NCBI RefSeq assembly: GCF_013284055.1
Contig: NZ_CP054143.1
Span: 1,054,001-1,118,000 of the forward strand
From: Deefgea piscis
GTDB taxonomy: Bacteria > Pseudomonadota > Gammaproteobacteria > Burkholderiales > Chitinibacteraceae
Direction: 5' to 3'
Length of the DNA stretch: 64,000 nt
The notes beneath the pieces were generated by a model, which worked only from the letters and a program-made list of their open reading frames with translations, had not been told where the DNA came from and did no database searches. Below are positions 1 through 64,000 of the stretch, in pieces (positions within the stretch are counted from its first letter, which is position 1; every line of letters starts with the position of its first letter). A program made the translations under genes and the position numbers.

Positions 1-1
1 A

Positions 2-1117
2 GAAGACCGCTGGACTTATGGCCGCGCGGCGTTGGGCGAGTATTTAGAGGGCTACGAAGGCCGCTTGATGCGCTCGATGAAAAGCTTATTAGGTAGCAGC
101 CTCATGGATGCGGGCACTGAAATTGGCGGCCAGCATTTATCGTTTAAAAATCTCATCGGCCAATTAATCGGCGAAGTGAAAACCCGTGCCGAGCAATCGG
201 CTGGCCAAGCATTTGACGCCGTGGTACTGGGCCGCCCTGTGCGCTTTGTTGACGACAATGATGCGGCAGATGCCGAGGCCGAAGCCACATTGGGCGAAAT
301 CGCCCGTGGTTTGGGCTTTAAAGAAGTCAGCTTTCAATTTGAGCCGATTGCCGCCGCGCATGATTACGAGCAACGTATCGAGCGCGAAGAGCTGGTGCTG
401 GTGATTGATATTGGCGGGGGTACTTCCGATTTTTCTTTGGTACGTTTATCGCCAGAACGACGAGGTATGGCCGACCGGTCAGCAGATTTATTAGCTAGCG
501 GCGGGGTACATATCGGGGGTACTGATTTTGATAAACGCCTCTCGCTCGCTTGCGTCATGCCTGAATTGGGCATGGGCTCACGACTGAGTAATAACGCCGA
601 ATTACCCAATAGTGTGTTTTTCCACTTGGCCACTTGGCATACGATTAACTTTGCCTATACCCGCAAAATGTGGCGTGGCTTTCAAGATGTTTCACCGGAA
701 GTGGTCGACAATGTGCGCTTTGAGCGCTTGCTGAATGTGATTCGTAGCCAAGCGGGCCATCACTTAGCCATGCGCGTTGAAGAGGCCAAAATCGCGCTAT
801 CTGAGCAGCCTCATTTTGCCTTGGATTTAGTCGAAGCCGAAAAAGGCCTGATGGCGCAAATCGAGCGCAGCCAATTCGAGCAAGCGATTGCGCAAGAAAC
901 CGCCCGAATTTGCGCGGCAGCACAAGCTACATTGGATGTCGCCGGCATCAATGCCAGCCAAGTTGATACCTTATTTTTTACTGGCGGCTCATCTGCGGTA
1001 CCCGCCTTGCGCGCCGCCTTAGCCGAGCAATTCCCAGCGGCCCAAGCAGTAGAAGGTGATCACTTTGGCAGCGTTGGTTGCGGCCTTGCCGTCGTGGCGC
1101 AACAGCGCTACGGCTAA
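2..1117 (+). CDS. yegD: Hsp70-family protein, YegD-like (5' end outside window)
   Basis: The reading frame is open from base 2, before the first possible start (TTG at 32), so the N-terminal ATPase lobe lies off the window. The visible 371 residues match the C-terminal two thirds of YegD-type Hsp70 homologues. A phosphate-binding motif IDIGGGTSDFSL lies near residue 140 of the visible part, and FFTGGSSAVPALR, an adenosine-binding motif, near residue 330. YegD proteins keep the actin-like ATPase fold but lack the Hsp70 substrate-binding domain, and this one also ends soon after the ATPase fold. The client and cellular role are unknown. The family call is confident, the function is not. Confidence 0.85.
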   Translation, partial: EDRWTYGRAALGEYLEGYEGRLMRSMKSLLGSSLMDAGTEIGGQHLSFKNLIGQLIGEVKTRAEQSAGQAFDAVVLGRPVRFVDDNDAADAEAEATLGEIARGLGFKEVSFQFEPIAAAHDYEQRIEREELVLVIDIGGGTSDFSLVRLSPERRGMADRSADLLASGGVHIGGTDFDKRLSLACVMPELGMGSRLSNNAELPNSVFFHLATWHTINFAYTRKMWRGFQDVSPEVVDNVRFERLLNVIRSQAGHHLAMRVEEAKIALSEQPHFALDLVEAEKGLMAQIERSQFEQAIAQETARICAAAQATLDVAGINASQVDTLFFTGGSSAVPALRAALAEQFPAAQAVEGDHFGSVGCGLAVVAQQRYG

Positions 1118-1372
1118 TGGCGGGGAGTAGGAAGCTGGGATTGGGGAGTAAACCCATTCCCCCTTCCCTAATCCCACATCAGCATCCCATCGAGCAGATA
1201 ACGTTGGTATTTTTTTGCCAGCGCAGTTAAACTCCGCCCCTGATCGCGCCCTACCAATCGGCGCGTTGCTTGCCTCATCGAAAACCTTCGACACGCAAGC
1301 CACCCATCCAACATACCCCACCTGCCCTAGATTGGTGTCGCTCCTTGCGACAGGCCGCAGCAGGAATAATGA
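1118..1372. other. intergenic gap before rhlE with two short hairpins
   Basis: No gene is seen in this 255-bp gap. An imperfect inverted repeat at about 1136-1176 (TGGGATT paired with AATCCCA, plus GGGGA with CCCC) may end the Hsp70-like transcript. A second hairpin at 1336-1352 (TGTCGC, five-base loop, GCGACA) lies about ten bases before the rhlE ribosome site and would be in its 5' leader. Confidence 0.35.
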
Positions 1373-3241
1373 ATGTCTGAACTTAATTTTGCTAGCCTTG
1401 GGCTAGCCGAACCACTTTTGCGTGCCGTTGCCGATACGGGCTACACCACACCTACACCGATTCAAGCCCAAGCCATTCCATTGGTGGTACAAGGCGGCGA
1501 TTTACTCGCTGCAGCGCAAACGGGCACCGGTAAAACCGCCGGTTTTACTTTGCCGATTTTGCAATTATTGCAGGCCAAAGAACCACTCGAAGCCAAAGGT
1601 CGTCCTCGTGTTTTGATTCTAACCCCGACGCGTGAGCTTGCCGCTCAGGTGGAAGAATCAGTTCAAACGTATTCGAAATACGTCAAAATCACTTCAATGG
1701 TGGTGTTTGGTGGCGTAAATATTCGTCCACAACAAGCGCGCTTACGCTCGCCGATTGATATTTTGGTCGCGACACCGGGCCGCTTGCTCGATTTGGTGAA
1801 TCAACGCTCGGTTGATTTGTCTGGCATTGAAATCTTGGTGCTCGATGAAGCCGATCGTATGCTCGATATGGGTTTCATTCACGACATTAAAAAATTAATG
1901 TCGATTTTCCCCAAAGAGCGCCAAACCTTGCTGTTCTCAGCAACGTTCTCCGATGAAATCAAAGAGCTCGCCGACAAGCTACTTAAAAACCCAGGTTTGG
2001 TTGAAGTTGCGCGCCGTAATACCACCAATGAATTAATTAGCCAGCGCGTGCATTTAGTTGACCGCGATAAAAAATTGCCTTTGTTGACGCAATTGATCAA
2101 AGACGGCAATTGGCATCAAGTTTTAGTATTTATGCGCACCAAACATGCGTGTAATAAAGTGGCCGAAAAACTCAATGCGGCCGGCATTTCGGCGATGGCG
2201 ATTCATGGCAATAAAAGCCAAAACGCCCGTACTGCTGCATTAGCCCAATTTAAATCAGGCGAATTGCAAGTATTGGTTGCCACCGATATTGCGGCCCGTG
2301 GTTTGGATATCGAAGAATTGCCGCACGTGGTGAACTTTGAATTGCCCAACGTGGCCGAAGATTATGTACATCGGATTGGCCGTACTGGCCGCGCCGGTTG
2401 TACTGGTGAAGCGGTTTCCTTGGTATGTGTTGACGAGTTAAAACTCCTCGCTGAAATCGAGCGCATTACCAAGCAAGATATTCCAAAATTCTGCTTAGAA
2501 GGCTTTGAAGCCGATTTACGCGTGAAGCCAGAACCGATTGTTCGTGGTGGCTTAGGCCGTGATCGCCCACCACGCGATCCAAACCGTAACCCACGCGCCC
2601 CACGTGGCCCAGCTGCAGCTGGTGGCGCACGTTTGAATGGCGCCCGCAGCAAAGCGTTAGCTGAAACTGCGGCAGCACAAACCGCTGCCAAAAACGAAGC
2701 ACGCGCTGAGCGTCGCCCGCGCGCTGACCGTGCAGAAGGCGAAACTGAGCAACGTCGTCCGCGTACCGATGGCGAGCAGCGCCGGCCACGCGCAGAAGGC
2801 GCAACGGATACCCGCCGTCCACGTCCTGATGGCGCGACTGATACCCGTCGCCCGCGTTCGGATGCCTTAGGTGCTACCGATACCCGTCGTCCACGTGATG
2901 GCGCACCACGCAATAACAATCCACGCAATGCACCGCGTCATGATTCAGTATTGGGCGCTGCGCCAGCACCGCGTCGCGAGCGCATCAATTATGATGAGCA
3001 GCAACCGCTGAGCAATGCCAATACCTTACCGGGTGAATTGATGCGTAGTGGCCGTAGCGGCCAAGGTCAAACGCGTGGCTATCAAGGTGGTGGTCGTAAT
3101 GGTGGTCCAGGTGTCACGCGTAATGCCAGCGATGGCTTTGGTGCACCACGCGGCGATCGTCCACAAAGCCGTGGTCCACGCTCTAGCAGCCCTACTGCCG
3201 CACTACTTGGCGGCAGCGGTAATAAACGTCGCGGCGATTAA
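1373..3241 (+). CDS. rhlE: ATP-dependent RNA helicase RhlE (DEAD-box)
   Basis: This is a 622-residue DEAD-box RNA helicase that unwinds RNA duplexes in ribosome assembly and mRNA turnover. Visible motifs in order are the Q motif TPTPIQ (26-31), Walker A AQTGTGKT (48-55), PTRELA, TPGR, DEAD (158-161), SAT (189-191) and HRIGRTGR (333-340). The helicase core ends near residue 385. The remaining 235 residues are a disordered Arg/Pro/Gly-rich tail with repeated RRPR units (about residues 445-520), followed by an RG-rich end. Such tails bind RNA in RhlE proteins, and this one is long. The ATG at 1373 follows an AGGA site. A strong terminator follows, so the gene is probably transcribed alone. In betaproteobacteria RhlE is often cold-induced, which cannot be judged here. 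Confidence 0.95.
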
Positions 3242-3260
3242 GTCCGACTGACAGTCAATC

Positions 3261-3287
3261 AGCCCATGGTTCGCCATGGGCTTTTTT
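3261..3287 (+). terminator. rho-independent terminator of rhlE
   Basis: The nine-base stem AGCCCATGG / CCATGGGCT with a TTCG loop is followed by a run of T, 20 bases after the rhlE stop. Confidence 0.9.
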
Positions 3288-3479
3288 ATGCTCAAAAATT
3301 AAACGCCCATGCAGCAACGCCAAAAAATAACCAGCTGCAACAGCTAAAATCAATCAATAAAATGACGGCTGTAAGATAGACTGGCAATCAAACTGACGAA
3401 ATCGATCAACTTCGCAACTGCAATTCAGCCTGATTCAATCTATATACAAGGTCTGTACTGACCGTAACGAGTGCCAAGA

Positions 3480-4664
3480 ATGAGCCCCGAACAAGCTAAA
3501 AAAACCATGCATGACTTACTGCGGATGATGATTCAACACAAAGCATCCGATTTGTTTATTGCCGATGATTTTCCGCCAGCCATGAAGATTAACGGCAGAA
3601 TGACGCCGATTGGCGCGCAAAAGCTCAATGCGGCGGCCACGCGAGCGCTGGCTTTGGCCATTATGCGTCCTGATCAACAAACCGAATTTGCACAAGAATT
3701 AGAATGCAATTTTGCGATTAACCCCGAAGGCATCGGTCGCTTTCGGGTGAATGTCTTTATGCAGCAAGAAAAGGTCGGCATGGTGCTGCGAACCATCACC
3801 AGCAAGATTCCTAATTTTGATGAATTAGGGCTGCCCAAAGTATTAAAAGAAGTGATGATGAGTCAGCGTGGTTTGGTGCTATTGGTTGGCGGTACCGGCT
3901 CGGGTAAGTCGACGACGATGGCGGCGATGATTGATTACCGCAATGAAAATAGCCACGGCCACATCATTACCATCGAAGACCCGATTGAGTATGTGCATAA
4001 AAATAAAAATTGCTTGGTCACGCACCGCGAAGTGGGCCGTGATACCAAAAATTGGTTTGCTGCGCTCAAAAATACGCTGCGCCAAGCGCCTGACGTGATT
4101 TTAATTGGCGAAATTCGCGACCGAGAAACCATGGAATACGCCATGGCGTTCGCCGAAACCGGCCATCTTTGTATGGGCACTTTGCACGCCAATAGCTCTA
4201 ATCAAGCGTTGGAGCGCATCGTGAATTTCTTCCCCGAAGAGCGCCACCCGCAGCTGTATATGGATTTATCGCTCAATATGCGCGGGATTATTTCGCAGCG
4301 TTTGGTGGCAACACCCGATGGCAAAGGACGTAGCGCCGCAATTGAAATCTTGCTCAATACGCCGCTGGTTGCCGATATGATTTTTAAAGGCGATGTGGGC
4401 GGCGTTAAAACCGCGATGGCCAAGTCTAAAGAATTGGGCATGCAAACCTTTGATATGGCGCTGTTTGCGCTGTATGAAGCCGGCAAAATCAGTATGGAAG
4501 AGGCATTAAAGAATGCCGATTCACTCAATGAGCTGCGCTTAAATATTAAACTCAACAGCTTGCATCATCGTAAAGAAGAGCATCATAGCGGACTTGAGCA
4601 TCTCACCCTTGAAGCGCAGCAAGTGCCCGAAGAAGAGGCCGAGACCAGCGAAAGCAGCAACTAA
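3480..4664 (+). CDS. pilU: type IV pilus retraction ATPase PilU
   Basis: This 394-residue GspE/PilT-family secretion ATPase helps power pilus retraction together with PilT at the inner membrane. It has a PAS-like N-terminal domain, then Walker A GGTGSGKST (137-145), the Asp box HIITIEDPIEYVH, Walker B VILIGEIRD and the His box GHLCMGTLHA. The acidic C-terminal tail and the overall sequence resemble PilU more than PilT. The ATG at 3480 gives the usual PilU N-terminus; an in-frame GTG at 3471 would add three residues. pilT is not beside it, although the two are often adjacent, so pilU appears to stand alone. The stop overlaps that of the opposing GNAT gene by four bases. Confidence 0.92.
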   Translation: MSPEQAKKTMHDLLRMMIQHKASDLFIADDFPPAMKINGRMTPIGAQKLNAAATRALALAIMRPDQQTEFAQELECNFAINPEGIGRFRVNVFMQQEKVGMVLRTITSKIPNFDELGLPKVLKEVMMSQRGLVLLVGGTGSGKSTTMAAMIDYRNENSHGHIITIEDPIEYVHKNKNCLVTHREVGRDTKNWFAALKNTLRQAPDVILIGEIRDRETMEYAMAFAETGHLCMGTLHANSSNQALERIVNFFPEERHPQLYMDLSLNMRGIISQRLVATPDGKGRSAAIEILLNTPLVADMIFKGDVGGVKTAMAKSKELGMQTFDMALFALYEAGKISMEEALKNADSLNELRLNIKLNSLHHRKEEHHSGLEHLTLEAQQVPEEEAETSESSN

Positions 4665-5158
4665 AGCGCGCTGTGCGCCAACAAGACCATGGTTTGCGTC
4701 GTAAAATATTGCCCGCGAATACATAAATCTTGTTGTGGCCCGCCTTCATTCACAAAGCCCAACTGCTGATACAGCGCTTGGGCTTTGTTGTTATCCACGC
4801 GCACAGTCAACTCGATGCGAATAAAACCTTGCTGCCATGCTTTAGCCAGCGCCGCCAGCATTAAAGCTCGCCCCAAACCTAAGCCTTGCACCTGCGGCAA
4901 TAGCGCAACGCTTAATACTCCCACATGGGCTGCGTCACCTTGCGGCAATATATCGCACCAACCCACAACGGTTTCATCGCACAGCGCAACAAAATACACA
5001 TAGTCACGATCGACCATGTTTTGGTAATAACGGAAAGTTTGCTCAATGGGGGGCGCTTGCAAAAAGAACAAAAAACTTTCTTCTTTACACGCCGCATCAA
5101 ACACTTGATGCAAGCCCGAGAAATGCGCGGCACTGAGCGGCAAAATGGCGTAGTTCAT
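4661..5158 (-). CDS. GNAT family N-acetyltransferase
   Basis: This 165-residue protein with the GCN5-related acetyltransferase fold transfers an acetyl group from acetyl-CoA to an unknown amine. The acetyl-CoA-binding motif A is visible as VALLPQVQGLGLGRALM near residues 83-99, followed by the typical motif B region ending in ALYQQLGFVNEG. It is convergent with pilU, and their stop codons overlap. RimI-like activity or small-molecule acetylation are both possible; the sequence does not tell which. Confidence 0.85.
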   Translation of the reverse strand: MNYAILPLSAAHFSGLHQVFDAACKEESFLFFLQAPPIEQTFRYYQNMVDRDYVYFVALCDETVVGWCDILPQGDAAHVGVLSVALLPQVQGLGLGRALMLAALAKAWQQGFIRIELTVRVDNNKAQALYQQLGFVNEGGPQQDLCIRGQYFTTQTMVLLAHSAL

Positions 5159-5328
5159 CGTTTAGACGCTCAACATCGCCAAGCTTTCTCCCTCTTTCGA
5201 GGCAAGGAGCACGACAGGATCAATAAACACGGCGCACGGCCGCAAGCAATAAGTGGGTGTGGCTTGGCGAAGGCTGGCAACGCCTTCACCTCAAGCAATT
5301 TAACTCACGATAAGCCACTATACACCTT

Positions 5329-5868
5329 CTATGTATTGCCCTCTTGCGCTTTATTTTTGGGGCGTGTAACACGATACACCGCAAAGGTGGCAATCAGCAG
5401 CAATAGCGCCCACACGCTAAAACCCAGCCAACGCCAAAAACTCCACGTGCTGCTATCGGGCTCGGCCACTTGAATATCCACCACATTGGGAAACCACGAC
5501 ATCATGTCAAAACGCCAGCCGTAGGAAGTCAGTAAGGCGGGTTTCTTTTCAAATTCCAGCGTTTTGGCTTTGGCCTGTAAATCCGCCGAATTAAACTTAA
5601 AGTAATACGGCCAGCCCCAGCCGGTATCAATATTTTTAAACACCCGAATAATATCGGTCGCATGATTGGTGTAGATGTAATACACATCGACCGTTGGCCC
5701 ATCGCTCGGATTAGCCTTACTAATCGGGCCGTCTTTATCGGTGAGCTTCACTTCAACCCCGGTAATGGTGGTGATGGTTTTTTCTGGTAAAAAACAATCC
5801 AAAGCCACAGTCCCCACCAGCGCAATCAATGCCAACAGAATTAGTAGTACTTTTCTAAGTTTAAGCAT
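5329..5868 (-). CDS. DUF1523 family membrane protein
   Basis: This 179-residue protein resembles the DUF1523 family, which has no known function. It has an N-terminal membrane anchor (residues 7-25), a soluble middle section containing the family's WGWPYYFKFNSADLQA segment, and a second membrane helix near residues 146-166 with a positively charged cytoplasmic end. The middle section is predicted to lie in the periplasm. The start follows AGGGAAG at good spacing. It is a single-gene unit. A palindrome at 5892-5912 sits just upstream and may be its operator. Confidence 0.75.
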   Translation of the reverse strand: MLKLRKVLLILLALIALVGTVALDCFLPEKTITTITGVEVKLTDKDGPISKANPSDGPTVDVYYIYTNHATDIIRVFKNIDTGWGWPYYFKFNSADLQAKAKTLEFEKKPALLTSYGWRFDMMSWFPNVVDIQVAEPDSSTWSFWRWLGFSVWALLLLIATFAVYRVTRPKNKAQEGNT

Positions 5869-6201
5869 TCATCACTTCCCTTAAATTGAAGACGGTATAC
5901 ATTTTATACCGTTATAAAATATGTAAATCATGCTCATTCTATCGATCATCCCTTGATTCAACTCGGAAGATCGCTGGGTTTAGCGCGCTAAATGATCTCT
6001 GACATGGCACTAGAAACGCTCGCCAAATCCAGTGTAACGTATTCCCAAGTAAGCTGAGTGTCAATCAATCCCTGCACTTTTCCGCCGCAATTCAAGCCCT
6101 CACCAACCCCTCCATCCCCGTTCTGGTGATAATCACAGCGCAGTGTGCTTAGCAACGGCTGCTATAATCTAACGATTAAATTCTTTAAAATGGATAGTCC
6201 A
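5869..6201. other. divergent gene-free region between DUF1523 gene and yjdM
   Basis: No gene is seen in these 333 bases. Position 5892-5912 holds a palindrome with arms ACGGTATA / TATACCGT, placed where it could be an operator for the leftward gene. The yjdM promoter lies at the right end. The remainder shows no clear feature. Confidence 0.5.
6160..6168 (+). promoter_or_regulatory. extended -10 promoter of yjdM
   Basis: TGCTATAAT is a perfect extended -10 element (TGnTATAAT). Transcription would start near 6175, about 27 bases before the yjdM start codon. The -35 region is poor, which is usual for extended -10 promoters. Confidence 0.6.
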
Positions 6202-6531
6202 ATGTCAAACGCTTGCCCACAATGCACTTTGGAAAACACTTATCCAGATGGCGATAACTATGTTTGCGCTGACTGTGGCTTTGAATGGCCGATGGTCGCA
6301 GAAGTAGAAGAAAGCGATGTGCGCATCGTGAAAGATGCCAATGGCAATGTGCTACAAGACGGCGATTCTGTCGTGGTGGTGAAAGACTTAAAAGTAAAAG
6401 GCACTTCTAGCACGCTGAAAGTTGGCACCAAAATCAAAGGCATCCGTATTGTTGACGGTGACCATGAAGTCGATTGCAAAACCGATTTGGGCAGCATGAT
6501 GCTCAAAGCCTGTTTCTTGAAAAAAGCCTAA
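6202..6531 (+). CDS. yjdM: zinc-ribbon protein YjdM (PhnA family)
   Basis: This 109-residue protein is closely similar to E. coli YjdM, formerly called PhnA. The N-terminal zinc ribbon has two cysteine pairs, CPQC and CADC, followed by the well-conserved VKDANGNVLQDGDSVVVVKD and VKGTSSTLKVGTK segments. The name 'alkylphosphonate uptake' is historical and no phosphonate genes are nearby; the true role is unclear. The ATG at 6202 gives the family N-terminus. An in-frame ATG at 6190 would add MDSP. A bidirectional terminator follows. Confidence 0.9.
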   Translation: MSNACPQCTLENTYPDGDNYVCADCGFEWPMVAEVEESDVRIVKDANGNVLQDGDSVVVVKDLKVKGTSSTLKVGTKIKGIRIVDGDHEVDCKTDLGSMMLKACFLKKA

Positions 6532-6605
6532 GGCTGAGTACCTGCTCGGCGGAAAATCCAACGTCAGCAGACCTTCGCAGCCATTACTGCACCTACTGCA
6601 GCATA

Positions 6606-6636
6606 AAAAATGCCCGCATTCATTGCGGGCATTTTT
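6606..6636. terminator. bidirectional terminator between yjdM and gnd
   Basis: AAAAATGCCCGC and GCGGGCATTTTT pair around a seven-base loop. It has a T run on both strands and can end both converging genes. Confidence 0.9.
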
Positions 6637-6653
6637 GTGGCAGTTCAAGCTAA

Positions 6654-7565
6654 TTATTTTTTTGATACCGCATGGCCACCAAAGGCATTGCGCATCATCG
6701 ACAATAATTTCATGGCGTAATCGTCATTACCACGTGACGCAAAACGAGCGTACAAGGCGCTCGACATGACCGGCGCTGGAATACCCAACTCAACTGACTC
6801 CAGCACTGACCAACGGCCTTCACCAGAATCAGGAACAAAGGCGTTTAAATCGGCCAATTCAGTGTCTTGCTGCAATGTGTCGGCGATTAAATCTAGCAAC
6901 CATGAGCGAACCACTGAACTATGGCGCCAAGTTTCAGAAATCGCCGCCACATCCAAATCGAATTCTTCTTTGGCTTTAAGCATCGCAAAGCCTTCAGCAA
7001 ACGCTTGCATCATGCCGTATTCGATACCGTTGTGTAGCATCTTGGTGTAGTGGCCAGAGCCTGCTGGGCCAGTGTGCGTCCAACCGCGATCTGCGCCCGG
7101 CGCCAAGATTTTCATGAATGGTTCGGCAATCGCAGCGGCGTCTTTTTCACCACCAAACATCAAGCAATAGCCGTTTTGCAAACCCCAAACACCACCTGAA
7201 ACACCGGCATCAACAAATTTAATATTCATTGCGGCCAATTCAGCACCGTGGCGTTGGCTGTCTTTATACATGGCATTGGCGCCGTCGATGATCAAGTCGC
7301 CTGGTGCGAGCAAGGTTTTCATTTCATCGAATGCCGCTTCTGAGATCGCGCCAGATGGCAACATCAGCCAAACCACGCGCGGTGTTGGCAAGGCGGCAAT
7401 CAATTCAGGTACGCTGGCAAATGCTTTGAAGTTAGCTTCTTCTTGCGCCAACTGGCTACGGGTGTCAGCACTGACGTCAAAACCAAAGACCGTCGCCCCG
7501 CCTCGAGAGAGTCGACGTGCCATATTGCCGCCCATTTTACCTAAACCGATCATTGCGATATTCAT
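6654..7565 (-). CDS. gnd: 6-phosphogluconate dehydrogenase (decarboxylating), short form
   Basis: This enzyme oxidises 6-phosphogluconate to ribulose 5-phosphate and CO2 in the pentose phosphate pathway. The 303-residue protein belongs to the short form (about 300 residues, YqeC/GndA-like), which is often NAD-preferring, rather than the 470-residue form. The N-terminal Rossmann motif MIGLGKMGGNMARRL is followed by the substrate signature DAGVSGGVWGLQNGY near residue 115 and the catalytic Lys in GSGHYTKMLHNGIEYGMMQ. The ATG at 7565 follows AAAGGA and gives the standard start; the frame is open further upstream but has no support there. Confidence 0.93.
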   Translation of the reverse strand: MNIAMIGLGKMGGNMARRLSRGGATVFGFDVSADTRSQLAQEEANFKAFASVPELIAALPTPRVVWLMLPSGAISEAAFDEMKTLLAPGDLIIDGANAMYKDSQRHGAELAAMNIKFVDAGVSGGVWGLQNGYCLMFGGEKDAAAIAEPFMKILAPGADRGWTHTGPAGSGHYTKMLHNGIEYGMMQAFAEGFAMLKAKEEFDLDVAAISETWRHSSVVRSWLLDLIADTLQQDTELADLNAFVPDSGEGRWSVLESVELGIPAPVMSSALYARFASRGNDDYAMKLLSMMRNAFGGHAVSKK

Positions 7566-7673
7566 GCTATTTCCTTTGTATTGATTGCCCCGCCGAATAC
7601 TTAAATTCGAAGCGTAAATCATGCAGTTTTATCGGGATATTCACTACCACCGAAGCACTAGGCATGCTTTTTT

Positions 7674-7687
7674 TTGATTTGTATTAA
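7674..7687 (+). promoter_or_regulatory. candidate FNR/ANR box upstream of ubiU
   Basis: TTGAT-TTGT-ATTAA differs from the FNR/ANR consensus TTGATnnnnATCAA at one base. Its centre is about 67 bases before the ubiU start. A weak -10 (TAAGCT) lies about 30 bases downstream, which fits a class II activated promoter. The match to the anaerobic function of the genes supports it. Confidence 0.55.
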
Positions 7688-7747
7688 AGTTTCATGAGAG
7701 CGTAACGCCTAAGCTAGGCGCAAATTCTCACGTTGGGTTACGCTATT

Positions 7748-8761
7748 ATGCCTTCTTTAGCACCACATTTGCCGCAATTAATTTGCCCTGCTGGTAGTTT
7801 ACCAGCCCTAAAAGCAGCAGTTCAGTCTGGTGCTGATGCGGTTTATCTTGGTTTTAAGAATGCGACCAATGCCCGCAATTTTGCTGGGCTTAATTTTACC
7901 GACTCACAGCTTAAATCGGGTGTTGAATATGCACAATCCCAAGGTCGGGAAGTACTCATTGCCATTAACACGTACCCGCAAGCGGGTCGAACCGCTGAAT
8001 GGCATGCTTCAATCGACGCCGCAGCCGACTTAGGCGCTAATGCGGTGATCTTGGCCGACTTGGGTTTGCTTGAGTATGCCACCCGCCGCCACCCCCAGTT
8101 ACGCCGCCATTTATCAGTGCAAGGTTCCGCCACTAATTTTGAAGCGGTAAACCTCGCATATGAACATTTTGGTATTAGCCGCGCCGTGCTGCCACGGGTT
8201 TTGACTTTGCCACAGATCGAATACGTCATTAAAAACACCCCAGTCGAAATCGAAGTATTTGGTTTTGGTAGCTTGTGCGTGATGGCCGAAGGGCGCTGTA
8301 TTTTATCCAGTTACGCCACCGGCGAATCGCCAAATACCCATGGGGTGTGTTCACCAGCAAGCCATGTGCAATGGCTACCTAAAGGCGATACCCTTGATAC
8401 TCGTTTAAATGGCATTTTGATCGACCATTTTGAAAAAGACGAACCCGCCGGTTACCCAACCCTGTGTAAAGGCCGCTTTGAAGTCGGTGACGCCAGCTAT
8501 TACGCGATGGAAGAGCCAACCAGCCTCAATGCGCTTTCGGTACTGCCCGAGCTGATCCGCATGGGCGTAAAAGCCATTAAAGTCGAAGGCCGCCAACGCA
8601 GCCCGGCTTATGTCAGCGAAGTGACCAAAACCCTGCGCGCAGCGATTGATGCCGCGAGCGATCCACGGTATTCGGTGAAGCCCGCTTGGCAACAGGCACT
8701 CAGCAAAGTGTCGGAAGGGCATCAACAAACGCTTGGGGCTTATAGCCGACCTTGGCGCTAA
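7748..8761 (+). CDS. ubiU: UbiU, O2-independent ubiquinone hydroxylation protein
   Basis: UbiU is a peptidase-U32-family protein that forms a [4Fe-4S] heterodimer with UbiV. The pair hydroxylates ubiquinone precursors without O2, using prephenate as the oxygen source in E. coli. The 337-residue sequence aligns along its whole length with E. coli UbiU (YhbU): LICPAGSLPALKAAVQSGAD, then the cluster cysteines in FGSLCVMAEGRC, GVCSPA and TLCKGR, then the KVEGRQRSPAYV block. The ATG at 7748 gives the family N-terminus, although its Shine-Dalgarno is weak. It is the first gene of ubiU-ubiV-ubiT, behind a candidate FNR box. Confidence 0.95.
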   Translation: MPSLAPHLPQLICPAGSLPALKAAVQSGADAVYLGFKNATNARNFAGLNFTDSQLKSGVEYAQSQGREVLIAINTYPQAGRTAEWHASIDAAADLGANAVILADLGLLEYATRRHPQLRRHLSVQGSATNFEAVNLAYEHFGISRAVLPRVLTLPQIEYVIKNTPVEIEVFGFGSLCVMAEGRCILSSYATGESPNTHGVCSPASHVQWLPKGDTLDTRLNGILIDHFEKDEPAGYPTLCKGRFEVGDASYYAMEEPTSLNALSVLPELIRMGVKAIKVEGRQRSPAYVSEVTKTLRAAIDAASDPRYSVKPAWQQALSKVSEGHQQTLGAYSRPWR

Positions 8762-8775
8762 GTCGTACTTTTTAT

Positions 8776-8802
8776 AAAAGCCACGCCGCCAGCGCGGCTT
8801 TT
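8776..8802 (+). terminator. hairpin between ubiU and ubiV
   Basis: AAAAGCC and GGCTTTT pair, with a further CGC/GCG stem and one A-C mismatch. It ends in TTTT and could attenuate transcription into ubiV, so UbiU might be made in excess unless it is read through. Confidence 0.5.
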
Positions 8803-8829
8803 CAGTTTTAAATTCATCGAGGAAGATCC

Positions 8830-9717
8830 ATGCAACTCACTCTTGGCCCGCTGCTTTACTATTGGTCACGCCAAGCCACACTCGATTTTTATGCCGCTGC
8901 TGCCGATTGGAATGTGAGCACGATTTATCTGGGTGAAGTGGTTTGCGCTCGCCGCCATGAATTACGCACTAGTGATTGGCTGGCCTTGGGCCAGCAATTA
9001 TGCCAAGCCGGCAAAACCGTCGTTTACAGCTCGCAAGCCTTGCTCGAATCGGGCTCCGATTTATCGTCGCTGCGCCGGTTTGCCAAAGAAGGCGGCTTAC
9101 TCGAAGCCAATGATTTAGGCGCAGTTAAAATCGCGCGCGATTTAGCGATTCCGTATATTGCTGGCCCGCATCTGAATATTTACAACGGTGCCACGCTCGA
9201 CTGGCATCAAGCCGCCGGTGCCATTCGCTGGCTACCCTCGCTCGAGGCAAGTCGCGCGGCGATTGTGGCCACTTTGGCGGAGGCCAAGCTACCCATTGAA
9301 ACCGAAATCTTTGCCCATGGCCGTTTACCACTGGCGTTTTCTGCGCGCTGCTTTACCGCCAGACATTACGATTTAAGCAAAGATGCCTGTGAATTTAAGT
9401 GCATTGAGCACGCCGATGGCCAGTTGCTCAAAACCCGCGAAGGACAAGATTTCTTGCGCCTAAACGGAATTCAAACGCAGTCGGCGGCTTGCCATGCCTT
9501 AATTCATGATTTGGCTAGCGTCACCAACGTGGGCGCCAGCCATTTACGCATTAGCCCACAAGCGCAGTTTACCGCTGAAATTGTTGCCGCTTATGCCGCA
9601 GCGCTTGCGAATCCGGCAACAGCGCCTGAGCTCGATTGGCAACGTATTAATCCCGAAGGTCTGGTCAATGGTTATTGGCATGGTCAAGCGGGTATTTGCA
9701 TGAAGGAAACCGTATGA
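8830..9717 (+). CDS. ubiV: UbiV, O2-independent ubiquinone hydroxylation protein
   Basis: UbiV is the partner of UbiU in oxygen-independent ubiquinone hydroxylation and also carries a [4Fe-4S] cluster. The 295-residue protein starts MQLTLGPLLYYW, has the YLGEVVCARRHE motif near residues 38-49, and the cysteine cluster ARCFTARHY...DACEFKC near residues 180-198. A strong AGGAAG ribosome site precedes the ATG. Its stop overlaps the ubiT start (ATGA), so the two are translationally coupled. Confidence 0.95.
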   Translation: MQLTLGPLLYYWSRQATLDFYAAAADWNVSTIYLGEVVCARRHELRTSDWLALGQQLCQAGKTVVYSSQALLESGSDLSSLRRFAKEGGLLEANDLGAVKIARDLAIPYIAGPHLNIYNGATLDWHQAAGAIRWLPSLEASRAAIVATLAEAKLPIETEIFAHGRLPLAFSARCFTARHYDLSKDACEFKCIEHADGQLLKTREGQDFLRLNGIQTQSAACHALIHDLASVTNVGASHLRISPQAQFTAEIVAAYAAALANPATAPELDWQRINPEGLVNGYWHGQAGICMKETV

Positions 9718-10145
9718 ACATCCCCGCGCCGTTGATTAAATTACTGGCCGTACTCCCCGAAACCCCACCTACCGCCGTGACGGTGACGCTGCTGAACTTG
9801 GTTCGCAAGCAATTGTGGCCCGAAGAAGACTTTGCGTGGTGGGAAGGTCGGCAAGTACGGATGGCGGTCAGCGATTTAAACTGGGGTATTACGCTAAGCT
9901 ACCAGAATGGTCGCTTTGTCTGTGGCGATACCCCTGCTGATGTAACGTTAACCGCTAGCTTGGCCGATTATTGGTTAATTGCTCGGCGACAAGAAGATCC
10001 TGATACCTTGTTTTTTCAGCGCCGCCTTAGCATCACTGGCGATACCGAGTTGGGCCTAACGCTAAAAAACTTGATGGATGCGACCGACTTCTCGCCGCTA
10101 TTTGCACGCTTGCCGCGCAGCGTGCGGATGAAGTTGAACGTTTAA
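9714..10145 (+). CDS. ubiT: UbiT, anaerobic ubiquinone accessory factor (SCP2 domain)
   Basis: UbiT has 143 residues and an SCP2 sterol-carrier-like domain. In E. coli it binds lipids and is needed for anaerobic ubiquinone synthesis, as the counterpart of aerobic UbiJ. Typical segments are ALVRKQLWPE-like at residues 25-35, then DLNWGITLSYQNGRF, DVTLTASLADYWLIARRQED and LFFQRRLSITGDTELGL. It overlaps ubiV by ATGA. In E. coli ubiT is divergent from ubiUV; here all three are in one run. Confidence 0.92.
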   Translation: MNIPAPLIKLLAVLPETPPTAVTVTLLNLVRKQLWPEEDFAWWEGRQVRMAVSDLNWGITLSYQNGRFVCGDTPADVTLTASLADYWLIARRQEDPDTLFFQRRLSITGDTELGLTLKNLMDATDFSPLFARLPRSVRMKLNV

Positions 10146-10150
10146 ACCCT

Positions 10151-10204
10151 AGGGTCTGTTGTCATTGCATTTTGCAGCAAGCAAACCCAATGTCAACAGA
10201 CCCT
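10151..10204. terminator. long hairpin between converging ubiT and MCP genes
   Basis: AGGGTCTGTTG and CAACAGACCCT form a perfect 11-bp stem, extended by CATTG/CAATG after one T-T mismatch. It has no T run, so it is a stabilising or terminating hairpin for both converging genes. Confidence 0.55.
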
Positions 10205-10223
10205 CACTGCCACTGGCAGTCGC

Positions 10224-11846
10224 TTAGGCTTGAAATTGCGCGATATTTTTTTGTAAATCCGCGACTAAGTCGAGTAACTGATCGGTTTCAAGACTGATTT
10301 GATTGACCGCATTGCTCGCAGTATCGATTTTATGATTAATTTCTTGCATGGCATTGGCAGTGTCTTGAATTGAAAGCGTTTCTTTTTGTGCTGCGCTGGC
10401 AATGCCCATTGATAAGACTTTCATTTCTGCGGTGTTTTGCACAATCGCATTTTGCCCTTCCATCGCACTGGCCACATCAATCGCCCCTTGATTCACCCCC
10501 TCGCTCACCTCATGCATGGCTTTGGCCGCTTCACTCGTTGCTTGCCCGATATGCTGCGTCATTTTGGCAATATCGGCAGTCGATGCAGTAGTGCGCTCAG
10601 CCAATTTGCGGACTTCATCGGCCACCACCGCAAACCCACGTCCAGTATCCCCAGCGCGAGCGGCTTCAATGGCGGCATTTAAGGCCAATAAATTGGTTTG
10701 ATCGGCAATGTCTTTAATCACGGTGGCCATGCTATCGATGGCGGCAGCGGCTGAGCCCAACTCTTGAATCATGCTCGACGATTGCTGTGTGACGACCATC
10801 AAATTGGCGGTCGCATGGTGTGATCGCGACATACTGGCGTGCGCCTCATTGGCGGTTGCGGTCGTCGTTGTCGCACGCTCCGTTGTCAGATCGACACTAT
10901 GCAAGACACTTTCAACCGATTCGGCCAATTGATCGGTAATCATTTTAATTTGATGCGCTTCTTGGCTGGCTTGACTGGCCAATTGACTGGTATTGGCACA
11001 GTGACCTTTGAGCTGATTCGACACGCGAGCTACTTCCGCTGCAGCGCGCTGAATTAAATTCACTGTTTGCGCTTGATTTTGAATTAATTGGTTCACTGCC
11101 TTGGCCATTTCACCCAGTTCATTGCTGCCTAAATCAGGTAAACGTCGGCGCAAATCACCATTCAGATTAGTCAAAAAGGTTTGCACCATAAAAATCGGTT
11201 GAGTAATCGCTCGGTTCACCAGCCAAATACCAATCAGCAATAAGCCAGTCGCAATAATCAATGAACTCCACACCCAAAGCTGGGCCTGCTTAATAATCGC
11301 GGCTTGCTCATCATTGGCCTGATGAATATTGTTTTCAATCAGTGAGCTAAATTTCTCCATGCTGCCTTCTAACCGGCCAAATACTTGAAAGAAATTTTGA
11401 TACGCGGTGTGAGCATCGCCATCGTGCTTTTCAAATTTATCCGCAGTGACTTGCGCCATGCGCACATATTCAGCGAGATCGGGCTTTAGCGCATTTAAGG
11501 CTTCACGCTCCGTTGCTGGCAATTGCATCTGATCATTTTCAGCAATCAAACGGTTAAAGTTTTCTAGATGTTGTTTTAAACCCGCTTTTACTTCTTTGAT
11601 TTCATCAGGGGCTGGATTAGCTTCCGCAAATATTCGATTCATATCCAATACATCGGCCCGAATCCCGTCATGCATCATATCGGCTTCGGTTTGATTTCTG
11701 AGCAAAGTCGTTCCCTTACTCACCGCCTCAATACTTTGCACCAGATGGATATTATTCAGATAGGCAATCGCCCCCACAAACAACATGCCAGCTAGGGCAA
11801 ATAGCCCCAAAATCGTGATTTGCGTACGAATTTTCAGTTGATTCAT
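10224..11846 (-). CDS. methyl-accepting chemotaxis protein
   Basis: This transmembrane chemoreceptor of 540 residues has a short cytoplasmic start, TM1 at about residues 12-32, a periplasmic four-helix ligand domain of about 160 residues and TM2 near 190-212. A HAMP domain and the signalling helices follow, with the highly conserved hairpin tip [19 protein letters not shown] that contacts CheA and CheW. No C-terminal CheR-docking pentapeptide is seen. Two ATGs lie side by side (11849 and 11846); the second is better spaced from AAGGGG. A TAAA-N15-ATCGATTT sequence upstream weakly resembles a FliA promoter. The ligand is unknown. Confidence 0.93.
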
Positions 11847-12029
11847 CATGCAACCCCTTGAATCTAATCAATATAAACACTCACCCAATGATTGGTTTGA
11901 ATTGGTTTAAATCGATGTGTTAGCAACCCTTTTTAGACTGCCTATCCAGTTATTGCAACGATTTTCTGACGTTAAACACAGTATAAATTTACTTAAAACT
12001 TATTTATTTCCGTGCGTTAAACAAAACAA

Positions 12030-12055
12030 ATGGCCTTCTTTCGCAAGAAGGCCAT
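12030..12055 (-). terminator. terminator of glnK-amtB
   Basis: ATGGCCTTCTT and AAGAAGGCCAT form an 11-bp perfect stem with a four-base loop. On the minus strand it is followed by TTTGTTTTGTTT, just after the amtB stop. Confidence 0.85.
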
Positions 12056-12078
12056 CGGATGAATTCAATTGCTAAATG

Positions 12079-13560
12079 TTAATTGTTATACGCTTTCTCG
12101 CCGTGGCTAGACACATCCAATCCTTCGCGTTCTTCGTCTTCTTTCACCCGCAGACCAATGGTTATATCGACCAATTTATACGCCACAACCGCCACCGTGC
12201 CTGACCAAGCAATCGTCACTAACACACCCAATGCTTGGATTTTGACTTGATCGATAATGCTGTACGACGCAGCCACACCATTGCTCACGTAATCCCACAC
12301 GCCAGTGCCACCCAGATCAGGGCTGGCAAATACGCCAGTCAAAATCGCACCGACAATGCCGCAAACGCCATGCACACCAAACACATCTAAAGAGTCATCC
12401 GCCCCCAATAAGCGTTTCAAGCCGTGCACGCCCCATAAACCAGCGGCACCCGCAATCACGCCCATCACCAAACCACCACCGACCCCGACAAAACCCGCTG
12501 CAGGGGTAATCACCACTAAGCCAGACACCGCACCCGATGCCGCGCCCAATAATGACGGTTTACCTTTCCATAACCACTCAATCAACAACCACGTCATTGC
12601 TGCCGCCGCCGGTGCCACCCAAGTGTTTACAAAAGCCAAAGCCGCAGTACCGTTGGCTTCGAGTGCCGAGCCGGCGTTAAAACCAAACCAACCAAACCAC
12701 AATAATGAAGCACCAATCATGGTCATCGTTAAGCTATGTGGCGTCATTGGGTCGCGACCATAACCAATCCGTTTGCCAACAAAGTACGAACCAATCAAAC
12801 CAGCCACTGCGGCATTAATATGCACCACCGTACCACCGGCAAAATCTAAAGCGCCATCTTGGAATAAAAACCCAGCCGTCGCCGCTGCAGCAGTTGCCGC
12901 CGCCGCACTAGTGTATGCATCAGGGCCGGCCCAGTACCAAACCATATGGGCGATTGGCAAATAAGAAAACGTAAACCACAGCACGCAAAATACTAATAAT
13001 GCTGAAAACTTAATGCGTTCGGCAAACGATCCCACAATCAAACCGCAAGTAATCGCAGCAAATGCACCTTGAAACGCAATATAAATCAGCTCAGAAATAC
13101 CAATGCCTTTATTAAACGTGGCGGCAATTGAATCTGGCGTAACGCCCTTGAGCAGTATTTTTGACGTAGAGCCAAAAAATGCATTGCCCTCAGTAAACGC
13201 CAAGCTATAGCCATAAATCACCCACAGCACGCTGATCAAGCTAAAGATACTAAATACTTGCATCAGCACCGACAGCATATTTTTGCTGCGCACCAAGCCA
13301 CCATAAAACAGCGCCAAGCCAGGAATCGACATCAAAATCACTAAGGCCGTTGCTACAAACAACCAACTGTTATCGCCTTTATTCACCGTCATCACGGGCG
13401 CGGCAATTGCGGCAGCGGTGTTCTGAACGCTCACAGCCACTTCGACCACCGCCTCCATCGTTGCAGAGGCAGCACTGGCGGTTATCGCGTCAGCGGCAAA
13501 ACTGGGGGCCGCCACCCACATGGCGGAAAACAAAGCTAAAGATGCGAGTATTTTTTTCAT
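12079..13560 (-). CDS. amtB: ammonium transporter AmtB
   Basis: This Amt/Rh-family channel of the inner membrane imports ammonium under nitrogen limitation and is gated by GlnK. The 493-residue protein has an N-terminal signal peptide ending near SFAADA and an Ala-rich linker, then the eleven-helix core. Family signatures include ALFYGGLVRSKN, HMVWYW, FAGGTVVHINAAVAGL and DDSLDVFGVHGVCGIVGA with the channel histidines. The paired ATGs at 13566 and 13560 are both possible; the second sits nine bases from GGAG. It lies 86 bases after glnK, in one operon. Confidence 0.97.
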   Translation of the reverse strand: MKKILASLALFSAMWVAAPSFAADAITASAASATMEAVVEVAVSVQNTAAAIAAPVMTVNKGDNSWLFVATALVILMSIPGLALFYGGLVRSKNMLSVLMQVFSIFSLISVLWVIYGYSLAFTEGNAFFGSTSKILLKGVTPDSIAATFNKGIGISELIYIAFQGAFAAITCGLIVGSFAERIKFSALLVFCVLWFTFSYLPIAHMVWYWAGPDAYTSAAAATAAAATAGFLFQDGALDFAGGTVVHINAAVAGLIGSYFVGKRIGYGRDPMTPHSLTMTMIGASLLWFGWFGFNAGSALEANGTAALAFVNTWVAPAAAAMTWLLIEWLWKGKPSLLGAASGAVSGLVVITPAAGFVGVGGGLVMGVIAGAAGLWGVHGLKRLLGADDSLDVFGVHGVCGIVGAILTGVFASPDLGGTGVWDYVSNGVAASYSIIDQVKIQALGVLVTIAWSGTVAVVAYKLVDITIGLRVKEDEEREGLDVSSHGEKAYNN

Positions 13561-13645
13561 TTTCATGCGCTCCAGATCAAATCTATCGTGATGTATCGCT
13601 AGCGAATTATGATTTTTTGTTGATGTCGATGGCGATCAGCTCAAT

Positions 13646-14047
<402 letters not shown>

Positions 14048-14139
14048 CTAGTTCAGCGCTGTTTATCATTGATTTAAATTCATCAGCCCCCAAGTTAGCA
14101 CTGTTGCAGCGCAATATTTAAATCAAACGCACCGCGTGA

Positions 14140-14156
14140 TGCTCCGTCTTGGTGCA
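14140..14156 (-). promoter_or_regulatory. NtrC-like enhancer site
   Basis: TGCTCC-N5-GGTGCA matches the NtrC consensus TGCACC-N5-GGTGCA in 11 of 12 conserved bases. It lies about 130 bases upstream of the sigma-54 start, typical for an enhancer. A weaker overlapping dyad (14129-14142) may be a second half of a tandem site. Confidence 0.7.
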
Positions 14157-14227
14157 TGTAAATCAAACTGTTGTGAATTTGAATCTGCTAAACTGGATTC
14201 AACCATTGCCAATAACTGGAGAAAGTC

Positions 14228-14488
14228 ATGTTAAAAGACAAATTTTTCGATGAAATCAGCAATAAAATCTCGGAAGCCATCGCCGCTAGCCCTGCAAAAG
14301 ATATCGAAAAAAACGTGCGCGCCATGATGGGTTCGGCATTTAACAAAATGGATTTAGTCACCCGTGAAGAATTTGAAATCCAACAAGAAGTACTCGCCCG
14401 CACTCGCGAAACGCTGACCCAAATGGAAGCGCGCGTTGCAGATCTTGAAATGCGGCTGCAGACCAACAACCCGCAAGATGGCATATAA
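14228..14488 (+). CDS. ubiK: UbiK, ubiquinone biosynthesis accessory factor
   Basis: UbiK is a BMFP-domain protein (86 residues, formerly YqiC) that trimerises through a C-terminal coiled coil and helps UbiJ in the aerobic ubiquinone complex. The N-terminal amphipathic helix (DKFFDEISNKISEAIAASP), the central NVRAMMGSAFNKMDLVTREEFE segment and the coiled coil (about residues 50-78) are all visible. The ATG follows GGAGAAAG. It diverges from glnK and is followed by its own terminator. Confidence 0.93.
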   Translation: MLKDKFFDEISNKISEAIAASPAKDIEKNVRAMMGSAFNKMDLVTREEFEIQQEVLARTRETLTQMEARVADLEMRLQTNNPQDGI

Positions 14489-14526
14489 AACTGACACGCC
14501 TGTAATATATGCAACAAATCAATAAG

Positions 14527-14553
14527 AAACCGAGCCATGTGCTCGGTTTTTTT
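14527..14553 (+). terminator. terminator of ubiK
   Basis: AAACCGAGC and GCTCGGTTT form a nine-base stem with a CATGT loop, followed by TTTT. Confidence 0.9.
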
Positions 14554-14588
14554 GTACCATGAAAAAAACAACGACAAAAGAGATCGCC

Positions 14589-15086
14589 ATGTCTGCCGCC
14601 GACGCCCGACTCAATCCAGAACCCTGCGCCTCCACTTTCTACTTAAGCTACGCCAGCATTCTCGATCTCGACCGTTTAGCCCCGTTATTTAATGCCTATC
14701 GTCAGTTTCATGGCTGCCCAGATAATGAGGCCGAAGCACGCGCTTTTTTAGCGGAACGACTAGCGACTGGGGACTCCAAAATTTATTTGGCGCGCAATAG
14801 TGCCGGCGAAACCCTCGCCTTTGCGCAAGTCTTTGCCTGCTTTTCATCGATTGCTTTGTGTCGGAGTTGGGTACTCAATGATTTGTATGTGCAACCGGCT
14901 TATCGTGGTCAGCACGTTGGCGAAGCCTTATTGGCTCAAGTTGAAAAAGAAGCGCAAGCAGCCGGTATCGGCATGCTGATGATGGAAACTGGCCCCGAAA
15001 ACGTTCGCGCCCACCGTATTTATCAAAAAATGGGTTATGCCCGCGAAATGGGTTATTTGCATTTTGTTCGTCGCCTTAACGAATAA
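14589..15086 (+). CDS. GNAT family N-acetyltransferase
   Basis: This acetyl-CoA-dependent N-acetyltransferase of 165 residues has an unknown substrate. The core motif VLNDLYVQPAYRGQHVGEAL is the acetyl-CoA-binding motif A, and ENVRAHRIYQKMGYAREMGY is the typical end of the fold. The ATG at 14589 follows AAGAGA. An in-frame ATG at 14559 would add ten residues but sits directly after the ubiK terminator, leaving almost no leader. Confidence 0.82.
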   Translation: MSAADARLNPEPCASTFYLSYASILDLDRLAPLFNAYRQFHGCPDNEAEARAFLAERLATGDSKIYLARNSAGETLAFAQVFACFSSIALCRSWVLNDLYVQPAYRGQHVGEALLAQVEKEAQAAGIGMLMMETGPENVRAHRIYQKMGYAREMGYLHFVRRLNE

Positions 15087-15256
15087 CGACAAATGCGGGT
15101 TATTCGAGCAAACATTTGGCCGTTATCGACGCAACGCGCGAACGCTACACGCCAAAAATTCTGAGCAAAGTCATTGATCAATCAGATAGACATTCAATTT
15201 TAATCTTCAGCAGGCAAAATACTCAGATTGCTCGTTTTCAATCTTAGGTTTTGCTC

Positions 15257-15406
15257 GTGGCGCAAGAAGTACTGAATTTTATAGATAAAGAAATTGCCGC
15301 TGGATGCGGATTGCTACAAGCCATGCAAGCGGCTGAGCGAGAATTCAATCTGAGCTCAAAACAGGTGTATAACCTGCTGCCTTATTTCGATCGCCGCATG
15401 TATTAA
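15257..15406 (+). CDS. small protein of 49 residues, unknown function
   Basis: A GTG start eight bases after an AGG site opens a frame of 49 residues ending in YFDRRMY. It is mostly helical in character, with an acidic first half (QEVLNFIDKEIAAG) and a second half that could form a helix-turn-helix-like pair (LLQAMQAAEREF, then SSKQVYNLLPYF). No family is recognised. It lies on the opposite strand, just beyond the 3' end of rnpB. An in-frame TTG at 15251 is an alternative start. The reading is plausible but unproven. Confidence 0.4.
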   Translation: MAQEVLNFIDKEIAAGCGLLQAMQAAEREFNLSSKQVYNLLPYFDRRMY

Positions 15407-15425
15407 GATACATGGGTAGTGTATG

Positions 15426-15860
15426 GGGGCGAAGCGGGCCGATAAGCCGGGTCCTGTCCAGATGTTGCCATCCGTGACCATCATTCCTCTAGGCACACCA
15501 TTACTGATGCGCTCAAGCAACCTACCCGTAGACTCAGCGAGCAGCTTCAACGCCTACTGCTTGGTCTTGCTCCGAATGGGGTTTACCCTGCCAGCGACTG
15601 TTACCAGCGCCGCGGTGCGCTCTTACCGACCCCTTTACGGGGCTCCTCTGACGAGGACACCTTTTCACCCTTACCGATGACTCAATCCCAATCGCTTCAA
15701 TCGATTGTTCAACTTGGGCCACTGGCGGTTCAGCTCTCTGTTGCACTTTCCGTCGGCTCACGCCGCCTGGTCGTTAACCAGCATTCTGCTCTATGGAGCC
15801 CGGACTTTCCTCCCCCGCCAGCATTACACTGGCAGCAGCGATGGTCTGTCCCGCTTCGCG
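15426..15860 (-). ncRNA. rnpB: RNase P RNA (class A), rnpB
   Basis: This is the catalytic RNA of RNase P, which trims the 5' ends of tRNA precursors. Read on the minus strand it shows the universal landmarks in order: GGAGGAAAGTCCGGGCTCC, CAACAGAGAG, GGTAAGGGTGAAA, GGTAAGAGCGCACCG, GGTAACAGTC, GTAAACCCC, and near the 3' end GACAGGACCCGGCTTATCGG. The termini pair as P1 (GCGAAGCGGG with CCCGCTTCGC), which sets the ends to within a few bases. At about 435 nt it is longer than the usual 350-400, because the P9 and P12 regions are enlarged. It has its own promoter. Confidence 0.95.
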
Positions 15861-15866
15861 GTGGCG

Positions 15867-15895
15867 ATTATCACCGCTATACCGACTCAGGGCAA
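15867..15895 (-). promoter_or_regulatory. sigma-70 promoter of rnpB
   Basis: On the minus strand, -35 TTGCCC and -10 GATAAT are separated by exactly 17 bases. The start would fall seven bases after the -10, at the first base of the P1 helix. Confidence 0.75.
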
Positions 15896-15934
15896 GTAAA
15901 GATCACCCAAGCGGCCCAAGCCACGTTGATCGCC

Positions 15935-16981
15935 TTAACGCCATTCCACCAATGAAACACCAATGGCCGCGCCGCTATTGTGGAAATTATAGTTTTGCAA
16001 TGAATCGCCCCAGCCATTAAAAGCCTGCACATAACCATGCAATTTACCGGTAATCGGGAAGGCCCATTCCAGCTGAATATTCGATCGATTTGGCGTGCCG
16101 CTACCAAATTTTAAATTATTGCGCCAAGTGAGTGAGAACACATGGTTCTGCCACGGATAAACCACCACCGTTTCTACCCGCCCAACGTAATCACTAATAT
16201 CTGGATTATTGTCAGTACTGGCTGGCTCAGGAACGCGCCACCACGGCTTGATCAGCACCGATACATCGCCCGAAGTCAGACCAAAACTGGCATATAAGCG
16301 GTTCCACGAGCGCGACAGTGGATTGGTTTGGCCATTGGATTGATGCATCGCGCCCAAATTAATCATGCGTAATTTGAGCCATTCTGGCCCAGCTTGCACT
16401 GGGAAAGTCGCCCATAATTCAGGTTGATAATCGGTTTCTCTAAACGGCGAAGAATTCTGGCTATCGTAGGCCTGCCAGTAACTTTGCTGGGTATAAGCGC
16501 CCCACACATCAACATCGGAGCCAAACGCGTCTTGCACCAATTTGGTTTTAAACGAGAGCTGAAACTTGGTTTCTACCTTGCCATAATCTTGATCGCCACG
16601 GTGCGAGCAATTAAGCGGATTGGGTGAGCAAGGATCGTTATTGACTCTTTTACGCCATGAAACGGGCAAAATATACACCGGCTGATACGGCTTAATATTA
16701 AAGACGCCGTCTTGGTCTTGCGCTGATAATTCCCAGCGCTGAGAAAACGTTTCTGCCGTGCTCACAGGCTGAGCGGGCGTAGCTAGCGTTGTCGCTGCCG
16801 GAGCGACTGGTATTGCCGCAATTGGCTCAACCACGCTGGGTTGTTGCGACGGTTGTTTTGCCAATTGGTCATAACAAGCCAGACGGTTTTGATTGTCTGC
16901 AATCTGTTGGCAAGCCGCCAAATCAGTCGCTTGCGCCGAGGCCGCCGCCAGTAAGGCCGCTAAACTCAAGATTGCTTTCAT
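15935..16981 (-). CDS. pldA: outer-membrane phospholipase A (OMPLA)
   Basis: OMPLA is a 12-strand outer-membrane beta-barrel that hydrolyses phospholipids, active as a calcium-bound dimer when outer-membrane asymmetry is lost. The 348-residue precursor has a signal peptide (cleavage after about residue 18, SAQA) and a Pro/Ala linker to about residue 75, then the barrel. The catalytic triad is visible as His213, Ser215 and Asn227 within GAMHQSNGQ and SRSWNRLY, with the same spacing as H142/S144/N156 of E. coli. The N-terminal linker before the barrel is longer than in E. coli. It is transcribed towards rnpB. Confidence 0.94.
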   Translation of the reverse strand: MKAILSLAALLAAASAQATDLAACQQIADNQNRLACYDQLAKQPSQQPSVVEPIAAIPVAPAATTLATPAQPVSTAETFSQRWELSAQDQDGVFNIKPYQPVYILPVSWRKRVNNDPCSPNPLNCSHRGDQDYGKVETKFQLSFKTKLVQDAFGSDVDVWGAYTQQSYWQAYDSQNSSPFRETDYQPELWATFPVQAGPEWLKLRMINLGAMHQSNGQTNPLSRSWNRLYASFGLTSGDVSVLIKPWWRVPEPASTDNNPDISDYVGRVETVVVYPWQNHVFSLTWRNNLKFGSGTPNRSNIQLEWAFPITGKLHGYVQAFNGWGDSLQNYNFHNSGAAIGVSLVEWR

Positions 16982-17045
16982 TTTTTCACCTTAAAGCCCT
17001 TAGCAAACAAGGGCGTGTTCATTGTGCAAAAATCATAACATCGCG

Positions 17046-17077
17046 CGCTTTGCAACGTGCTGCTACGCTGCAAAGCG
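17046..17077 (-). terminator. hairpin after the pyrC-associated gene
   Basis: CGCTTTGCA and TGCAAAGCG form a nine-base stem shortly after the 17106 stop. There is no strong T run, so its role as a terminator is uncertain. Confidence 0.45.
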
Positions 17078-17105
17078 TTCAGATTTCGCTACAAATTCCA
17101 CACCA

Positions 17106-17603
17106 CTATTCGGCTAGCCCTGCGGACTCATGCGTTTTAATTGGCAAACCCGTCGCTTGAGACAAAGCCTCAGCGAGTGCCTGCGCTTTGGCCATATTAC
17201 TCGCCGTGGCGGAAAAATTAGCAAAGGCGAACCGCTCACCTTCGTCACCGGTGCCCGAGAGAATCACCCACACGGTATCTTTACGAAACAGATTCGGATC
17301 TTGCTCAAAATGAATTTCGCTAAAAGCACTCAAGGGCGTGGTTTTTTTCCACAGCACCAGCAGACCCAATAAGCAAAAACGGCGTTCAAACTGCCCGTTT
17401 TCAAAGCGCTGCTCGCTAGGCAGCGCCCAAAACAGCACAATCCCAGCCAAAATCGAGTAATAAAACAGGCCAAAAAAGTGATTTTCAAACTGCGTTGATT
17501 CAATCAATGGCAGCCCCCAAATGCCCGCTGCAAATAAGGCCACGCCGGTGATCCACCACGCAGGCGCGCTCACGCCACGTTGAACAACAATTGCATCGCC
17601 CAT
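17106..17603 (-). CDS. membrane protein coupled to pyrC, unknown function
   Basis: This 165-residue protein has two membrane helices (about residues 15-32 and 43-62) and a soluble C-terminal part of about 100 residues. No named family is recognised. The ATG at 17603 shares a base with the pyrC stop (TAATG), so translation is almost certainly coupled. A start at 17618 inside pyrC is less likely. The layout, two helices followed by a domain with a 'KTTPLSAFSEIHFEQD' strand pattern, resembles small PH-domain-like membrane proteins, but this is only an impression. No link with pyrimidine synthesis can be shown. Confidence 0.75.
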   Translation of the reverse strand: MGDAIVVQRGVSAPAWWITGVALFAAGIWGLPLIESTQFENHFFGLFYYSILAGIVLFWALPSEQRFENGQFERRFCLLGLLVLWKKTTPLSAFSEIHFEQDPNLFRKDTVWVILSGTGDEGERFAFANFSATASNMAKAQALAEALSQATGLPIKTHESAGLAE

Positions 17604-18640
17604 TACACCAGCTTCCATTGCACCAACTCACCGGCGCGCAATGGCACCACCACGCTATCGGCAAAAGCGTATTCCGTCGGCACTACCCAGCTTTCTTTAC
17701 GCAAGGTCACGGTTTCGCTACTCACTGGCAAGCCATAAAACGCTGAGCCATTCTGGCTGGCAAACGCCTCCAAACGATCGAGCTTACCGGCTAAATCGAA
17801 CACTTCGGCATACAGTGGCAACGCGGCGTGGGCGGTATACATGCCGGCACAACCACAGGCGGTTTCTTTCGCGCCTTTAGCATGCGGAGCGCTGTCGGTA
17901 CCCAAAAAGAATTTATGGTTGTCATCGGCCGTTACTGCTTTCACCAAGGCTTGGCGATGAATTTCACGTTTTAAAATCGGCAGACAATACAGATGCGGGC
18001 GAATGCCACCAACGAGCATGGCATTTCGATTCATCAATAAATGATGCGCCGTCACGGTTGCGGCCACATTGTCTGGCGCACCAGTAACAAAGTCAGCGGC
18101 ATCTTTAGTGGTGATGTGCTCAAAAACGACTTTGAGGTTGGGGAATTTGGCCAATAGCGGCTGCATAATGCGATCGATAAACACCGCTTCACGATCAAAA
18201 ATATCGATTTCACTATCGACCACTTCACCATGCACCAAAAACGGTAACCCGAGTTCGGCCATTTTTTCAATTGCTGGTAAAACCTTATTCACGTCGGTAC
18301 AACCGGCATCCGAATTGGTCGTCGCGCCAGCTGGGTAGAGCTTAACGCCATGCACAAAGCCACTGGCTTTGGCGGCGACAATATCGGCCGCAGTGGTGTT
18401 ATCGGTTAAATATAAAGTCATCAAAGGCTGAAACGATTGCCCTGCTGGCACCGCAGCCAAAATGCGCTGGCGATACTCGCCAGCTAAAGCGACATTGGTC
18501 ACCGGCGGTTTTAAGTTGGGCATCACAATAGCGCGGCCAAATTCACGCACGGTATGCGGCAAAACGCTCGCCAAACCGGCGCCATCGCGCAGGTGTAAAT
18601 GCCAATCATCAGGACGAGCGATGGTGATGGTTTGCGTCAT
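17603..18640 (-). CDS. pyrC: dihydroorotase (class II), PyrC
   Basis: PyrC closes N-carbamoyl-aspartate to dihydroorotate, the third step of pyrimidine synthesis. The 345-residue amidohydrolase has the zinc-binding [10 protein letters not shown] (His14, His16), the metal-bridging Lys in VKLYPAG (near residue 100), VHGEV and FEHITT histidines, and the DSAPH catalytic Asp near residue 248. Length and sequence fit the class II (E. coli-type) enzyme. A good AAAGGAAAA site precedes the ATG. It is followed directly by a coupled membrane protein gene. Confidence 0.96.
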
Positions 18641-18715
18641 GTTTTTTCCTTTTTAACAGTCAATTTCCGCCACCTTAGGATTCATCCATTTGCGGCAGCG
18701 TAGCTATATATCAAT

Positions 18716-18760
18716 GTATTGGCAGGCAACCCTTGATTGATAAGGGCTACCTGCCAATAC
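18716..18760. repeat. dispersed palindrome, copy A
   Basis: The arms GTATTGGCAGG / CCTGCCAATAC enclose an inner stem CCCTT / AAGGG. The outer GTATTG...CAATAC matches copies at 20280 and 25972. Confidence 0.75.
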
Positions 18761-18774
18761 CTGAGTTATTCAGG

Positions 18775-19035
18775 TCATATTCAGATTTAGTGTTGATGCT
18801 GTGCCGCGCTCGTCGAGCTGGGGTTTAAAAACCCGTCTAAGCGCACCGAGTGCGTCAGAGACAAACGGTTTTATCGTTTGGCTCACGACAATCGAGGGCA
18901 CAGCGGAGCTGGGCGCGCTCGGGTCGCCTTTCTTTTCCCCCATTTTCTTTGGCGAGTCAAAGAAAATGGGGTCCCCGTCGCGGACTGCGACTGTAAAACA
19001 ATGTGCCGTAGGCACTTAAAATCATCAACACATAA
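18775..19035. repeat. structured intergenic element with 14-bp hairpin
   Basis: CCCCATTTTCTTTG and CAAAGAAAATGGGG (18938-18951 and 18958-18971) form a perfect 14-bp stem with loop GCGAGT. Other hairpins are CAAACG/CGTTTG (about 18863-18881) and GTGCC/GGCAC near 19002-19014. The motif at 18780-18807 recurs at 26037-26064. The hairpin and its flanks resemble dispersed intergenic sequences I recall from many proteobacteria that are often mis-annotated as small proteins. A structured RNA or a degenerate mobile repeat are both possible. Confidence 0.5.
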
Positions 19036-19136
19036 TCTGAACATCGCCGTTATTCATCTAAATTAGGATCATTCAACATCGCTCGAGCTCAGTTTGCGCT
19101 GATGCCTAGCCTGATCCAGTCAGCAATGGCGGCTTT

Positions 19137-19382
19137 TTATTCCGCACGTTTTTTAATCAAAAACAAAAATCGGGTTTCTTCTTGCCATTGCTCGAGCAAC
19201 TCATTACCGGTTTGCCGACAAAATGCCGCGAAATCGGTTGGCGTAGCTGGATCGGTGCAGGTCACTTGAACGATCTCTCCGCCCGCCAAGGTGGCCAGCG
19301 CTTTTTTGGTGCGCAATATCGGTAGTGGGCAATTGAGTCCCGATAAATCAATCGTTAATTGCGGGTGAATGCGAGCAGTCAT
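19137..19382 (-). CDS. TusA-family sulfur carrier/sulfurtransferase
   Basis: This 81-residue SirA/TusA-like protein carries persulfide sulfur on Cys18 within LNCPLPILRTKKAL, the family signature. TusA relays sulfur for tRNA 2-thiolation or other sulfur transfer. The rest fits the two-helix, four-strand fold (GEIVQVTCTDPAT, then DFAAFCRQTGNELL). The ATG at 19382 gives a normal family length; upstream in-frame ATGs at 19412 and 19451 would add unrelated residues. Which of the several TusA-like roles applies is unknown. Confidence 0.88.
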   Translation of the reverse strand: MTARIHPQLTIDLSGLNCPLPILRTKKALATLAGGEIVQVTCTDPATPTDFAAFCRQTGNELLEQWQEETRFLFLIKKRAE

Positions 19383-19547
19383 GAGCGCAGATCCAAGCGA
19401 ACAAAACGCCATTGTACCGAAGTCAATCCTACCTGTTGCAATCAATCCCACCTCAAGCTTGAGGCAAATTTGCGGCGCTTAAGTTTCACTTCATACAAAG
19501 CGGTTTAAATAGCGTCATCAAATCAAAACCACTATGGAAAACGCATT

Positions 19548-19829
19548 ATGAAACTCATGACTTTCTTCGCCGCTGCCACTCTTGCCGCTTCAACACTGAG
19601 CTTTGCCAGTAGCAATGATTGCGCCCCGCATCCTCGTGAGCAATGGGTGAGCGCTGCCGAAGCCAAAACCAAAATTGAAGCGCAGGGTTACAGTATTTCT
19701 AGCTTCAAAGTCTCTGACGGCTGCTATGAAATCAAAGGCCGCAATAAAGACAATCAACGCGTTGAAGTTTCGTTCGATCCAAAAACTTTAGAAATGGTTG
19801 AGTTTGAGCACGAAAGTTTTTTTGATTAA
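19548..19829 (+). CDS. small periplasmic PepSY-like protein, paralogue 1
   Basis: This exported protein of 93 residues has a signal peptide (residues 1-20, cut near SFAS) and one PepSY-like domain (EAKTKIEAQGYSISSFKVSDGCYEIKGRNKDNQRVEVSFDP). Two cysteines (in NDCAPH and DGCYEI) could form a disulfide. PepSY modules are thought to bind or inhibit partner proteins in the envelope. It is 45-50% identical by eye to the next gene, so the two arose by tandem duplication. They precede a cytochrome b and a two-component pair. Confidence 0.82.
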   Translation: MKLMTFFAAATLAASTLSFASSNDCAPHPREQWVSAAEAKTKIEAQGYSISSFKVSDGCYEIKGRNKDNQRVEVSFDPKTLEMVEFEHESFFD

Positions 19830-20002
19830 GACTGCCGACTGCGCAAGCAGTGGCTGGCGCAATCCCATCGCTCGGTCAGTACTAATCACAGTAACTACAA
19901 TTAAAACGTAATTAAATATGCAAGATGAATAACTCTTAATTTTCGCTTAACTGAAGCATGTTGAAATACATTTGTTGTTCCTACCACCACCGGAGAATCA
20001 CC

Positions 20003-20272
20003 ATGAAAGTACTTACTGCATTAGCCTTCACTGCACTGGCCGCCTCTTCTCTTAGTTTTGCCGGTGCCAACTGCACCCCACATCCAAAAGCTGAATGGTT
20101 AAAGCCGAGCGAAGCAACGGCCAAAATCGAAGCGATGGGTTACAAAATCAAAAAATTTAAAACCTCGGGCGAATGCTACGAAATCTACGGCCACAATAAA
20201 GAAGGCAAAAAAGCTGAAGTGTATTTCGACACCAAAACCTTAGCCATTGTGAAATCTGAAATCGGCGATTAA
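20003..20272 (+). CDS. small periplasmic PepSY-like protein, paralogue 2
   Basis: This exported protein of 89 residues is a paralogue of the gene at 19548. It has a signal peptide (1-20), the matching CTPHPKAEWLKPSEATAKIE start of the domain, and the same two cysteines, followed by a lysine-rich stretch (KIKKFK, NKEGKKAEVYFD). The ATG at 20003 is preceded by GGAGAATCACC. Compared with paralogue 1 it is markedly more basic, which suggests different partners. A palindrome (20280-20326) follows the stop. Confidence 0.82.
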   Translation: MKVLTALAFTALAASSLSFAGANCTPHPKAEWLKPSEATAKIEAMGYKIKKFKTSGECYEIYGHNKEGKKAEVYFDTKTLAIVKSEIGD

Positions 20273-20279
20273 TCCCAAA

Positions 20280-20326
20280 GGTATTGGCTTGCAGCCTTTG
20301 TTATTTAAAAATTACAAGCCAATACC
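20280..20326. repeat. dispersed palindrome, copy B
   Basis: Perfect 12-bp arms GGTATTGGCTTG / CAAGCCAATACC surround a 23-base AT-rich loop. It lies between a PepSY gene and the cytochrome b gene and may act as an intercistronic terminator or stabiliser. Confidence 0.8.
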
Positions 20327-20407
20327 CATTCAATATCACCAGCACGGCCAGCCTCATTTGCAATATACCAAAGCCACTCAAGTGCTGATTCGATAAGGAA
20401 CTGCAAA

Positions 20408-20953
20408 ATGCAAAAAATCAAAGTGTGGGATCCCGTGGTTCGGGTATTGCATTGGAGCTTAGCAATTGCAGTACTGGGTAATTTTTTGAATGAAGAAGGC
20501 GATCTTATCCATCGCTGGGAAGGCTATGCCGCGGTCGGCATCGTCATCAGCCGCATTATTTGGGGTTTTATTGGCAGCGAACATGCACGCTTTAGCAGCT
20601 GGTTCCCCACGCCGACTACGCTGAAAAGCTATCTGGCAGCGCAATTGCGCGGTGAGCATCCGCGATTTCTAGGGCATAACCCCGCAGGCGCGGTCATGAT
20701 GCTGTTTTTATTGCTGATGGTCTTATCCTTAGGCGCCACAGGCTATATGATGGGTAGCGATGCTTTTTTTGGCGAAGAATGGCTAGAAACCCTGCATGAA
20801 ACGCTCGCCTATACCTTACTGACTGGGGTTGGTCTGCATGTTGCTGCCGCGATTTTTGAAAGCTGGCGCCATCGAGAAAACCTACCCGCAGCCATGCTAC
20901 ATGGTTACAAACGAGCGAATACATCGCCAAAACCTCACGACATAAGGCATTAA
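20408..20953 (+). CDS. cytochrome b561-type membrane protein
   Basis: This di-haem cytochrome b of 181 residues has four membrane helices (about 13-30, 38-56, 93-113, 131-151). Candidate haem ligands are His15, His35, His130 and His144, and the PVVRVLHWSLA start is typical of the Ni/Fe-hydrogenase-type/b561 family. It probably moves electrons between the quinone pool and a periplasmic partner. The neighbours, two PepSY proteins upstream and a response regulator/sensor pair downstream, suggest an envelope redox function. A good AAGGAACTGC site precedes the ATG. Confidence 0.88.
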   Translation: MQKIKVWDPVVRVLHWSLAIAVLGNFLNEEGDLIHRWEGYAAVGIVISRIIWGFIGSEHARFSSWFPTPTTLKSYLAAQLRGEHPRFLGHNPAGAVMMLFLLLMVLSLGATGYMMGSDAFFGEEWLETLHETLAYTLLTGVGLHVAAAIFESWRHRENLPAAMLHGYKRANTSPKPHDIRH

Positions 20954-20956
20954 GCA

Positions 20957-20982
20957 ATCGCGGCAGCTTGGTCTGCCGCGAT
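20957..20982 (+). terminator. hairpin between cytochrome b and response regulator genes
   Basis: ATCGCGGCAG and CTGCCGCGAT form a perfect ten-base stem with a six-base loop, in the gap before the response regulator. There is no T run, so it is more likely a processing or partial attenuation structure than a full stop. Confidence 0.5.
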
Positions 20983-21009
20983 GTACTGATGGCGACTCGG
21001 GACTCAAAC

Positions 21010-21672
21010 ATGCGTATTTTATTAGTCGAAGACGATTTATTACTCGGTGAAGGCATACAAGACGGCCTGGTTGACGCGGGCTTTGTCGTCGATTGGTTTA
21101 AAGATGGCGAAGCCGGTCGTACTGCACTGCAAACCGAGCATAGCTTTGACTTAGTGGTGCTCGATATTGCGATGCCGCGACTCGATGGTCTGAGCTTATT
21201 GGCATGGATACGCCGCAATTTGGGTAATTTACCGGTGCTACTACTCACCGCGCGCGACTCGATAGAAGATCGCATCACTGGGCTTGATGCCGGTGCCGAT
21301 GATTATTTAGTCAAACCGTTTGCGCTTGGCGAACTGATCGCACGTTTGCACGCCTTATTACGCCGCGCCCATGGTCGCAGCGAAAACAGCCTCACATGGC
21401 AAAGCATTGTGCTTGATCCCGCACATAAAACCGCCAGCAAAGATGGTATACCGCTCGATTTAACGGCGATGGAATTTAAACTGCTGCATTTACTAATGGC
21501 CAACTACCCGCATTATTTATCCCGCAGTCAATTCGACGAAAAGCTCTACGGCTGGCAAGGCGAAATTGAGAGCAATACGCTGGATGTACATCTGTCTCAT
21601 CTGAGAAAAAAACTCGGCAGCGAAGTCATCCGTAATGTCCGTAATCTTGGCTGGCGCTTGGAGTCCAATTGA
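21010..21672 (+). CDS. OmpR/PhoB-family response regulator (QseB-like)
   Basis: This 220-residue regulator has a receiver domain (acidic VEDD pocket, phospho-acceptor Asp52 in LVVLDIAMPRLDG, Lys in DDYLVKPF) and a C-terminal winged-helix DNA-binding domain (LTAMEFKLLHLLM and ESNTLDVHLSHLRKKLG). The ATG at 21010 follows GGGACT and gives the family N-terminus. Its stop overlaps the start of the sensor kinase gene. QseB, PmrA and TctD are all close in sequence, so the regulon cannot be named; the neighbouring PepSY and cytochrome b genes are likely targets. Confidence 0.92.
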   Translation: MRILLVEDDLLLGEGIQDGLVDAGFVVDWFKDGEAGRTALQTEHSFDLVVLDIAMPRLDGLSLLAWIRRNLGNLPVLLLTARDSIEDRITGLDAGADDYLVKPFALGELIARLHALLRRAHGRSENSLTWQSIVLDPAHKTASKDGIPLDLTAMEFKLLHLLMANYPHYLSRSQFDEKLYGWQGEIESNTLDVHLSHLRKKLGSEVIRNVRNLGWRLESN

Positions 21673-22985
21673 TACATCGCATTCAACACTGGTTAAAGCA
21701 TTCACTCGCAACGCGCTTAACGCTACTCATTCTGCTGGCGACCATCATCGCTTGGAGTGGTTTTAGCGCCGTCTTACTCTACGAAGCACGCAAAGAAACC
21801 GCCGAAGTACTCGACGATCAACTCACCGCCTACGCCGATTTGTTATGGCAAAACTTAGGCGGCGAAGATGATTTGCGCTCAAATAATAATCAAGACAATG
21901 ATTACCATGATGAGCTGGCTTTCGCGGTTTACCATTTAGACGGTCGGCTGGTCACGGCTAGCCAACAGCGCCCTTTCCCGCTGCAGCCCAGTGCGTCGAA
22001 AAAACCGTATTCCATCAACTTAAACGGCAAAGAATGGCAAATTACCGTGCGCTCGGGCGAAAACCACCAGCTGATTGTCGGTGAGCCACTGAAAAATCAA
22101 CTCAAAATTGCCAAAGAACTCAGCGAGCATCTGCTCGAAATTGCGCTGTGGGCGCTGCTGTTGTTATTGCCGCTATTGTATTTTGCGATTCGGCAAGGCC
22201 TCAAACCACTCAAAATCGTTGATGCCGAATTAGCTCGCCGCGCGCCAAATAATTTAGACGCACTCAATATTGTCGTTCCCAGTGAAATCGCTCCGCTGCG
22301 TGACCGACTCAATACCTTGTTTGCCCAAGTCAACCAAACACTCGCCCGCGAGCGACGCTTTACCGCTGACGCGGCCCATGAGCTACGCACGCCATTGGCC
22401 GGTTTACGCGTGCAAATTGAATTAGCACAAAGTAGCCCACGCCCAGAAACGCGCGAAAAAGCGCTCGGCAAAGCCATACACGGTGTTGATCGAACCACGC
22501 GTTTGGTCACCCAGCTGTTGGCGCTCTCGCGCTTAGATCATGGTGAAACGCCGCAATTTGAAGCCATATCACTCAGCGATCTCGCACGTAGCGCTTTACT
22601 GGAAGCCAATTTGCCAGCCGATGAAGCCCATTTAAGCATTGAGCAGCCCTGCGCTTTAATCGGCCAACCATTATTGCTGGGCTTATTACTGAGAAATTTA
22701 CTGGAAAATGCCAAGCATTATGCCGGCCCAGACGCCGAGATTGTGATCCAGATTCGCGGCGCAACACTCAGCGTTTGCGATAATGGCCCGGGCGTGAGCA
22801 GTGATGATTTAGCCCGCATTGGCGAACGTTTTTATCGCCCTGCCGGGCAAAGCCAGCCCGGGGCAGGTTTAGGTTTATCGATTGTGCGCCGAATTGCTGA
22901 TTTGCATCAGGCCGAGTTCAAAATCAGCAACCGCGACTCCGGTGGATTTTGCGCCGAGATCCGCTTTCAGCGTGAAGCGCAATAA
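21669..22985 (+). CDS. sensor histidine kinase (QseC/PmrB-like)
   Basis: This membrane kinase of 438 residues has TM1 near 15-36, a periplasmic domain of about 120 residues rich in Asn/Asp (NNNQDNDYHDE), and TM2 near 156-174. The H-box FTADAAHELRTPLAG with His237, the N-box LLRNLLENAKHYAG and the G-boxes CDNGPGV and GAGLGLSIVRR follow. The start is TTG at 21669 and overlaps the response regulator stop (TTGA); no ATG exists before TM1. The acidic Asn/Asp stretch could bind cations, but that is a guess. Confidence 0.92.
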   Translation: MIHRIQHWLKHSLATRLTLLILLATIIAWSGFSAVLLYEARKETAEVLDDQLTAYADLLWQNLGGEDDLRSNNNQDNDYHDELAFAVYHLDGRLVTASQQRPFPLQPSASKKPYSINLNGKEWQITVRSGENHQLIVGEPLKNQLKIAKELSEHLLEIALWALLLLLPLLYFAIRQGLKPLKIVDAELARRAPNNLDALNIVVPSEIAPLRDRLNTLFAQVNQTLARERRFTADAAHELRTPLAGLRVQIELAQSSPRPETREKALGKAIHGVDRTTRLVTQLLALSRLDHGETPQFEAISLSDLARSALLEANLPADEAHLSIEQPCALIGQPLLLGLLLRNLLENAKHYAGPDAEIVIQIRGATLSVCDNGPGVSSDDLARIGERFYRPAGQSQPGAGLGLSIVRRIADLHQAEFKISNRDSGGFCAEIRFQREAQ

Positions 22986-23051
22986 ACAACATTGAGGCAG
23001 CTCGCTGAACTTGTTACGATGCTGCCTTTACTCTCGATTGGACTCACGACG

Positions 23052-23630
23052 ATGCATAAAATCCTGCTGTTGACTTGTTTGCTTGCTGGATTGGTGCAGG
23101 CGGCAGAATACGAGACCCACACTCCGGACAATATTGAAGCTGGTGAAGGCGATGGCTTAATGGGCTTTTTTAAAAATAAAGCCCCAGTGATTCCGGCGGA
23201 GCAAGAGATTCAATACCCAGATTTAGCCACGCTCAAACAATGGGCTCCAGTTAAATTTGCACAAGAAATTAAAAACAATAATTACTATCTATCCCTTGAT
23301 AGCTTAAGCCTCGGGCCTGATCGGATTGTGCGCTATGTCATCGCCGTGACGCCCAAAGCCGGTGGTCCAAAAAATATCTTATTTGAAGGCATTGATTGCA
23401 AAACTAACCAATACCGCACTTATGCTTGGGGCAATCCCAATAAGAATGAATGGCAAAAAAGCACGCAAGTGAAATGGAAGCCATTAAGTAAAAATCAATA
23501 CAATGCTTGGCAAGGTAGCTTATCGGATAATTTCTGCCAGATGGGTGATCCTTGGCCGGTTGAAACCATTCGCAAAGACTTCACCGTCGACAAGCAAGCC
23601 GGTGATTGCTTAGGTTGCCGCGCTAAATAA
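23052..23630 (+). CDS. CNP1-like family exported protein
   Basis: This exported protein of 192 residues has a signal peptide (1-17, LLAGLVQAAEYE) and one CNP1-like domain, known mainly from betaproteobacteria and without a defined function. Visible landmarks are the PDLATLKQWAPVKFAQ block, NNYYLSLDSLSLGPDRIVRYV and the ILFEGIDCKTNQYRTYAWG segment. A CLGC motif lies near the C-terminus. The ATG at 23052 starts a proper signal peptide; its ribosome site is weak. It comes 66 bases after the sensor kinase stop and may be co-transcribed. Confidence 0.85.
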   Translation: MHKILLLTCLLAGLVQAAEYETHTPDNIEAGEGDGLMGFFKNKAPVIPAEQEIQYPDLATLKQWAPVKFAQEIKNNNYYLSLDSLSLGPDRIVRYVIAVTPKAGGPKNILFEGIDCKTNQYRTYAWGNPNKNEWQKSTQVKWKPLSKNQYNAWQGSLSDNFCQMGDPWPVETIRKDFTVDKQAGDCLGCRAK

Positions 23631-23704
23631 TTTAATCCCTCCGGTCTGTTGTTCGCAAAAATCTAAACGGCAACAGCCCCACGCTCAATTCGCGACGCTA
23701 GCAT

Positions 23705-24661
23705 TTATTGCGCTTCACATACCAGATCAGGTAGCAGCTCAGCAAAAGCCGCCTGATATTTTTCGGCCAATTCACGCTCAGTAAAATGATGATTTTGCCC
23801 ACCGCGCTGCGCGACTTTCAAGCTACCTAACAAACTAGCCAAACGCCCAATTTGCGGCCAATCCCAACCGCGACTCAATCCATGCAGCAGCCCGGCGCGA
23901 AACGCGTCGCCACAACCGGTTGGATCTAGAATCTCAGACGCAGCCACTGCGGGGATTTGATGACAAACACCGTCCGTATAGATTTTCGCCCCCTGAGCCC
24001 CCAAGGTGACGATCAGCGCTTGAACTTGCGCGGCAATTTCCAGCAGGCTAAGCCCGGTACTCGTGCACAGCATTTCAGCTTCATAGTCATTCACGGTGAC
24101 ATAACTGGCTAAAGCCAACATGGCTTTGAGCTCTTCACCGTTAAACATCGGTAAGCCTTGGCCGGGATCAAAAATAAACGGGATTTTCGCTGCGGCCAAT
24201 TGCTGGCAATGTTGCTGCATCCCCGCCTTGCCATCGGGCGAAACAATGGCGATGTCGATCGGCTCTCGCACCACATTCACCATATTCAAATGCGAGCCAT
24301 TCATCGCGCCCGGATGAAATGCGGTAATTTGGTTGTCGTCTAAATCGGTCGTAATAAAGCACTGGGCAGTGAAGCCCTCTTGCTCCTGAATATAATCGCG
24401 GCGAATCTGCTGACGATCTAAAAATTCGGCATAAGGACCAAAGTCTTGCCCCACGGTCGCCATAATTAACGGCTCAGAACCGAGCATTTTCAGCGTGTAC
24501 GCAATATTGCCAGCGCAGCCGCCCAATTCGCGCCGCATTTCTGGCACTAAAAATGACACCGATAAGATATGAATCTGCTCGGGCAAAATATGCTGCTTAA
24601 AATATCCGGGAAAAATCATAATCGTGTCATAAGCCATTGAGCCACAAATTAACGCTGCCAT
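23705..24661 (-). CDS. PfkB-family carbohydrate/nucleoside kinase
   Basis: This ribokinase-fold kinase of 318 residues phosphorylates a sugar or nucleoside. The substrate side shows GGCAGNIAYTLKMLG (47-61), and the ATP side shows DPTGCGDAFRAG (246-257) with catalytic Asp252. The sequence is close to adenosine-kinase-like members (GSMAYDTIMIFPGYFKQHILPE), common in betaproteobacteria. The substrate is uncertain. An AGGAGAGCAAG site precedes the ATG. Confidence 0.9.
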   Translation of the reverse strand: MAALICGSMAYDTIMIFPGYFKQHILPEQIHILSVSFLVPEMRRELGGCAGNIAYTLKMLGSEPLIMATVGQDFGPYAEFLDRQQIRRDYIQEQEGFTAQCFITTDLDDNQITAFHPGAMNGSHLNMVNVVREPIDIAIVSPDGKAGMQQHCQQLAAAKIPFIFDPGQGLPMFNGEELKAMLALASYVTVNDYEAEMLCTSTGLSLLEIAAQVQALIVTLGAQGAKIYTDGVCHQIPAVAASEILDPTGCGDAFRAGLLHGLSRGWDWPQIGRLASLLGSLKVAQRGGQNHHFTERELAEKYQAAFAELLPDLVCEAQ

Positions 24662-24804
24662 CTTGCTCTCCTGATTTCGATTAAACGGATTTCATCATCA
24701 CTTTACGGCAGGCCGAAACACATTATCGTTCGTCATTCGCCGGTTAATTCTGTCTGTATTCATACACCAAGTTTCTATTACTCGTGCATATTCCTAGGGT
24801 TTTA

Positions 24805-25965
24805 ATGTATTTTTACATCATGGGAATAATTCTTTCATCAACTGTCATTTTAATCTTAGCGACCTTGAGCAGCGTATTTGCCATTGCGCAGTACGCGCTA
24901 CTAGTTCGCGCGCATCATTCCGAGCGAGGATTAAGCACGCTGGCCTATGGCGGCACGCTGCATGCATTGGCCACACTGGCTTACGCATTAAGCTTGGGTA
25001 GCCGCTATAACACGCTGATTGCGCCAATATTAATTGCCGGTTTACTGGTTTTACTCGCAGGAACTCGGCGGTTTTTTGCCCGCCCGGCCTTACTTGGGCA
25101 CTGGGCATGGAGTTTAGTCATCAGTGGCATCATCCTTAGCGCCCAATGGCTAACCAGCCTTAATCAATATCAGGCTTGGGTATTGCAATGCCTCACCCTA
25201 TTACCACTCTTACTGCGAATCGCTTACGAAGCACGCCACGCCGATAACGATGAGCATTGGTCGCTACCTCGGCAAGTATTAATTCTTATTTGGTTGGGCT
25301 ATGCCGGCATGGTGGTATTTTTAATCTGCCTACCCGCCTACTCGTTGCAAAATGCGCTATTAATCACCTTATTAATGAGCAATTTGGCCTTGCCATATAG
25401 TTATCACAACACGCTGTCACATCGACTACACACCCGCTTAATTAAGCTCAATCGTTACGATGCGCTAACCGGATTATTCAATCGGCGCGGGATTGAGGAA
25501 TACACGCTACGTGAGCTGCGCCGCACCCAAAAATACCGCCAGCCATTGGCGATTATTGGCGTGAATATCAAGCAATTTCATGAAATCAATCAGCGCTATG
25601 GTTTTGCCGCTGGCGACATGGCACTCAAAAAAGTCGCCCGTAGCTTAAAATCTATCGCCGCCACGACCTACCCTAGCGGTATTGGGCGCTTTACCGGTAA
25701 TGATTTTATTTTGATCTTGAGTAATATGCCGATTCAGCAGGTTCGTAACACCATGCTAGAAATCGAGCTTGCAATAAATAGCTTACAAATTGACCACAGC
25801 GATAGCAGCTTTCATCTAGGCTGTGTCATTGACGTCGTGCGTGCCGGTGTTCACGGCGACAATGCCAATCAATTGCTAATGGCGCTGCAAGCCGCTATCG
25901 AACAACGCAAAAACACCAAGCAGCTCAGCAACAAAGCGCCACTCTCCCCAGCTGAAGTTGCTTAA
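24805..25965 (+). CDS. membrane GGDEF protein with degenerate active site
   Basis: This 386-residue protein has an N-terminal region of six to seven membrane helices (about residues 10-220) followed by a GGDEF domain (YDALTGLFNRRG at its start). The catalytic GG(D/E)EF is replaced by FTGNDF (GRFTGNDFILIL), and no RxxD inhibitory site is seen, so cyclase activity is doubtful. It may bind c-di-GMP or GTP as a sensor. The ATG at 24805 follows AGGG; an in-frame GTG at 24784 is possible. An active GGDEF protein lies next to it on the opposite strand. Confidence 0.85.
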   Translation: MYFYIMGIILSSTVILILATLSSVFAIAQYALLVRAHHSERGLSTLAYGGTLHALATLAYALSLGSRYNTLIAPILIAGLLVLLAGTRRFFARPALLGHWAWSLVISGIILSAQWLTSLNQYQAWVLQCLTLLPLLLRIAYEARHADNDEHWSLPRQVLILIWLGYAGMVVFLICLPAYSLQNALLITLLMSNLALPYSYHNTLSHRLHTRLIKLNRYDALTGLFNRRGIEEYTLRELRRTQKYRQPLAIIGVNIKQFHEINQRYGFAAGDMALKKVARSLKSIAATTYPSGIGRFTGNDFILILSNMPIQQVRNTMLEIELAINSLQIDHSDSSFHLGCVIDVVRAGVHGDNANQLLMALQAAIEQRKNTKQLSNKAPLSPAEVA

Positions 25966-25971
25966 TACAAT

Positions 25972-26018
25972 GGTATTGATCTGTAGCTCTTATATTGCAT
26001 CAACTACAAAGCAATACC
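25972..26018. repeat. dispersed palindrome, copy C
   Basis: GGTATTG / CAATACC outer arms are extended by an imperfect CTGTAG / CTACAA stem. The flank at 26037-26064 repeats the motif seen after copy A. It lies between converging GGDEF genes. Confidence 0.75.
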
Positions 26019-26075
26019 CATATATATTTGGTAATGTTCAAATTTGGTGTTGATGCTATACCGCAGCGTGGCCAC

Positions 26076-27791
26076 TTATTTTTTATTTTCTGCCGCAGAC
26101 TCAACGCGATTGCGGCCATTACTTTTGGCTTGATACAGCGCTGTATCTACCCGCTGCATCCATTCATCAAACGAATCAGTCACTTGAAAAGCCGATAAAC
26201 CAATACTGATGGTTAATGTTTGTCGATGCGGAAAATTCGCGCTGGCAATGTATTGGCGTAATTTTTCCGCCAAGAAACCTGCCTGTTCCAACGTCACGCC
26301 AGGAACTAACAACACAAACTCTTCACCGCCCCAACGAAATAAAGTATCACTGGGGCGAACCTGACTTTTCACCAGCTCAGCCAAACGCACTAAGACCAAA
26401 TCACCCATAGGATGGCCAAATTGATCATTCACCCGCTTAAAAAAATCAATATCGAGCATCAATAAGCAAACTTGTTGCCCATAGCGAATCGCACGCGACA
26501 TCTCGGCATATACCATTTGCTCAAACTGCCGTCGATTTCCGCAGCCTGTTAAAGCATCGGTTTCTGCGTCATGAATCAAGCTGCGATTGGCATCAAGCAA
26601 GCGCGAATTAACCATCTCAAACGCGACACGCAATTCAGATAATGTGGCTTCACTTTGTTGGCGCAAGCTAGTTTGCGCCGCTAATAGCTGCGCCGTTTGC
26701 TGCTTTTCGTCCCTGACCGTATTTAATTCCGACTGTTGTTGCAAGCTTTGACTTTGCTTGGCCTGCCGCCGCGCCAAACAAAAATCTTCTATCGGCTGCA
26801 ATGCCGAATCACGGCAAGCCTCTACATGCGCCGCGCTCTCGTAACGCCGTAGTAATTGTAAGGTTTTATCCTGCCAATTTTGAACATTGCGTCTGGCCAA
26901 GTAAAACACCCCCAGCAGCGCCAAGATAAAAATCAGCGCCAAACCAAAGCCTAATATTTGGCGCGCCGTTTGGTACGCTGCAACGTCAAAATTAACCGCC
27001 AAAATCAAATTGCTGTACGCCAGCTGGGGATCAATAGGCAAAGCCAGATAATATCGACCCTGCCGATCTTGCACTGCTTGAGTACTTAATAGCGGCGGTT
27101 GCGTAGCAAGTCGCTGCTCAGTAAAAATGGAATAATAACCCTGCGGCCCTTGCAACAAAATATCCAGCTCGCTGGACAATAAATTCGCGCTTGGCTGATG
27201 AAATAAGGCATCAAATACCGCCACGTGATCATGCTGACGCTGCAGCAATGATTTCAACTCCACCGCCGTAATTAACCAAAAGGCCTGCTTCGCTGGGGCA
27301 TAAAAATGATAAACCGTTAGCTTTCCGGTCTTGGCCGAAATCGCCAAATGATTTTTTATCACGCTAGCGCTACCGATTTTTTTCCGTAGTTGCTCATTGA
27401 GCAGCGTAGATTTTTTCCAGCTCTCATCGGCGTTTTCGCCTGCCGTAGCACCAATCATCATGGCGCTTTGCGGATAATAAATTGAGGCACTGTCGAGCTG
27501 TAAGGCTTTGGCCAGTTGCTGCAAAGCCAACGGATGGGTGGCCAAAGCGCCGTTAATACGTGGCCATACCGCATCAATCGATGCCGGTGAAAAACTCAAC
27601 TGTTGCTGATCGTGTTCAAGGATTTGATTGAGACGAGCAAATTGCATTCGCGACTGCGCTTGTAGCTTTTGCAAAGCGAGCTCGACTTGCTGCGTTTCTA
27701 AATAATGCAAGACGCCATAGCTCAAGCCAGTCACCGCCAGCAGTAACATAACCAGAGCCAATAGCCAAGAAACCCACATTCGCTGTATCAC
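26076..27791 (-). CDS. membrane-bound diguanylate cyclase (GGDEF)
   Basis: This cyclase of 571 residues makes c-di-GMP from two GTP. TM1 lies near residues 8-28, followed by a periplasmic sensor domain of about 240 residues, TM2 near 280-300, a coiled-coil-like linker rich in Gln (residues 340-400) and a complete GGDEF domain. The active site reads RWGGEEF and an RxxD inhibitory site (RPSD) lies five residues before it, so product inhibition is expected. The first domain resembles a Cache-type sensor in position and length. The ligand is unknown. Confidence 0.93.
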   Translation of the reverse strand: MIQRMWVSWLLALVMLLLAVTGLSYGVLHYLETQQVELALQKLQAQSRMQFARLNQILEHDQQQLSFSPASIDAVWPRINGALATHPLALQQLAKALQLDSASIYYPQSAMMIGATAGENADESWKKSTLLNEQLRKKIGSASVIKNHLAISAKTGKLTVYHFYAPAKQAFWLITAVELKSLLQRQHDHVAVFDALFHQPSANLLSSELDILLQGPQGYYSIFTEQRLATQPPLLSTQAVQDRQGRYYLALPIDPQLAYSNLILAVNFDVAAYQTARQILGFGLALIFILALLGVFYLARRNVQNWQDKTLQLLRRYESAAHVEACRDSALQPIEDFCLARRQAKQSQSLQQQSELNTVRDEKQQTAQLLAAQTSLRQQSEATLSELRVAFEMVNSRLLDANRSLIHDAETDALTGCGNRRQFEQMVYAEMSRAIRYGQQVCLLMLDIDFFKRVNDQFGHPMGDLVLVRLAELVKSQVRPSDTLFRWGGEEFVLLVPGVTLEQAGFLAEKLRQYIASANFPHRQTLTISIGLSAFQVTDSFDEWMQRVDTALYQAKSNGRNRVESAAENKK

Positions 27792-27869
27792 ATCTAAACC
27801 ATAGCTGACTTAAATATGTCTAGTATAGTTAGCAATACGCGTAATGCGGATAAATCAGATTTTGCTAAA

Positions 27870-27892
27870 ATGCCGAGTTAAAAACTCGGCAT
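27870..27892 (-). terminator. terminator of rsuA
   Basis: ATGCCGAGTT and AACTCGGCAT form a ten-base stem with an AAA loop, just beyond the rsuA stop; a short TTTT follows on the minus strand. Confidence 0.75.
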
Positions 27893-27897
27893 CCACA

Positions 27898-28611
27898 TTA
27901 GCTTTGCAATAAAGCCAATTCATCAGCATTTAAAAAGCGCCATTCACCTTCGGCCAAATCTAAATCAGCCAACAGCAAACCACCAATTTTAACGCGGCGT
28001 AAAGCGCTGCAATGGTTGCCTGCAGCCGCCAACATGCGTTTCACTTGATGGTATTTACCTTGCTCGAGCACGATTTCGATTTCATTCTCGCTGACTTTAT
28101 TCGCCACTAAGGCGGCAATCGGCGCCGGCTCATCAATCAATTGCACGCCAGACAATAACTGCGCCACCAAAGCATCCGTCACAGGCTCAGCGGTAGTGGC
28201 AATATAAGTTTTCGGCTGATGGCGTTTGGGCGAGCTTTGCGCGTGAATAAATGCCCCATCATCCGATAGCAGCAATAAACCCGTGGTATCGTGATCTAAA
28301 CGCCCAACTGGCTGCACATCACGCCATTCCATGTTTTGCGGAAACAGCGTTAATACCGCCGGATGATGCGTGGGTTTACGTGAACATTCATAACCACTGG
28401 GTTTATTCAGCACTAAATAGACTTTTTCGCGATATTCCCACGTTTCGTCAAACACCTGAAACACCAAACCTTCGGGCTGGTATTCGGTTTTCCACTTTTG
28501 GATGACGACGCCATCAATCGAAACTTCACCTTCTTCGATTAAATCACGGCAGCCTTTACGCGAACCGAAACCTTGGCTTTGCAAAATTTTATCGAGAGAT
28601 AGTTTTTTCAT
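27898..28611 (-). CDS. rsuA: RsuA-family pseudouridine synthase
   Basis: This 237-residue protein converts a uridine to pseudouridine in rRNA. It has an N-terminal S4-like RNA-binding domain (DKILQSQGFGSRKGCRDLI, residues 4-22) and the catalytic motif GRLDHDTTGLLLLSDDG with the essential Asp. The length and the KPTHHPAVLTLFP segment suit RsuA (16S U516), but RluE or RluF cannot be excluded. The ATG at 28611 is chosen by alignment to the family; an in-frame ATG at 28641 is not well supported. It follows tRNA-Tyr on the same strand. Confidence 0.85.
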   Translation of the reverse strand: MKKLSLDKILQSQGFGSRKGCRDLIEEGEVSIDGVVIQKWKTEYQPEGLVFQVFDETWEYREKVYLVLNKPSGYECSRKPTHHPAVLTLFPQNMEWRDVQPVGRLDHDTTGLLLLSDDGAFIHAQSSPKRHQPKTYIATTAEPVTDALVAQLLSGVQLIDEPAPIAALVANKVSENEIEIVLEQGKYHQVKRMLAAAGNHCSALRRVKIGGLLLADLDLAEGEWRFLNADELALLQS

Positions 28612-28719
28612 GATCAGAACTCGTACGAATGGATATACCATTGTAAGGGTAAGTGGCTACTTTGAAACAGAGGATGAGGTCAAACGAGAGATAAAACGAA
28701 GAAAACAACTAAGGGAAAC

Positions 28720-28805
28720 TGGTGGAGGGAGAAGGATTCGAACCTTCGAAGGCTGAGCCGCCGGATTTACAGTCCGGACCCGTTGACCGCTGGGGTAACC
28801 CCTCC
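28720..28805 (-). tRNA. tRNA-Tyr (GTA)
   Basis: The type II tRNA of 86 bases includes an encoded CCA. On the minus strand the acceptor GGAGGGG pairs with TCCCTCC. The anticodon loop CTGTAAA carries GTA (28768-28770 on the plus strand as TAC), the T arm reads GGTTCGAATCC, and the long variable arm is present. It decodes Tyr codons. It stands alone, 109 bases upstream of rsuA. Confidence 0.97.
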
Positions 28806-29020
28806 ACGAGGACGGCAATTATGCCTTTGGCCCACGATAGCGTCAAGCCCCTCGTCGATTTATTTTCAACTCAATGTTGCAAAAATAAAACGAAGCAACT
28901 CCGCCACATTGTTTGTCATCTTGCGGCGTAATAATCAATGATCGGCCATCGTCGCCTTTTGCCGCTGTAAAAACAGCGCAACGACCAGGTTCACGACCCT
29001 CGTGCATAGGAGCTTAGCGT

Positions 29021-29515
29021 TTGAAACCTTATTCCGTCTTATTTATCTGCAGCGACAATGCGATTCGCAGTCCCATCGCCGAAGCGATCATGAATCATTT
29101 TTTCGCCGATCGATTTATTGCCTATAGCGCAGGCAGCAATGCGCAGGCCGAGCTACATCCCTTGACCATCGCGACATTGCAGCACTTTGGCCTCACGCCG
29201 CCAAGCCAACCCAAAAGCTGGAATACTTTTTTACTGGCTGGCGCGCCAGAAATGGATTTTATTTTTACGCTAGATGACTGCGCCACCAACGAAGCCTGTC
29301 CAACTTGGCCCGGCGGACCGTTAATCGCGCATTGGAATGTGGAAGACCCTAGTTTGCGCTACCAAGAAATAGATCGCCGCAAAGCGTTTCATGATGTGTT
29401 TTTATTTATCAAACATCGAATTGATTTATTGGCCGCACTACCGATGGAAAAGTTAGCGCATTTAGCGTTGCAACATCACGTACAGCAAATCGGCCAAAGC
29501 ACGCCAGCGCGCTAA
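29021..29515 (+). CDS. low-molecular-weight phosphatase / ArsC-like protein
   Basis: This 164-residue protein has the fold of thioredoxin-type arsenate reductase and LMW tyrosine phosphatase. The P-loop reads CSDNAIRS, with the catalytic Cys and Arg (C-X5-R), but the second cysteine of typical phosphatases (CxGNxCRS) is Ile. Further landmarks are YSAGS, MDFIFTLDDCATNEACP and WNVEDPS, the last two characteristic of ArsC-like members. The start is TTG at 29021 with AGGAG eight bases upstream. No other ars genes are near, so arsenate reduction is not proven. Confidence 0.82.
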   Translation: MKPYSVLFICSDNAIRSPIAEAIMNHFFADRFIAYSAGSNAQAELHPLTIATLQHFGLTPPSQPKSWNTFLLAGAPEMDFIFTLDDCATNEACPTWPGGPLIAHWNVEDPSLRYQEIDRRKAFHDVFLFIKHRIDLLAALPMEKLAHLALQHHVQQIGQSTPAR

Positions 29516-29520
29516 ATCGC

Positions 29521-29558
29521 CAAAGCCTCGTTTTCCATGCTGGAAATCCGAGGCTTTG
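29521..29558. terminator. hairpin after the ArsC-like gene
   Basis: CAAAGCCTCG and CGAGGCTTTG form a perfect ten-base stem, with an inner TTTCCA/TGGAAA. It lies six bases after the stop codon. The T run is weak on both strands. Confidence 0.6.
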
Positions 29559-29633
29559 ATGATGGTTTTACCCGTTGGCGTTGTCACACTGACTAAACAA
29601 TAGCCAACTGGCCAGCAATCATTGAGTTAGAAC

Positions 29634-30002
29634 TTAGTTTTTTGGCTCAATATTGTTAATCACAAATTGCACGCCTTTCACTTGCTCAGCAATCATGCCG
29701 GCTTGCGCCATTTGCTCACCGATTTCAACCACGCCAACAATCGTCACATCGACTTTAGTAGGGTCTTTTTTATCGTTGGCGCCTTTCACTTGCAAATCAA
29801 ATGGCTTCAAAGTTGGATCGGCATCAAGGGCTTTTTTAACGTGATTGGCAACCGCAACGGCATCCGCTGCAGGCTTCACGGCTGGTGCGGCAGGCTTCAC
29901 GGCTGGTGCGGCAGGCGCTGCTACTTTTTCAGCAGTTGAGCTACACGCGGTCGACAACAATGCAGCACCTAGCAGCGTAACAAGCAGGCATACTTTTTTC
30001 AT
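29634..30002 (-). CDS. BON-domain-like lipoprotein with AP repeats
   Basis: This lipoprotein precursor of 122 residues has a type II signal peptide with lipobox LSTAC (Cys about residue 20), a Pro/Ala/Val/Lys linker containing repeated APAVKPA units, and a C-terminal domain resembling BON (residues 50-122, ending VQFVINNIEPKN). BON domains bind phospholipid or envelope partners. The ATG at 30002 gives a standard MKKVCLL start; a GTG at 30011 is possible. The linker DNA is a tandem repeat of a 21-base unit. Confidence 0.8.
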   Translation of the reverse strand: MKKVCLLVTLLGAALLSTACSSTAEKVAAPAAPAVKPAAPAVKPAADAVAVANHVKKALDADPTLKPFDLQVKGANDKKDPTKVDVTIVGVVEIGEQMAQAGMIAEQVKGVQFVINNIEPKN

Positions 30003-30252
30003 GATTTTCACTCATCCGTTTAAATTAATTAAATACAGCGCTGCTTAGAGGCGATGGCTTCGTGCTGAGCGCTTTATATCGCTGATTCTAAAAGCATTAC
30101 ATTACAGAAATGTTTAAGTCTTATGACAAATGCAAATCAGCAACAGCATCTCTTCGCTTGTGCCTTGCTGTGCCGCTGCGCCAATGGTTTAATTCAGCGC
30201 AGGGCGGTTTTTTATTTCTCAGCGGTTTTTGCACAACAAGGTTGTACCCTCT

Positions 30253-31062
30253 ATGTTGCCCACGGCATTCACAGCAGTCCATCAACAAGATAGGTATCTT
30301 GATCCAAGCGCTATTGTTATTGCGCTGCATGGCAATACCTTAATTTTTTGTTCGCAAACTTTAGCTTCAGCCAGCGAGCTCGCCGCGCTGACTCCGCCAC
30401 ATACCTTGCTGTGTATTGGCCAGCTGGAACAACAAAAAATACAACTGGCCTTATGGGATGCCGCCACGCCATTACCGACAGCGCTAAGCACAATGGATTT
30501 ACGCGCCAGCTTTGATTTACTCGGTGAAACGCTGTGGGCGCTAGCGTGTCGCGCCAGCCAGATTGCGACTTTTTATCGCACGCATCGCTTTTGCGGTCTG
30601 TGTGGTGCACCAACCTTAGTACTTGAACATGAAATCGCCTGCGAATGCAGCGCTTGTCAGCATCGGGTTTGGCCGCGCTTATCACCAGCCGTGATGGTGT
30701 TGATTCAACGTGGCCGCGAGGTATTGTTGGCGCGCTCGCCGCACTTTCGCAGCGGGATGTATAGCGCAGTCGCTGGATTTGTTGAGCCCGGCGAAAGCCT
30801 AGAACAATGCGCGCATCGTGAAGTGCGCGAAGAAGTCGGCGTAGAAATCACCAATTTGCGTTGGTTTGCCAGCCAAAGCTGGGCGTTTCCGCACTCTTTG
30901 ATGCTGGCTTTTTTTGCCGATTACGTTTCTGGTGAGATTGTTTGCCAAGCCGATGAAATCGAAGACGCGCGCTGGTTTAGCCCTGATGATTTACCACTTC
31001 TGCCCAGCGCCAGCAGTATTGCTTATCGCCTATTGCAAGCGGGGCTCGCTGCCAATCCATAA
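30253..31062 (+). CDS. nudC: NADH pyrophosphatase / NAD-cap decapping enzyme NudC
   Basis: NudC cleaves NADH and removes the NAD cap from RNA. The 269-residue protein has the expected three parts: an N-terminal domain, a zinc ribbon with two Cys pairs (CGLCG and CSACQ, residues about 117-141) and a C-terminal Nudix domain. The Nudix box GFVEPGESLEQCAHREVREE is intact, and the family motif SQSWAFPHS (for SQPWPFPxS) follows. The ATG at 30253 is chosen; an in-frame TTG at 30229 would add eight residues. Confidence 0.93.
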   Translation: MLPTAFTAVHQQDRYLDPSAIVIALHGNTLIFCSQTLASASELAALTPPHTLLCIGQLEQQKIQLALWDAATPLPTALSTMDLRASFDLLGETLWALACRASQIATFYRTHRFCGLCGAPTLVLEHEIACECSACQHRVWPRLSPAVMVLIQRGREVLLARSPHFRSGMYSAVAGFVEPGESLEQCAHREVREEVGVEITNLRWFASQSWAFPHSLMLAFFADYVSGEIVCQADEIEDARWFSPDDLPLLPSASSIAYRLLQAGLAANP

Positions 31063-31149
31063 ATCCAGTGCCGGTTTAGCCGCTATGGTTTAACGACTGG
31101 GCGGCAGCAAAACTGGGTCAGGCTCTCAACAGACCATGGCTATTGCGGC

Positions 31150-32310
31150 TTATTTTTTATGCAGCACCAGCGCCGCAAGTACGCCGGCGACCAAGCCCCA
31201 AAAGGCCGAGCCAATACCAAATAAGCTCAGGCCCGAAGCGGTGACCAAAAAAGTGATCATCGCCGCTTCGCGCTGTTTTTCATCGCGCATCGCCAGTGCC
31301 AAACCGCTGCCGATGATATTCATCAATGCCAAGCCAGCCACCACCAGCACCAGCTCTTTGGGAAAAGCAGCAAATACCGCGACCACTGTTGCGCCAAATA
31401 CGCCAATCAGCAGATAAAACACCCCAGCGGCCATCGCCGCAATATAGCGTTTGCTCGCGTCTTCATGCGCGTCTTTCCCCATGCAAATGGCCGCAGTAAT
31501 CGCCGCCAAATTAATCGCAAACGCACCAAATGGCGCGAGTAACACGGTCAGCAAACCCGTACTGCTAATCAGCGGAGAAATCGGTGGTGTATAGCCATTG
31601 GCGCGCAATACCGTCACCCCGGGCACATTTTGCGAGGCCATCGTCACCATAAATAAGGGCAATGCCACACTGGCAATACTGCTCCAACTCAACTCTGGCG
31701 TGGTCCAAATCGGCGTCGCCAAGGTTAGCTCAATACCCTCTAGATGTAATAGCCCGCGCCACGCAGCCACTAATATCCCACAGAGCAATACCCCAACAAT
31801 GGCATAACGAGGCCAAAATCGACGCAACAGCAAATACGTCAGCAACATACTGCTGGCCAAAACCAACTCGGTTTGCAAAGCACTAAATGCCCCCAAGCCA
31901 AAGCGTAATAGCACCCCCGCCAACATCGCCGAAGCAATGCCCAATGGAATCCGCTGCATCGCGCGCTCAAACCAACCGGTGATGCCCATCAGCAAGATGA
32001 GCACGCCGGAAACCATAAACGCCCCAATCGCTTCGGGCATGGTAACGCCCGCCGCGCTGGTCACCAGTAACGCCGCCCCCGGCGTTGACCATGCCGTCAC
32101 CACCGGCACACGATAACGCAGCGATAAACCGATGCAGCTCAGCCCCATTGCCAAGCCCAAAGCCCACATCCATGAGGCGATTTCTGCGGGACTAGCGCCC
32201 AAAGCCTGCGCCGCTTGAAACACAATCACTGCCGAGCTAGTAAAGCCGACCAAGACCGTAACCAAGCCCGCCACGACTGCAGAAACTGAACTATCTCGCC
32301 ACACCGACAT
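31150..32310 (-). CDS. BenE-family transporter (benzoate:H+ symporter-like)
   Basis: This inner-membrane carrier of 386 residues has about 12 hydrophobic helices, of the benzoate/H+ symporter family (BenE). It is rich in Gly/Ala and shows the conserved YRVPVVTAWSTPGAALL and PFGAFAINLAAITAAICMG segments. BenE proteins import aromatic acids, but no benzoate-degradation genes are nearby, so the substrate is open. The ATG at 32310 follows AAGGGG; an in-frame ATG at 32364 would add 18 polar residues. Confidence 0.87.
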   Translation of the reverse strand: MSVWRDSSVSAVVAGLVTVLVGFTSSAVIVFQAAQALGASPAEIASWMWALGLAMGLSCIGLSLRYRVPVVTAWSTPGAALLVTSAAGVTMPEAIGAFMVSGVLILLMGITGWFERAMQRIPLGIASAMLAGVLLRFGLGAFSALQTELVLASSMLLTYLLLRRFWPRYAIVGVLLCGILVAAWRGLLHLEGIELTLATPIWTTPELSWSSIASVALPLFMVTMASQNVPGVTVLRANGYTPPISPLISSTGLLTVLLAPFGAFAINLAAITAAICMGKDAHEDASKRYIAAMAAGVFYLLIGVFGATVVAVFAAFPKELVLVVAGLALMNIIGSGLALAMRDEKQREAAMITFLVTASGLSLFGIGSAFWGLVAGVLAALVLHKK

Positions 32311-32614
32311 GAGCAACCCCTTAATTGAAGCGCTTATTGTGCTGGCTGAGTCTTCATGCGGCAAGACGCAAGCCAGTCAATACAAACATTTGGTTACACT
32401 GGTCTGGGTTGACGCGGCAATCATGAAGATTGCATCATAAGACTTGATGCACAGCAGCAAAACCATCTCGTATCGCGCCAACGCAAGCATTTGCTAGTCA
32501 CTGCGCGCTCACTCGCACCACGGCCATCAACGTCGGCACGATGTAACAAACGCAAGCGATATCACCGGCGTTAGCGATCCTAAGCCGAGATTTCCGCTCT
32601 TCAAGGATGAAGCC
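32311..32614. other. divergent gene-free region, benE-like / DMT genes
   Basis: No gene, strong promoter match or repeat could be supported in these 304 bases. It must hold both divergent promoters, but I could not place them with confidence. Confidence 0.4.
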
Positions 32615-33514
32615 ATGCCCAATTCTGCCCAATCAATTCGCATCGGGGTTTTCTTAGCCGTTTTTGCCGCCACTGGCTTTGCCATGAAAGGCGTGTTTAT
32701 TAAACTGGTTTATCCTTATGGCGTCGATGCCGTCACGCTGGTGATGCTGCGCCTGATGTTTGCGATTGCTTTACTGTGGATGGTGAGATTATGGCGACTG
32801 CATGCCAGTAGCGACGCGCCAGAAACACCCATCGCGCCATTAGATAAGCTCAAACTGTTTGGCCTAGGTTTGCTGGGGTATTATTTATCCAGCGTGCTCG
32901 ATTTCATTGGCCTTGAAACCGTCAGCGCCAGTTTGGAGCGCCTGATTTTATGCCTATATCCCACCTTTACTGTGTTGCTGGTGTCTTGGTTTAGCGGCAA
33001 GCCGATTCCCCCCAAAATCAAACGCGCACTACCGTTAACTTATCTGGGCATGGTGTTGGTATTAGCACCGGAACTCATGAATGCCCACGCCGATTGGGTT
33101 GGCATTGGTTTTGTGGTGGCCAGTACTTTGGCTTTTTCGCTGTATATGGCGTGGAGCCCAGCGGTGATCGAGCGGGTTGGTTCAATGCGCTTTACTGAAT
33201 TGGCACTCACGGTGTCGGGCTTGGGGATTTTAGTGCACTGGTTAATCAGTCATCCACTGAGCAGCGTAGTTCAGCCGTGGCCGGTTTGGGCTTATGCGCT
33301 GACCATTGCAATTTTCTCTACCGTCTTGCCGGTGTATGCCATGACCAATGCCATGAAACGCATCGGCGCCGGGCGCACTGCCGTAATTGGTAGCTTTGGT
33401 CCGGTGCTGTCGATTGTAATGAGTATGGGGATTTTGAATGAGCGCCTCAGCGCAGTGCAATGGCTCGGTGCGGCCATTGTGCTCAGCGGCGTTTGGATGG
33501 TCAGCAAAAAATAA
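32615..33514 (+). CDS. DMT-superfamily (EamA) transporter
   Basis: This membrane protein of 299 residues has ten predicted helices as two EamA repeats (about residues 10-140 and 165-297). The N-terminal FAATGFAMKGVFIKLVYPYG and the C-terminal GAAIVLSGVWMVSKK blocks are typical of drug/metabolite exporters. The substrate cannot be read from the sequence. An AAGGATGAAGCC site precedes the ATG. It is a single-gene unit closed by a hairpin. Confidence 0.9.
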   Translation: MPNSAQSIRIGVFLAVFAATGFAMKGVFIKLVYPYGVDAVTLVMLRLMFAIALLWMVRLWRLHASSDAPETPIAPLDKLKLFGLGLLGYYLSSVLDFIGLETVSASLERLILCLYPTFTVLLVSWFSGKPIPPKIKRALPLTYLGMVLVLAPELMNAHADWVGIGFVVASTLAFSLYMAWSPAVIERVGSMRFTELALTVSGLGILVHWLISHPLSSVVQPWPVWAYALTIAIFSTVLPVYAMTNAMKRIGAGRTAVIGSFGPVLSIVMSMGILNERLSAVQWLGAAIVLSGVWMVSKK

Positions 33515-33516
33515 AT

Positions 33517-33549
33517 CCATCCCCAGACGGTCACGCCGTTTGGGGATGG
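33517..33549. terminator. hairpin between DMT and GlmS-like genes
   Basis: CCATCCCCAGACGG pairs with CCGTTTGGGGATGG (14 base pairs, one G-U) around TCACG, in the gap between the two converging genes. T run is absent, so it may be a bidirectional stabiliser. Confidence 0.7.
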
Positions 33550-33554
33550 TGTCA

Positions 33555-35309
33555 TTAAAAGTCCATCGTCACTTTCGCCAAATTGCGGGGGGTATCGATG
33601 GCATTACCACTCAGCACAGCGCAGTAATACGCCAGCATTTGTAGCGCAACGATATAAATGATGGGGCTTAAGTGCGTTAAACCACTCGGCATCCGAATCA
33701 CGCTGGTGCCTTCAACTGACGCAATATTGCCGTTGGACAAAATAAAAATCTCGCCATGGTTGGCGCGGATGGCTTTTAAATCATCGAGCATTTTTTGCGC
33801 TTGCTGATTCCACGGCAAACAAACAATCACCGGCAAATCATCATTCACCAAAGTAATCGGTCCGTGCTTTAACTCGCCAGCGGGGAAGGCTTCAGCATGC
33901 TGATAAGCCACTTCTCGAAGCTTAAACGCGCCTTCCATCGCCACGGGGTAATGCGTGTGACGACCGATCACAAATAAATTATTTTTCCGATGCAAACCAT
34001 TGGCCCAGCGGCGAATTTCTTTATTGAGCAACAAAGTTTGCGCCACCACATTCGGCAAGAGCAACATCTCTTCATCATGGCTTGCCACTTGCTCGGCACT
34101 TAAATGCCCCCGCGCCTGCCCCAGTGCATTGGCCAGCATAAACAGCAGCAATATTTGGGCGGTGAGTGATTTGGTCGCGCTCACCGATTGCTCGGCACCG
34201 CTGTGTGTGAGCAAATGATGGTCAACCAAGGTGGTCAGCGTGCTACCGGGAGAATTGGTCAAGGCCACCGTGCGGGGGCGACCTGAGGCTTGCGCGTGTT
34301 TTAACGCCGCAATGGTATCGGTGGTTTCGCCCGATTGTGAAATCGCAATCATTAAATCATGATCATCAGCGCGCACATCGCGATCACAATATTCGCTACT
34401 TAAACCCACTTGCACTGAAACACCGGCTAATGTTTCAAACCAATACCGCGCCACCAAGGCGGCGTGATAGCTCGAACCACAAGCTAATAATGTCACGCTG
34501 CGAATACCAGCTAATTTGGCCCGCAGCGCCAAGGGCAAAACGTAACCCTCCTTGTATTTTTGCACTAAGATCGCCAGCGTTTCTGGCTGCGCTTCGATTT
34601 CTTCCAGCATAAAGTGCGGCACACTTTGGTTCTTGGTCACCGCCGGCATCTCTAGCACTTGCTCCAGACCATCCCCTAAAATTAACAACGGGGTATCAAG
34701 CCCAAAGCGAACAATATCGCCGTCTTTCATTGCATACACCTGATTTGCACGTTGGCGTATCAGCCGTAAGCTACTGCTACAGATTTGCCGTAAACCTGAT
34801 TCTAGCCCAACAAACAAAGGCAAGCCTAAACAGCTGGCTAAAATAAACTGCGCCTGGCTTTCTTGGTGGCACAGATAACTGATCTGACCTTTTAATTGGG
34901 CATTGGCAATCAGCATTGCCTCGGTCAAGTTCGCGCCGTCATCGATTTGCCGCTGCAAAACCGCCGCGATCAACTCATTTAAACTACATGCGTCGCCCAA
35001 ATTAAGGCTGTGCGCTAAATCTTGATGATTCAAACAATGCCCCATCGCCCGAATCTGTAAACCGGCCCGATTGGTTGGCGTTAATGGCTGCGGCTCATGG
35101 TGCAAACTGGCAATCAGCCAATGGCACGTTTCACTACCGAGCGATAAGCGCTGCACTGGTTGCGGCAAGACCCAACGTTTTTGTGTGCTGCTCGCCTGCT
35201 CTTCTAGCACCAAATTCAAATGCGTATTGCTGCTATTTAAAATCAAAATGCAATCGGACAATGCAGGTAACACATTTTGTGGCGCAATATAGGCAATCAA
35301 TTCAGACAT
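33555..35309 (-). CDS. GlmS-like SIS enzyme with degenerate glutaminase domain
   Basis: This protein of 584 residues aligns along its length with glucosamine-6-phosphate synthase, but the nucleophile Cys of the glutaminase domain is replaced. Canonical MCGIVGAIA...NVAPVL reads MSELIAYIAPQNVLPAL. The N-terminal domain (1-230) is strongly diverged, so it should not use glutamine. The two SIS domains (about 265-400 and 435-570) are intact, with GSSYHAAL, SQSGETTDT, and the isomerase catalytic residues Glu and His in REVAYQHAEAFPAGELKHGP and the Lys in the C-terminal RNLAK. Ammonia-dependent synthesis or the reverse, deamination of glucosamine 6-phosphate, are likely. A good AAGGTGAAAT site precedes the ATG. 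Confidence 0.82.
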   Translation of the reverse strand: MSELIAYIAPQNVLPALSDCILILNSSNTHLNLVLEEQASSTQKRWVLPQPVQRLSLGSETCHWLIASLHHEPQPLTPTNRAGLQIRAMGHCLNHQDLAHSLNLGDACSLNELIAAVLQRQIDDGANLTEAMLIANAQLKGQISYLCHQESQAQFILASCLGLPLFVGLESGLRQICSSSLRLIRQRANQVYAMKDGDIVRFGLDTPLLILGDGLEQVLEMPAVTKNQSVPHFMLEEIEAQPETLAILVQKYKEGYVLPLALRAKLAGIRSVTLLACGSSYHAALVARYWFETLAGVSVQVGLSSEYCDRDVRADDHDLMIAISQSGETTDTIAALKHAQASGRPRTVALTNSPGSTLTTLVDHHLLTHSGAEQSVSATKSLTAQILLLFMLANALGQARGHLSAEQVASHDEEMLLLPNVVAQTLLLNKEIRRWANGLHRKNNLFVIGRHTHYPVAMEGAFKLREVAYQHAEAFPAGELKHGPITLVNDDLPVIVCLPWNQQAQKMLDDLKAIRANHGEIFILSNGNIASVEGTSVIRMPSGLTHLSPIIYIVALQMLAYYCAVLSGNAIDTPRNLAKVTMDF

Positions 35310-35376
35310 ATTTCACCTTATTTAGAAGAGCAAACATCAGCACTGCATTGAGTGGGGCTTTATAAATTACATTGGA

Positions 35377-37005
35377 TTAAGCCATTTTAAAGCGTTGCAC
35401 CGTTGCGGTAAGTTGATCGGCCATGGATTCAAGTTGCCCAATCGACTCGCCCATATTGCGTACCGCCACCGAGTTCTCTTCAGCCATCGCCGCAATGCGC
35501 TCAACGTTAACGGCAATATCACGCGCCGCCGAGCGTTGTTCTTGCATTTGTTCGCTGATTTCGTGCACCGAATGCACTACTTCACCACTGCGCTGATTAA
35601 TACGGCCAATACTCTCGCTGGCTTGGGTGGTTAATTGCAAACCATCACCAACACGCTGGCTGCCGCTACTCATGCGAGTGACCGCATCTTGTGCACTGCT
35701 TTGAATATTGCTCACCATCTTGGTGATTTGGCTGGCCGATTGCGCAGTACGCTCTGCAAGCTTACGCACTTCATCGGCCACCACGGCAAAGCCACGTCCC
35801 ATATCACCGGCACGGGCCGCTTCAATCGCGGCATTCAGGGCTAATAAATTGGTTTGATCGGCAACATCTTTAATCACCACCACAATGCTGCCGATTTCAT
35901 TGATATTCCGACCCAATTCAGTAATTTGCTCGGATGCGCCCAGTACTTCGCCAGAAATTGCCTGCATTTCCATCGCCGCCGCCGACACATCTTTGCTACC
36001 TTCGTTGGCTAATTCACCGGCCCCGCGCGCTTTTTGCTCAACATCATTGGTGTTGTCAGCCACTTGATCCATGCTGGTGCTCATCTCTTCAACCGCCGCT
36101 GCCATTGAGCTGGCTGACGACGATTGCAAATCAGAGCCTGAAGTAATTTGCTGTGACGCCGCCGATAAGGTCCGCGCGGCGTGTGTGACGTCTATTGCAT
36201 TGGTTTGAATCTGGCGAATAATTTGCACTAGATTTTCTTGCATCGTTTGCAAAGCGCGTTGTAATTGGCCCAATTCATCATTCGCAAAGTGCGTTCCGCG
36301 CCAATCATGACTTAAATCGCCGCTGGCAATTTTGCTGGCAACACGGCTAGCAGATTCCAAAGCGGTAATCACTTTCGAGCCAATCACCCAAGCCAGCACT
36401 AAACCGAGCAAAATCGCCAATACGCTCACCAATAAAATGCTATTGACTGCGGTGCTGACGCTATTTTGTACCGTGGTTTTATCTTCATCCATTAAGCGGC
36501 TTTCATAGGCGGCCAATTTAAGCAAAGCATCCCGATATGCATTGCTGACTTTGGCATATTCTGTGGTAATAAAATGCCCACCCGTGGTGCGATCGAGTCT
36601 TAATAAAGTCGCCAATTTGATTTTTTGCAAATCCATTGCGGCATTGCTTGCCACGACTTCAGCGAGTAAGGCCTGGGCCTGAGTATCACCACCAATCAGG
36701 GCTTTAAGTTCGCTGATTTTATTTTCTTCAGTACTGCCTTCTGACTCTAATTGCGTCAAAATTTTATCGGTATCACTCGTGGTTTCGGCTAAAGCAGCAT
36801 TACGTAGCGTTAAATCGGTTTGATAAGCAATGGATATCAATTGATTGGACTTCACCACCGTAGGATAACGCTCATCCACTAGCTCGCTGACCTTGCCTCG
36901 AAGCTGAGTCAGACTCAATAAAGCCACAATCGCTACAATCGCTAGCAACAATAAAACTACCCCAAACCCAGCCAGAAGCCGTGTTTTTACGCCCCAATTA
37001 TGCAT
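35377..37005 (-). CDS. methyl-accepting chemotaxis protein
   Basis: This chemoreceptor of 542 residues has TM1 near residues 10-33, a four-helix-bundle periplasmic ligand domain (about 35-190), TM2 near 192-212, HAMP, and signalling helices with the tip [19 protein letters not shown]. The [22 protein letters not shown] block is typical of adaptation-helix sequence. It ends in VQRFKMA, without a CheR pentapeptide. ATG at 37005 follows AAAGGG; a GTG at 37011 is an alternative. An upstream GCCAATAA resembles the FliA -10, but the -35 is unconvincing. The ligand is unknown. Confidence 0.93.
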
Positions 37006-37118
37006 ACCCACCCTTTACTTTCTAATTATTGGCATTATTTACATCGTCATTTTCCTTATAATATACCGTAAGCTTTGTTCACGCATATTATCAACGACTG
37101 ATTGTCACTAGGTGATGT

Positions 37119-37697
37119 ATGAATCATGATCTTGTTTGTTTCCCCTTTAGCGACTTAGGCACTGAAACCCACTGGCAAAGAGAAGGTGAATTACTCCAAC
37201 GGTTTAATCATTTACCGCCAGAAGCCCAGCATGAGCGACCTGAACTGCTCAAAGCGCTGTTTGCCCAAGCCGATGAAGTGATTATTTCGCCGCCCTTAGC
37301 GATTGCCCGCGGCCACTTAATCAAACTCTCGCGAAAAGTGTTTATTAATTACAACGCACAAATCGCTGCCGCACCGGGCGCACCAATTACGATTGGCCAC
37401 CACACCATCATCGCGCCCAATGTGCAAATTCAAACCGGAACGCATCCAGTAGACCCGACTGAACGCCAAAAATGGGCTTATTGTGCCAAGGGCATAACCA
37501 TCGGAAATAATGTCTGGATTGGGGCTGGCGCCATTATTTGTGGCGGCGTAACCATTGGTGACCATAGCGTGATTGGCGCGGGCAGTATCGTCACTCGCGA
37601 TGTACCGCCTTGCGTCTTGGTGGGCGGCAACCCCGCGCGCGTGATTCGTGAATTAACACCACCGGATGAAAGCACTTTATATGCGCTAAATCCATAA
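37119..37697 (+). CDS. LbH-fold acetyltransferase (maltose/galactoside type)
   Basis: This O-acetyltransferase of 192 residues has a left-handed beta-helix of hexapeptide repeats (about residues 65-180). Typical segments are ITIGHHTIIAPNVQIQTGTHP, ITIGNNVWIGAGAIICGGVTIG and SVIGAGSIVTRDVPP, close to the maltose/galactoside O-acetyltransferase family (Maa/LacA/NodL). The active-site His is in TGTHPVD. It acts on sugars or sugar-containing polymers. It is divergent from the adjacent MCP. Confidence 0.9.
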   Translation: MNHDLVCFPFSDLGTETHWQREGELLQRFNHLPPEAQHERPELLKALFAQADEVIISPPLAIARGHLIKLSRKVFINYNAQIAAAPGAPITIGHHTIIAPNVQIQTGTHPVDPTERQKWAYCAKGITIGNNVWIGAGAIICGGVTIGDHSVIGAGSIVTRDVPPCVLVGGNPARVIRELTPPDESTLYALNP

Positions 37698-37759
37698 CTT
37701 CGGCGCATCTTCGGCGTATATTTGTATTCATTCATTCTTAACAGAACAGAGTCAGTACA

Positions 37760-38734
37760 ATGTGGAGCACGATACGATCTTGGTTTACCGCCAAACCCAA
37801 ACTCAGTGCGGATGATGAAGCAACCATCGAACGTTTAGTCGATATTGCGCATCCGCACATTCGTTTGGCGCGCAATTATCTAACCCGATTAGCCCCTTAT
37901 ATCCGCTGGGCACACCATCACGCCAATGCTTTAGCCACTCAATTACCCGCGCCGATTGAGCTCAATAACGAAACCTGGCGAAAAGATCGCACTTTGCAGC
38001 TGCTCTTTGCGACGCCAGACCGAATGAGCGAAGTTGTCGGGCGCGACCCCGGCTTACAAGCATGGTTTGCCGCCTGGCCAATGGCCGACATCGCTTATGT
38101 CGGACTCATTGCTGATGCCCAAGAAAAAGTACGCTTTGGCATGAGTGAACACGCGGGGCAAATTCGCCAAGACGTACCGCAAAAATTACTGATTTTTTCT
38201 AATTACCAGCTTGGCCAACCCGCTCAATCACCCGATGCCTTGGTACAACTGGGCGCAGAGCGCATTTTAGATACGGTGGCAATTCAAGCTCAGCTGGCGA
38301 TCGCCAACGTTGAGAATAAAAAAAAGCAGCTTGAAAGCACTCTGGTCAATGCCCGCACCATGCTGCGAATGCAAAATTCAAACAGCATGACGCCGAGCCT
38401 AGAACAAACCGAGCAACAAACACGCATCAAAAATCTCACGGCGCAATTACAAGACATTCATCAACAGCTCAATCCCGATGCTTTGTGCGAGCAGCTGATT
38501 ACTGAATTGGCGGCAACTCCCGATATTTTGCGACTCGAGGTTCGCCACTGTAATGTTGATCGAATGGGCATTATCGATAGTGAAAGTAGCGACAATCAGC
38601 GTATCACCTTGCCCGAGCTCATCTTGCAACGCGAGCATCCAATTGAAAAACTGATTATTTTAATAGCGGTTCCGCGCCAATTAATGCAAGCGCCTAGTGA
38701 GAAACATGGATTTCCTGAGCAAGTCATCTTTTGA
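37760..38734 (+). CDS. hypothetical cytosolic protein, 324 residues
   Basis: No family is recognised. The 324-residue protein has no signal peptide or membrane helix. Residues 20-60 are rich in His and Arg (IAHPHIRLARNYLTRLAPYIRWAHHH). A coiled-coil-like region at about residues 180-250 (VENKKKQLESTLVNARTMLRMQ, then a Gln-rich stretch) is followed by a compact C-terminal domain. It has no clear enzymatic signature. It may be co-transcribed with the LbH acetyltransferase gene 62 bases upstream, and a strong hairpin follows. Confidence 0.7.
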   Translation: MWSTIRSWFTAKPKLSADDEATIERLVDIAHPHIRLARNYLTRLAPYIRWAHHHANALATQLPAPIELNNETWRKDRTLQLLFATPDRMSEVVGRDPGLQAWFAAWPMADIAYVGLIADAQEKVRFGMSEHAGQIRQDVPQKLLIFSNYQLGQPAQSPDALVQLGAERILDTVAIQAQLAIANVENKKKQLESTLVNARTMLRMQNSNSMTPSLEQTEQQTRIKNLTAQLQDIHQQLNPDALCEQLITELAATPDILRLEVRHCNVDRMGIIDSESSDNQRITLPELILQREHPIEKLIILIAVPRQLMQAPSEKHGFPEQVIF

Positions 38735-38746
38735 GATCTTGAATAC

Positions 38747-38792
38747 AAACTGACGAACAAAGGGAATTTTCACCTTTATTGTTCGTCAGTTT
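38747..38792 (+). terminator. long hairpin terminator after 38734
   Basis: AAACTGACGAACAA and TTGTTCGTCAGTTT form a perfect 14-bp stem, extended by AGG/CCT inside. It ends both the 37119-38734 unit and separates it from the next gene. Confidence 0.75.
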
Positions 38793-38832
38793 ATGACCAC
38801 AATATCAGCTCAAGATATGACATGAGCAAGCC

Positions 38833-39864
38833 ATGAAAGCCTTTATTTTTCCTCTACTTTTTGCCAGCTCACTCACAATGGCCACGAGCGATGCGCCATT
38901 ACAGCGCTATCAATGTGATGAAGGCCAATCGTTTACACTCAGATTGACCTCGCCTGACTCGCTTGAATTGCTCAGTGGCTGGACCTTCCAAAAACTACCC
39001 CATGTTATCTCGGCGTCTGGCGCCAAATACAGTGACGGTAGCACCACGGTGTGGTTAAAAGGCCAAGGCGGCTTTTTAGAAGTCGATGATGTGATTGTGG
39101 CCAATAATTGCACACTCATCTCTGCTGATGAACCGCTCAACCCGATTCGCGACGCGGCGTCTGGCTTGATTTTTATTCCGCCAGAACGTTGGACGGCAAA
39201 CAATGTACAAGTGGACGTGAAATCAGGCAGTGAAATTCCATTTTATGGTGAAACGGCATTACAGCAGTTTGAATATCGTTTTCGCGGCGGCAATGATGCA
39301 GCGCATTATCCTTTGCTAGATATTCTGGTTTTTCCAAAATCAGCATGGAGCCAACTCGAAAAAACCCCACCACCTGGTTTTGTGCTTGGCGATGACGGTC
39401 AGCGGGTTTATTTAGCGCAATTGCCAAGTAATAATCCATTTAATCCAGCCAGCAAAAATGGCAAAGAATTTATCGCTTTGCAAATGACGCCAGCTGAAGT
39501 GAAACAGGCATTTTCCATGTATGGGATTGTGAAAAATAAAGCGATTGAAAGCGTTACCGCGAAAGTGATGTGGCTGGATCGTCGGCTGTATCCCGGCGCC
39601 GTGCTCACCGTTGAATTGCGCGATGTATCCAAAATGGATGTCGCTTCAGAATTGATTGCGAAAAAAGTCATCACTTTAACGCAAGGTACGCCGCCAACGG
39701 TAACGCTGAAATTTGCTCCAGAAGCGATTAATCCTAAGCATCGTTACAACGTCAGTGCGCGTTTAGAGCAAGATGGTAAGTTAATCAAAATTAGCGATAC
39801 CCAAACGCCAGTGCTCACGCAGGGCGCGCCACGTGAAACCAGTATTATGCTCAAAGCCATCTAG
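38833..39864 (+). CDS. exported protein, MliC-like and YbaY-like domains fused
   Basis: This exported protein of 343 residues has a signal peptide (1-17). Its N-terminal domain (about 23-98) resembles the MliC lysozyme-inhibitor fold: YQCDEGQSFTLRL, then SASGAKYSDGSTTVWLKGQGGFLEVDD and the Cys in NNCT, two Cys in all. The C-terminal third (about 230-335; VTAKVMWLDRRLYPGAVLTVELRDVSK, SARLEQDGKL) resembles the YbaY/YscW domain. The middle part is unrecognised. The combination suggests an envelope protein with lysozyme-inhibitory or lipoprotein-chaperone-like action. The domain calls are by eye. Confidence 0.65.
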   Translation: MKAFIFPLLFASSLTMATSDAPLQRYQCDEGQSFTLRLTSPDSLELLSGWTFQKLPHVISASGAKYSDGSTTVWLKGQGGFLEVDDVIVANNCTLISADEPLNPIRDAASGLIFIPPERWTANNVQVDVKSGSEIPFYGETALQQFEYRFRGGNDAAHYPLLDILVFPKSAWSQLEKTPPPGFVLGDDGQRVYLAQLPSNNPFNPASKNGKEFIALQMTPAEVKQAFSMYGIVKNKAIESVTAKVMWLDRRLYPGAVLTVELRDVSKMDVASELIAKKVITLTQGTPPTVTLKFAPEAINPKHRYNVSARLEQDGKLIKISDTQTPVLTQGAPRETSIMLKAI

Positions 39865-39911
39865 GTATAGCCACCTAGACCACATACAACAAAACCTACC
39901 TTCGTATACCC

Positions 39912-39943
39912 ATGCCGCTCTATCACCATAGAGCGGCATTTTT
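39912..39943 (+). terminator. terminator after the MliC/YbaY-like gene
   Basis: ATGCCGCTCTA and TAGAGCGGCAT form an 11-bp stem with a TCACCA loop and TTTT after it. Confidence 0.9.
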
Positions 39944-39999
39944 ATTGTCGAAAACTGAAGGCTGGTTTGATGCTCAATTCGCGAGTGAGCAATAAGGAT

Positions 40000-41121
40000 C
40001 TAGCACAACACTAAATTATCGCGATGAATCAGCTCCGCTTCGTCGATATAGCCCAACACAGCCTCAATCTGCCCTGTTGGCTGACGTAAAATTCGCTGCG
40101 TTTCTTGCGAGCTGTAATTGATTAAACCACGGGCCACTTCAAGTCCATCGGGATTTAAACAGCGCACCACTTCACCGCGTAAAAATTCGCCTTCAACCGC
40201 CAGCACACCAATCGGCAACAAGCTGGAACCTGACTGCGTTAAAGCACGAACAGCACCCGCATCGAGTGTCACACTGCCTTTTAGTTGCAAATGGTCGGCA
40301 ATCCATTGTTTTTTGGCCGCCAAGGCACAAGTCACTGAGCTTAATTGCGTGCCGATCATTTCGCCACTGGCTAAACGTGTGAGCACCTGCTCTTCACGAC
40401 CACAAGCAATGATGGTTGCTGCCCCGCTACGGGCCGCACGCTTGGCGGCGATGATTTTGGTATACATACCCCCCGTCCCAACGCTAGAACCTGCGCCACC
40501 GGCCATAACTTCCAAGCTAGCATCACCTGCTACACCCGTCTGCACCAAGGTGGCAGTGGGGTTGCTACGTGGGTCGGCAGTATAGAGCCCAGTTTGGTCG
40601 GTCAAAATCACCAAGGCATCGCCTTCGATGAGGTTGGTCACCAAAGCGCCCAGCGTATCGTTATCGCCAAATTTAATTTCAGCAGTCACTACGCTGTCGT
40701 TTTCATTAATGATGGGAATCACCCCCAATTGCAATAACGTCAGCAACGTTGAGCGAGCATTCAGATAACGCGTGCGATCAGATAAGTCTTCATGCGTGAG
40801 CAGTACTTGCGCGCACATTAAGCCGTGTTGGCGAAATGCACTTTCGTAGGCATGGCATAAGCCCAGTTGGCCAACTGCGGCAGCCGCTTGTTTTTCATGC
40901 ACTGCGCTGGGTTTTTGCGTCCAACCCAGTCGAGCAATGCCTTCGGCAATCGCGCCTGAAGAAACCAAAACGACTTGTTTACCCAATTTGGTGAGTTGGG
41001 CAATTTCTTCAGCCCAGCGTGCTAGTGCTGCGTGGTCTAAACCTTTGCCTTCATTGGTCACTAGGCTCGAGCCCACTTTAATCACAATTCGCTGAGCTTT
41101 AGCCAAAATTGACGTTTGCAT
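40000..41121 (-). CDS. proB: glutamate 5-kinase (ProB)
   Basis: ProB phosphorylates glutamate at the gamma carboxyl, the first step of proline synthesis, and is inhibited by proline. The 373-residue protein has the amino-acid kinase domain ([13 protein letters not shown] at the start, [48 protein letters not shown]) and a C-terminal PUA domain (about residues 275-373). It is the usual length. In many betaproteobacteria proB follows rplU-rpmA-obgE; here a small unknown gene and a DnaA-box region lie upstream instead. Confidence 0.96.
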
Positions 41122-41156
41122 AAATAACTATCCTTGCGCAGCGCATTTACGCTGAA

Positions 41157-41384
41157 TTACAGCTGAAATAAATAAAACCCTTGGTGCTGCAATGCCGCTA
41201 ATGCGGTTGCCGGATCAAAACTGACATTGTCGTTGCCAATACTCAATGTGCGGGTACGTAGGAAATAGACCTTTTCATAGTCTTTGTCATCAATCGGTAA
41301 TTGGCTTTGATCGACATCGATATCTACAGGCAAAACGAGGCACTTACTCGGGTTGCTCATGCTTTTAAAAATATTCACTTCCAC
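41157..41384 (-). CDS. small protein of 75 residues, unknown function
   Basis: This protein of 75 residues starts at GTG 41384, six bases after an excellent AGGAGC site, and lies 35 bases upstream of proB on the same strand. It contains an acidic stretch (DIDVDQSQLPIDDKDYEKVYF) and a C-terminal AALQHQGFYLFQL. No family is recognised. An in-frame ATG at 41360 lacks a good ribosome site. The strong start and position suggest a real gene in the proB transcript. Confidence 0.7.
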   Translation of the reverse strand: MEVNIFKSMSNPSKCLVLPVDIDVDQSQLPIDDKDYEKVYFLRTRTLSIGNDNVSFDPATALAALQHQGFYLFQL

Positions 41385-42042
41385 GTTCAGCTCCTTATCG
41401 CCATTGCGCTTTTGATCGCATTTCAGCTGGGGTTCAATTTTGGCGCAATTTGCCGGTAAAGCCTAGCTTTTTTAGACACTTTCTTGGGTTTAGTCAGCAG
41501 GATTTTCGCGACTTATCCACAGATTTTTTCTTGAAAAAAGCTTGGTCTTATTGGTTTTTATTTTAAATTAGTAGTAATAAATAAGGTCTCAATTGAGCTG
41601 TGGATAAGTGCTTATTGTGTATAACTTACAAATGCTTAGCGAAATGATGATTTCGGTATAGCTGCGAAAAATAAGGGTGCTGTTTTTGGTGATGAATTTA
41701 TGCCTCTGCTGCAAATAATCGCTTACACCCAAATCATGCCCAGCAATCCCACGGCTAATTCACCTAGTTACCCCCAATATATCCACGAGAATTCCGCTGA
41801 AAAATATTTATCCACAGGGTATTTTCTTGTAGCACTTGATGCAGCAATGCCTTGGTGGAGATACATAGCCAGCGTATTTTTATGCCAATTACATTGGGAT
41901 TAATCCTGATGAAATTTGATCTATGCTGATTAGATAGCGAGGCTGTGATGAATTGTGTCCAGCCAATACTGAATATGAATTTGCTTGAATGGATGACGTT
42001 CAGAGAGATTGATATTGAGTGCAACTCACTAAGGAATAGCCA
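41385..42042. other. gene-free AT-rich region with DnaA boxes
   Basis: No protein-coding gene can be supported in these 658 bases. A frame at 41700-41903 looks like a chance ORF. The left half is very AT-rich (about 41521-41585) and the DnaA-box cluster lies in 41513-41816. Confidence 0.55.
41513..41816. promoter_or_regulatory. cluster of four DnaA boxes
   Basis: Three perfect TTATCCACA boxes lie at 41513-41521 (+), 41599-41607 (-) and 41808-41816 (+). A fourth, TTATACACA, is at 41616-41624 (-). An AT-rich stretch of about 65 bases lies between boxes one and two. Four consensus boxes within 304 gene-free bases is far above chance. No dnaA, dnaN, rpmH or gyrB gene is in the window, so a minor DnaA-binding locus (datA-like) is at least as likely as an origin. 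Confidence 0.65.
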
Positions 42043-42087
42043 ATGATTGCGCAACAACACACTAACTTAAGTGGTGCCTTGTTTTGA
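42043..42087 (+). CDS. candidate 14-residue leader peptide before cheD
   Basis: ATG at 42043 follows a strong AAGGAATAGCC site and opens a 14-codon frame (MIAQQHTNLSGALF) whose TGA overlaps the TTG start of cheD. The cheD start itself has no ribosome site. This looks like a coupling leader, but a chance frame is possible. Confidence 0.4.
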   Translation: MIAQQHTNLSGALF

Positions 42088-42701
42088 AAACGCTACTCGC
42101 GCAGCAGCGAGCGATATCGCCGCCAGTGACCAATGAAATGAAACAACTGGAGCGGCATGCGCTGCATATTCATTCTGGTGACATTGCAGTAGAAAGTCAT
42201 AAACCCATCATGACTTTATTAGGCTCATGTATCTCGGTTTGTTTATTTGATCCGCAATTGAAAATGGCCGGCATGAATCATTTTATGCTGCCCAATTTTG
42301 GCGCACGCGCTGGGCAAGATGTGGAGTCATTGCATTCAGGCATGGCATCAATGGAGCTATTAGTGAATGCCTTGCTAAAACAGGGCGCAAAAAAAGGCCG
42401 TTTGCAAGCAAAGGCCTTTGGGGGTGGGAATTTAGTACCGAGTTCTGGAAAAAAAACCATTGGTGAGACCAATATTGAATTTACTCACCAATGGCTCAGT
42501 GCTGAAGGCATTCCATTATTGGCCAGCGATTTGGGTGGCAATTGCGCCAGAAAAATCGTGTTAAACCCGACTTCTGGCGAAGTGCTATGCCGGCAAATTC
42601 AACCGCAACAAAGCCAAAAACAACAATTAATTCAAGAAGAAGAAAATTATAAAACTCAGCTAATCCAATCACTCAATCATCGTAAAATTGATTACTGGTA
42701 A
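42084..42701 (+). CDS. cheD: chemoreceptor glutamine deamidase CheD
   Basis: CheD deamidates specific glutamines of chemoreceptors and in some species also regulates CheC or the kinase. The 205-residue protein has the catalytic Cys in TLLGSCISVCLFD, the His in MAGMNHFMLPNF, and the GGNLVPSSGKKTIGETNIEF block. It probably serves the two MCPs in this window. The TTG start at 42084 overlaps the leader stop; an ATG at 42138 (MKQLERHAL) also fits the family and would shorten the protein by 18 residues. Confidence 0.88.
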   Translation: MKTLLAQQRAISPPVTNEMKQLERHALHIHSGDIAVESHKPIMTLLGSCISVCLFDPQLKMAGMNHFMLPNFGARAGQDVESLHSGMASMELLVNALLKQGAKKGRLQAKAFGGGNLVPSSGKKTIGETNIEFTHQWLSAEGIPLLASDLGGNCARKIVLNPTSGEVLCRQIQPQQSQKQQLIQEEENYKTQLIQSLNHRKIDYW

Positions 42702-42742
42702 TCATTGGCTGGCGATGCGGTTGGCGTCGATTGTTACAGCAA

Positions 42743-43432
42743 TTATCGTGGCCAGTGTAATTGCACAAAAGCGCCCATTAAATCGGTCGCGCCGGTCCAA
42801 AAAATCTGAATCCCGAGACAAAACAAAATAAACGCCGAGAGTCGTAGAAAGATCACCGACCCAGTGGCCCCCACCCATTTCAATAACTTATCGGCATAGC
42901 GATAACACCAATACACCGAATATGACGTAATCGCCACGGCAATTACGCTGGCAATCGGCATGGTAAAGGTTTCAATCCCCGACGATTTAAAGCTCGCCCC
43001 CAGCGTAATGGCGACGGTAATTGAGCCCGGTCCGACGGTAATTGGAAACGTGAGCGGGAAAAATGCTCTTTGGCGTAATTCTTCAGAGCTAGGTCGATTA
43101 CCATCCAGTGTGGAAACGGCATTGGGCGCATGCGTATCGGCAGACATTAATTGCCAGCCGGCAGTAGCGACCAATAAGCCGCCGCCAACCCGCACAATCG
43201 GTAAAGAAACCCCAAAAAATTCCAGCACATAAATGCCGATAAACATACTAAACACCAGCAAAATAAAGCTATAAACGCCGACTCGCTTGGCCAGAATAAT
43301 ACGTTCGTCTTTGGTGTAACCCTCAGTCAATACCAAGAAAATCGGCGCGTGACCGGGCGGATTTAAAATGGGCATTAATGCGGCAAAAACCAGCAATAAA
43401 CTACCAAAAAATGAAGATAAATATGGCAACAT
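42743..43432 (-). CDS. MarC-family integral membrane protein
   Basis: This inner-membrane protein of 229 residues has six predicted helices, of the MarC/UPF0056 family. Landmarks are MPILNPPGHAPIFLVLTEG at residues 20-38 and FFPLTFPITVGPGSITVAITLGA near the middle. MarC proteins were once linked to multiple antibiotic resistance, but that link is not supported; a transport role is unproven. It is convergent with cheD. Confidence 0.9.
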   Translation of the reverse strand: MLPYLSSFFGSLLLVFAALMPILNPPGHAPIFLVLTEGYTKDERIILAKRVGVYSFILLVFSMFIGIYVLEFFGVSLPIVRVGGGLLVATAGWQLMSADTHAPNAVSTLDGNRPSSEELRQRAFFPLTFPITVGPGSITVAITLGASFKSSGIETFTMPIASVIAVAITSYSVYWCYRYADKLLKWVGATGSVIFLRLSAFILFCLGIQIFWTGATDLMGAFVQLHWPR

Positions 43433-43531
43433 AATGAATTAGGCTACTTGCTTAAAAGATGCTTTATCTTAGTGCTTCGCACTCTGAAAGGATAGTGAGC
43501 ATCTTGAGCATCAGCCGATCACTGATCTGTA

Positions 43532-44890
43532 TCAGTTTCTGGCCTGAATTTGTTCCGCCCAAACGCTGGCTTCATGCTGGCAATTTTTTACCGTATGCGG
43601 GGATAAATCGAGCGCCTTACACAGCAAGCTCACCGTATGAAATTGCTGAGACTCGGCGGCAGAAGCCAACTGTAAATACGCAAAATACGGCCCAGAGCGA
43701 TTTAATAGCGCGGCATTGATTGAGTTTGGCGTATTCAGCGCTTTTAATAATTCAATCAACGGTTGCTGCAAAACTTCTTCCATTTGCGACAGCACGCCAG
43801 TTAAAAAGATGTGCTGGCATTGCGTGTTGTCTAGCTGATGCTCAGCCAGATTTTGCATAAAGCGGCCACGGCGTAACGCGGCTTGTCGAGGCAGCAAATC
43901 ACAGCCCACCGCATCGCTTTGACTGTGCAGCATAAACAATAACCAGCGATGCAATGCACCACGCCCAATGAGTAACAAAGCTTGTTCAGCGCTGCCAATT
44001 TCATCGGATATTTGCGATTTGGCCATCCGCAGTAGCTTATACAACAAGACTGGATCCGCTTTTAGTGCCTCAAGCAACACCAAGGTATTGGCTTCTTGCT
44101 CAATCAGATCCAGCAAACATTGGACTTGCCCCCGCAAAGCGGCAATGGGATTCACTCCCCAAGCATCACGAGCGGTGATAAAAGGGCCTTGAAAAAACAT
44201 CACACGCTCGGCATACAACGTCGATTCCCAAACGCAATCAAAAGCTTCATACGAATCAATATGGCAAGCCAATAAAGGCCAGTGCGTGTGCGCCATCACT
44301 TTGGCGACAATGTCTGGCGAAAATACCCAAGCCTCATTCAAATCCAGCACTAACAGGTCAATATCCACCATCAATGCATCCATATTTAGATTCATGCATT
44401 CATGCGCCAAAATCCCAAACATAAACCCCATTTTTCGCCAAGCGATCACATGCTGGCAGATGGCATCAGTCACCGGCTCATCGCCAAATCGCAGCACAAA
44501 CACGCAGTGCTGGCCGTGTAGATTGGCAAATTGGGTCTCTAGAATATGTGATGCTTCAAAATGCACCACAGCAAAACGATGGCCTAATAATTGCAGTAAT
44601 GGCAGATTCAGTAGCTGGCTGAGCAAAGCTTGATCGTATAAACGCCGCATCGCGTGCCCCGTATGCACGCGCTCGGTGATGTTTTTTTTCAGCATAAACT
44701 CATGCCCCACCACTCGCTCTTGTCGATTAACGATGCTTTCACGACAAATAATGGTTTTTTCTTCAGGATGCGGCACGGACTCCTCTATCGTGCTGATACG
44801 AGGAGATAAAGCATTGAGACGTTCAAACGCCGCCAAATCCGATTCCGTTTTGGCGCTTTGAAACAGATGATGAAAAAAGAGTGGCAGCAT
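43532..44890 (-). CDS. EAL/HDOD signalling protein (YuxH-like), degenerate EAL
   Basis: This 452-residue protein is like the YuxH family: an N-terminal EAL-like domain (about residues 45-260) followed by an HDOD domain (about 265-440). The EAL motif is degenerate: where active phosphodiesterases have E(A/V)L, this reads GHEFMLKK, and catalytic acidic residues are missing. It is thus unlikely to hydrolyse c-di-GMP and probably acts as a regulatory scaffold. HDOD domains lack HD catalytic residues. The ATG at 44890 follows GAGG; an in-frame ATG at 44965 has no ribosome site. Confidence 0.85.
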   Translation of the reverse strand: MLPLFFHHLFQSAKTESDLAAFERLNALSPRISTIEESVPHPEEKTIICRESIVNRQERVVGHEFMLKKNITERVHTGHAMRRLYDQALLSQLLNLPLLQLLGHRFAVVHFEASHILETQFANLHGQHCVFVLRFGDEPVTDAICQHVIAWRKMGFMFGILAHECMNLNMDALMVDIDLLVLDLNEAWVFSPDIVAKVMAHTHWPLLACHIDSYEAFDCVWESTLYAERVMFFQGPFITARDAWGVNPIAALRGQVQCLLDLIEQEANTLVLLEALKADPVLLYKLLRMAKSQISDEIGSAEQALLLIGRGALHRWLLFMLHSQSDAVGCDLLPRQAALRRGRFMQNLAEHQLDNTQCQHIFLTGVLSQMEEVLQQPLIELLKALNTPNSINAALLNRSGPYFAYLQLASAAESQQFHTVSLLCKALDLSPHTVKNCQHEASVWAEQIQARN

Positions 44891-45002
44891 GGCAACCTCA
44901 AGGTGGCCATTGAGTATAGAAATTGAAACCGCAATGCACCATAGAATAAAGCCGGCGCACTGCACTTTGAGTCAATCCCACCCATCTCGGCATGAATAGT
45001 GG

Positions 45003-45048
45003 GTATATCTCGCTACAAAATAAAATAAAACGCCTACAAACCTATACT
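45003..45048. repeat. degenerate dispersed palindrome, copy D
   Basis: GGTATATCTCGCTAC is answered by CCTACAAACCTATAC. It shares the 'CTACAAA' inner part with copy C but is strongly diverged, so membership is uncertain. Confidence 0.35.
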
Positions 45049-45590
45049 GCCGCAGATTGTAGTGTAGTGACTTCAACCAGCACATTGTGGTTGGCATCCG
45101 ACATCCACAATTGGCCATCCTGAATGGTGCACTGCAACTGCATGGTACGCGCTGTCATTTGGGTTAACTCGGCCAAGGTATCACTTGGAATGCTCACCAC
45201 ATTTAAATGATCAAACCGTGTTAATGCATTTTTAATGCCATCCCACCAAATATCCACCACTCGCCCGCCATAGGCATAAATCCACACTTCATTGGCGCGG
45301 CCGCAGCCTTTTTTGATGCGTTTTTCATCGGGTAAACCCAACTCAATCCAAGTTTCAATCGCGCCAGTTAAGTCTTTTTGCCAAACATCAGGCTCATCAT
45401 CGGCCGATAAGCCGCGAGTTAATTCCAACGATTCACTCGCATGCCGCGCAAAAGCCACCAAACGCAACATCATGCGCTCGTCCGTTTCCGAAGGATGGCG
45501 CGCGATCGTGAGCGCATGACTTTGATAATAACCACGGTCCATATCCGTGATATTTAGCTCGGCCTTGAATACCGTTGATTTAATTGCCAT
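45042..45590 (-). CDS. yaeQ: YaeQ family protein
   Basis: This 182-residue protein is closely similar to E. coli YaeQ. It starts AIKSTVFKAELNITDMDRGYY and contains the nuclease-like motif ETWIELGLPDEKRIKKGCG, the part of the fold related to PD-(D/E)XK nucleases. Its function is still unclear; suppression of rfaH mutations was reported for a homologue. An AAGGACGACA site precedes the ATG. Confidence 0.92.
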   Translation of the reverse strand: MAIKSTVFKAELNITDMDRGYYQSHALTIARHPSETDERMMLRLVAFARHASESLELTRGLSADDEPDVWQKDLTGAIETWIELGLPDEKRIKKGCGRANEVWIYAYGGRVVDIWWDGIKNALTRFDHLNVVSIPSDTLAELTQMTARTMQLQCTIQDGQLWMSDANHNVLVEVTTLQSAAV

Positions 45591-45780
45591 TGATTGTCGT
45601 CCTTATGAAGGCCAACAGTGTAACGGAATCTGCCCAAATCGGCGTGAGCAACAAAATCAATGCCAAATCAAAAGCACAGCTGCGGCGTGATTTGTCTCTT
45701 TATGGGCATAAAATCGGCAATTCATCTTATTTCAATAATTGGCAGCTACCGTAGCGATTATTTCCAGCATCGGAACGTCT

Positions 45781-46479
45781 ATGTATGCCAGCCACGATCG
45801 CCTTATCTTATTGGACGCTGATGGCACCATTATCGATGCATTTAGCGCCATAGAAACCGCTTTTAGCTTGCATGGCATGCAAATTGGCGATTTGGAACGC
45901 TTTCAAAAAAGGCGCAATTTATTCAAATATCTGGGCGGCCTGAAAGAATTTCCGCGCAATCTAGCCAAAAGCCTCGGCAATTCCAATCGCAAAGAACTCA
46001 TTGCCACACTGACCGATATTTACCGCGAACAAGCGATGCTCTACCCCAGCATTGCGCCTTTGCTGCGGCAATTGCTCGCCACGCCCGGCATTAAAGTCGG
46101 TCTGGTGACGCGCAATGTGACGCACGAACCCGCCATTACTCTGGCCCGCCTATTTGCTCGGCATGATTTAGATATTCAGCAATTGGATTTTTTTAGCTGC
46201 ATAGCGTTAAAAACGCCGAAAAACGTGTATTTCAGCACTGCGCTCAGCCAACTGGGTATCAACCCCGCTCGCGCGTTTGCTTGTGGTGACGAGCATAAAG
46301 ATTATCTGGCCATGCAAGCGGCCGGCGTGAATCCCTTTATGGTGTCGTATGGCTTTGAAGACCTACAGCGGTTGACGCTCAAATACGCGGTGCCCGAAGT
46401 GATTATTTCACGCACGCCAGTAGAGCTTGGCGCACGAATCCGGCATGCATTTGATTTGCCGGATTCGCATTTAAATTAA
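45781..46479 (+). CDS. HAD-family hydrolase, phosphoglycolate phosphatase-like
   Basis: This 232-residue phosphatase of the haloacid dehalogenase superfamily has motif I LLDADGTIIDAF with the nucleophile Asp, motif II VTRN, motif III Lys in LKTPKNVYF and motif IV CGDEHKDYLA. A helical cap sits between motifs I and II (residues 20-95). The substrate is uncertain; Gph-like or pyrophosphatase-like actions are possible. The ATG at 45781 follows GGAACG; an upstream in-frame start at 45739 is not needed. Confidence 0.88.
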   Translation: MYASHDRLILLDADGTIIDAFSAIETAFSLHGMQIGDLERFQKRRNLFKYLGGLKEFPRNLAKSLGNSNRKELIATLTDIYREQAMLYPSIAPLLRQLLATPGIKVGLVTRNVTHEPAITLARLFARHDLDIQQLDFFSCIALKTPKNVYFSTALSQLGINPARAFACGDEHKDYLAMQAAGVNPFMVSYGFEDLQRLTLKYAVPEVIISRTPVELGARIRHAFDLPDSHLN

Positions 46480-46492
46480 GGATGTATTACGA

Positions 46493-46525
46493 GGTATATC
46501 CATATAATCAATACAAAGATATACC
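46493..46525. repeat. dispersed palindrome, copy E (short form)
   Basis: Perfect GGTATATC / GATATACC arms with a 17-base loop, between two converging genes. It is a related but shorter palindrome. Confidence 0.6.
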
Positions 46526-46532
46526 CAATAGA

Positions 46533-47741
46533 TTATAGAAATAACATATTTTGATGTGTCGCATACAGCACCAAAACCGACAACAGCGCGCAATACATGC
46601 TAGTGAGCTTTTCTACCGCCAGACGGCCATCGGGACGAAACAGCATGATCAAGGCAAAACTAATCATGTAATAACGCGGCTCAATAAGCCATGAAGGCAT
46701 CAAAAATAGCAGGCTGGCGAAAAGAATCGGCAATAAGATTGGCCGTTGCTGCAGACTATGCGCCAAATCCAATATTGCGAGTACCACCGGAATAAAAAAC
46801 AAGATTTTTAGCTCAAAGCTGGCAAAAATCTTCATTAATATCCAATTTCTAATAAATAAATCTTCATTCACATTGTTATACGGATGCGTATTATTAAACG
46901 CGAATAAATACAGCGCAAACAACACGGCCAGCATCAAGCCGGTATGCTGCTGCGCCAAAGCAAAACGAATATTGTCACGTGTTCGAGACAACACTAGCGG
47001 CAAGAAAATAAGGCAATAGCAAAATAAGAAAAAAAACACATTGCCGCTATTCAAAGCAAACGGTGGATGCATACTGCGATCCCCCACGGCCACGCCTTTA
47101 TTGAGCACTAGAAAAATAGTAAAGCCGACTAAACCTAAGCCAATCGGCCAGCAATTTCGAGCAAAAGCCAAAAAATTAGCGCGATTAACACTAAATTGAG
47201 TTTGTTGCAGCCAGCAAAGTGCGGGAATGGCGACTAGCCAAATCACATTATTTTGCCGTATTCCCATACTTAAAATTAAGATAAAACAGCCAAGTAAATA
47301 ACGCTGCCGCAAACATAAAGACAAGCCTGCTAGAATAAAAAACAACGATGCAACGTCGTTATAAATCAAAAAGAAAAACGGAAAAATCGTTGGAAAAACA
47401 GCAAATTGAACCACGCGTTCAATGCTGGTTGTTTGCTGCAATACGCGATTTGATTGATAAAAAAATGCAATACACCCCAAACCCAGCACGGCACTGAAAC
47501 CACGTAATAAGGCGGTTGAATCTGAATCAAATAAGCGAACAATCCAAGACATTAAATAATGATAACCAGAAACACTGGTTAAAAATGGATCATGAATCAA
47601 TCGACCCGATGCATAAGTCACAATTTGCGATAGATTGGTATGTTCGTCTACGCGTAGCGGGTCGGTTTTAAAATATATCCAACCAATCAATACTAAACCC
47701 AGTAATAAAATAGCATTAAGGTAGTGATTAATTTTATTCAT
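46533..47741 (-). CDS. multi-pass membrane protein resembling ALG10/DIE2
   Basis: This 402-residue protein has about 10-12 membrane helices and four traits of eukaryotic alpha-1,2-glucosyltransferase ALG10: an acidic DEHTNLSQ (ALG10: DEPFHxPQA) near residue 32 after TM1, a G-rich DPFLTSVSGYHYL, RQNNVIWLVAIP near 165, and VGDRSMHPP in a long loop near 220. LIEPRYYMISFALIMLF resembles the ALG10 C-terminal end. It would use a lipid-linked sugar to glucosylate a glycan or lipid. The call is by eye and tentative. AGGAG precedes the ATG. Confidence 0.6.
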   Translation of the reverse strand: MNKINHYLNAILLLGLVLIGWIYFKTDPLRVDEHTNLSQIVTYASGRLIHDPFLTSVSGYHYLMSWIVRLFDSDSTALLRGFSAVLGLGCIAFFYQSNRVLQQTTSIERVVQFAVFPTIFPFFFLIYNDVASLFFILAGLSLCLRQRYLLGCFILILSMGIRQNNVIWLVAIPALCWLQQTQFSVNRANFLAFARNCWPIGLGLVGFTIFLVLNKGVAVGDRSMHPPFALNSGNVFFFLFCYCLIFLPLVLSRTRDNIRFALAQQHTGLMLAVLFALYLFAFNNTHPYNNVNEDLFIRNWILMKIFASFELKILFFIPVVLAILDLAHSLQQRPILLPILFASLLFLMPSWLIEPRYYMISFALIMLFRPDGRLAVEKLTSMYCALLSVLVLYATHQNMLFL

Positions 47742-47955
47742 GATTTACTCCTAATTCCGATATTGCGGGCAGGAGTGATGATGATCTGGCATGAAGTGCC
47801 GAAGATTAGAGTTTGCATTGTTTCCTTCCATCCATTGGGATGACCTCGTCGCGGGTCATTTATGCTGACTATGCCACAATGGAAAATGAAAAAAATCAAA
47901 AAAACCAATAACTCAACTTAAATCAAAAAAGGGCGTTACTTTTCAGCAACCAATT

Positions 47956-47984
47956 CAAAAAAAATGGCCTGCAAAGCAGGCCAT
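47956..47984 (-). terminator. terminator of the methyltransferase gene
   Basis: On the minus strand ATGGCCTGC-TTT-GCAGGCCAT is followed by eight T, directly after the stop at 47999. Confidence 0.92.
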
Positions 47985-47998
47985 TGTGATACGACAGA

Positions 47999-49027
47999 TT
48001 AAACGCGTAATAGCGCGATTTTAAGTGGGTGCTGACCATCCGATGTTGGGAAGTCGCTATCGGGCTTAATCCATTCCATGCTGCTGATAGGGCGGCCGGC
48101 TTTAGCCGCAGAGCGCTCGAGTTGATCCAGCCAAGCATCGCGTGACACTTGCGCGACGTTATTGCAACAAATCAGCGTACCGCCTTCAGCGGTCGACAGC
48201 AGTGCCGGCTTAAATACTGAGGCGTAATCATTCACCAAATCAACGACGCCAAATGGGCTTTTCGAGAAGCGTGGTGGATCGAGCATCACCAAATCAAATT
48301 GTTGTTTTTCCAGTTTTGGGAACGTTGGCATACGTTTACCGCGCACCATTGTCGCTTGACCTTTACCCGACAATTGATTCAATGCGGCAAATGCATCCGA
48401 TTGCACAAAGCGCACGCGGATCGGCAAATCGTTAAGTTTGGCATTATCTTTACCCACCAATAAACTCGATTCAGCAAAATCAATATTCACCACATGGCGT
48501 GCCCCGGCTTTGGCAGCAGCAATACCCACACCGCAGGTGTAGGCAAATAGATTGAGCACTGATTTGCCAGCGGCTTCTTGCATCACGCGGCGACGGCCGG
48601 CGCGTAAATCCAAAAATAACCATGGATCTTGGCCGTTATGACGACCTTGAATGCGGTAATTCACGCCCAGTTCTTGAGCAATGCGCGGCTCGTAAGCGAT
48701 GATTTCTTCGGCTTCGGTTAAGCGATTCATCACCCGCGAATTGCCGTGGCTGCGGTCGTTATAAACCAGCGCGCATGCCGGGTAAGTGCGGGCATAAAAC
48801 GCTTCAATTTCAGCGTATTGCTCAATCGACAAAGCGCGGTGGAAAGTTTGAATCAAGATTAAATCGTTATAACGATCAATCGTTAACCCTGGCACACCTT
48901 CAATACTGCCGTGAAATAAACGGTAAGTATTGGTTTGCTCAGCAGCAAGTTGAGTAATTAGTTCCGCGCGATTGGCTAACGCCGTATCAAGTAAGGAAAA
49001 CAATGGTTCTTGCATCGTATCAGTCAT
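47999..49027 (-). CDS. class I SAM-dependent methyltransferase (RlmI/RlmK-like)
   Basis: This 342-residue methyltransferase of the RlmI/RlmK-related COG1092 family probably acts on 23S rRNA. The SAM-binding motif is SVLNLFAYTCGVGIAAAKAGA (about residues 150-170), followed by VNIDFAESSL and the catalytic-loop LDPPRFSKS. The PUA domain of RlmI is absent, so the protein is shorter than E. coli RlmI. The N-terminal TYRLFHGSIEGVPGLTIDRYND segment fits. The start could also be the ATG four codons later (MQEP). Confidence 0.88.
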   Translation of the reverse strand: MTDTMQEPLFSLLDTALANRAELITQLAAEQTNTYRLFHGSIEGVPGLTIDRYNDLILIQTFHRALSIEQYAEIEAFYARTYPACALVYNDRSHGNSRVMNRLTEAEEIIAYEPRIAQELGVNYRIQGRHNGQDPWLFLDLRAGRRRVMQEAAGKSVLNLFAYTCGVGIAAAKAGARHVVNIDFAESSLLVGKDNAKLNDLPIRVRFVQSDAFAALNQLSGKGQATMVRGKRMPTFPKLEKQQFDLVMLDPPRFSKSPFGVVDLVNDYASVFKPALLSTAEGGTLICCNNVAQVSRDAWLDQLERSAAKAGRPISSMEWIKPDSDFPTSDGQHPLKIALLRV

Positions 49028-49055
49028 GCTCTATCTCAATTAAATTGTAATGGGT

Positions 49056-50621
49056 TTATTCTTGGGTCGGTTTGCGGGTGCGCTTGGCTTTCGCCGGCAC
49101 AACATCCGTTTCTTCGACCGCAGGGGCTTCGGCGACTTTTCGGCTGCGTTTGGGCTTCACCGGTGCAGCTTCAAGTTCCGTGCTCGCTGCAGGTACTGTT
49201 TTTGCAGCACGGGTTTTGGGGTTTTCAGCGGTAGCGGCAATTGATTCGGCAGCATCTACCTTGGCTTTACTCACCCGCTTTGCTTTCACCGGCACGGCTT
49301 CGCTATCCATTGCGACGCTGGCTTTAGGCTTGGCAACTTTACCTTCAGCGCTGCTGCTGGCGGCTTTTTTAGGCTTAGTCTCAGAGGCGGCTTGCAAGCA
49401 ATTGATCACGCCCAAGCCTGCTGCACGGCCACTACTAAAACACGCGGTGAGTAAATAACCACCAGTTGGCGCTTCCCAATCGAGCATTTCACCAGCACAA
49501 AATACCTTAGGCGCGGATTTCAGCATTAAATTAGCATCTAACGCGGCAAAGCTCACGCCACCGGCAGTGCTAATGGCTTCATCCAGCGGGCGCGGTGCCA
49601 ATAGTGTAATGGCTAATGATTTAATCGCCGCTGCCAATTTCGCCGGTTGCATAAAGTCTTCTTTACTCACCAATTCACGCAATAAGCCGGCTTTCACACC
49701 TTCAATCCCCAGCTTGCGGCGTAAATGATTGGCCATCGAATCAGCGCCGCGCGGCAACGATAATTCTTCGGTAATACGCGCCAATGATTTTTGTGGCACT
49801 AAATCCAACCACAAGGTCGCACTGCCGTGCTCAGCAATATCATCTCGTAATTGGCTAGACAAGGCATAGACCAAACTCCCCTCAATCCCGCCAGCAGTGA
49901 GTACAAATTCACCGACTTTTTTCGCATCGTGAGGACGAGTGGCTGCCGCAACCGATTTGAGTGGGCTACCGGCGAATTTATCACTTAAATGCGTGCTCCA
50001 AGCGACATCAAAACCGCAATTGGCTGGTTTTAATGGTGCAATATCCACGCCTTGCTCGGCCAATAATGGCACCCAAGCGCCATCTGAACCGAGCTTAGCC
50101 CAGCTACCACCACCTAAAGCCAACACCACGGCATCAAATGTGCGCTGAACTTCACCTTCTGGATTGGCAAAGCGCAACGCTTGGTTTTGATCCCAACCTA
50201 ACCAGCGATGACGAACATGAAATTTAACGCCGCTGGCTTTAAGCCGCGCTAACCACGCACGTAATAATGGCGCGGCTTTCATTTCTTTTGGAAATACCCG
50301 CCCTGATGAACCAATAAAGGTTTCAATGCCTAAATCATGCACCCAAGCAGTGAGTGCATTGGCACCGAATTGTTCAATCATTGGCGCTAGGTTTTGGCTA
50401 GCTGAGCCGTAACGGCCTAAAAATTGCACCGCATCTTCGGCATGGGTAATATTCATTCCGCCGACACCGGCTAATAAAAATTTACGTCCAACCGAAGGCA
50501 TTGCATCAAATAATTCTACTGAAAATCCAGCCGCCGCAATCACTTCGGCCGCCATCAAGCCAGCAGGGCCACCACCAATAATGGCAACAGAGGGAGAGGC
50601 AGTCGATTTTTTCTTAGGCAT
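49056..50621 (-). CDS. BaiN/YhiN-type flavoprotein with basic Ala/Pro/Lys tail
   Basis: This 521-residue NAD(P)/FAD-dependent oxidoreductase of the HI0933-like (TIGR03862-type) family has an FAD-binding ADP motif VAIIGGGPAGLMAAEVIAAAG near residues 12-32, RVFPKEMKAAPLLRAWL and a C-terminal FCAGEMLDWEAPTGGYLL block. The reaction is not known. The last 100 residues form a low-complexity, Lys/Ala/Pro-rich tail with repeated PVKAKR/PVKPKR-like units, not part of the enzyme fold. The ATG at 50621 follows GGA; longer starts are unsupported. Confidence 0.85.
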   Translation of the reverse strand: MPKKKSTASPSVAIIGGGPAGLMAAEVIAAAGFSVELFDAMPSVGRKFLLAGVGGMNITHAEDAVQFLGRYGSASQNLAPMIEQFGANALTAWVHDLGIETFIGSSGRVFPKEMKAAPLLRAWLARLKASGVKFHVRHRWLGWDQNQALRFANPEGEVQRTFDAVVLALGGGSWAKLGSDGAWVPLLAEQGVDIAPLKPANCGFDVAWSTHLSDKFAGSPLKSVAAATRPHDAKKVGEFVLTAGGIEGSLVYALSSQLRDDIAEHGSATLWLDLVPQKSLARITEELSLPRGADSMANHLRRKLGIEGVKAGLLRELVSKEDFMQPAKLAAAIKSLAITLLAPRPLDEAISTAGGVSFAALDANLMLKSAPKVFCAGEMLDWEAPTGGYLLTACFSSGRAAGLGVINCLQAASETKPKKAASSSAEGKVAKPKASVAMDSEAVPVKAKRVSKAKVDAAESIAATAENPKTRAAKTVPAASTELEAAPVKPKRSRKVAEAPAVEETDVVPAKAKRTRKPTQE

Positions 50622-50767
50622 AGGAAATCCAAACTCAAAGGCAATAAAACGCGAAGGCTCTCTTATACCGAAATTCACCGGCTAAGACTGCACAATTTGC
50701 TGTTTTTACGCATTTTTTACTGGAAAAACCGCCCATCAGATCTGGATCAATCGCCACAAGATATTGA

Positions 50768-52720
50768 TCAAGCGATTTGTGAGGATAAAAAGCGGGTCAG
50801 CTCAGCCAACGGTAATGGCCGTGAGAAATAATATCCTTGAATTTCATCGCAATGCAGCTGCGCTAAAACAGCTAAATGGGCCTCTGTTTCAACCCCTTCG
50901 GCAATCACTGTTAAGCCCAGATTATGCCCCAAGCGAACGATGGCATCGACAATGGCAGCGTCTTGGTTTCCAGACACCAAATTACCGACAAAACTTTGGT
51001 CAATTTTTAATTTATTAATCGGGAATCGTCTTAAGTAAGACAAACTAGAATAACCAGTACCAAAATCATCAATCGACAGCATCACTCCTAAATCGCGTAA
51101 TTGCTGCAGTAGTTCAATCGTATGATCGGCGTCTTGCATCACCACACTTTCGGTAATTTCTAATTCTATCCATGCCGGATCGACTGCCGTGGTTTGCAAA
51201 ACCTGACGCACCAAGGACAAAAAATGCGGGTGCTGAAACTGCCGAACCGAGATATTAATCGCCACAATCAGCGGCGTACCCGCATCTTGCCAAGCTTTCG
51301 CCTGCTGGCAAGCGGTACGTAAAATCCATTCGCCCATCGGAATAATCAGTCCAGATTCTTCAGCTAAGGGAATAAACTCAATCGGTGAAACCAATTTACC
51401 AAGATGATGCCAACGAATTAAACACTCAACGCCAATAATCTGTAATGAATGAATATGCGCTTGGGGTTGAAAATACAGCTGCAATTGATTGCGTTCGATC
51501 GCATAGCGCAAATCGGCCTCAAGGGCCAAACGCTCGATAGCACGTGCATTCATTTCTTGATCGTAATAGCGTAAGGCATTGCCACCTTGTTGCTGCGCTT
51601 GCTCCAGTGCTGCATCCATATTGCGAATTAATGTCACCGCATCACCGCCATCTTGCGGATAAATGGCGCCACCCATACTCAAGGTTAAAAATAATTCATG
51701 ACCCGCAATCAAAATACCCACTTGCAAGGCATCGTGCAGCTCTTTGGCAAGCAACTCTGGCGGTCTCTCTTCGCCGCTTAAATCCAATAAAGCCGCAAAA
51801 TACGAACTCTCAAATCGATATAACACCCCACCAAATTGTTGAATAATCGGCTGCAATCTGGCGGTCACGGCGACCAATAATTCGTCACCCGCTTCATAAC
51901 CCAAACCGCCTTGTACCCGCTGAAAACGATCAATTGCAATCAAAATAACCGCATACGGCGTATCACCCAAAGCGGCAATATCGGCCTCAAAAACGCGTCG
52001 ATTGAGTAGGTCGGTTAAGCGATCATGGCGTGCGGCATGGGCTAATTTTTTCTCGGCGCGTTGGCGTGCATGAATGTAATACGCGACCAAAATAGCAATC
52101 ACCACAATTGCTAAGCTATACGCCAGCACCAGCTTAATCATCACACTAACGTCATATAAAGATCGACGACTCGCGGTTTCGATTTCTTGACTCACATCGA
52201 CAAAAGAGCGATCCAGTTGCAATAGCAATTCATTGGTATCAATGGCACTTTCGACCAAAATAGCTCGTGCTTCATCCGCATCAACGGGATTACTACTCAT
52301 CACTTGCTCTAGCCGTTCGGCCAATAGCTGAGCATTGTCATTCAAGGCCATAATCGCAATGTGCCGTGGATGCTGATGTCGTTTCGGGTCTGATTGCTGT
52401 ACCAGCAGACTTAATCGTATTTGATTCTCGCGGTATTTCTTTTTGAACTGTGCTTGATTGAGCCCATAAGCAAAGTATTGATTCATGATGACTTGGCGTT
52501 CAGTCACCTTGGTTTTAAGCTCACTGATTGTGCGCAAGATAGGAACTGATTCATTCACTAAAGGCTGAATGACCGCGTTCACTTGCTTGCCACTATAAAG
52601 CACGATGATGCTCAGTAATAAACCAAGACCAATCACGACCGCAAAAAAGAAATACACGCCAAATTGAGAAACGAGTGGTCTTAACCACTGGCAACAGCGT
52701 CGAGTTAACGAATGACGCAT
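50768..52720 (-). CDS. membrane GGDEF-EAL protein (probable c-di-GMP phosphodiesterase)
   Basis: This 650-residue protein has TM1 near 22-42, a periplasmic domain of about 140 residues, TM2 near 192-210, GGDEF (about 230-390) and EAL (about 395-645). The GGDEF site is degenerate (RFESSYF in place of GG(D/E)EF), so cyclase activity is unlikely. The EAL domain keeps most catalytic residues: ECL in place of EAL (Glu conserved), NISVRQF, ELEITES, DDFGTGYSSLSYL with the paired Asp, KIDQSFV and EGVET. A phosphodiesterase that uses its GGDEF as a sensor is the best model. GGDEF-EAL hybrids of this design are common. Confidence 0.9.
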   Translation of the reverse strand: MRHSLTRRCCQWLRPLVSQFGVYFFFAVVIGLGLLLSIIVLYSGKQVNAVIQPLVNESVPILRTISELKTKVTERQVIMNQYFAYGLNQAQFKKKYRENQIRLSLLVQQSDPKRHQHPRHIAIMALNDNAQLLAERLEQVMSSNPVDADEARAILVESAIDTNELLLQLDRSFVDVSQEIETASRRSLYDVSVMIKLVLAYSLAIVVIAILVAYYIHARQRAEKKLAHAARHDRLTDLLNRRVFEADIAALGDTPYAVILIAIDRFQRVQGGLGYEAGDELLVAVTARLQPIIQQFGGVLYRFESSYFAALLDLSGEERPPELLAKELHDALQVGILIAGHELFLTLSMGGAIYPQDGGDAVTLIRNMDAALEQAQQQGGNALRYYDQEMNARAIERLALEADLRYAIERNQLQLYFQPQAHIHSLQIIGVECLIRWHHLGKLVSPIEFIPLAEESGLIIPMGEWILRTACQQAKAWQDAGTPLIVAINISVRQFQHPHFLSLVRQVLQTTAVDPAWIELEITESVVMQDADHTIELLQQLRDLGVMLSIDDFGTGYSSLSYLRRFPINKLKIDQSFVGNLVSGNQDAAIVDAIVRLGHNLGLTVIAEGVETEAHLAVLAQLHCDEIQGYYFSRPLPLAELTRFLSSQIA

Positions 52721-52768
52721 TTGACCAACTTTTTAAGAAAGAATATGTGTTTTTATAGCGTATAAGTT

Positions 52769-52796
52769 GAAACAGCGCACAAATGTGCGCTGTTTC
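52769..52796 (-). terminator. terminator of the BCCT transporter gene
   Basis: GAAACAGCGCAC and GTGCGCTGTTTC form a perfect 12-bp stem with loop AAAT, 12 bases after the BCCT stop. T run is weak. Confidence 0.7.
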
Positions 52797-52807
52797 TTTA
52801 CGCTAAA

Positions 52808-54817
52808 TCAACGATGAGATGGCGCGTGTTGTAATAAAGAGGCGTCAGCATTGAGCGAAAGACTCAAATGCCGCTCATATTGCTTCAAAATATCAGCCAG
52901 CACTTCAGATTCAACCAAAGACTGCACGTCATAACCTTTACGGCCATCGGTGAAATAAGTCGTCGGTTCAAACGTTTCGGCTTGTTCTGAGGTGGGTAAA
53001 GCGGTATTGGCTAAAGCAAAATCAGGTACCAGTTTTTGCGTACATGCCACGCCATACACAAAATCACGCAACTGATTTTGGATGACTTCCAATTGCACTT
53101 TATCTTCGCTAACGCGCTCAACCTTCGCCTCAACCCCATTTTTAAGCAATTCTTCGGCTATTTTTTCCATCGCCGGTTGCACCGTATCGCTTAAAAAAGT
53201 ACGAACATCTTGCTGCGTTGGCTGGCGTAAAATCTGCACTAAGCGTGAGCGCCAGCGCTGACCATTCCAAAAATTACTCGCATGCGACAATTTTTGCCGA
53301 GCATGCAATTCATCCGCCCGTAAACCTTTGAGCAAACTAAAACACAATAGCAACATCACAATGGCAAAAGGCAGCGCAGCAACTATCGTCATCGATTGCA
53401 GCGCTTTTAGACCACCAGCGGTCAATAAGCAGCCCGCAACTAAGCCCAAAATCACCGCCCAAAATAAGCGTTGCCACACTGGCGATTGGGTATTGCCACG
53501 GCTAGCAATATTGTCGATCACAAAAGCGCCCGAATCAGCGGAAGTGACAAAGAAAATCGCAATCAGCGCCAAGGCAACCGTCGAGCTTACACCGGCCATC
53601 GGTAAATAATCGAGGAAGGTAAACAATAGTGCATCGACATTGCTGGCACTTGCGCCCAGCGCCCCCATCGCAGTATGGGTATCGACCCAAATCGCGGCAT
53701 TACCAAACACCGTCATCCACAAGAAATTAAACGTTGCCGGAATCAGCAGCACCCCGATAATGAACTCCCGAATGGTACGGCCACGTGAAATCCGCGCGAT
53801 AAACATGCCAACAAAAGGCGCCCAAGAAATCCACCACGCCCAATACAGAATGGTCCAGCCTTGATACCAATTTTCTGAATTAGCCGGCTCATAGGTAAAA
53901 TTGCGGAAAGTCAGCTGCACAATATTGGCTAAATAATTGCCAATATTTTCACTAAAACTGCCCAATAAATAGAGTGTTGGGCCAGCAATTAAAACAAACA
54001 GCATGAGGAAAATAGCCAGCGATAAATTAATCTCACTTAAAATTCGAACGCCCTTTCCCAAGCCAGATGCTGCTGATAAACCAGCTAAAGTCACAACGGC
54101 AGCGATCAAACCCAATTGCATCGGCAAGCCGGAAAAATCCCAGCCACTGACGTGAGTTAATCCAGCTGACAGCTGTAACACACCATAACCTAGCGTGGTT
54201 GCAATCCCGAAAATCGTGCCACACAGCGCAAACACATCAACCGCATGTCCCCACGGACCATTAATCCGATCTTTTAAAATGGGATAAAGCCCCGAGCGCA
54301 CTGTCAGTGGTAGATTGTAGCGAAAGCCAAAATAGGCCAGCACCAGCCCGACCACGCCATAAATCGCCCAAGCATGAATGCCCCAATGAAAGAAGGTCAT
54401 CAGCATGGCCTCGCGCGCAGCAGATGGCGTGCCGACGACAGCAGTCGGTGGTGCAATCAAGTGCTGTATTGGCTCGCCGACCCCGAAATACATCAGTCCT
54501 ACGCCCATACCTGCGGCAAACAGCATGGCGATCCACGATGAAAAACGAAACTCGGGCTCGGCATCATCTGGCCCTAAGCGAATATTGCCGTAACGACTAA
54601 TCGCGATACCAATTAATAAAATAACGAAAGCGGCGACAGCCAGAGTGTAAAACCAAGAGAAATACGTGGTAATCCAGCTTTTACTGGAGTTAAAAATGTA
54701 CTCGGCCTGACTCGGCGCAAGCATTGAAAATAGCAATAACACCAGCACTAAAGCCAAACTAGGTAGTACAACTGGCCAGCAAAAGGTCGTTCGTGTTGAT
54801 AAGGTAGACGTCTTCAT
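52808..54817 (-). CDS. BCCT-family transporter (choline/betaine, BetT-like)
   Basis: This betaine/choline/carnitine transporter of 669 residues has 12 helices. The family motif WAWWISWAPFVGMFIARISRGRTIREF lies near residues 325-350, and GMGVGLMYFGVGEP is seen near residue 105. The cytoplasmic C-terminal extension (about 505-669, with acidic and charged stretches) is typical of osmotically regulated BetT-type symporters. Substrate is probably choline or glycine betaine, but no betA or betB is nearby. Good ribosome site (AAAGGAGTAG). Confidence 0.9.
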   Translation of the reverse strand: MKTSTLSTRTTFCWPVVLPSLALVLVLLLFSMLAPSQAEYIFNSSKSWITTYFSWFYTLAVAAFVILLIGIAISRYGNIRLGPDDAEPEFRFSSWIAMLFAAGMGVGLMYFGVGEPIQHLIAPPTAVVGTPSAAREAMLMTFFHWGIHAWAIYGVVGLVLAYFGFRYNLPLTVRSGLYPILKDRINGPWGHAVDVFALCGTIFGIATTLGYGVLQLSAGLTHVSGWDFSGLPMQLGLIAAVVTLAGLSAASGLGKGVRILSEINLSLAIFLMLFVLIAGPTLYLLGSFSENIGNYLANIVQLTFRNFTYEPANSENWYQGWTILYWAWWISWAPFVGMFIARISRGRTIREFIIGVLLIPATFNFLWMTVFGNAAIWVDTHTAMGALGASASNVDALLFTFLDYLPMAGVSSTVALALIAIFFVTSADSGAFVIDNIASRGNTQSPVWQRLFWAVILGLVAGCLLTAGGLKALQSMTIVAALPFAIVMLLLCFSLLKGLRADELHARQKLSHASNFWNGQRWRSRLVQILRQPTQQDVRTFLSDTVQPAMEKIAEELLKNGVEAKVERVSEDKVQLEVIQNQLRDFVYGVACTQKLVPDFALANTALPTSEQAETFEPTTYFTDGRKGYDVQSLVESEVLADILKQYERHLSLSLNADASLLQHAPSHR

Positions 54818-54969
54818 CCACTACTCCTTTTCATTTTCAGAAAAAACACCATAACATGCTGAACTCGATCAACCCACCCAAATATGTACATCTTTGTAAG
54901 GAAATACGTGCTGAAAATGAAAAAATCATCGACACTTTTCAGTATGACTAATACATATTGCAAACACAA

Positions 54970-54993
54970 AAAAGCCGCACTAACGGCGGCCTT
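54970..54993 (-). terminator. terminator of slyX
   Basis: On the minus strand GCCGC pairs with GCGGC around a seven-base loop and is followed by TTTTTT. It lies 86 bases after the slyX stop. Confidence 0.65.
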
Positions 54994-55078
54994 GGCGAAA
55001 TAAAAATCCCATCATTGGATCAAGCATGAAACGCCAACATCTCGCAATGGCATCACCGTGATCAACATAAAATGAAGC

Positions 55079-55276
55079 CTAGTAATGCGGCGGGATTTCA
55101 TCCAAAAGACTGCGTCCAGACTGCTCGGGGCCAACACTGCGCTCTTGTAAATAACTCACTTGCTGTTGCAAATGGTCAATTTGCTGCTGTTGCCGCGCGA
55201 TGATTTGATTTAAATCATCGAGTAATTCGTCTTGCAATACAAGGCGGATTTCTAATTCGGTGATGCGCGCTTCCAT
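55079..55276 (-). CDS. slyX: SlyX family protein
   Basis: This 65-residue SlyX-like protein is a short coiled coil (EARITELEIRLVLQDELLDDL, then QQQQIDHLQQQV) with a conserved C-terminal proline-rich end (LLDEIPPHY). Its function is unknown; slyX is often near slyD. The ATG at 55276 follows GGAG. A 42-codon membrane-protein-like frame lies directly upstream. Confidence 0.88.
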   Translation of the reverse strand: MEARITELEIRLVLQDELLDDLNQIIARQQQQIDHLQQQVSYLQERSVGPEQSGRSLLDEIPPHY

Positions 55277-55299
55277 AATTACTCCAATAAACTTCAATA

Positions 55300-55428
55300 T
55301 CAATTTGATGATACTCGCTCAGCAGCAGATTTCGTTTTTAAAACACTGAGCACCACCCTAGCCAAAATCAGCAGTCCAAGGCAAGATAATGCGGAGATCA
55401 ACCACACAGCTATATGTTCGATGACCAT
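55300..55428 (-). CDS. candidate small membrane protein, 42 residues
   Basis: This frame of 42 residues has one strongly hydrophobic helix (HIAVWLISALSCLGLLILA) followed by a basic and polar end (LKTKSAAERVSSN), the layout of a small single-pass membrane protein. The ATG at 55428 has no clear ribosome site and sits inside the start of the divergent gene at 55421. It ends 23 bases before slyX, so an operon is possible. It is too short to be safe from chance. Confidence 0.35.
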   Translation of the reverse strand: MVIEHIAVWLISALSCLGLLILARVVLSVLKTKSAAERVSSN

Positions 55429-55684
55429 TCAATTTCAAGGTATCCATCTTTACACCCTGCCAGAAGCACGCGATCAAGCGCCACAACTGCATGCCCGCAT
55501 CGTTGAAGTGCACGGTGATTGGCTGATTTTATTTGGCAAAAAAATGGCCTTCACTGACGATGCCGATCTAGTCGCGATGCTGCGTGAAGCCAATCAAACC
55601 ACACCGTCCATCTTTAGCAGCAAAACCGCTGCAGCCGATTTTCTCGACCTACATGCCAGCGCCTTTGCCAGTATCTCGTGTTAA
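55421..55684 (+). CDS. small protein of 87 residues, unknown function
   Basis: This 87-residue protein has no signal peptide or membrane helix. A short beta-rich start (IQFQGIHLYTLPEARDQ, ARIVEVHGDWLILFGKKMAF) is followed by a helical, acidic C-terminal half (DDADLVAMLREANQTT). No family recognised. It starts at ATG 55421, diverging from slyX, without a strong ribosome site. Confidence 0.6.
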   Translation: MTIQFQGIHLYTLPEARDQAPQLHARIVEVHGDWLILFGKKMAFTDDADLVAMLREANQTTPSIFSSKTAAADFLDLHASAFASISC

Positions 55685-55735
55685 AACTGTGCGTCATCGA
55701 ACTAAGCCACTGCTGTGGCTTAGTTCATCCTGGCG

Positions 55736-58027
55736 CTAACGAGCGCGGGGTTTCTTTGCTAGCGTTGCGCCCGGTTTACCTGACTGCGGGCGGCTAGGCG
55801 TCGCCGCTGCTTTGGGTTTACCTGGCGCAGCACCACGGGGTATTGCTCGCTGAGTATTGTTTGTACTATTACGTGCGCCATTACTTCTATTAGGTATCTT
55901 GCCGACCGAACCCGGGCCACCGCCACCACGTGCGTTACCCTTCGGCACCGGTCGGGCTTGCATGGCGCGCTCTTCGGGCGACTCCATTGGAATCAAATGT
56001 TTCGGGCTATTGCCAATCAAATCAGCACGGCCCATCTCGCGCAGTGTTTCGCGCAGTAGCGGCCAGTTTTTTGGATCGTGATAACGCAAGAACGCTTTAT
56101 GCGCTTTACGGCGTTTTTCATCACGAATCACATCGACTTTTTCCGAGCTGCGATGAATTTTCTTCAATGGATTGCGCTTGGTATGCCACATCGTCGTGGC
56201 CATTGCCATCGGCGTTGGCGTAAACGCTTGCACTTGATCGGGGCGGAAATCGTTTTTCTTCAGCCACAGCGCCAAGTTCAGCATGTCTTCATCCGACGTT
56301 CCCGGATGCGCGGCGATAAAGTAAGGAATTAAATACTGCCGCTTGCCGGCTTCAGCACTAAATTTTTCAAACATCGCTTTGAATTTTTCAAAGGTACCGA
56401 TGCCCGGTTTCATCATTTTGGACAACGGGCCTTCTTCGGTATGCTCCGGCGCGATTTTCAAATAACCAGACACATGATGCGTGACCAATTCTTTCACGTA
56501 TTCCGGTGACGTGACCGCTAAGTCGTAACGTAGCCCCGAACCAATGGTGATTTTTTTCACGCCCGGAATCTTACGTGCTTTGCGATAAAGTTGAATCAAA
56601 CTACTGTGATCGGTGTTTAAATTCTCGCAAATACCGGGATAAACACAGCTTAAACGGCGGCAGGATTTTTCGATTTTTGGATCTTTACACGCCAAGCGAT
56701 ACATATTCGCCGTCGGCCCACCCAAATCGGAAATATGGCCAGTAAAGCCCGCGGTTTTATCGCGAATTTCTTCGATTTCACGCAATACCGAGCCCTCACT
56801 ACGGCTTTGAATAATCCGCCCTTCGTGCTCGGTAATTGAGCAGAATGTACAGCCGCCAAAACAGCCGCGCATAATATTGATCGAAAACCGGATCATATCC
56901 CACGCGGGAATCACTTGCTGGCCGTAGCTTGGATGCGGATTACGCGCAAAGTATTGATCAAAAGCGTAATCCATTTCGGCAGTTTCTAGCGGAATCGGCG
57001 GTGGATTCATCCACACATCCCGTTCGCCATGTTGCTGCACCAAGGCGCGGGCATTACCGGGGTTGGATTCCAAATGCAGCGTGCGGCTGGCATGGGCGTA
57101 ACTGACTGGATCATAAGTCACCGTTTCAAACGACGGAATCCGAATCACCGTGCGGCCACGCACTTCGCGGCGCGCGGCAAGGCGCGCTTCGCGAGAAACA
57201 ATTTGAATGGTTTTTACTGCATCTTGTGCAGGGGCATCGGCAGCAGCGCTTTGCTGCTTCTCGTCTTCCATCGCATACGGGTTAGGATGGACTTCAACCT
57301 TGCCCGGAATATCCACAATCGATGAATCCAGCTCTACCCAACCAGCAGGTCGCCAGCCATGCGGGGCTAAAAATGCGGTACCGCGAACATCGCGAATTTC
57401 GCTCATTTTTTCACCGGCAGCAACGCGCTGCGTGACTTCCACCAAGGCGCGTTCGGCATTGCCGAACAGTAAAATATCAGCTTTAGAATAAATCAGCGCC
57501 GACTGGCGGATTTTATCGCTCCAATAATCATATTGCGCGATGCGGCGCAAACTGGCTTCGATGCCGCCCGCCATAATTTGCACGCCCGGATAGGCTTCGC
57601 GGCAACGTTGGCAATATACATTTAGCGCGCGATCGGGTCGTTTACCGGCCATACCGCCAGCGGTGTAGGCATCGTCCGAGCGTGGTTTTTTATCCGCGGT
57701 ATAACGGTTAATCATCGAATCCATATTGCCCGACGTGACACCGAAATACAGTCGCGGTTTGCCAAGCTGTTTAAATTCGTCGGCCGAGGTCCAATCGGGC
57801 TGGCTGATAATCCCAACGCGAAAACCCTGCGCTTCAAGTAACCGTCCCAACAGCGCCATCCCAAAGCTCGGATGATCAATATACGCGTCGCCGGTCACCA
57901 GAATAATGTCGCACTCATCCCAACCCAGCGCATCCATTTCCTTGCGGCTCATCGGCAAAAAAGGCGCAGGTTGACGCGGCGTTACGCCTGCGGGCAAATC
58001 ATAAATCGGGGAATGAGAGGTATTCAT
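55736..58027 (-). CDS. ygiQ: YgiQ-type radical SAM protein
   Basis: This 763-residue radical SAM protein of the YgiQ family (UPF0313) has the cluster motif CFGGCTFC near residue 380, a SAM-binding [13 protein letters not shown], and N-terminal B12-like domain segments. The function is not firmly known. The last 70 residues are a low-complexity basic tail with [10 protein letters not shown] and [14 protein letters not shown]. The ATG at 58027 is preferred over an in-frame TTG at 58042; the ribosome site is weak. Confidence 0.9.
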
Positions 58028-58386
58028 GCTGATCACAAACAAGGCTAATCGCGCATTGTCGCAGATTTTTGCTGGAATGCAGAGCTAAACCGCGAGTTAT
58101 TTATCTATCCCAGCAATGAAAAACCTTAATGTTTTTAAGGATTTAAGTCAGATTTAAGCTCGCATTTCATTTCCATGTAGCACTGCAAACGGCATGATCT
58201 TTTTCAAACTGAACACCGCCGTCAGTCGGATGGCAATTCGCGGATGGATTTTGTTGCTATCCAAGACTTATGTCAGTAAAAATAAGAACTATATTCAGAA
58301 ACACAGTGTCATATCGCCATATTTTCTGACATATTATATATAAATTTTTACGTTTTTCTCATCACGTTTGATCTGGAGTCAACACA
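58028..58386. other. gene-free region between ygiQ and carbonic anhydrase
   Basis: No gene is seen in these 359 bases. A direct inverted pair ATGTCAG (58270-58276) / CTGACAT (58326-58332) sits 49 bases apart in an AT-rich leader and may be an operator for the carbonic anhydrase gene. No strong -35/-10 pair could be placed. Confidence 0.4.
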
Positions 58387-59118
58387 ATGAAAGCGAAATC
58401 CTTACTACTTCCTCTTGTTCTATCATCGGCATTGGCTGTTTCAGCGGCTTGGGCGGGCGATGATCATGGTGGTGAAGTTAAACCAGAGCCTTATGCCGTT
58501 GGCAAAACCCTGACTAAATCGGTACAAGCTAGCATTACGCCAGAGCAAGCAATTACCATTCTTAAAAATGGCAATGCGCGCTTTAGTGGCGGCAAAGCCC
58601 TTGCCCCCGATTATAAAAAACAAGTAACACAAACCGCGCTTGGGCAATATCCACTGGCCAGCATTGTGGCCTGTATTGATTCGCGCTCGGCGCCGGAGTT
58701 GGTCTTTAATCAAGGGATTGGTGATTTATTTACCACTCGTGTTGCGGGCAATACGGTCAATGAAGATATGCTTGGTAGTCTTGAATATGCCGCCAAAGTG
58801 GCCGGATCACGCGCGATTGTCGTGCTGGGCCACACCAGCTGTGGCGCAATTAAAGGCGCATGCGACAACGTTAAAATGGGCAATTTAACTGGTTTACTCG
58901 ATAAACTGATGCCGGCAGTTAACGCAACAAAAACCACTGGCGAGCGTAACTCTCACAACCATGAGTTCGTGCAAGACGTGGCCGAAATGAATGTGCAGCA
59001 AACGGTTGAAAAAATCCGCCAAATGAGCCCAATTCTGAAAGAAATGGAAGAACAAGGCAAAATTAAAATTGTTGGCGCAATGTACAACACCAGCAATGGC
59101 CAAGTAACTTGGTATTGA
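58387..59118 (+). CDS. beta-class carbonic anhydrase, exported
   Basis: This enzyme interconverts CO2 and bicarbonate. The 243-residue precursor has a signal peptide (1-23, VSAAWAG) and is therefore periplasmic. The zinc-binding Cys-Asp-His-Cys set is visible as ACIDSR (Cys, Asp), GHTSCG (His, Cys), with Arg in the DSR dyad. The RNSHNHEFVQDV stretch and VGAMYNTSNGQVTWY end fit the family. An exported beta carbonic anhydrase may supply bicarbonate or buffer the periplasm. A good GATCTGGAG site precedes the ATG. Confidence 0.94.
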   Translation: MKAKSLLLPLVLSSALAVSAAWAGDDHGGEVKPEPYAVGKTLTKSVQASITPEQAITILKNGNARFSGGKALAPDYKKQVTQTALGQYPLASIVACIDSRSAPELVFNQGIGDLFTTRVAGNTVNEDMLGSLEYAAKVAGSRAIVVLGHTSCGAIKGACDNVKMGNLTGLLDKLMPAVNATKTTGERNSHNHEFVQDVAEMNVQQTVEKIRQMSPILKEMEEQGKIKIVGAMYNTSNGQVTWY

Positions 59119-59136
59119 GCTACAGCCATTAACAAA

Positions 59137-59167
59137 AAAGCCCTAGCGGTATATACCCTAGGGCTTT
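59137..59167. terminator. bidirectional terminator after carbonic anhydrase
   Basis: AAAGCCCTAG and CTAGGGCTTT form a ten-base stem with an 11-base loop. On the minus strand a run of six T follows, so it mainly ends the O-methyltransferase gene. Confidence 0.85.
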
Positions 59168-59201
59168 GTGATGTCTTCCTTTTTTCTATTCAGCCAAAAA
59201 C

Positions 59202-59876
59202 TTAACGTTTAAATAGCAATGTCATCCCATCGCCTGCTGGCAACATAGCATGCTCGACGCGTGGATCATCCCGCAACTGCCGATTAAAATCATGCAAGAT
59301 TTGTACGCTGGCCGGATGATGTGGCTTGGGGTTGGCAACACGGCCACCAAGAAACATATTGTCCAAAATAATCAAACCGCCCGGGCGCACCAATTCCAAA
59401 GCAAAATCATAATACGTTGGATAAAACGGCTTATCGGCGTCAATCAACATGCAATCAAAACTGCCGGAATGACCTTCGGCGACCAAGGTTTCTAAAGAAA
59501 ACACCGCAGCTTGCAATTTAAGGGTGATTTGCTCTGCAACGCCGGCTTTTTTCCACCACTCTTGGGCAATATTGGTAAATTCTTCGACCAAATCGCAGGC
59601 AATGACGCGCCCTTCTGGCCCCATCGCCAACGCCGCAGCGATTGAGCTATAGCCAGTAAATGTGCCGACTTCGAGGTATTTTTTAGCACGAATTAGGCGC
59701 AATAAGAAAATCAGCAGCGCGCCTTGCTCTGGCGCAAACTGCATTTTTGCCACCCGATGTTGGGCAGTAAAATCACGCAATTCACCTAAAATAGCCGGTT
59801 CGCGCAAGGCGGTATCGAGGAAATAATTGCGCATTTCATCGTTTAAAGACAGCGTTTCGCGAGACATAATACTCAT
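59202..59876 (-). CDS. class I SAM O-methyltransferase (caffeoyl-CoA type)
   Basis: This 224-residue cation-dependent O-methyltransferase of the caffeoyl-CoA family has SAM motif YLEVGTFTGYSSIAAALAM (about residues 57-75), motif II-like VIACDLVEEF and LIDADKPFYPTYYD, with Asp and Asn metal-binding residues (ILDNMFLGG). Bacterial members methylate catechols or unknown small molecules. No neighbour indicates a substrate. Two ATGs (59876 and 59867) are possible. Confidence 0.9.
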   Translation of the reverse strand: MSIMSRETLSLNDEMRNYFLDTALREPAILGELRDFTAQHRVAKMQFAPEQGALLIFLLRLIRAKKYLEVGTFTGYSSIAAALAMGPEGRVIACDLVEEFTNIAQEWWKKAGVAEQITLKLQAAVFSLETLVAEGHSGSFDCMLIDADKPFYPTYYDFALELVRPGGLIILDNMFLGGRVANPKPHHPASVQILHDFNRQLRDDPRVEHAMLPAGDGMTLLFKR

Positions 59877-59994
59877 TCACTACAGCAAAAAAACGATTAT
59901 ACCGCGTGAACGATCCGCTTTACCTGTGGCATTAATATGGATTTGGCGTAAAAAGCGCCGCTTGGCAGGCTCAATCAGTGCCAGCGAAACGTCG

Positions 59995-61065
59995 CTAGCA
60001 CTGCAAACGTGCTTGAATTCGAATCAGCTCTAGCGTTGACTCAATCGATTGTAAGCGTTGACTAGCATGCCGGCTTAATCGTAAGCCCGGCCTTTGCTCG
60101 GGTGGATTATTGCGAATTAATTCATGGAGCCGTTTATGAAACTGCAAGGCTTTTGCATAATCACCTTGCTCAACATACAGCATGGATAAAACTTCGTAGG
60201 CTTCAATACTCAGCAAAATTTGCTGATGTTGCTCGCTTAATGCGCAAACAGTTTCTAGGCATTCAACGGCATGTTCGTACTCGGCCAATTTAATAAATGT
60301 TCGTGCTAGCGCCAATAAAACATGGCTTTCACCCCATGAATTATGCTGCTTATGGTGAATTTTATAAGCTCGGCTTAAAAACTCCTGCGCCTTAGCAAAC
60401 TCACCATGTTCAAAACAAATCATACCTTGATAAAAATCGGCCTCGCCTAACCAAGAAGGTCGATTTAAACCAGCATCAAACGCGGCTCTGGCCTTAGTGA
60501 GTGCCGTTAACGCCGTTGCAAAATCTTGTAATCGAAAAGCATCGGCAGCAATATTCAAACCAATTTCAGTATCCAGCTGTACCAGATTGAGCGAGCTGGC
60601 AATCATTTGTGCCATATTATGGCAATGTAGAGCACGGGTATATTCACCAAGGCCAAAGAAGAACTTGCCTACGCCAATATACGCCCGCGCTGCAGCATGG
60701 ATATCTTGCCGCTCTCCGGCGATCTCGAGTGACTTAAGCCAAGCATCCAAAGCACGATAAAACGCCAGGCTGTCGTAATAAATTTGCCCCAGTCGCCAAT
60801 AGGCCGCAGCCAGATTTTGCGGCAGTTGTTCGCGCTTTAAATAGCGAATTAATTCATTTTGCAGCGCAATTGCTTGGGTTTTATTCGGTAGCCGTTGTAA
60901 CACGCGCACCTTGGTTTGCAGTGCGATGGCAATCGCCTCTGGCAATTGCTGCGCCTGCATTGCATCGAGCATCGCGTCAGCTTGTAGCAAAGCAGCGGTA
61001 GAATCTTGATTGGCCAAGATCGCAATGGCATTGCCGCGCGCCTGTAATTGGCTTAAATCAAGCAT
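59995..61065 (-). CDS. TPR-repeat protein, partner of a TPR-GGDEF protein
   Basis: This 356-residue protein of tetratricopeptide repeats (about residues 30-320) begins MLDLSQLQARGNAIAI. Its repeats (for example AYWRLGQIYYDSLAFYRALDAW, SWGESHVLLALARTFIKLAEYEHAVECLE) resemble those of the gene upstream, and both end with a similar helix (RLQSIESTLELIRIQ here, RLQNVEMKLKLLSSELE there). It lacks any GGDEF domain. The ATG at 61065 overlaps the upstream stop by eight bases. It looks like a shortened paralogue of the N-terminal half of its neighbour and may hetero-oligomerise with it. Confidence 0.82.
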   Translation of the reverse strand: MLDLSQLQARGNAIAILANQDSTAALLQADAMLDAMQAQQLPEAIAIALQTKVRVLQRLPNKTQAIALQNELIRYLKREQLPQNLAAAYWRLGQIYYDSLAFYRALDAWLKSLEIAGERQDIHAAARAYIGVGKFFFGLGEYTRALHCHNMAQMIASSLNLVQLDTEIGLNIAADAFRLQDFATALTALTKARAAFDAGLNRPSWLGEADFYQGMICFEHGEFAKAQEFLSRAYKIHHKQHNSWGESHVLLALARTFIKLAEYEHAVECLETVCALSEQHQQILLSIEAYEVLSMLYVEQGDYAKALQFHKRLHELIRNNPPEQRPGLRLSRHASQRLQSIESTLELIRIQARLQC

Positions 61066-62704
61066 GATCGACCTCGGCAAAACGCACACAATTTCGCCCG
61101 CCATGTTTGGCGGCATACAAGGCCTTATCGGCACGCGCCAATAGTTGTTCTGCGCTTTCACCGTATTGCCATACGGCACAGCCCAAACTAATCGATACAT
61201 GCAAGCCGGTTTGCAAATCGGCCCAATTAAATTGTTCGATCTTTTGCCGCATTCTTTCAGCAATATGGTTCGCAATAGCGGCATCAATATGATGCACAAT
61301 CAACACAAACTCTTCACCGCCATACCGCGCCAGCATATCGTTATCACGAGTTAATTTAGATAGCAATTCACACGCTGTGCGCAACACAACATCGCCAATA
61401 TGATGTGAAAAGCGATCATTAACCTGCTTAAAGTGATCAAAATCGATCATTATCGCCAATAAGTGCCCTTGGCTTTCTTGCGTTAACCGCAGTAATTCTG
61501 GCAAGCGTTCATCCAAAGCACGGCGGTTGTACACGCCTGTGAGCCCATCGTGATAGACCGCGCTTTCTAGCTCTCGTAAGCGATCCACTTCTTGATGACG
61601 TTGCTGCTTCAGCTGGTTAACTTCCAGCTCAGAGCTGAGTAGCTTCAACTTCATCTCAACATTTTGCAGACGACGCTTATCATTGGCGCGAAATTGGCTG
61701 TATTCTTTTTGCCGTTGCAATTTCATGTAATGATCGTGATAAGCAATGTGATGCATCATCGCTCGCACAACATCGCCTTGCGCTTCATAAATCAGATAAA
61801 GTTGATAATGAATTTGCTGCAATAGATATAAGTCTTGGAATTCATCCACCAACGCCAAAGCTTGCTGCAAATAGCTTAACGCCGCTTGCGGTTGCTCAAG
61901 CCGAAAGCTTAACTTGCCCAAACCCAATAAATTGACCGTTTGCCCCCAAACAAAACCGGCTTCGGCATTAATTTTGCACGCCATTTGTAGGCAATCGAGC
62001 GCCAAGCTCGATTCACCCTGCTCGACATGAATTAAACCGAGGTAATTAAAAATCTCGGCTTGCCAATCGCGCCGTAATGGCAAAATTAAAAACGTTTTGG
62101 CTTGTTGCAGTACGTCGTAAGCGAGCGAAAACTCTCGTAACGATAACAAAGTGGCGCTCAGGTGTAGCCGGGTTTTACAGCGTAAATCTTGGTCTGCCGA
62201 TAAATCCGCCCATTCACTGGCTAAGGCTAAATAATGCAGCGCTTTACTATGCTCGTTGTGCTGCACATAGAGATTACCCATGCCTAAATAAGCTTCGGCA
62301 TATAGTGTAAGTGCATTGTCTAAAATGGCCGCTTGCAAAGCGTCAAGATTGGCTAAAAACGCCGCATGCAATTGCCCTAGGCTTTGCAGGGCACATGCAA
62401 TACCGATCAAACTTTCAGCAGCCAAGCGATGCGCCGCGATGGCTTTGGCTTGTGTGAGTGCCTTACGTAAAATGGGGAGTGCGGTTTCCGCGCCAGATAA
62501 AATGTAATGCGCTTGGCCAAGCAGTAAAGTGGCGTGAGCGAGCGCCGCTGCATCACGTTGCTGCTGCGCAATCCGCAGCGCTTGCTCGGCTAAAAGCAGC
62601 GTTTGCTGGCAATCACTGCGATATTGCTGCCGCGCAGCCATCAATAAAGCGTCAAGCTCTGCAACCTGATTGTTCGAACAATTGCTAGATTGGATTTTAG
62701 CCAA
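61058..62704 (-). CDS. TPR-GGDEF protein (cytosolic diguanylate cyclase)
   Basis: This 548-residue protein without membrane helices has TPR repeats (about residues 10-330), a linker coiled coil (about 335-375) and a complete GGDEF domain (about 380-545). The active motif RYGGEEF is intact, and an RxxD inhibitory site (RDND) lies five residues before it. It should synthesise c-di-GMP under the control of protein partners that bind the TPRs. It overlaps the next gene, a TPR-only protein, by eight bases. Confidence 0.93.
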   Translation of the reverse strand: MAKIQSSNCSNNQVAELDALLMAARQQYRSDCQQTLLLAEQALRIAQQQRDAAALAHATLLLGQAHYILSGAETALPILRKALTQAKAIAAHRLAAESLIGIACALQSLGQLHAAFLANLDALQAAILDNALTLYAEAYLGMGNLYVQHNEHSKALHYLALASEWADLSADQDLRCKTRLHLSATLLSLREFSLAYDVLQQAKTFLILPLRRDWQAEIFNYLGLIHVEQGESSLALDCLQMACKINAEAGFVWGQTVNLLGLGKLSFRLEQPQAALSYLQQALALVDEFQDLYLLQQIHYQLYLIYEAQGDVVRAMMHHIAYHDHYMKLQRQKEYSQFRANDKRRLQNVEMKLKLLSSELEVNQLKQQRHQEVDRLRELESAVYHDGLTGVYNRRALDERLPELLRLTQESQGHLLAIMIDFDHFKQVNDRFSHHIGDVVLRTACELLSKLTRDNDMLARYGGEEFVLIVHHIDAAIANHIAERMRQKIEQFNWADLQTGLHVSISLGCAVWQYGESAEQLLARADKALYAAKHGGRNCVRFAEVDHA

Positions 62705-62769
62705 TTAATACACCACCAAGGTATCAGCTTTTAATCGTTGATATACATTACCCACAAGCAGATACCCTG

Positions 62770-63999
62770 CTATTTGTTAAGCTCTTGTAAAAGTTCGCGT
62801 AAACGATCGCTGTCTTCAGCCGCCAGCATTTGCGCCACAATCGGCGTGATAAACGCCATTTCTGCCGATAAAATCAGCTGCTTCACTTTCAGTAATTGAA
62901 TCGGCAACATCGAGAACCGTCGTAAGCCTAAGCCGAGCAATAAACGGCTTAAACTCGGATCACCGGCCATTTCACCACACATCGACACTGGCTTGCCCAA
63001 ACGATTCGCAGTACTGATCACGTGATACAACAGCTGCAAAACGCCAGGATTGAGTGGATCGTACAAATGGCTGACTGCATCATCGTTGCGATCGACTGCC
63101 AAGGCGTATTGAATCAAGTCATTTGTGCCAATTGAAACAAAGTCCAGATGATTTAAAAAAGTGCCCACCGCCATCGCCGCAGCGGGGACTTCAATCATGC
63201 CGCCGAGCTCGATGCCTTCATCAAATAAAATCTGATGACGGCGCAAATCGGCTTTTACCTCATCCAAATGCACTCGCGTTTGTTTCACTTCGTTAATGGT
63301 CGACAGCATTGGCAAGAGCAGCTTCACCTTGCCAAAAGCCGAGGCACGTAATAGCGCGCGCAATTGCGTGCGAAACATTTGCGGCTCGGCCATACATAAG
63401 CGAATCCCAGTCAAACCCAGCGCAGGGTTGGGAGCTTCGCTTTCAGACTGCCACGAAGGGATTTTATCTTTACCCAAATCGACAGTACGAATAATGACCG
63501 GCTTGCCCTGCATTGACTCAGCAACGGCCTTATACGCAATAAATTGCTCTTCTTCGCTGGGTAAATCGTCCTCTTTTAAAAACAAAAACTCAGAGCGAAA
63601 TAAACCAATCCCAAAAGCGTTATTTTCTAGCGCCAGCTCACAATCTTCGGGTAATTCAATATTGGCATACAACTCAATCGGCGTGCCATCGCGCGTGATG
63701 GCTTGACTGGTTCGGATGTCTTGCAAGGCATTTTGTTTCAGCAGCCAATCGTTTTGCCGCAAACGATATTCGGCCAAAATCAGCTCATCGGGATCAATAA
63801 TAACGACGCCATTAATCCCGTCGACAATGATGAGCTCTTGCTCGCGAATCATTTCTCGCGCATGGCGCAAAGCCAATACCGAAGGTAAATCAAGACTGCG
63901 CGCTAAAATCGCGGTATGTGAAGTCACCCCACCCACGTCAGTAATAAAAGCACGATAATTACTATCTTTAAACAGCACCATATCGGTGGGCGATAAATC
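62770..63999 (-). CDS. ptsI: phosphoenolpyruvate-protein phosphotransferase, enzyme I (3' part)
   Basis: This is the C-terminal part of PTS enzyme I, which passes phosphate from PEP to HPr. The frame runs off the end of the window (DLSPTDM at the edge is inside the gene). Visible are the active-site His in DVGGVTSHTAILARSLDLPSV, then the PEP-binding domain with GIGLFRSEFLF, GLTGIRLC, ILFDEGIELGGMIEVPAA and the Cys in VSMCGEMAGDP. It is the last 409 residues of about 570-590. A stop lies at 62770. The 5' end with the ATG is not visible. Confidence 0.95.
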   Translation of the reverse strand, partial: DLSPTDMVLFKDSNYRAFITDVGGVTSHTAILARSLDLPSVLALRHAREMIREQELIIVDGINGVVIIDPDELILAEYRLRQNDWLLKQNALQDIRTSQAITRDGTPIELYANIELPEDCELALENNAFGIGLFRSEFLFLKEDDLPSEEEQFIAYKAVAESMQGKPVIIRTVDLGKDKIPSWQSESEAPNPALGLTGIRLCMAEPQMFRTQLRALLRASAFGKVKLLLPMLSTINEVKQTRVHLDEVKADLRRHQILFDEGIELGGMIEVPAAAMAVGTFLNHLDFVSIGTNDLIQYALAVDRNDDAVSHLYDPLNPGVLQLLYHVISTANRLGKPVSMCGEMAGDPSLSRLLLGLGLRRFSMLPIQLLKVKQLILSAEMAFITPIVAQMLAAEDSDRLRELLQELNK

Positions 64000-64000
64000 A

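Follow-up and report, generated by a model that had tools for sequence, protein, structure and literature searches.

A GlmS paralogue of Deefgea with an erased glutaminase site, a predicted Ntn fold, and a conserved isomerase site

For the NagB enzymes, deamination is the favourable direction at ordinary ammonia levels, and in another amidotransferase family a nucleophile-less glutaminase domain of asparagine-synthetase origin has been kept as a structural part of beta-lactam synthetase and carbapenam synthetase. In glucosamine-6-phosphate synthase (GlmS), the hydrophobic ammonia channel is made up of Trp74 and the C-terminal tail (PMC7948480). In human GFAT-1, glutamine is hydrolysed by the equivalents of Cys1, Asn98, Gly99, and Thr606, and the isomerase site has the equivalents of Lys485, Glu488, His504, and Lys603 as its catalytic residues (PMC7000685).

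The gene described herein is carried by a complete genome (3.43 Mb) of the genus Deefgea (NCBI family Chitinibacteraceae) and lies within a stretch of 64,000 nucleotides that was analysed as a whole (hereafter the window). It occupies exactly the positions given in the initial annotation (33555-35309), which did not name the strand, found herein to be the minus strand, and it forms a single ATG-to-stop frame of 584 codons with no internal stops. Orthologues at 94-95% identity are carried by named Deefgea records. As had been proposed, the 584-aa product (P0001) is alignable with GlmS from residue 1 to its end, the homology of the N-terminal domain being shown by profile and predicted fold. It consists of a putative pseudo-glutaminase (Ntn-fold) domain (residues 1-214, 34668-35309, minus strand) and a tandem SIS isomerase domain (approximately residues 227-584, 33558-34629, minus strand).

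The residue following the initiator Met was confirmed to be Ser instead of the nucleophilic Cys. An in-frame stop is located two codons 5' of the ATG, with Asn (N) as the sole upstream residue, and an alternative start thus cannot restore Cys; a wrong start or a frameshift masking this residue was ruled out by the stop together with dozens of intact relatives. Numbered as in E. coli GlmS without its Met, position 1 is Ser instead of Cys, and none of Arg26, Arg73, Thr76, His77, Asn98, and Asp123 is present, Gly99 and Trp74 of the glutaminase domain being retained; the glutamine-site residue Thr606, in the changed tail, is absent as well. Throughout the 42 full-length relatives described below, the glutaminase residues are lost in every member, residue 2, Ser in the window protein, is elsewhere Thr, Pro, Ala, Gly, Asp, Asn, or Lys and never Cys, and all the glutamine-binding or -hydrolysis residues checked are changed except Gly99 and usually Trp74, such that the first description of the domain as mostly diverged was an understatement.

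The window protein and the normal GlmS encoded in its own genome are 15.5% identical in the N domain and 38.8% identical in the isomerase domain. A profile built from the dead N domains matched the N domains of ordinary GlmS proteins in other genomes with E values down to 1e-44, which demonstrates common descent. When the N domain alone was modelled with AlphaFold2 (pLDDT 91.4, pTM 0.89), its best match among solved structures was the glutaminase domain of E. coli GlmS (1xff; Z 24.4, 2.7 Å, 208 residues), and the model displayed the fold of class-II (Ntn) glutamine amidotransferases. The structure prediction suggested in the initial annotation thus indicated that the N-terminal domain keeps the Ntn glutaminase fold, and chance resemblance to a glutaminase was ruled out by the profile E values and the predicted fold. 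The full-length model (pLDDT 86.1) matched full-length GlmS over residues 2-577 with a different domain orientation.

In the isomerase domain, the sugar-phosphate and catalytic residues are all kept. K463, E466, H482, and K579 correspond to K485, E488, H504, and K603 of E. coli GlmS, and both the REVAYQHAEAFPAGELKHGP block with its Glu and His and the PRNLAK block with its Lys are present exactly as first quoted. The equivalents of these four residues, as well as those of Ser303, Ser347-Gly350 (including Q348 and S349), and Thr352, are kept in 42 of 42 full-length relatives, and the sugar-site positions are conserved beyond expectation in the dead family (p = 5e-5). The predicted domain matched that of GlmS with a Z of 49 (1.8 Å, 347 residues), and the solved NagB-II structures 7kqa and 8fdb with Z of 40.7 and 38.1, respectively.

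The C-terminal tail following K579, VTMDF (33558-33572, minus strand), replaces the SVTVE of GlmS, which follows Lys603 invariantly in 27 canonical sequences and is variable in the dead family; among 20,000 draws of five otherwise invariant isomerase positions, none was as variable. Further relaxed isomerase positions include 484, 486, 487, 492, 497, and 499, which we take to belong to the domain interface of GlmS. The tail that lines the ammonia channel is thus no longer under constraint in the family, and ammonia channelling appears to have been lost.

A search of the host genome revealed three GlmS-like proteins, namely the window protein, L002, and L003. L002, the second full-length glmS that had been proposed as a search target, encodes an intact full-length GlmS (MCGIVGAVSNRN...) with every glutaminase residue present, and the window gene as the sole GlmS of the organism was thereby ruled out, as was the lack of a further glmS that the initial annotation had named as part of a refutation. 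The absence of the nucleophile and of a glutamine pocket, the relaxed channel tail, and the separate intact glmS together strongly support the view that the window protein would be glutamine-independent, as one of the two initial proposals had it.

Among 43 genomes of the family Chitinibacteraceae as defined by NCBI, 33 carried the 42 full-length dead relatives, and a normal glmS always accompanied the dead copy in the carriers. The relatives form two clades. Clade A, which contains the window gene, comprises 15 genes (from seven Deefgea genomes, five genomes of genus g2, and, as three genes, two g4 genomes), and clade B comprises 27 full-length genes; four Deefgea genomes additionally have a clade B copy cut down to the SIS part. 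In the maximum-likelihood tree of the isomerase domain, a single branch separated the dead from the canonical forms (support 100/100), and clade A was recovered as one group (100/99). A CLPW[ND] motif is present in 38 of the 42 dead forms vs none of the 27 canonical ones. The dead N-domain profile scored 174-255 bits inside the family and at most 153 bits (ordinary GlmS) outside it across 250 genomes of the order, and in 369 genomes of the class it returned nothing at E <= 1e-44 except the window gene. The dead forms of the family share one origin, and GlmS copies that lost their glutaminase independently may exist elsewhere. We propose that one glmS copy lost its glutaminase activity, once, in the Chitinibacteraceae lineage, and that the dead copy may later have divided into clade B, found near dxs/ispA, and clade A. 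A literature search of incomplete coverage returned no paper on a glutaminase-dead GlmS paralogue or family, which is weak evidence.

The SIS-only protein L003 (G000:C1:2528225-2529229, minus strand, 368 aa) and its relative L075 represent the truncated form seen in the four Deefgea genomes, in which Glu488 is replaced by Ala and SQSGET by AESGEA, and which shows a dN/dS of 0.14 despite a long branch. Both were placed on this branch inside the Deefgea clade B, and their locus is the clade B locus, between a cytochrome c gene and a glycosyltransferase-ispA-dxs block; tree placement and locus thus identify them as clade B genes stripped of the N domain. Separately, a clade B gene broken by in-frame stops was observed in genus g138 (L115, G319:C1:2163357-2163849), and genome G303 gave two apparently identical canonical glmS matches of equal score and identity (G303:C1:1748031-1749413 and, on a second contig, G303:C4:13186-14568).

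For the N domain, dN/dS was 0.026-0.057 in those Deefgea pairs whose synonymous sites were unsaturated and did not exceed 0.135 in the more distant Deefgea clade A pairs; the maximum anywhere, 0.31, was reached by a single pair of clade B genes from g5. The dead glutaminase domain is under strong purifying selection, and such low values indicate a domain in use rather than in decay. That the window gene is a decaying duplicate, a pseudogene in progress, is therefore a reading to which we give next to no credence: clade B copies can erode, as four Deefgea genomes with an SIS-only form and G319 with a broken copy attest, but for the window gene this explanation is already contradicted by the selection result, the frame being open in all orthologues, the dead-domain dN/dS lying at 0.03-0.06 in close pairs, and the isomerase site being invariant.

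A gene for a methyl-accepting chemotaxis protein (4HB-HAMP-MCPsignal; 35377-37011, minus strand) is located 67 bp upstream of the window gene. In Deefgea, this receptor gene precedes the clade A gene on the same strand by 67-158 bp, the order being kept in six of six further loci measured, and the two are possibly co-transcribed. Several other genera have a chemotaxis receptor downstream of the clade B gene (L079:4147-5790, L093:7928-9523, L088, L103, and others); it is conserved over its full length at 46-80% identity and differs from the Deefgea clade A receptor, to which it is about 30% identical in the signalling part only. Otherwise, the neighbours of the family genes change between genera and include chemotaxis, transport, photolyase, or dxs/ispA genes. 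Elsewhere in the window, positions 38833-39864 encode a predicted protein joining lysozyme-inhibitor (MliC) and YscW domains.

The receptor genes adjoining members of both clades, the preservation of a pseudoenzyme domain by selection, and the action of the His504 equivalent across the dimer interface would all suit a regulatory partner, not primarily an enzyme, that forms mixed dimers with GlmS or senses amino-sugar phosphates. We nevertheless regard this as highly improbable, since a pure regulator would not need isomerase catalytic residues that are invariant in 42 sequences, and since the isomerase domain is less than 40% identical to that of the partner GlmS.

At 13 clade B loci (L074:7349-8203, L079:7823-8683, and 11 others), the clade B gene is preceded on the same strand, at a distance of 56-96 bp, by that of a Branch-type (PF02485) glycosyltransferase, with which it possibly forms an operon. 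Being a possible consumer of amino sugars, this transferase lends some colour to a free-ammonia glucosamine-6-phosphate synthase, which would aminate fructose 6-phosphate with ammonia from amino-sugar breakdown and bypass glutamine when ammonia is plentiful, and which the intact isomerase and amino-transfer residues and the loss of glutaminase and channel tail would likewise fit. This explanation appears decidedly improbable, however, in view of the intact glmS in every carrier and of an equilibrium that, from general knowledge of the NagB enzymes, lies on the deamination side at normal ammonia.

With respect to amino-sugar catabolism, NagB-I scored above its cut-off in 40 of the 43 genomes, including every carrier, and phosphoglucose isomerase (PGI) was present in all 43, which ruled out a stand-in for either enzyme where it is lacking. 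The nagB-I setting, leuCD-nagB-leuB, was conserved where examined. Membership of a nag operon was also ruled out, no nag genes adjoining the family genes at the loci inspected. The genera without nagA among the 43 genomes are Deefgea, g2, g4, and g137, the first three being exactly the clade A genera, and one g2 genome has no clade A gene. Deefgea, g2, and g4 are without nagA, yet possess the GlcNAc transporter gene nagE and nagB-I; PIG-L deacetylases, candidate nagA substitutes, occur in nearly all the family genomes and do not discriminate. Upstream of the window gene, no NagQ/DasR-type operator was found with the few motif forms tried, and Rfam gave no RNA element nearby. The missing nag context, the nagA-less clade A genera, and the absence of such an operator among these forms all speak against a simple catabolic role. 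Hence the other initial proposal, of an enzyme working in the deamination direction as in amino-sugar catabolism, stands unproven.

Nevertheless, the reading that we favour, with a probability of roughly one half, is that the window protein is derived from GlmS but independent of glutamine, most likely being a NagB-II-like glucosamine-6-phosphate deaminase/isomerase that retains the glutaminase domain as a structural or regulatory module. The same catalytic set is kept by a NagB-II-like protein encoded beside nagA (L141; 339 bits, the NagB-II model requiring 430), and together with the structural matches to NagB-II this indicates that a GlmS fold devoid of glutaminase can act as a deaminase. 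The hexose 6-phosphate would be bound as in GlmS, a Schiff base of the Lys603 type and a 1,2-proton transfer by the Glu488-type residue would be used, and ammonia would be exchanged with the solvent. In the cell, the most likely reaction would be the conversion of glucosamine 6-phosphate to fructose 6-phosphate and ammonia, or plain isomerization, beside NagB-I. The retained residues are common to synthases and NagB-II-type deaminases and thus do not give the direction, which we infer; the retained catalytic set could equally belong to a deaminase, a free-ammonia synthase, or an isomerase. Against the deaminase reading, the NagB-I of all carriers would make a second deaminase redundant.

The fact that glucosamine 6-phosphate is already served by NagB-I would also speak for a changed substrate, the protein then being an isomerase, deaminase, or deglycase of the SIS type for some other phosphosugar, such as a different amino sugar phosphate or a fructosamine phosphate. 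The isomerase domain shows derived yet conserved features (CLPW[ND] and GNxID[TAS]PR), and these point the same way, as does the deglycase nature of the SIS relatives FrlB and FraB. We consider such a change unlikely, as the sugar-phosphate site is the same as in GlmS at nearly all positions, and as the protein scored 45.1 bits against the cut-off of 430 of the fructoselysine-6-phosphate deglycase family FrlB (NF008481). Within the favoured deaminase/isomerase reading, the pseudo-glutaminase domain would have been kept as a structural cap, or else as a regulatory or ligand-sensing module. A more speculative extension, which we consider rather unlikely, is that the erased domain turned into an allosteric sensor controlling a glutamine-independent isomerase/deaminase, family-wide, in chitin degraders that have a true GlmS and NagB-I.

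Many proteins of the family are automatically annotated as glmS, and on that basis chitin degraders would be assigned two or three glutamine-dependent synthases; all but one of these would presumably be unable to use glutamine. The annotation is also inconsistent, since some clade B members pass the cut-off of the GlmS equivalog TIGR01135 (418 bits) and the window protein, with 389 bits over residues 112-580 only, does not. In Pfam, two SIS domains alone were found in the latter, the N-terminal glutaminase homology being missed. Moreover, the family offers a natural series from the bifunctional GlmS via a form whose glutaminase domain is dead yet intact to the loss of the domain (Deefgea L003, at the clade B locus). 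This series may resemble the evolutionary route to the SIS-only deaminases, and the family renders the reason for keeping a dead glutaminase domain directly testable.

In comparison with the known systems, the window protein resembles GlmS/GFAT in its two-domain architecture, full-length homology, combination of Ntn fold and tandem SIS isomerase, and complete set of isomerase catalytic residues, and its structural model can be superposed on that of E. coli GlmS. Unlike GlmS, it is without the nucleophile Cys and the glutamine-site residues and its C-tail/ammonia channel is relaxed, and the dead family has the private CLPW[ND] motif and is present in addition to a true GlmS. With NagB-II of Shewanella denitrificans (8eol/8fdb) and Stenotrophomonas (7kqa), it appears to share a GlmS-derived SIS fold, the same catalytic set, and the lack of glutaminase activity; in contrast to these SIS-only proteins, which have no N-terminal domain, it keeps a full pseudo-glutaminase domain and, with 111.8 bits, fell short of the 430 required by the NagB-II model (NF046059). 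The SIS isomerase fold is also shared with the archaeal glucosamine-6-phosphate deaminase GlmD (2cb0, Z 38.6), whereas GlmD is single-domain and the two-domain window protein scored 97.8 bits against its cut-off of 580 (NF041128). By the features tested, the window protein accordingly belongs neither to GlmS (nucleophile, site, and tail) nor to NagB-II or GlmD (score and architecture); it would act as the isomerase domain of a GlmS deprived of its supply of glutamine. For the retention of a dead glutaminase domain, the nearest parallel is beta-lactam synthetase, which, like carbapenam synthetase, belongs to the same fold class as the predicted N domain (Z 14.9 and 12.9, respectively) but differs in amidotransferase family and chemistry.
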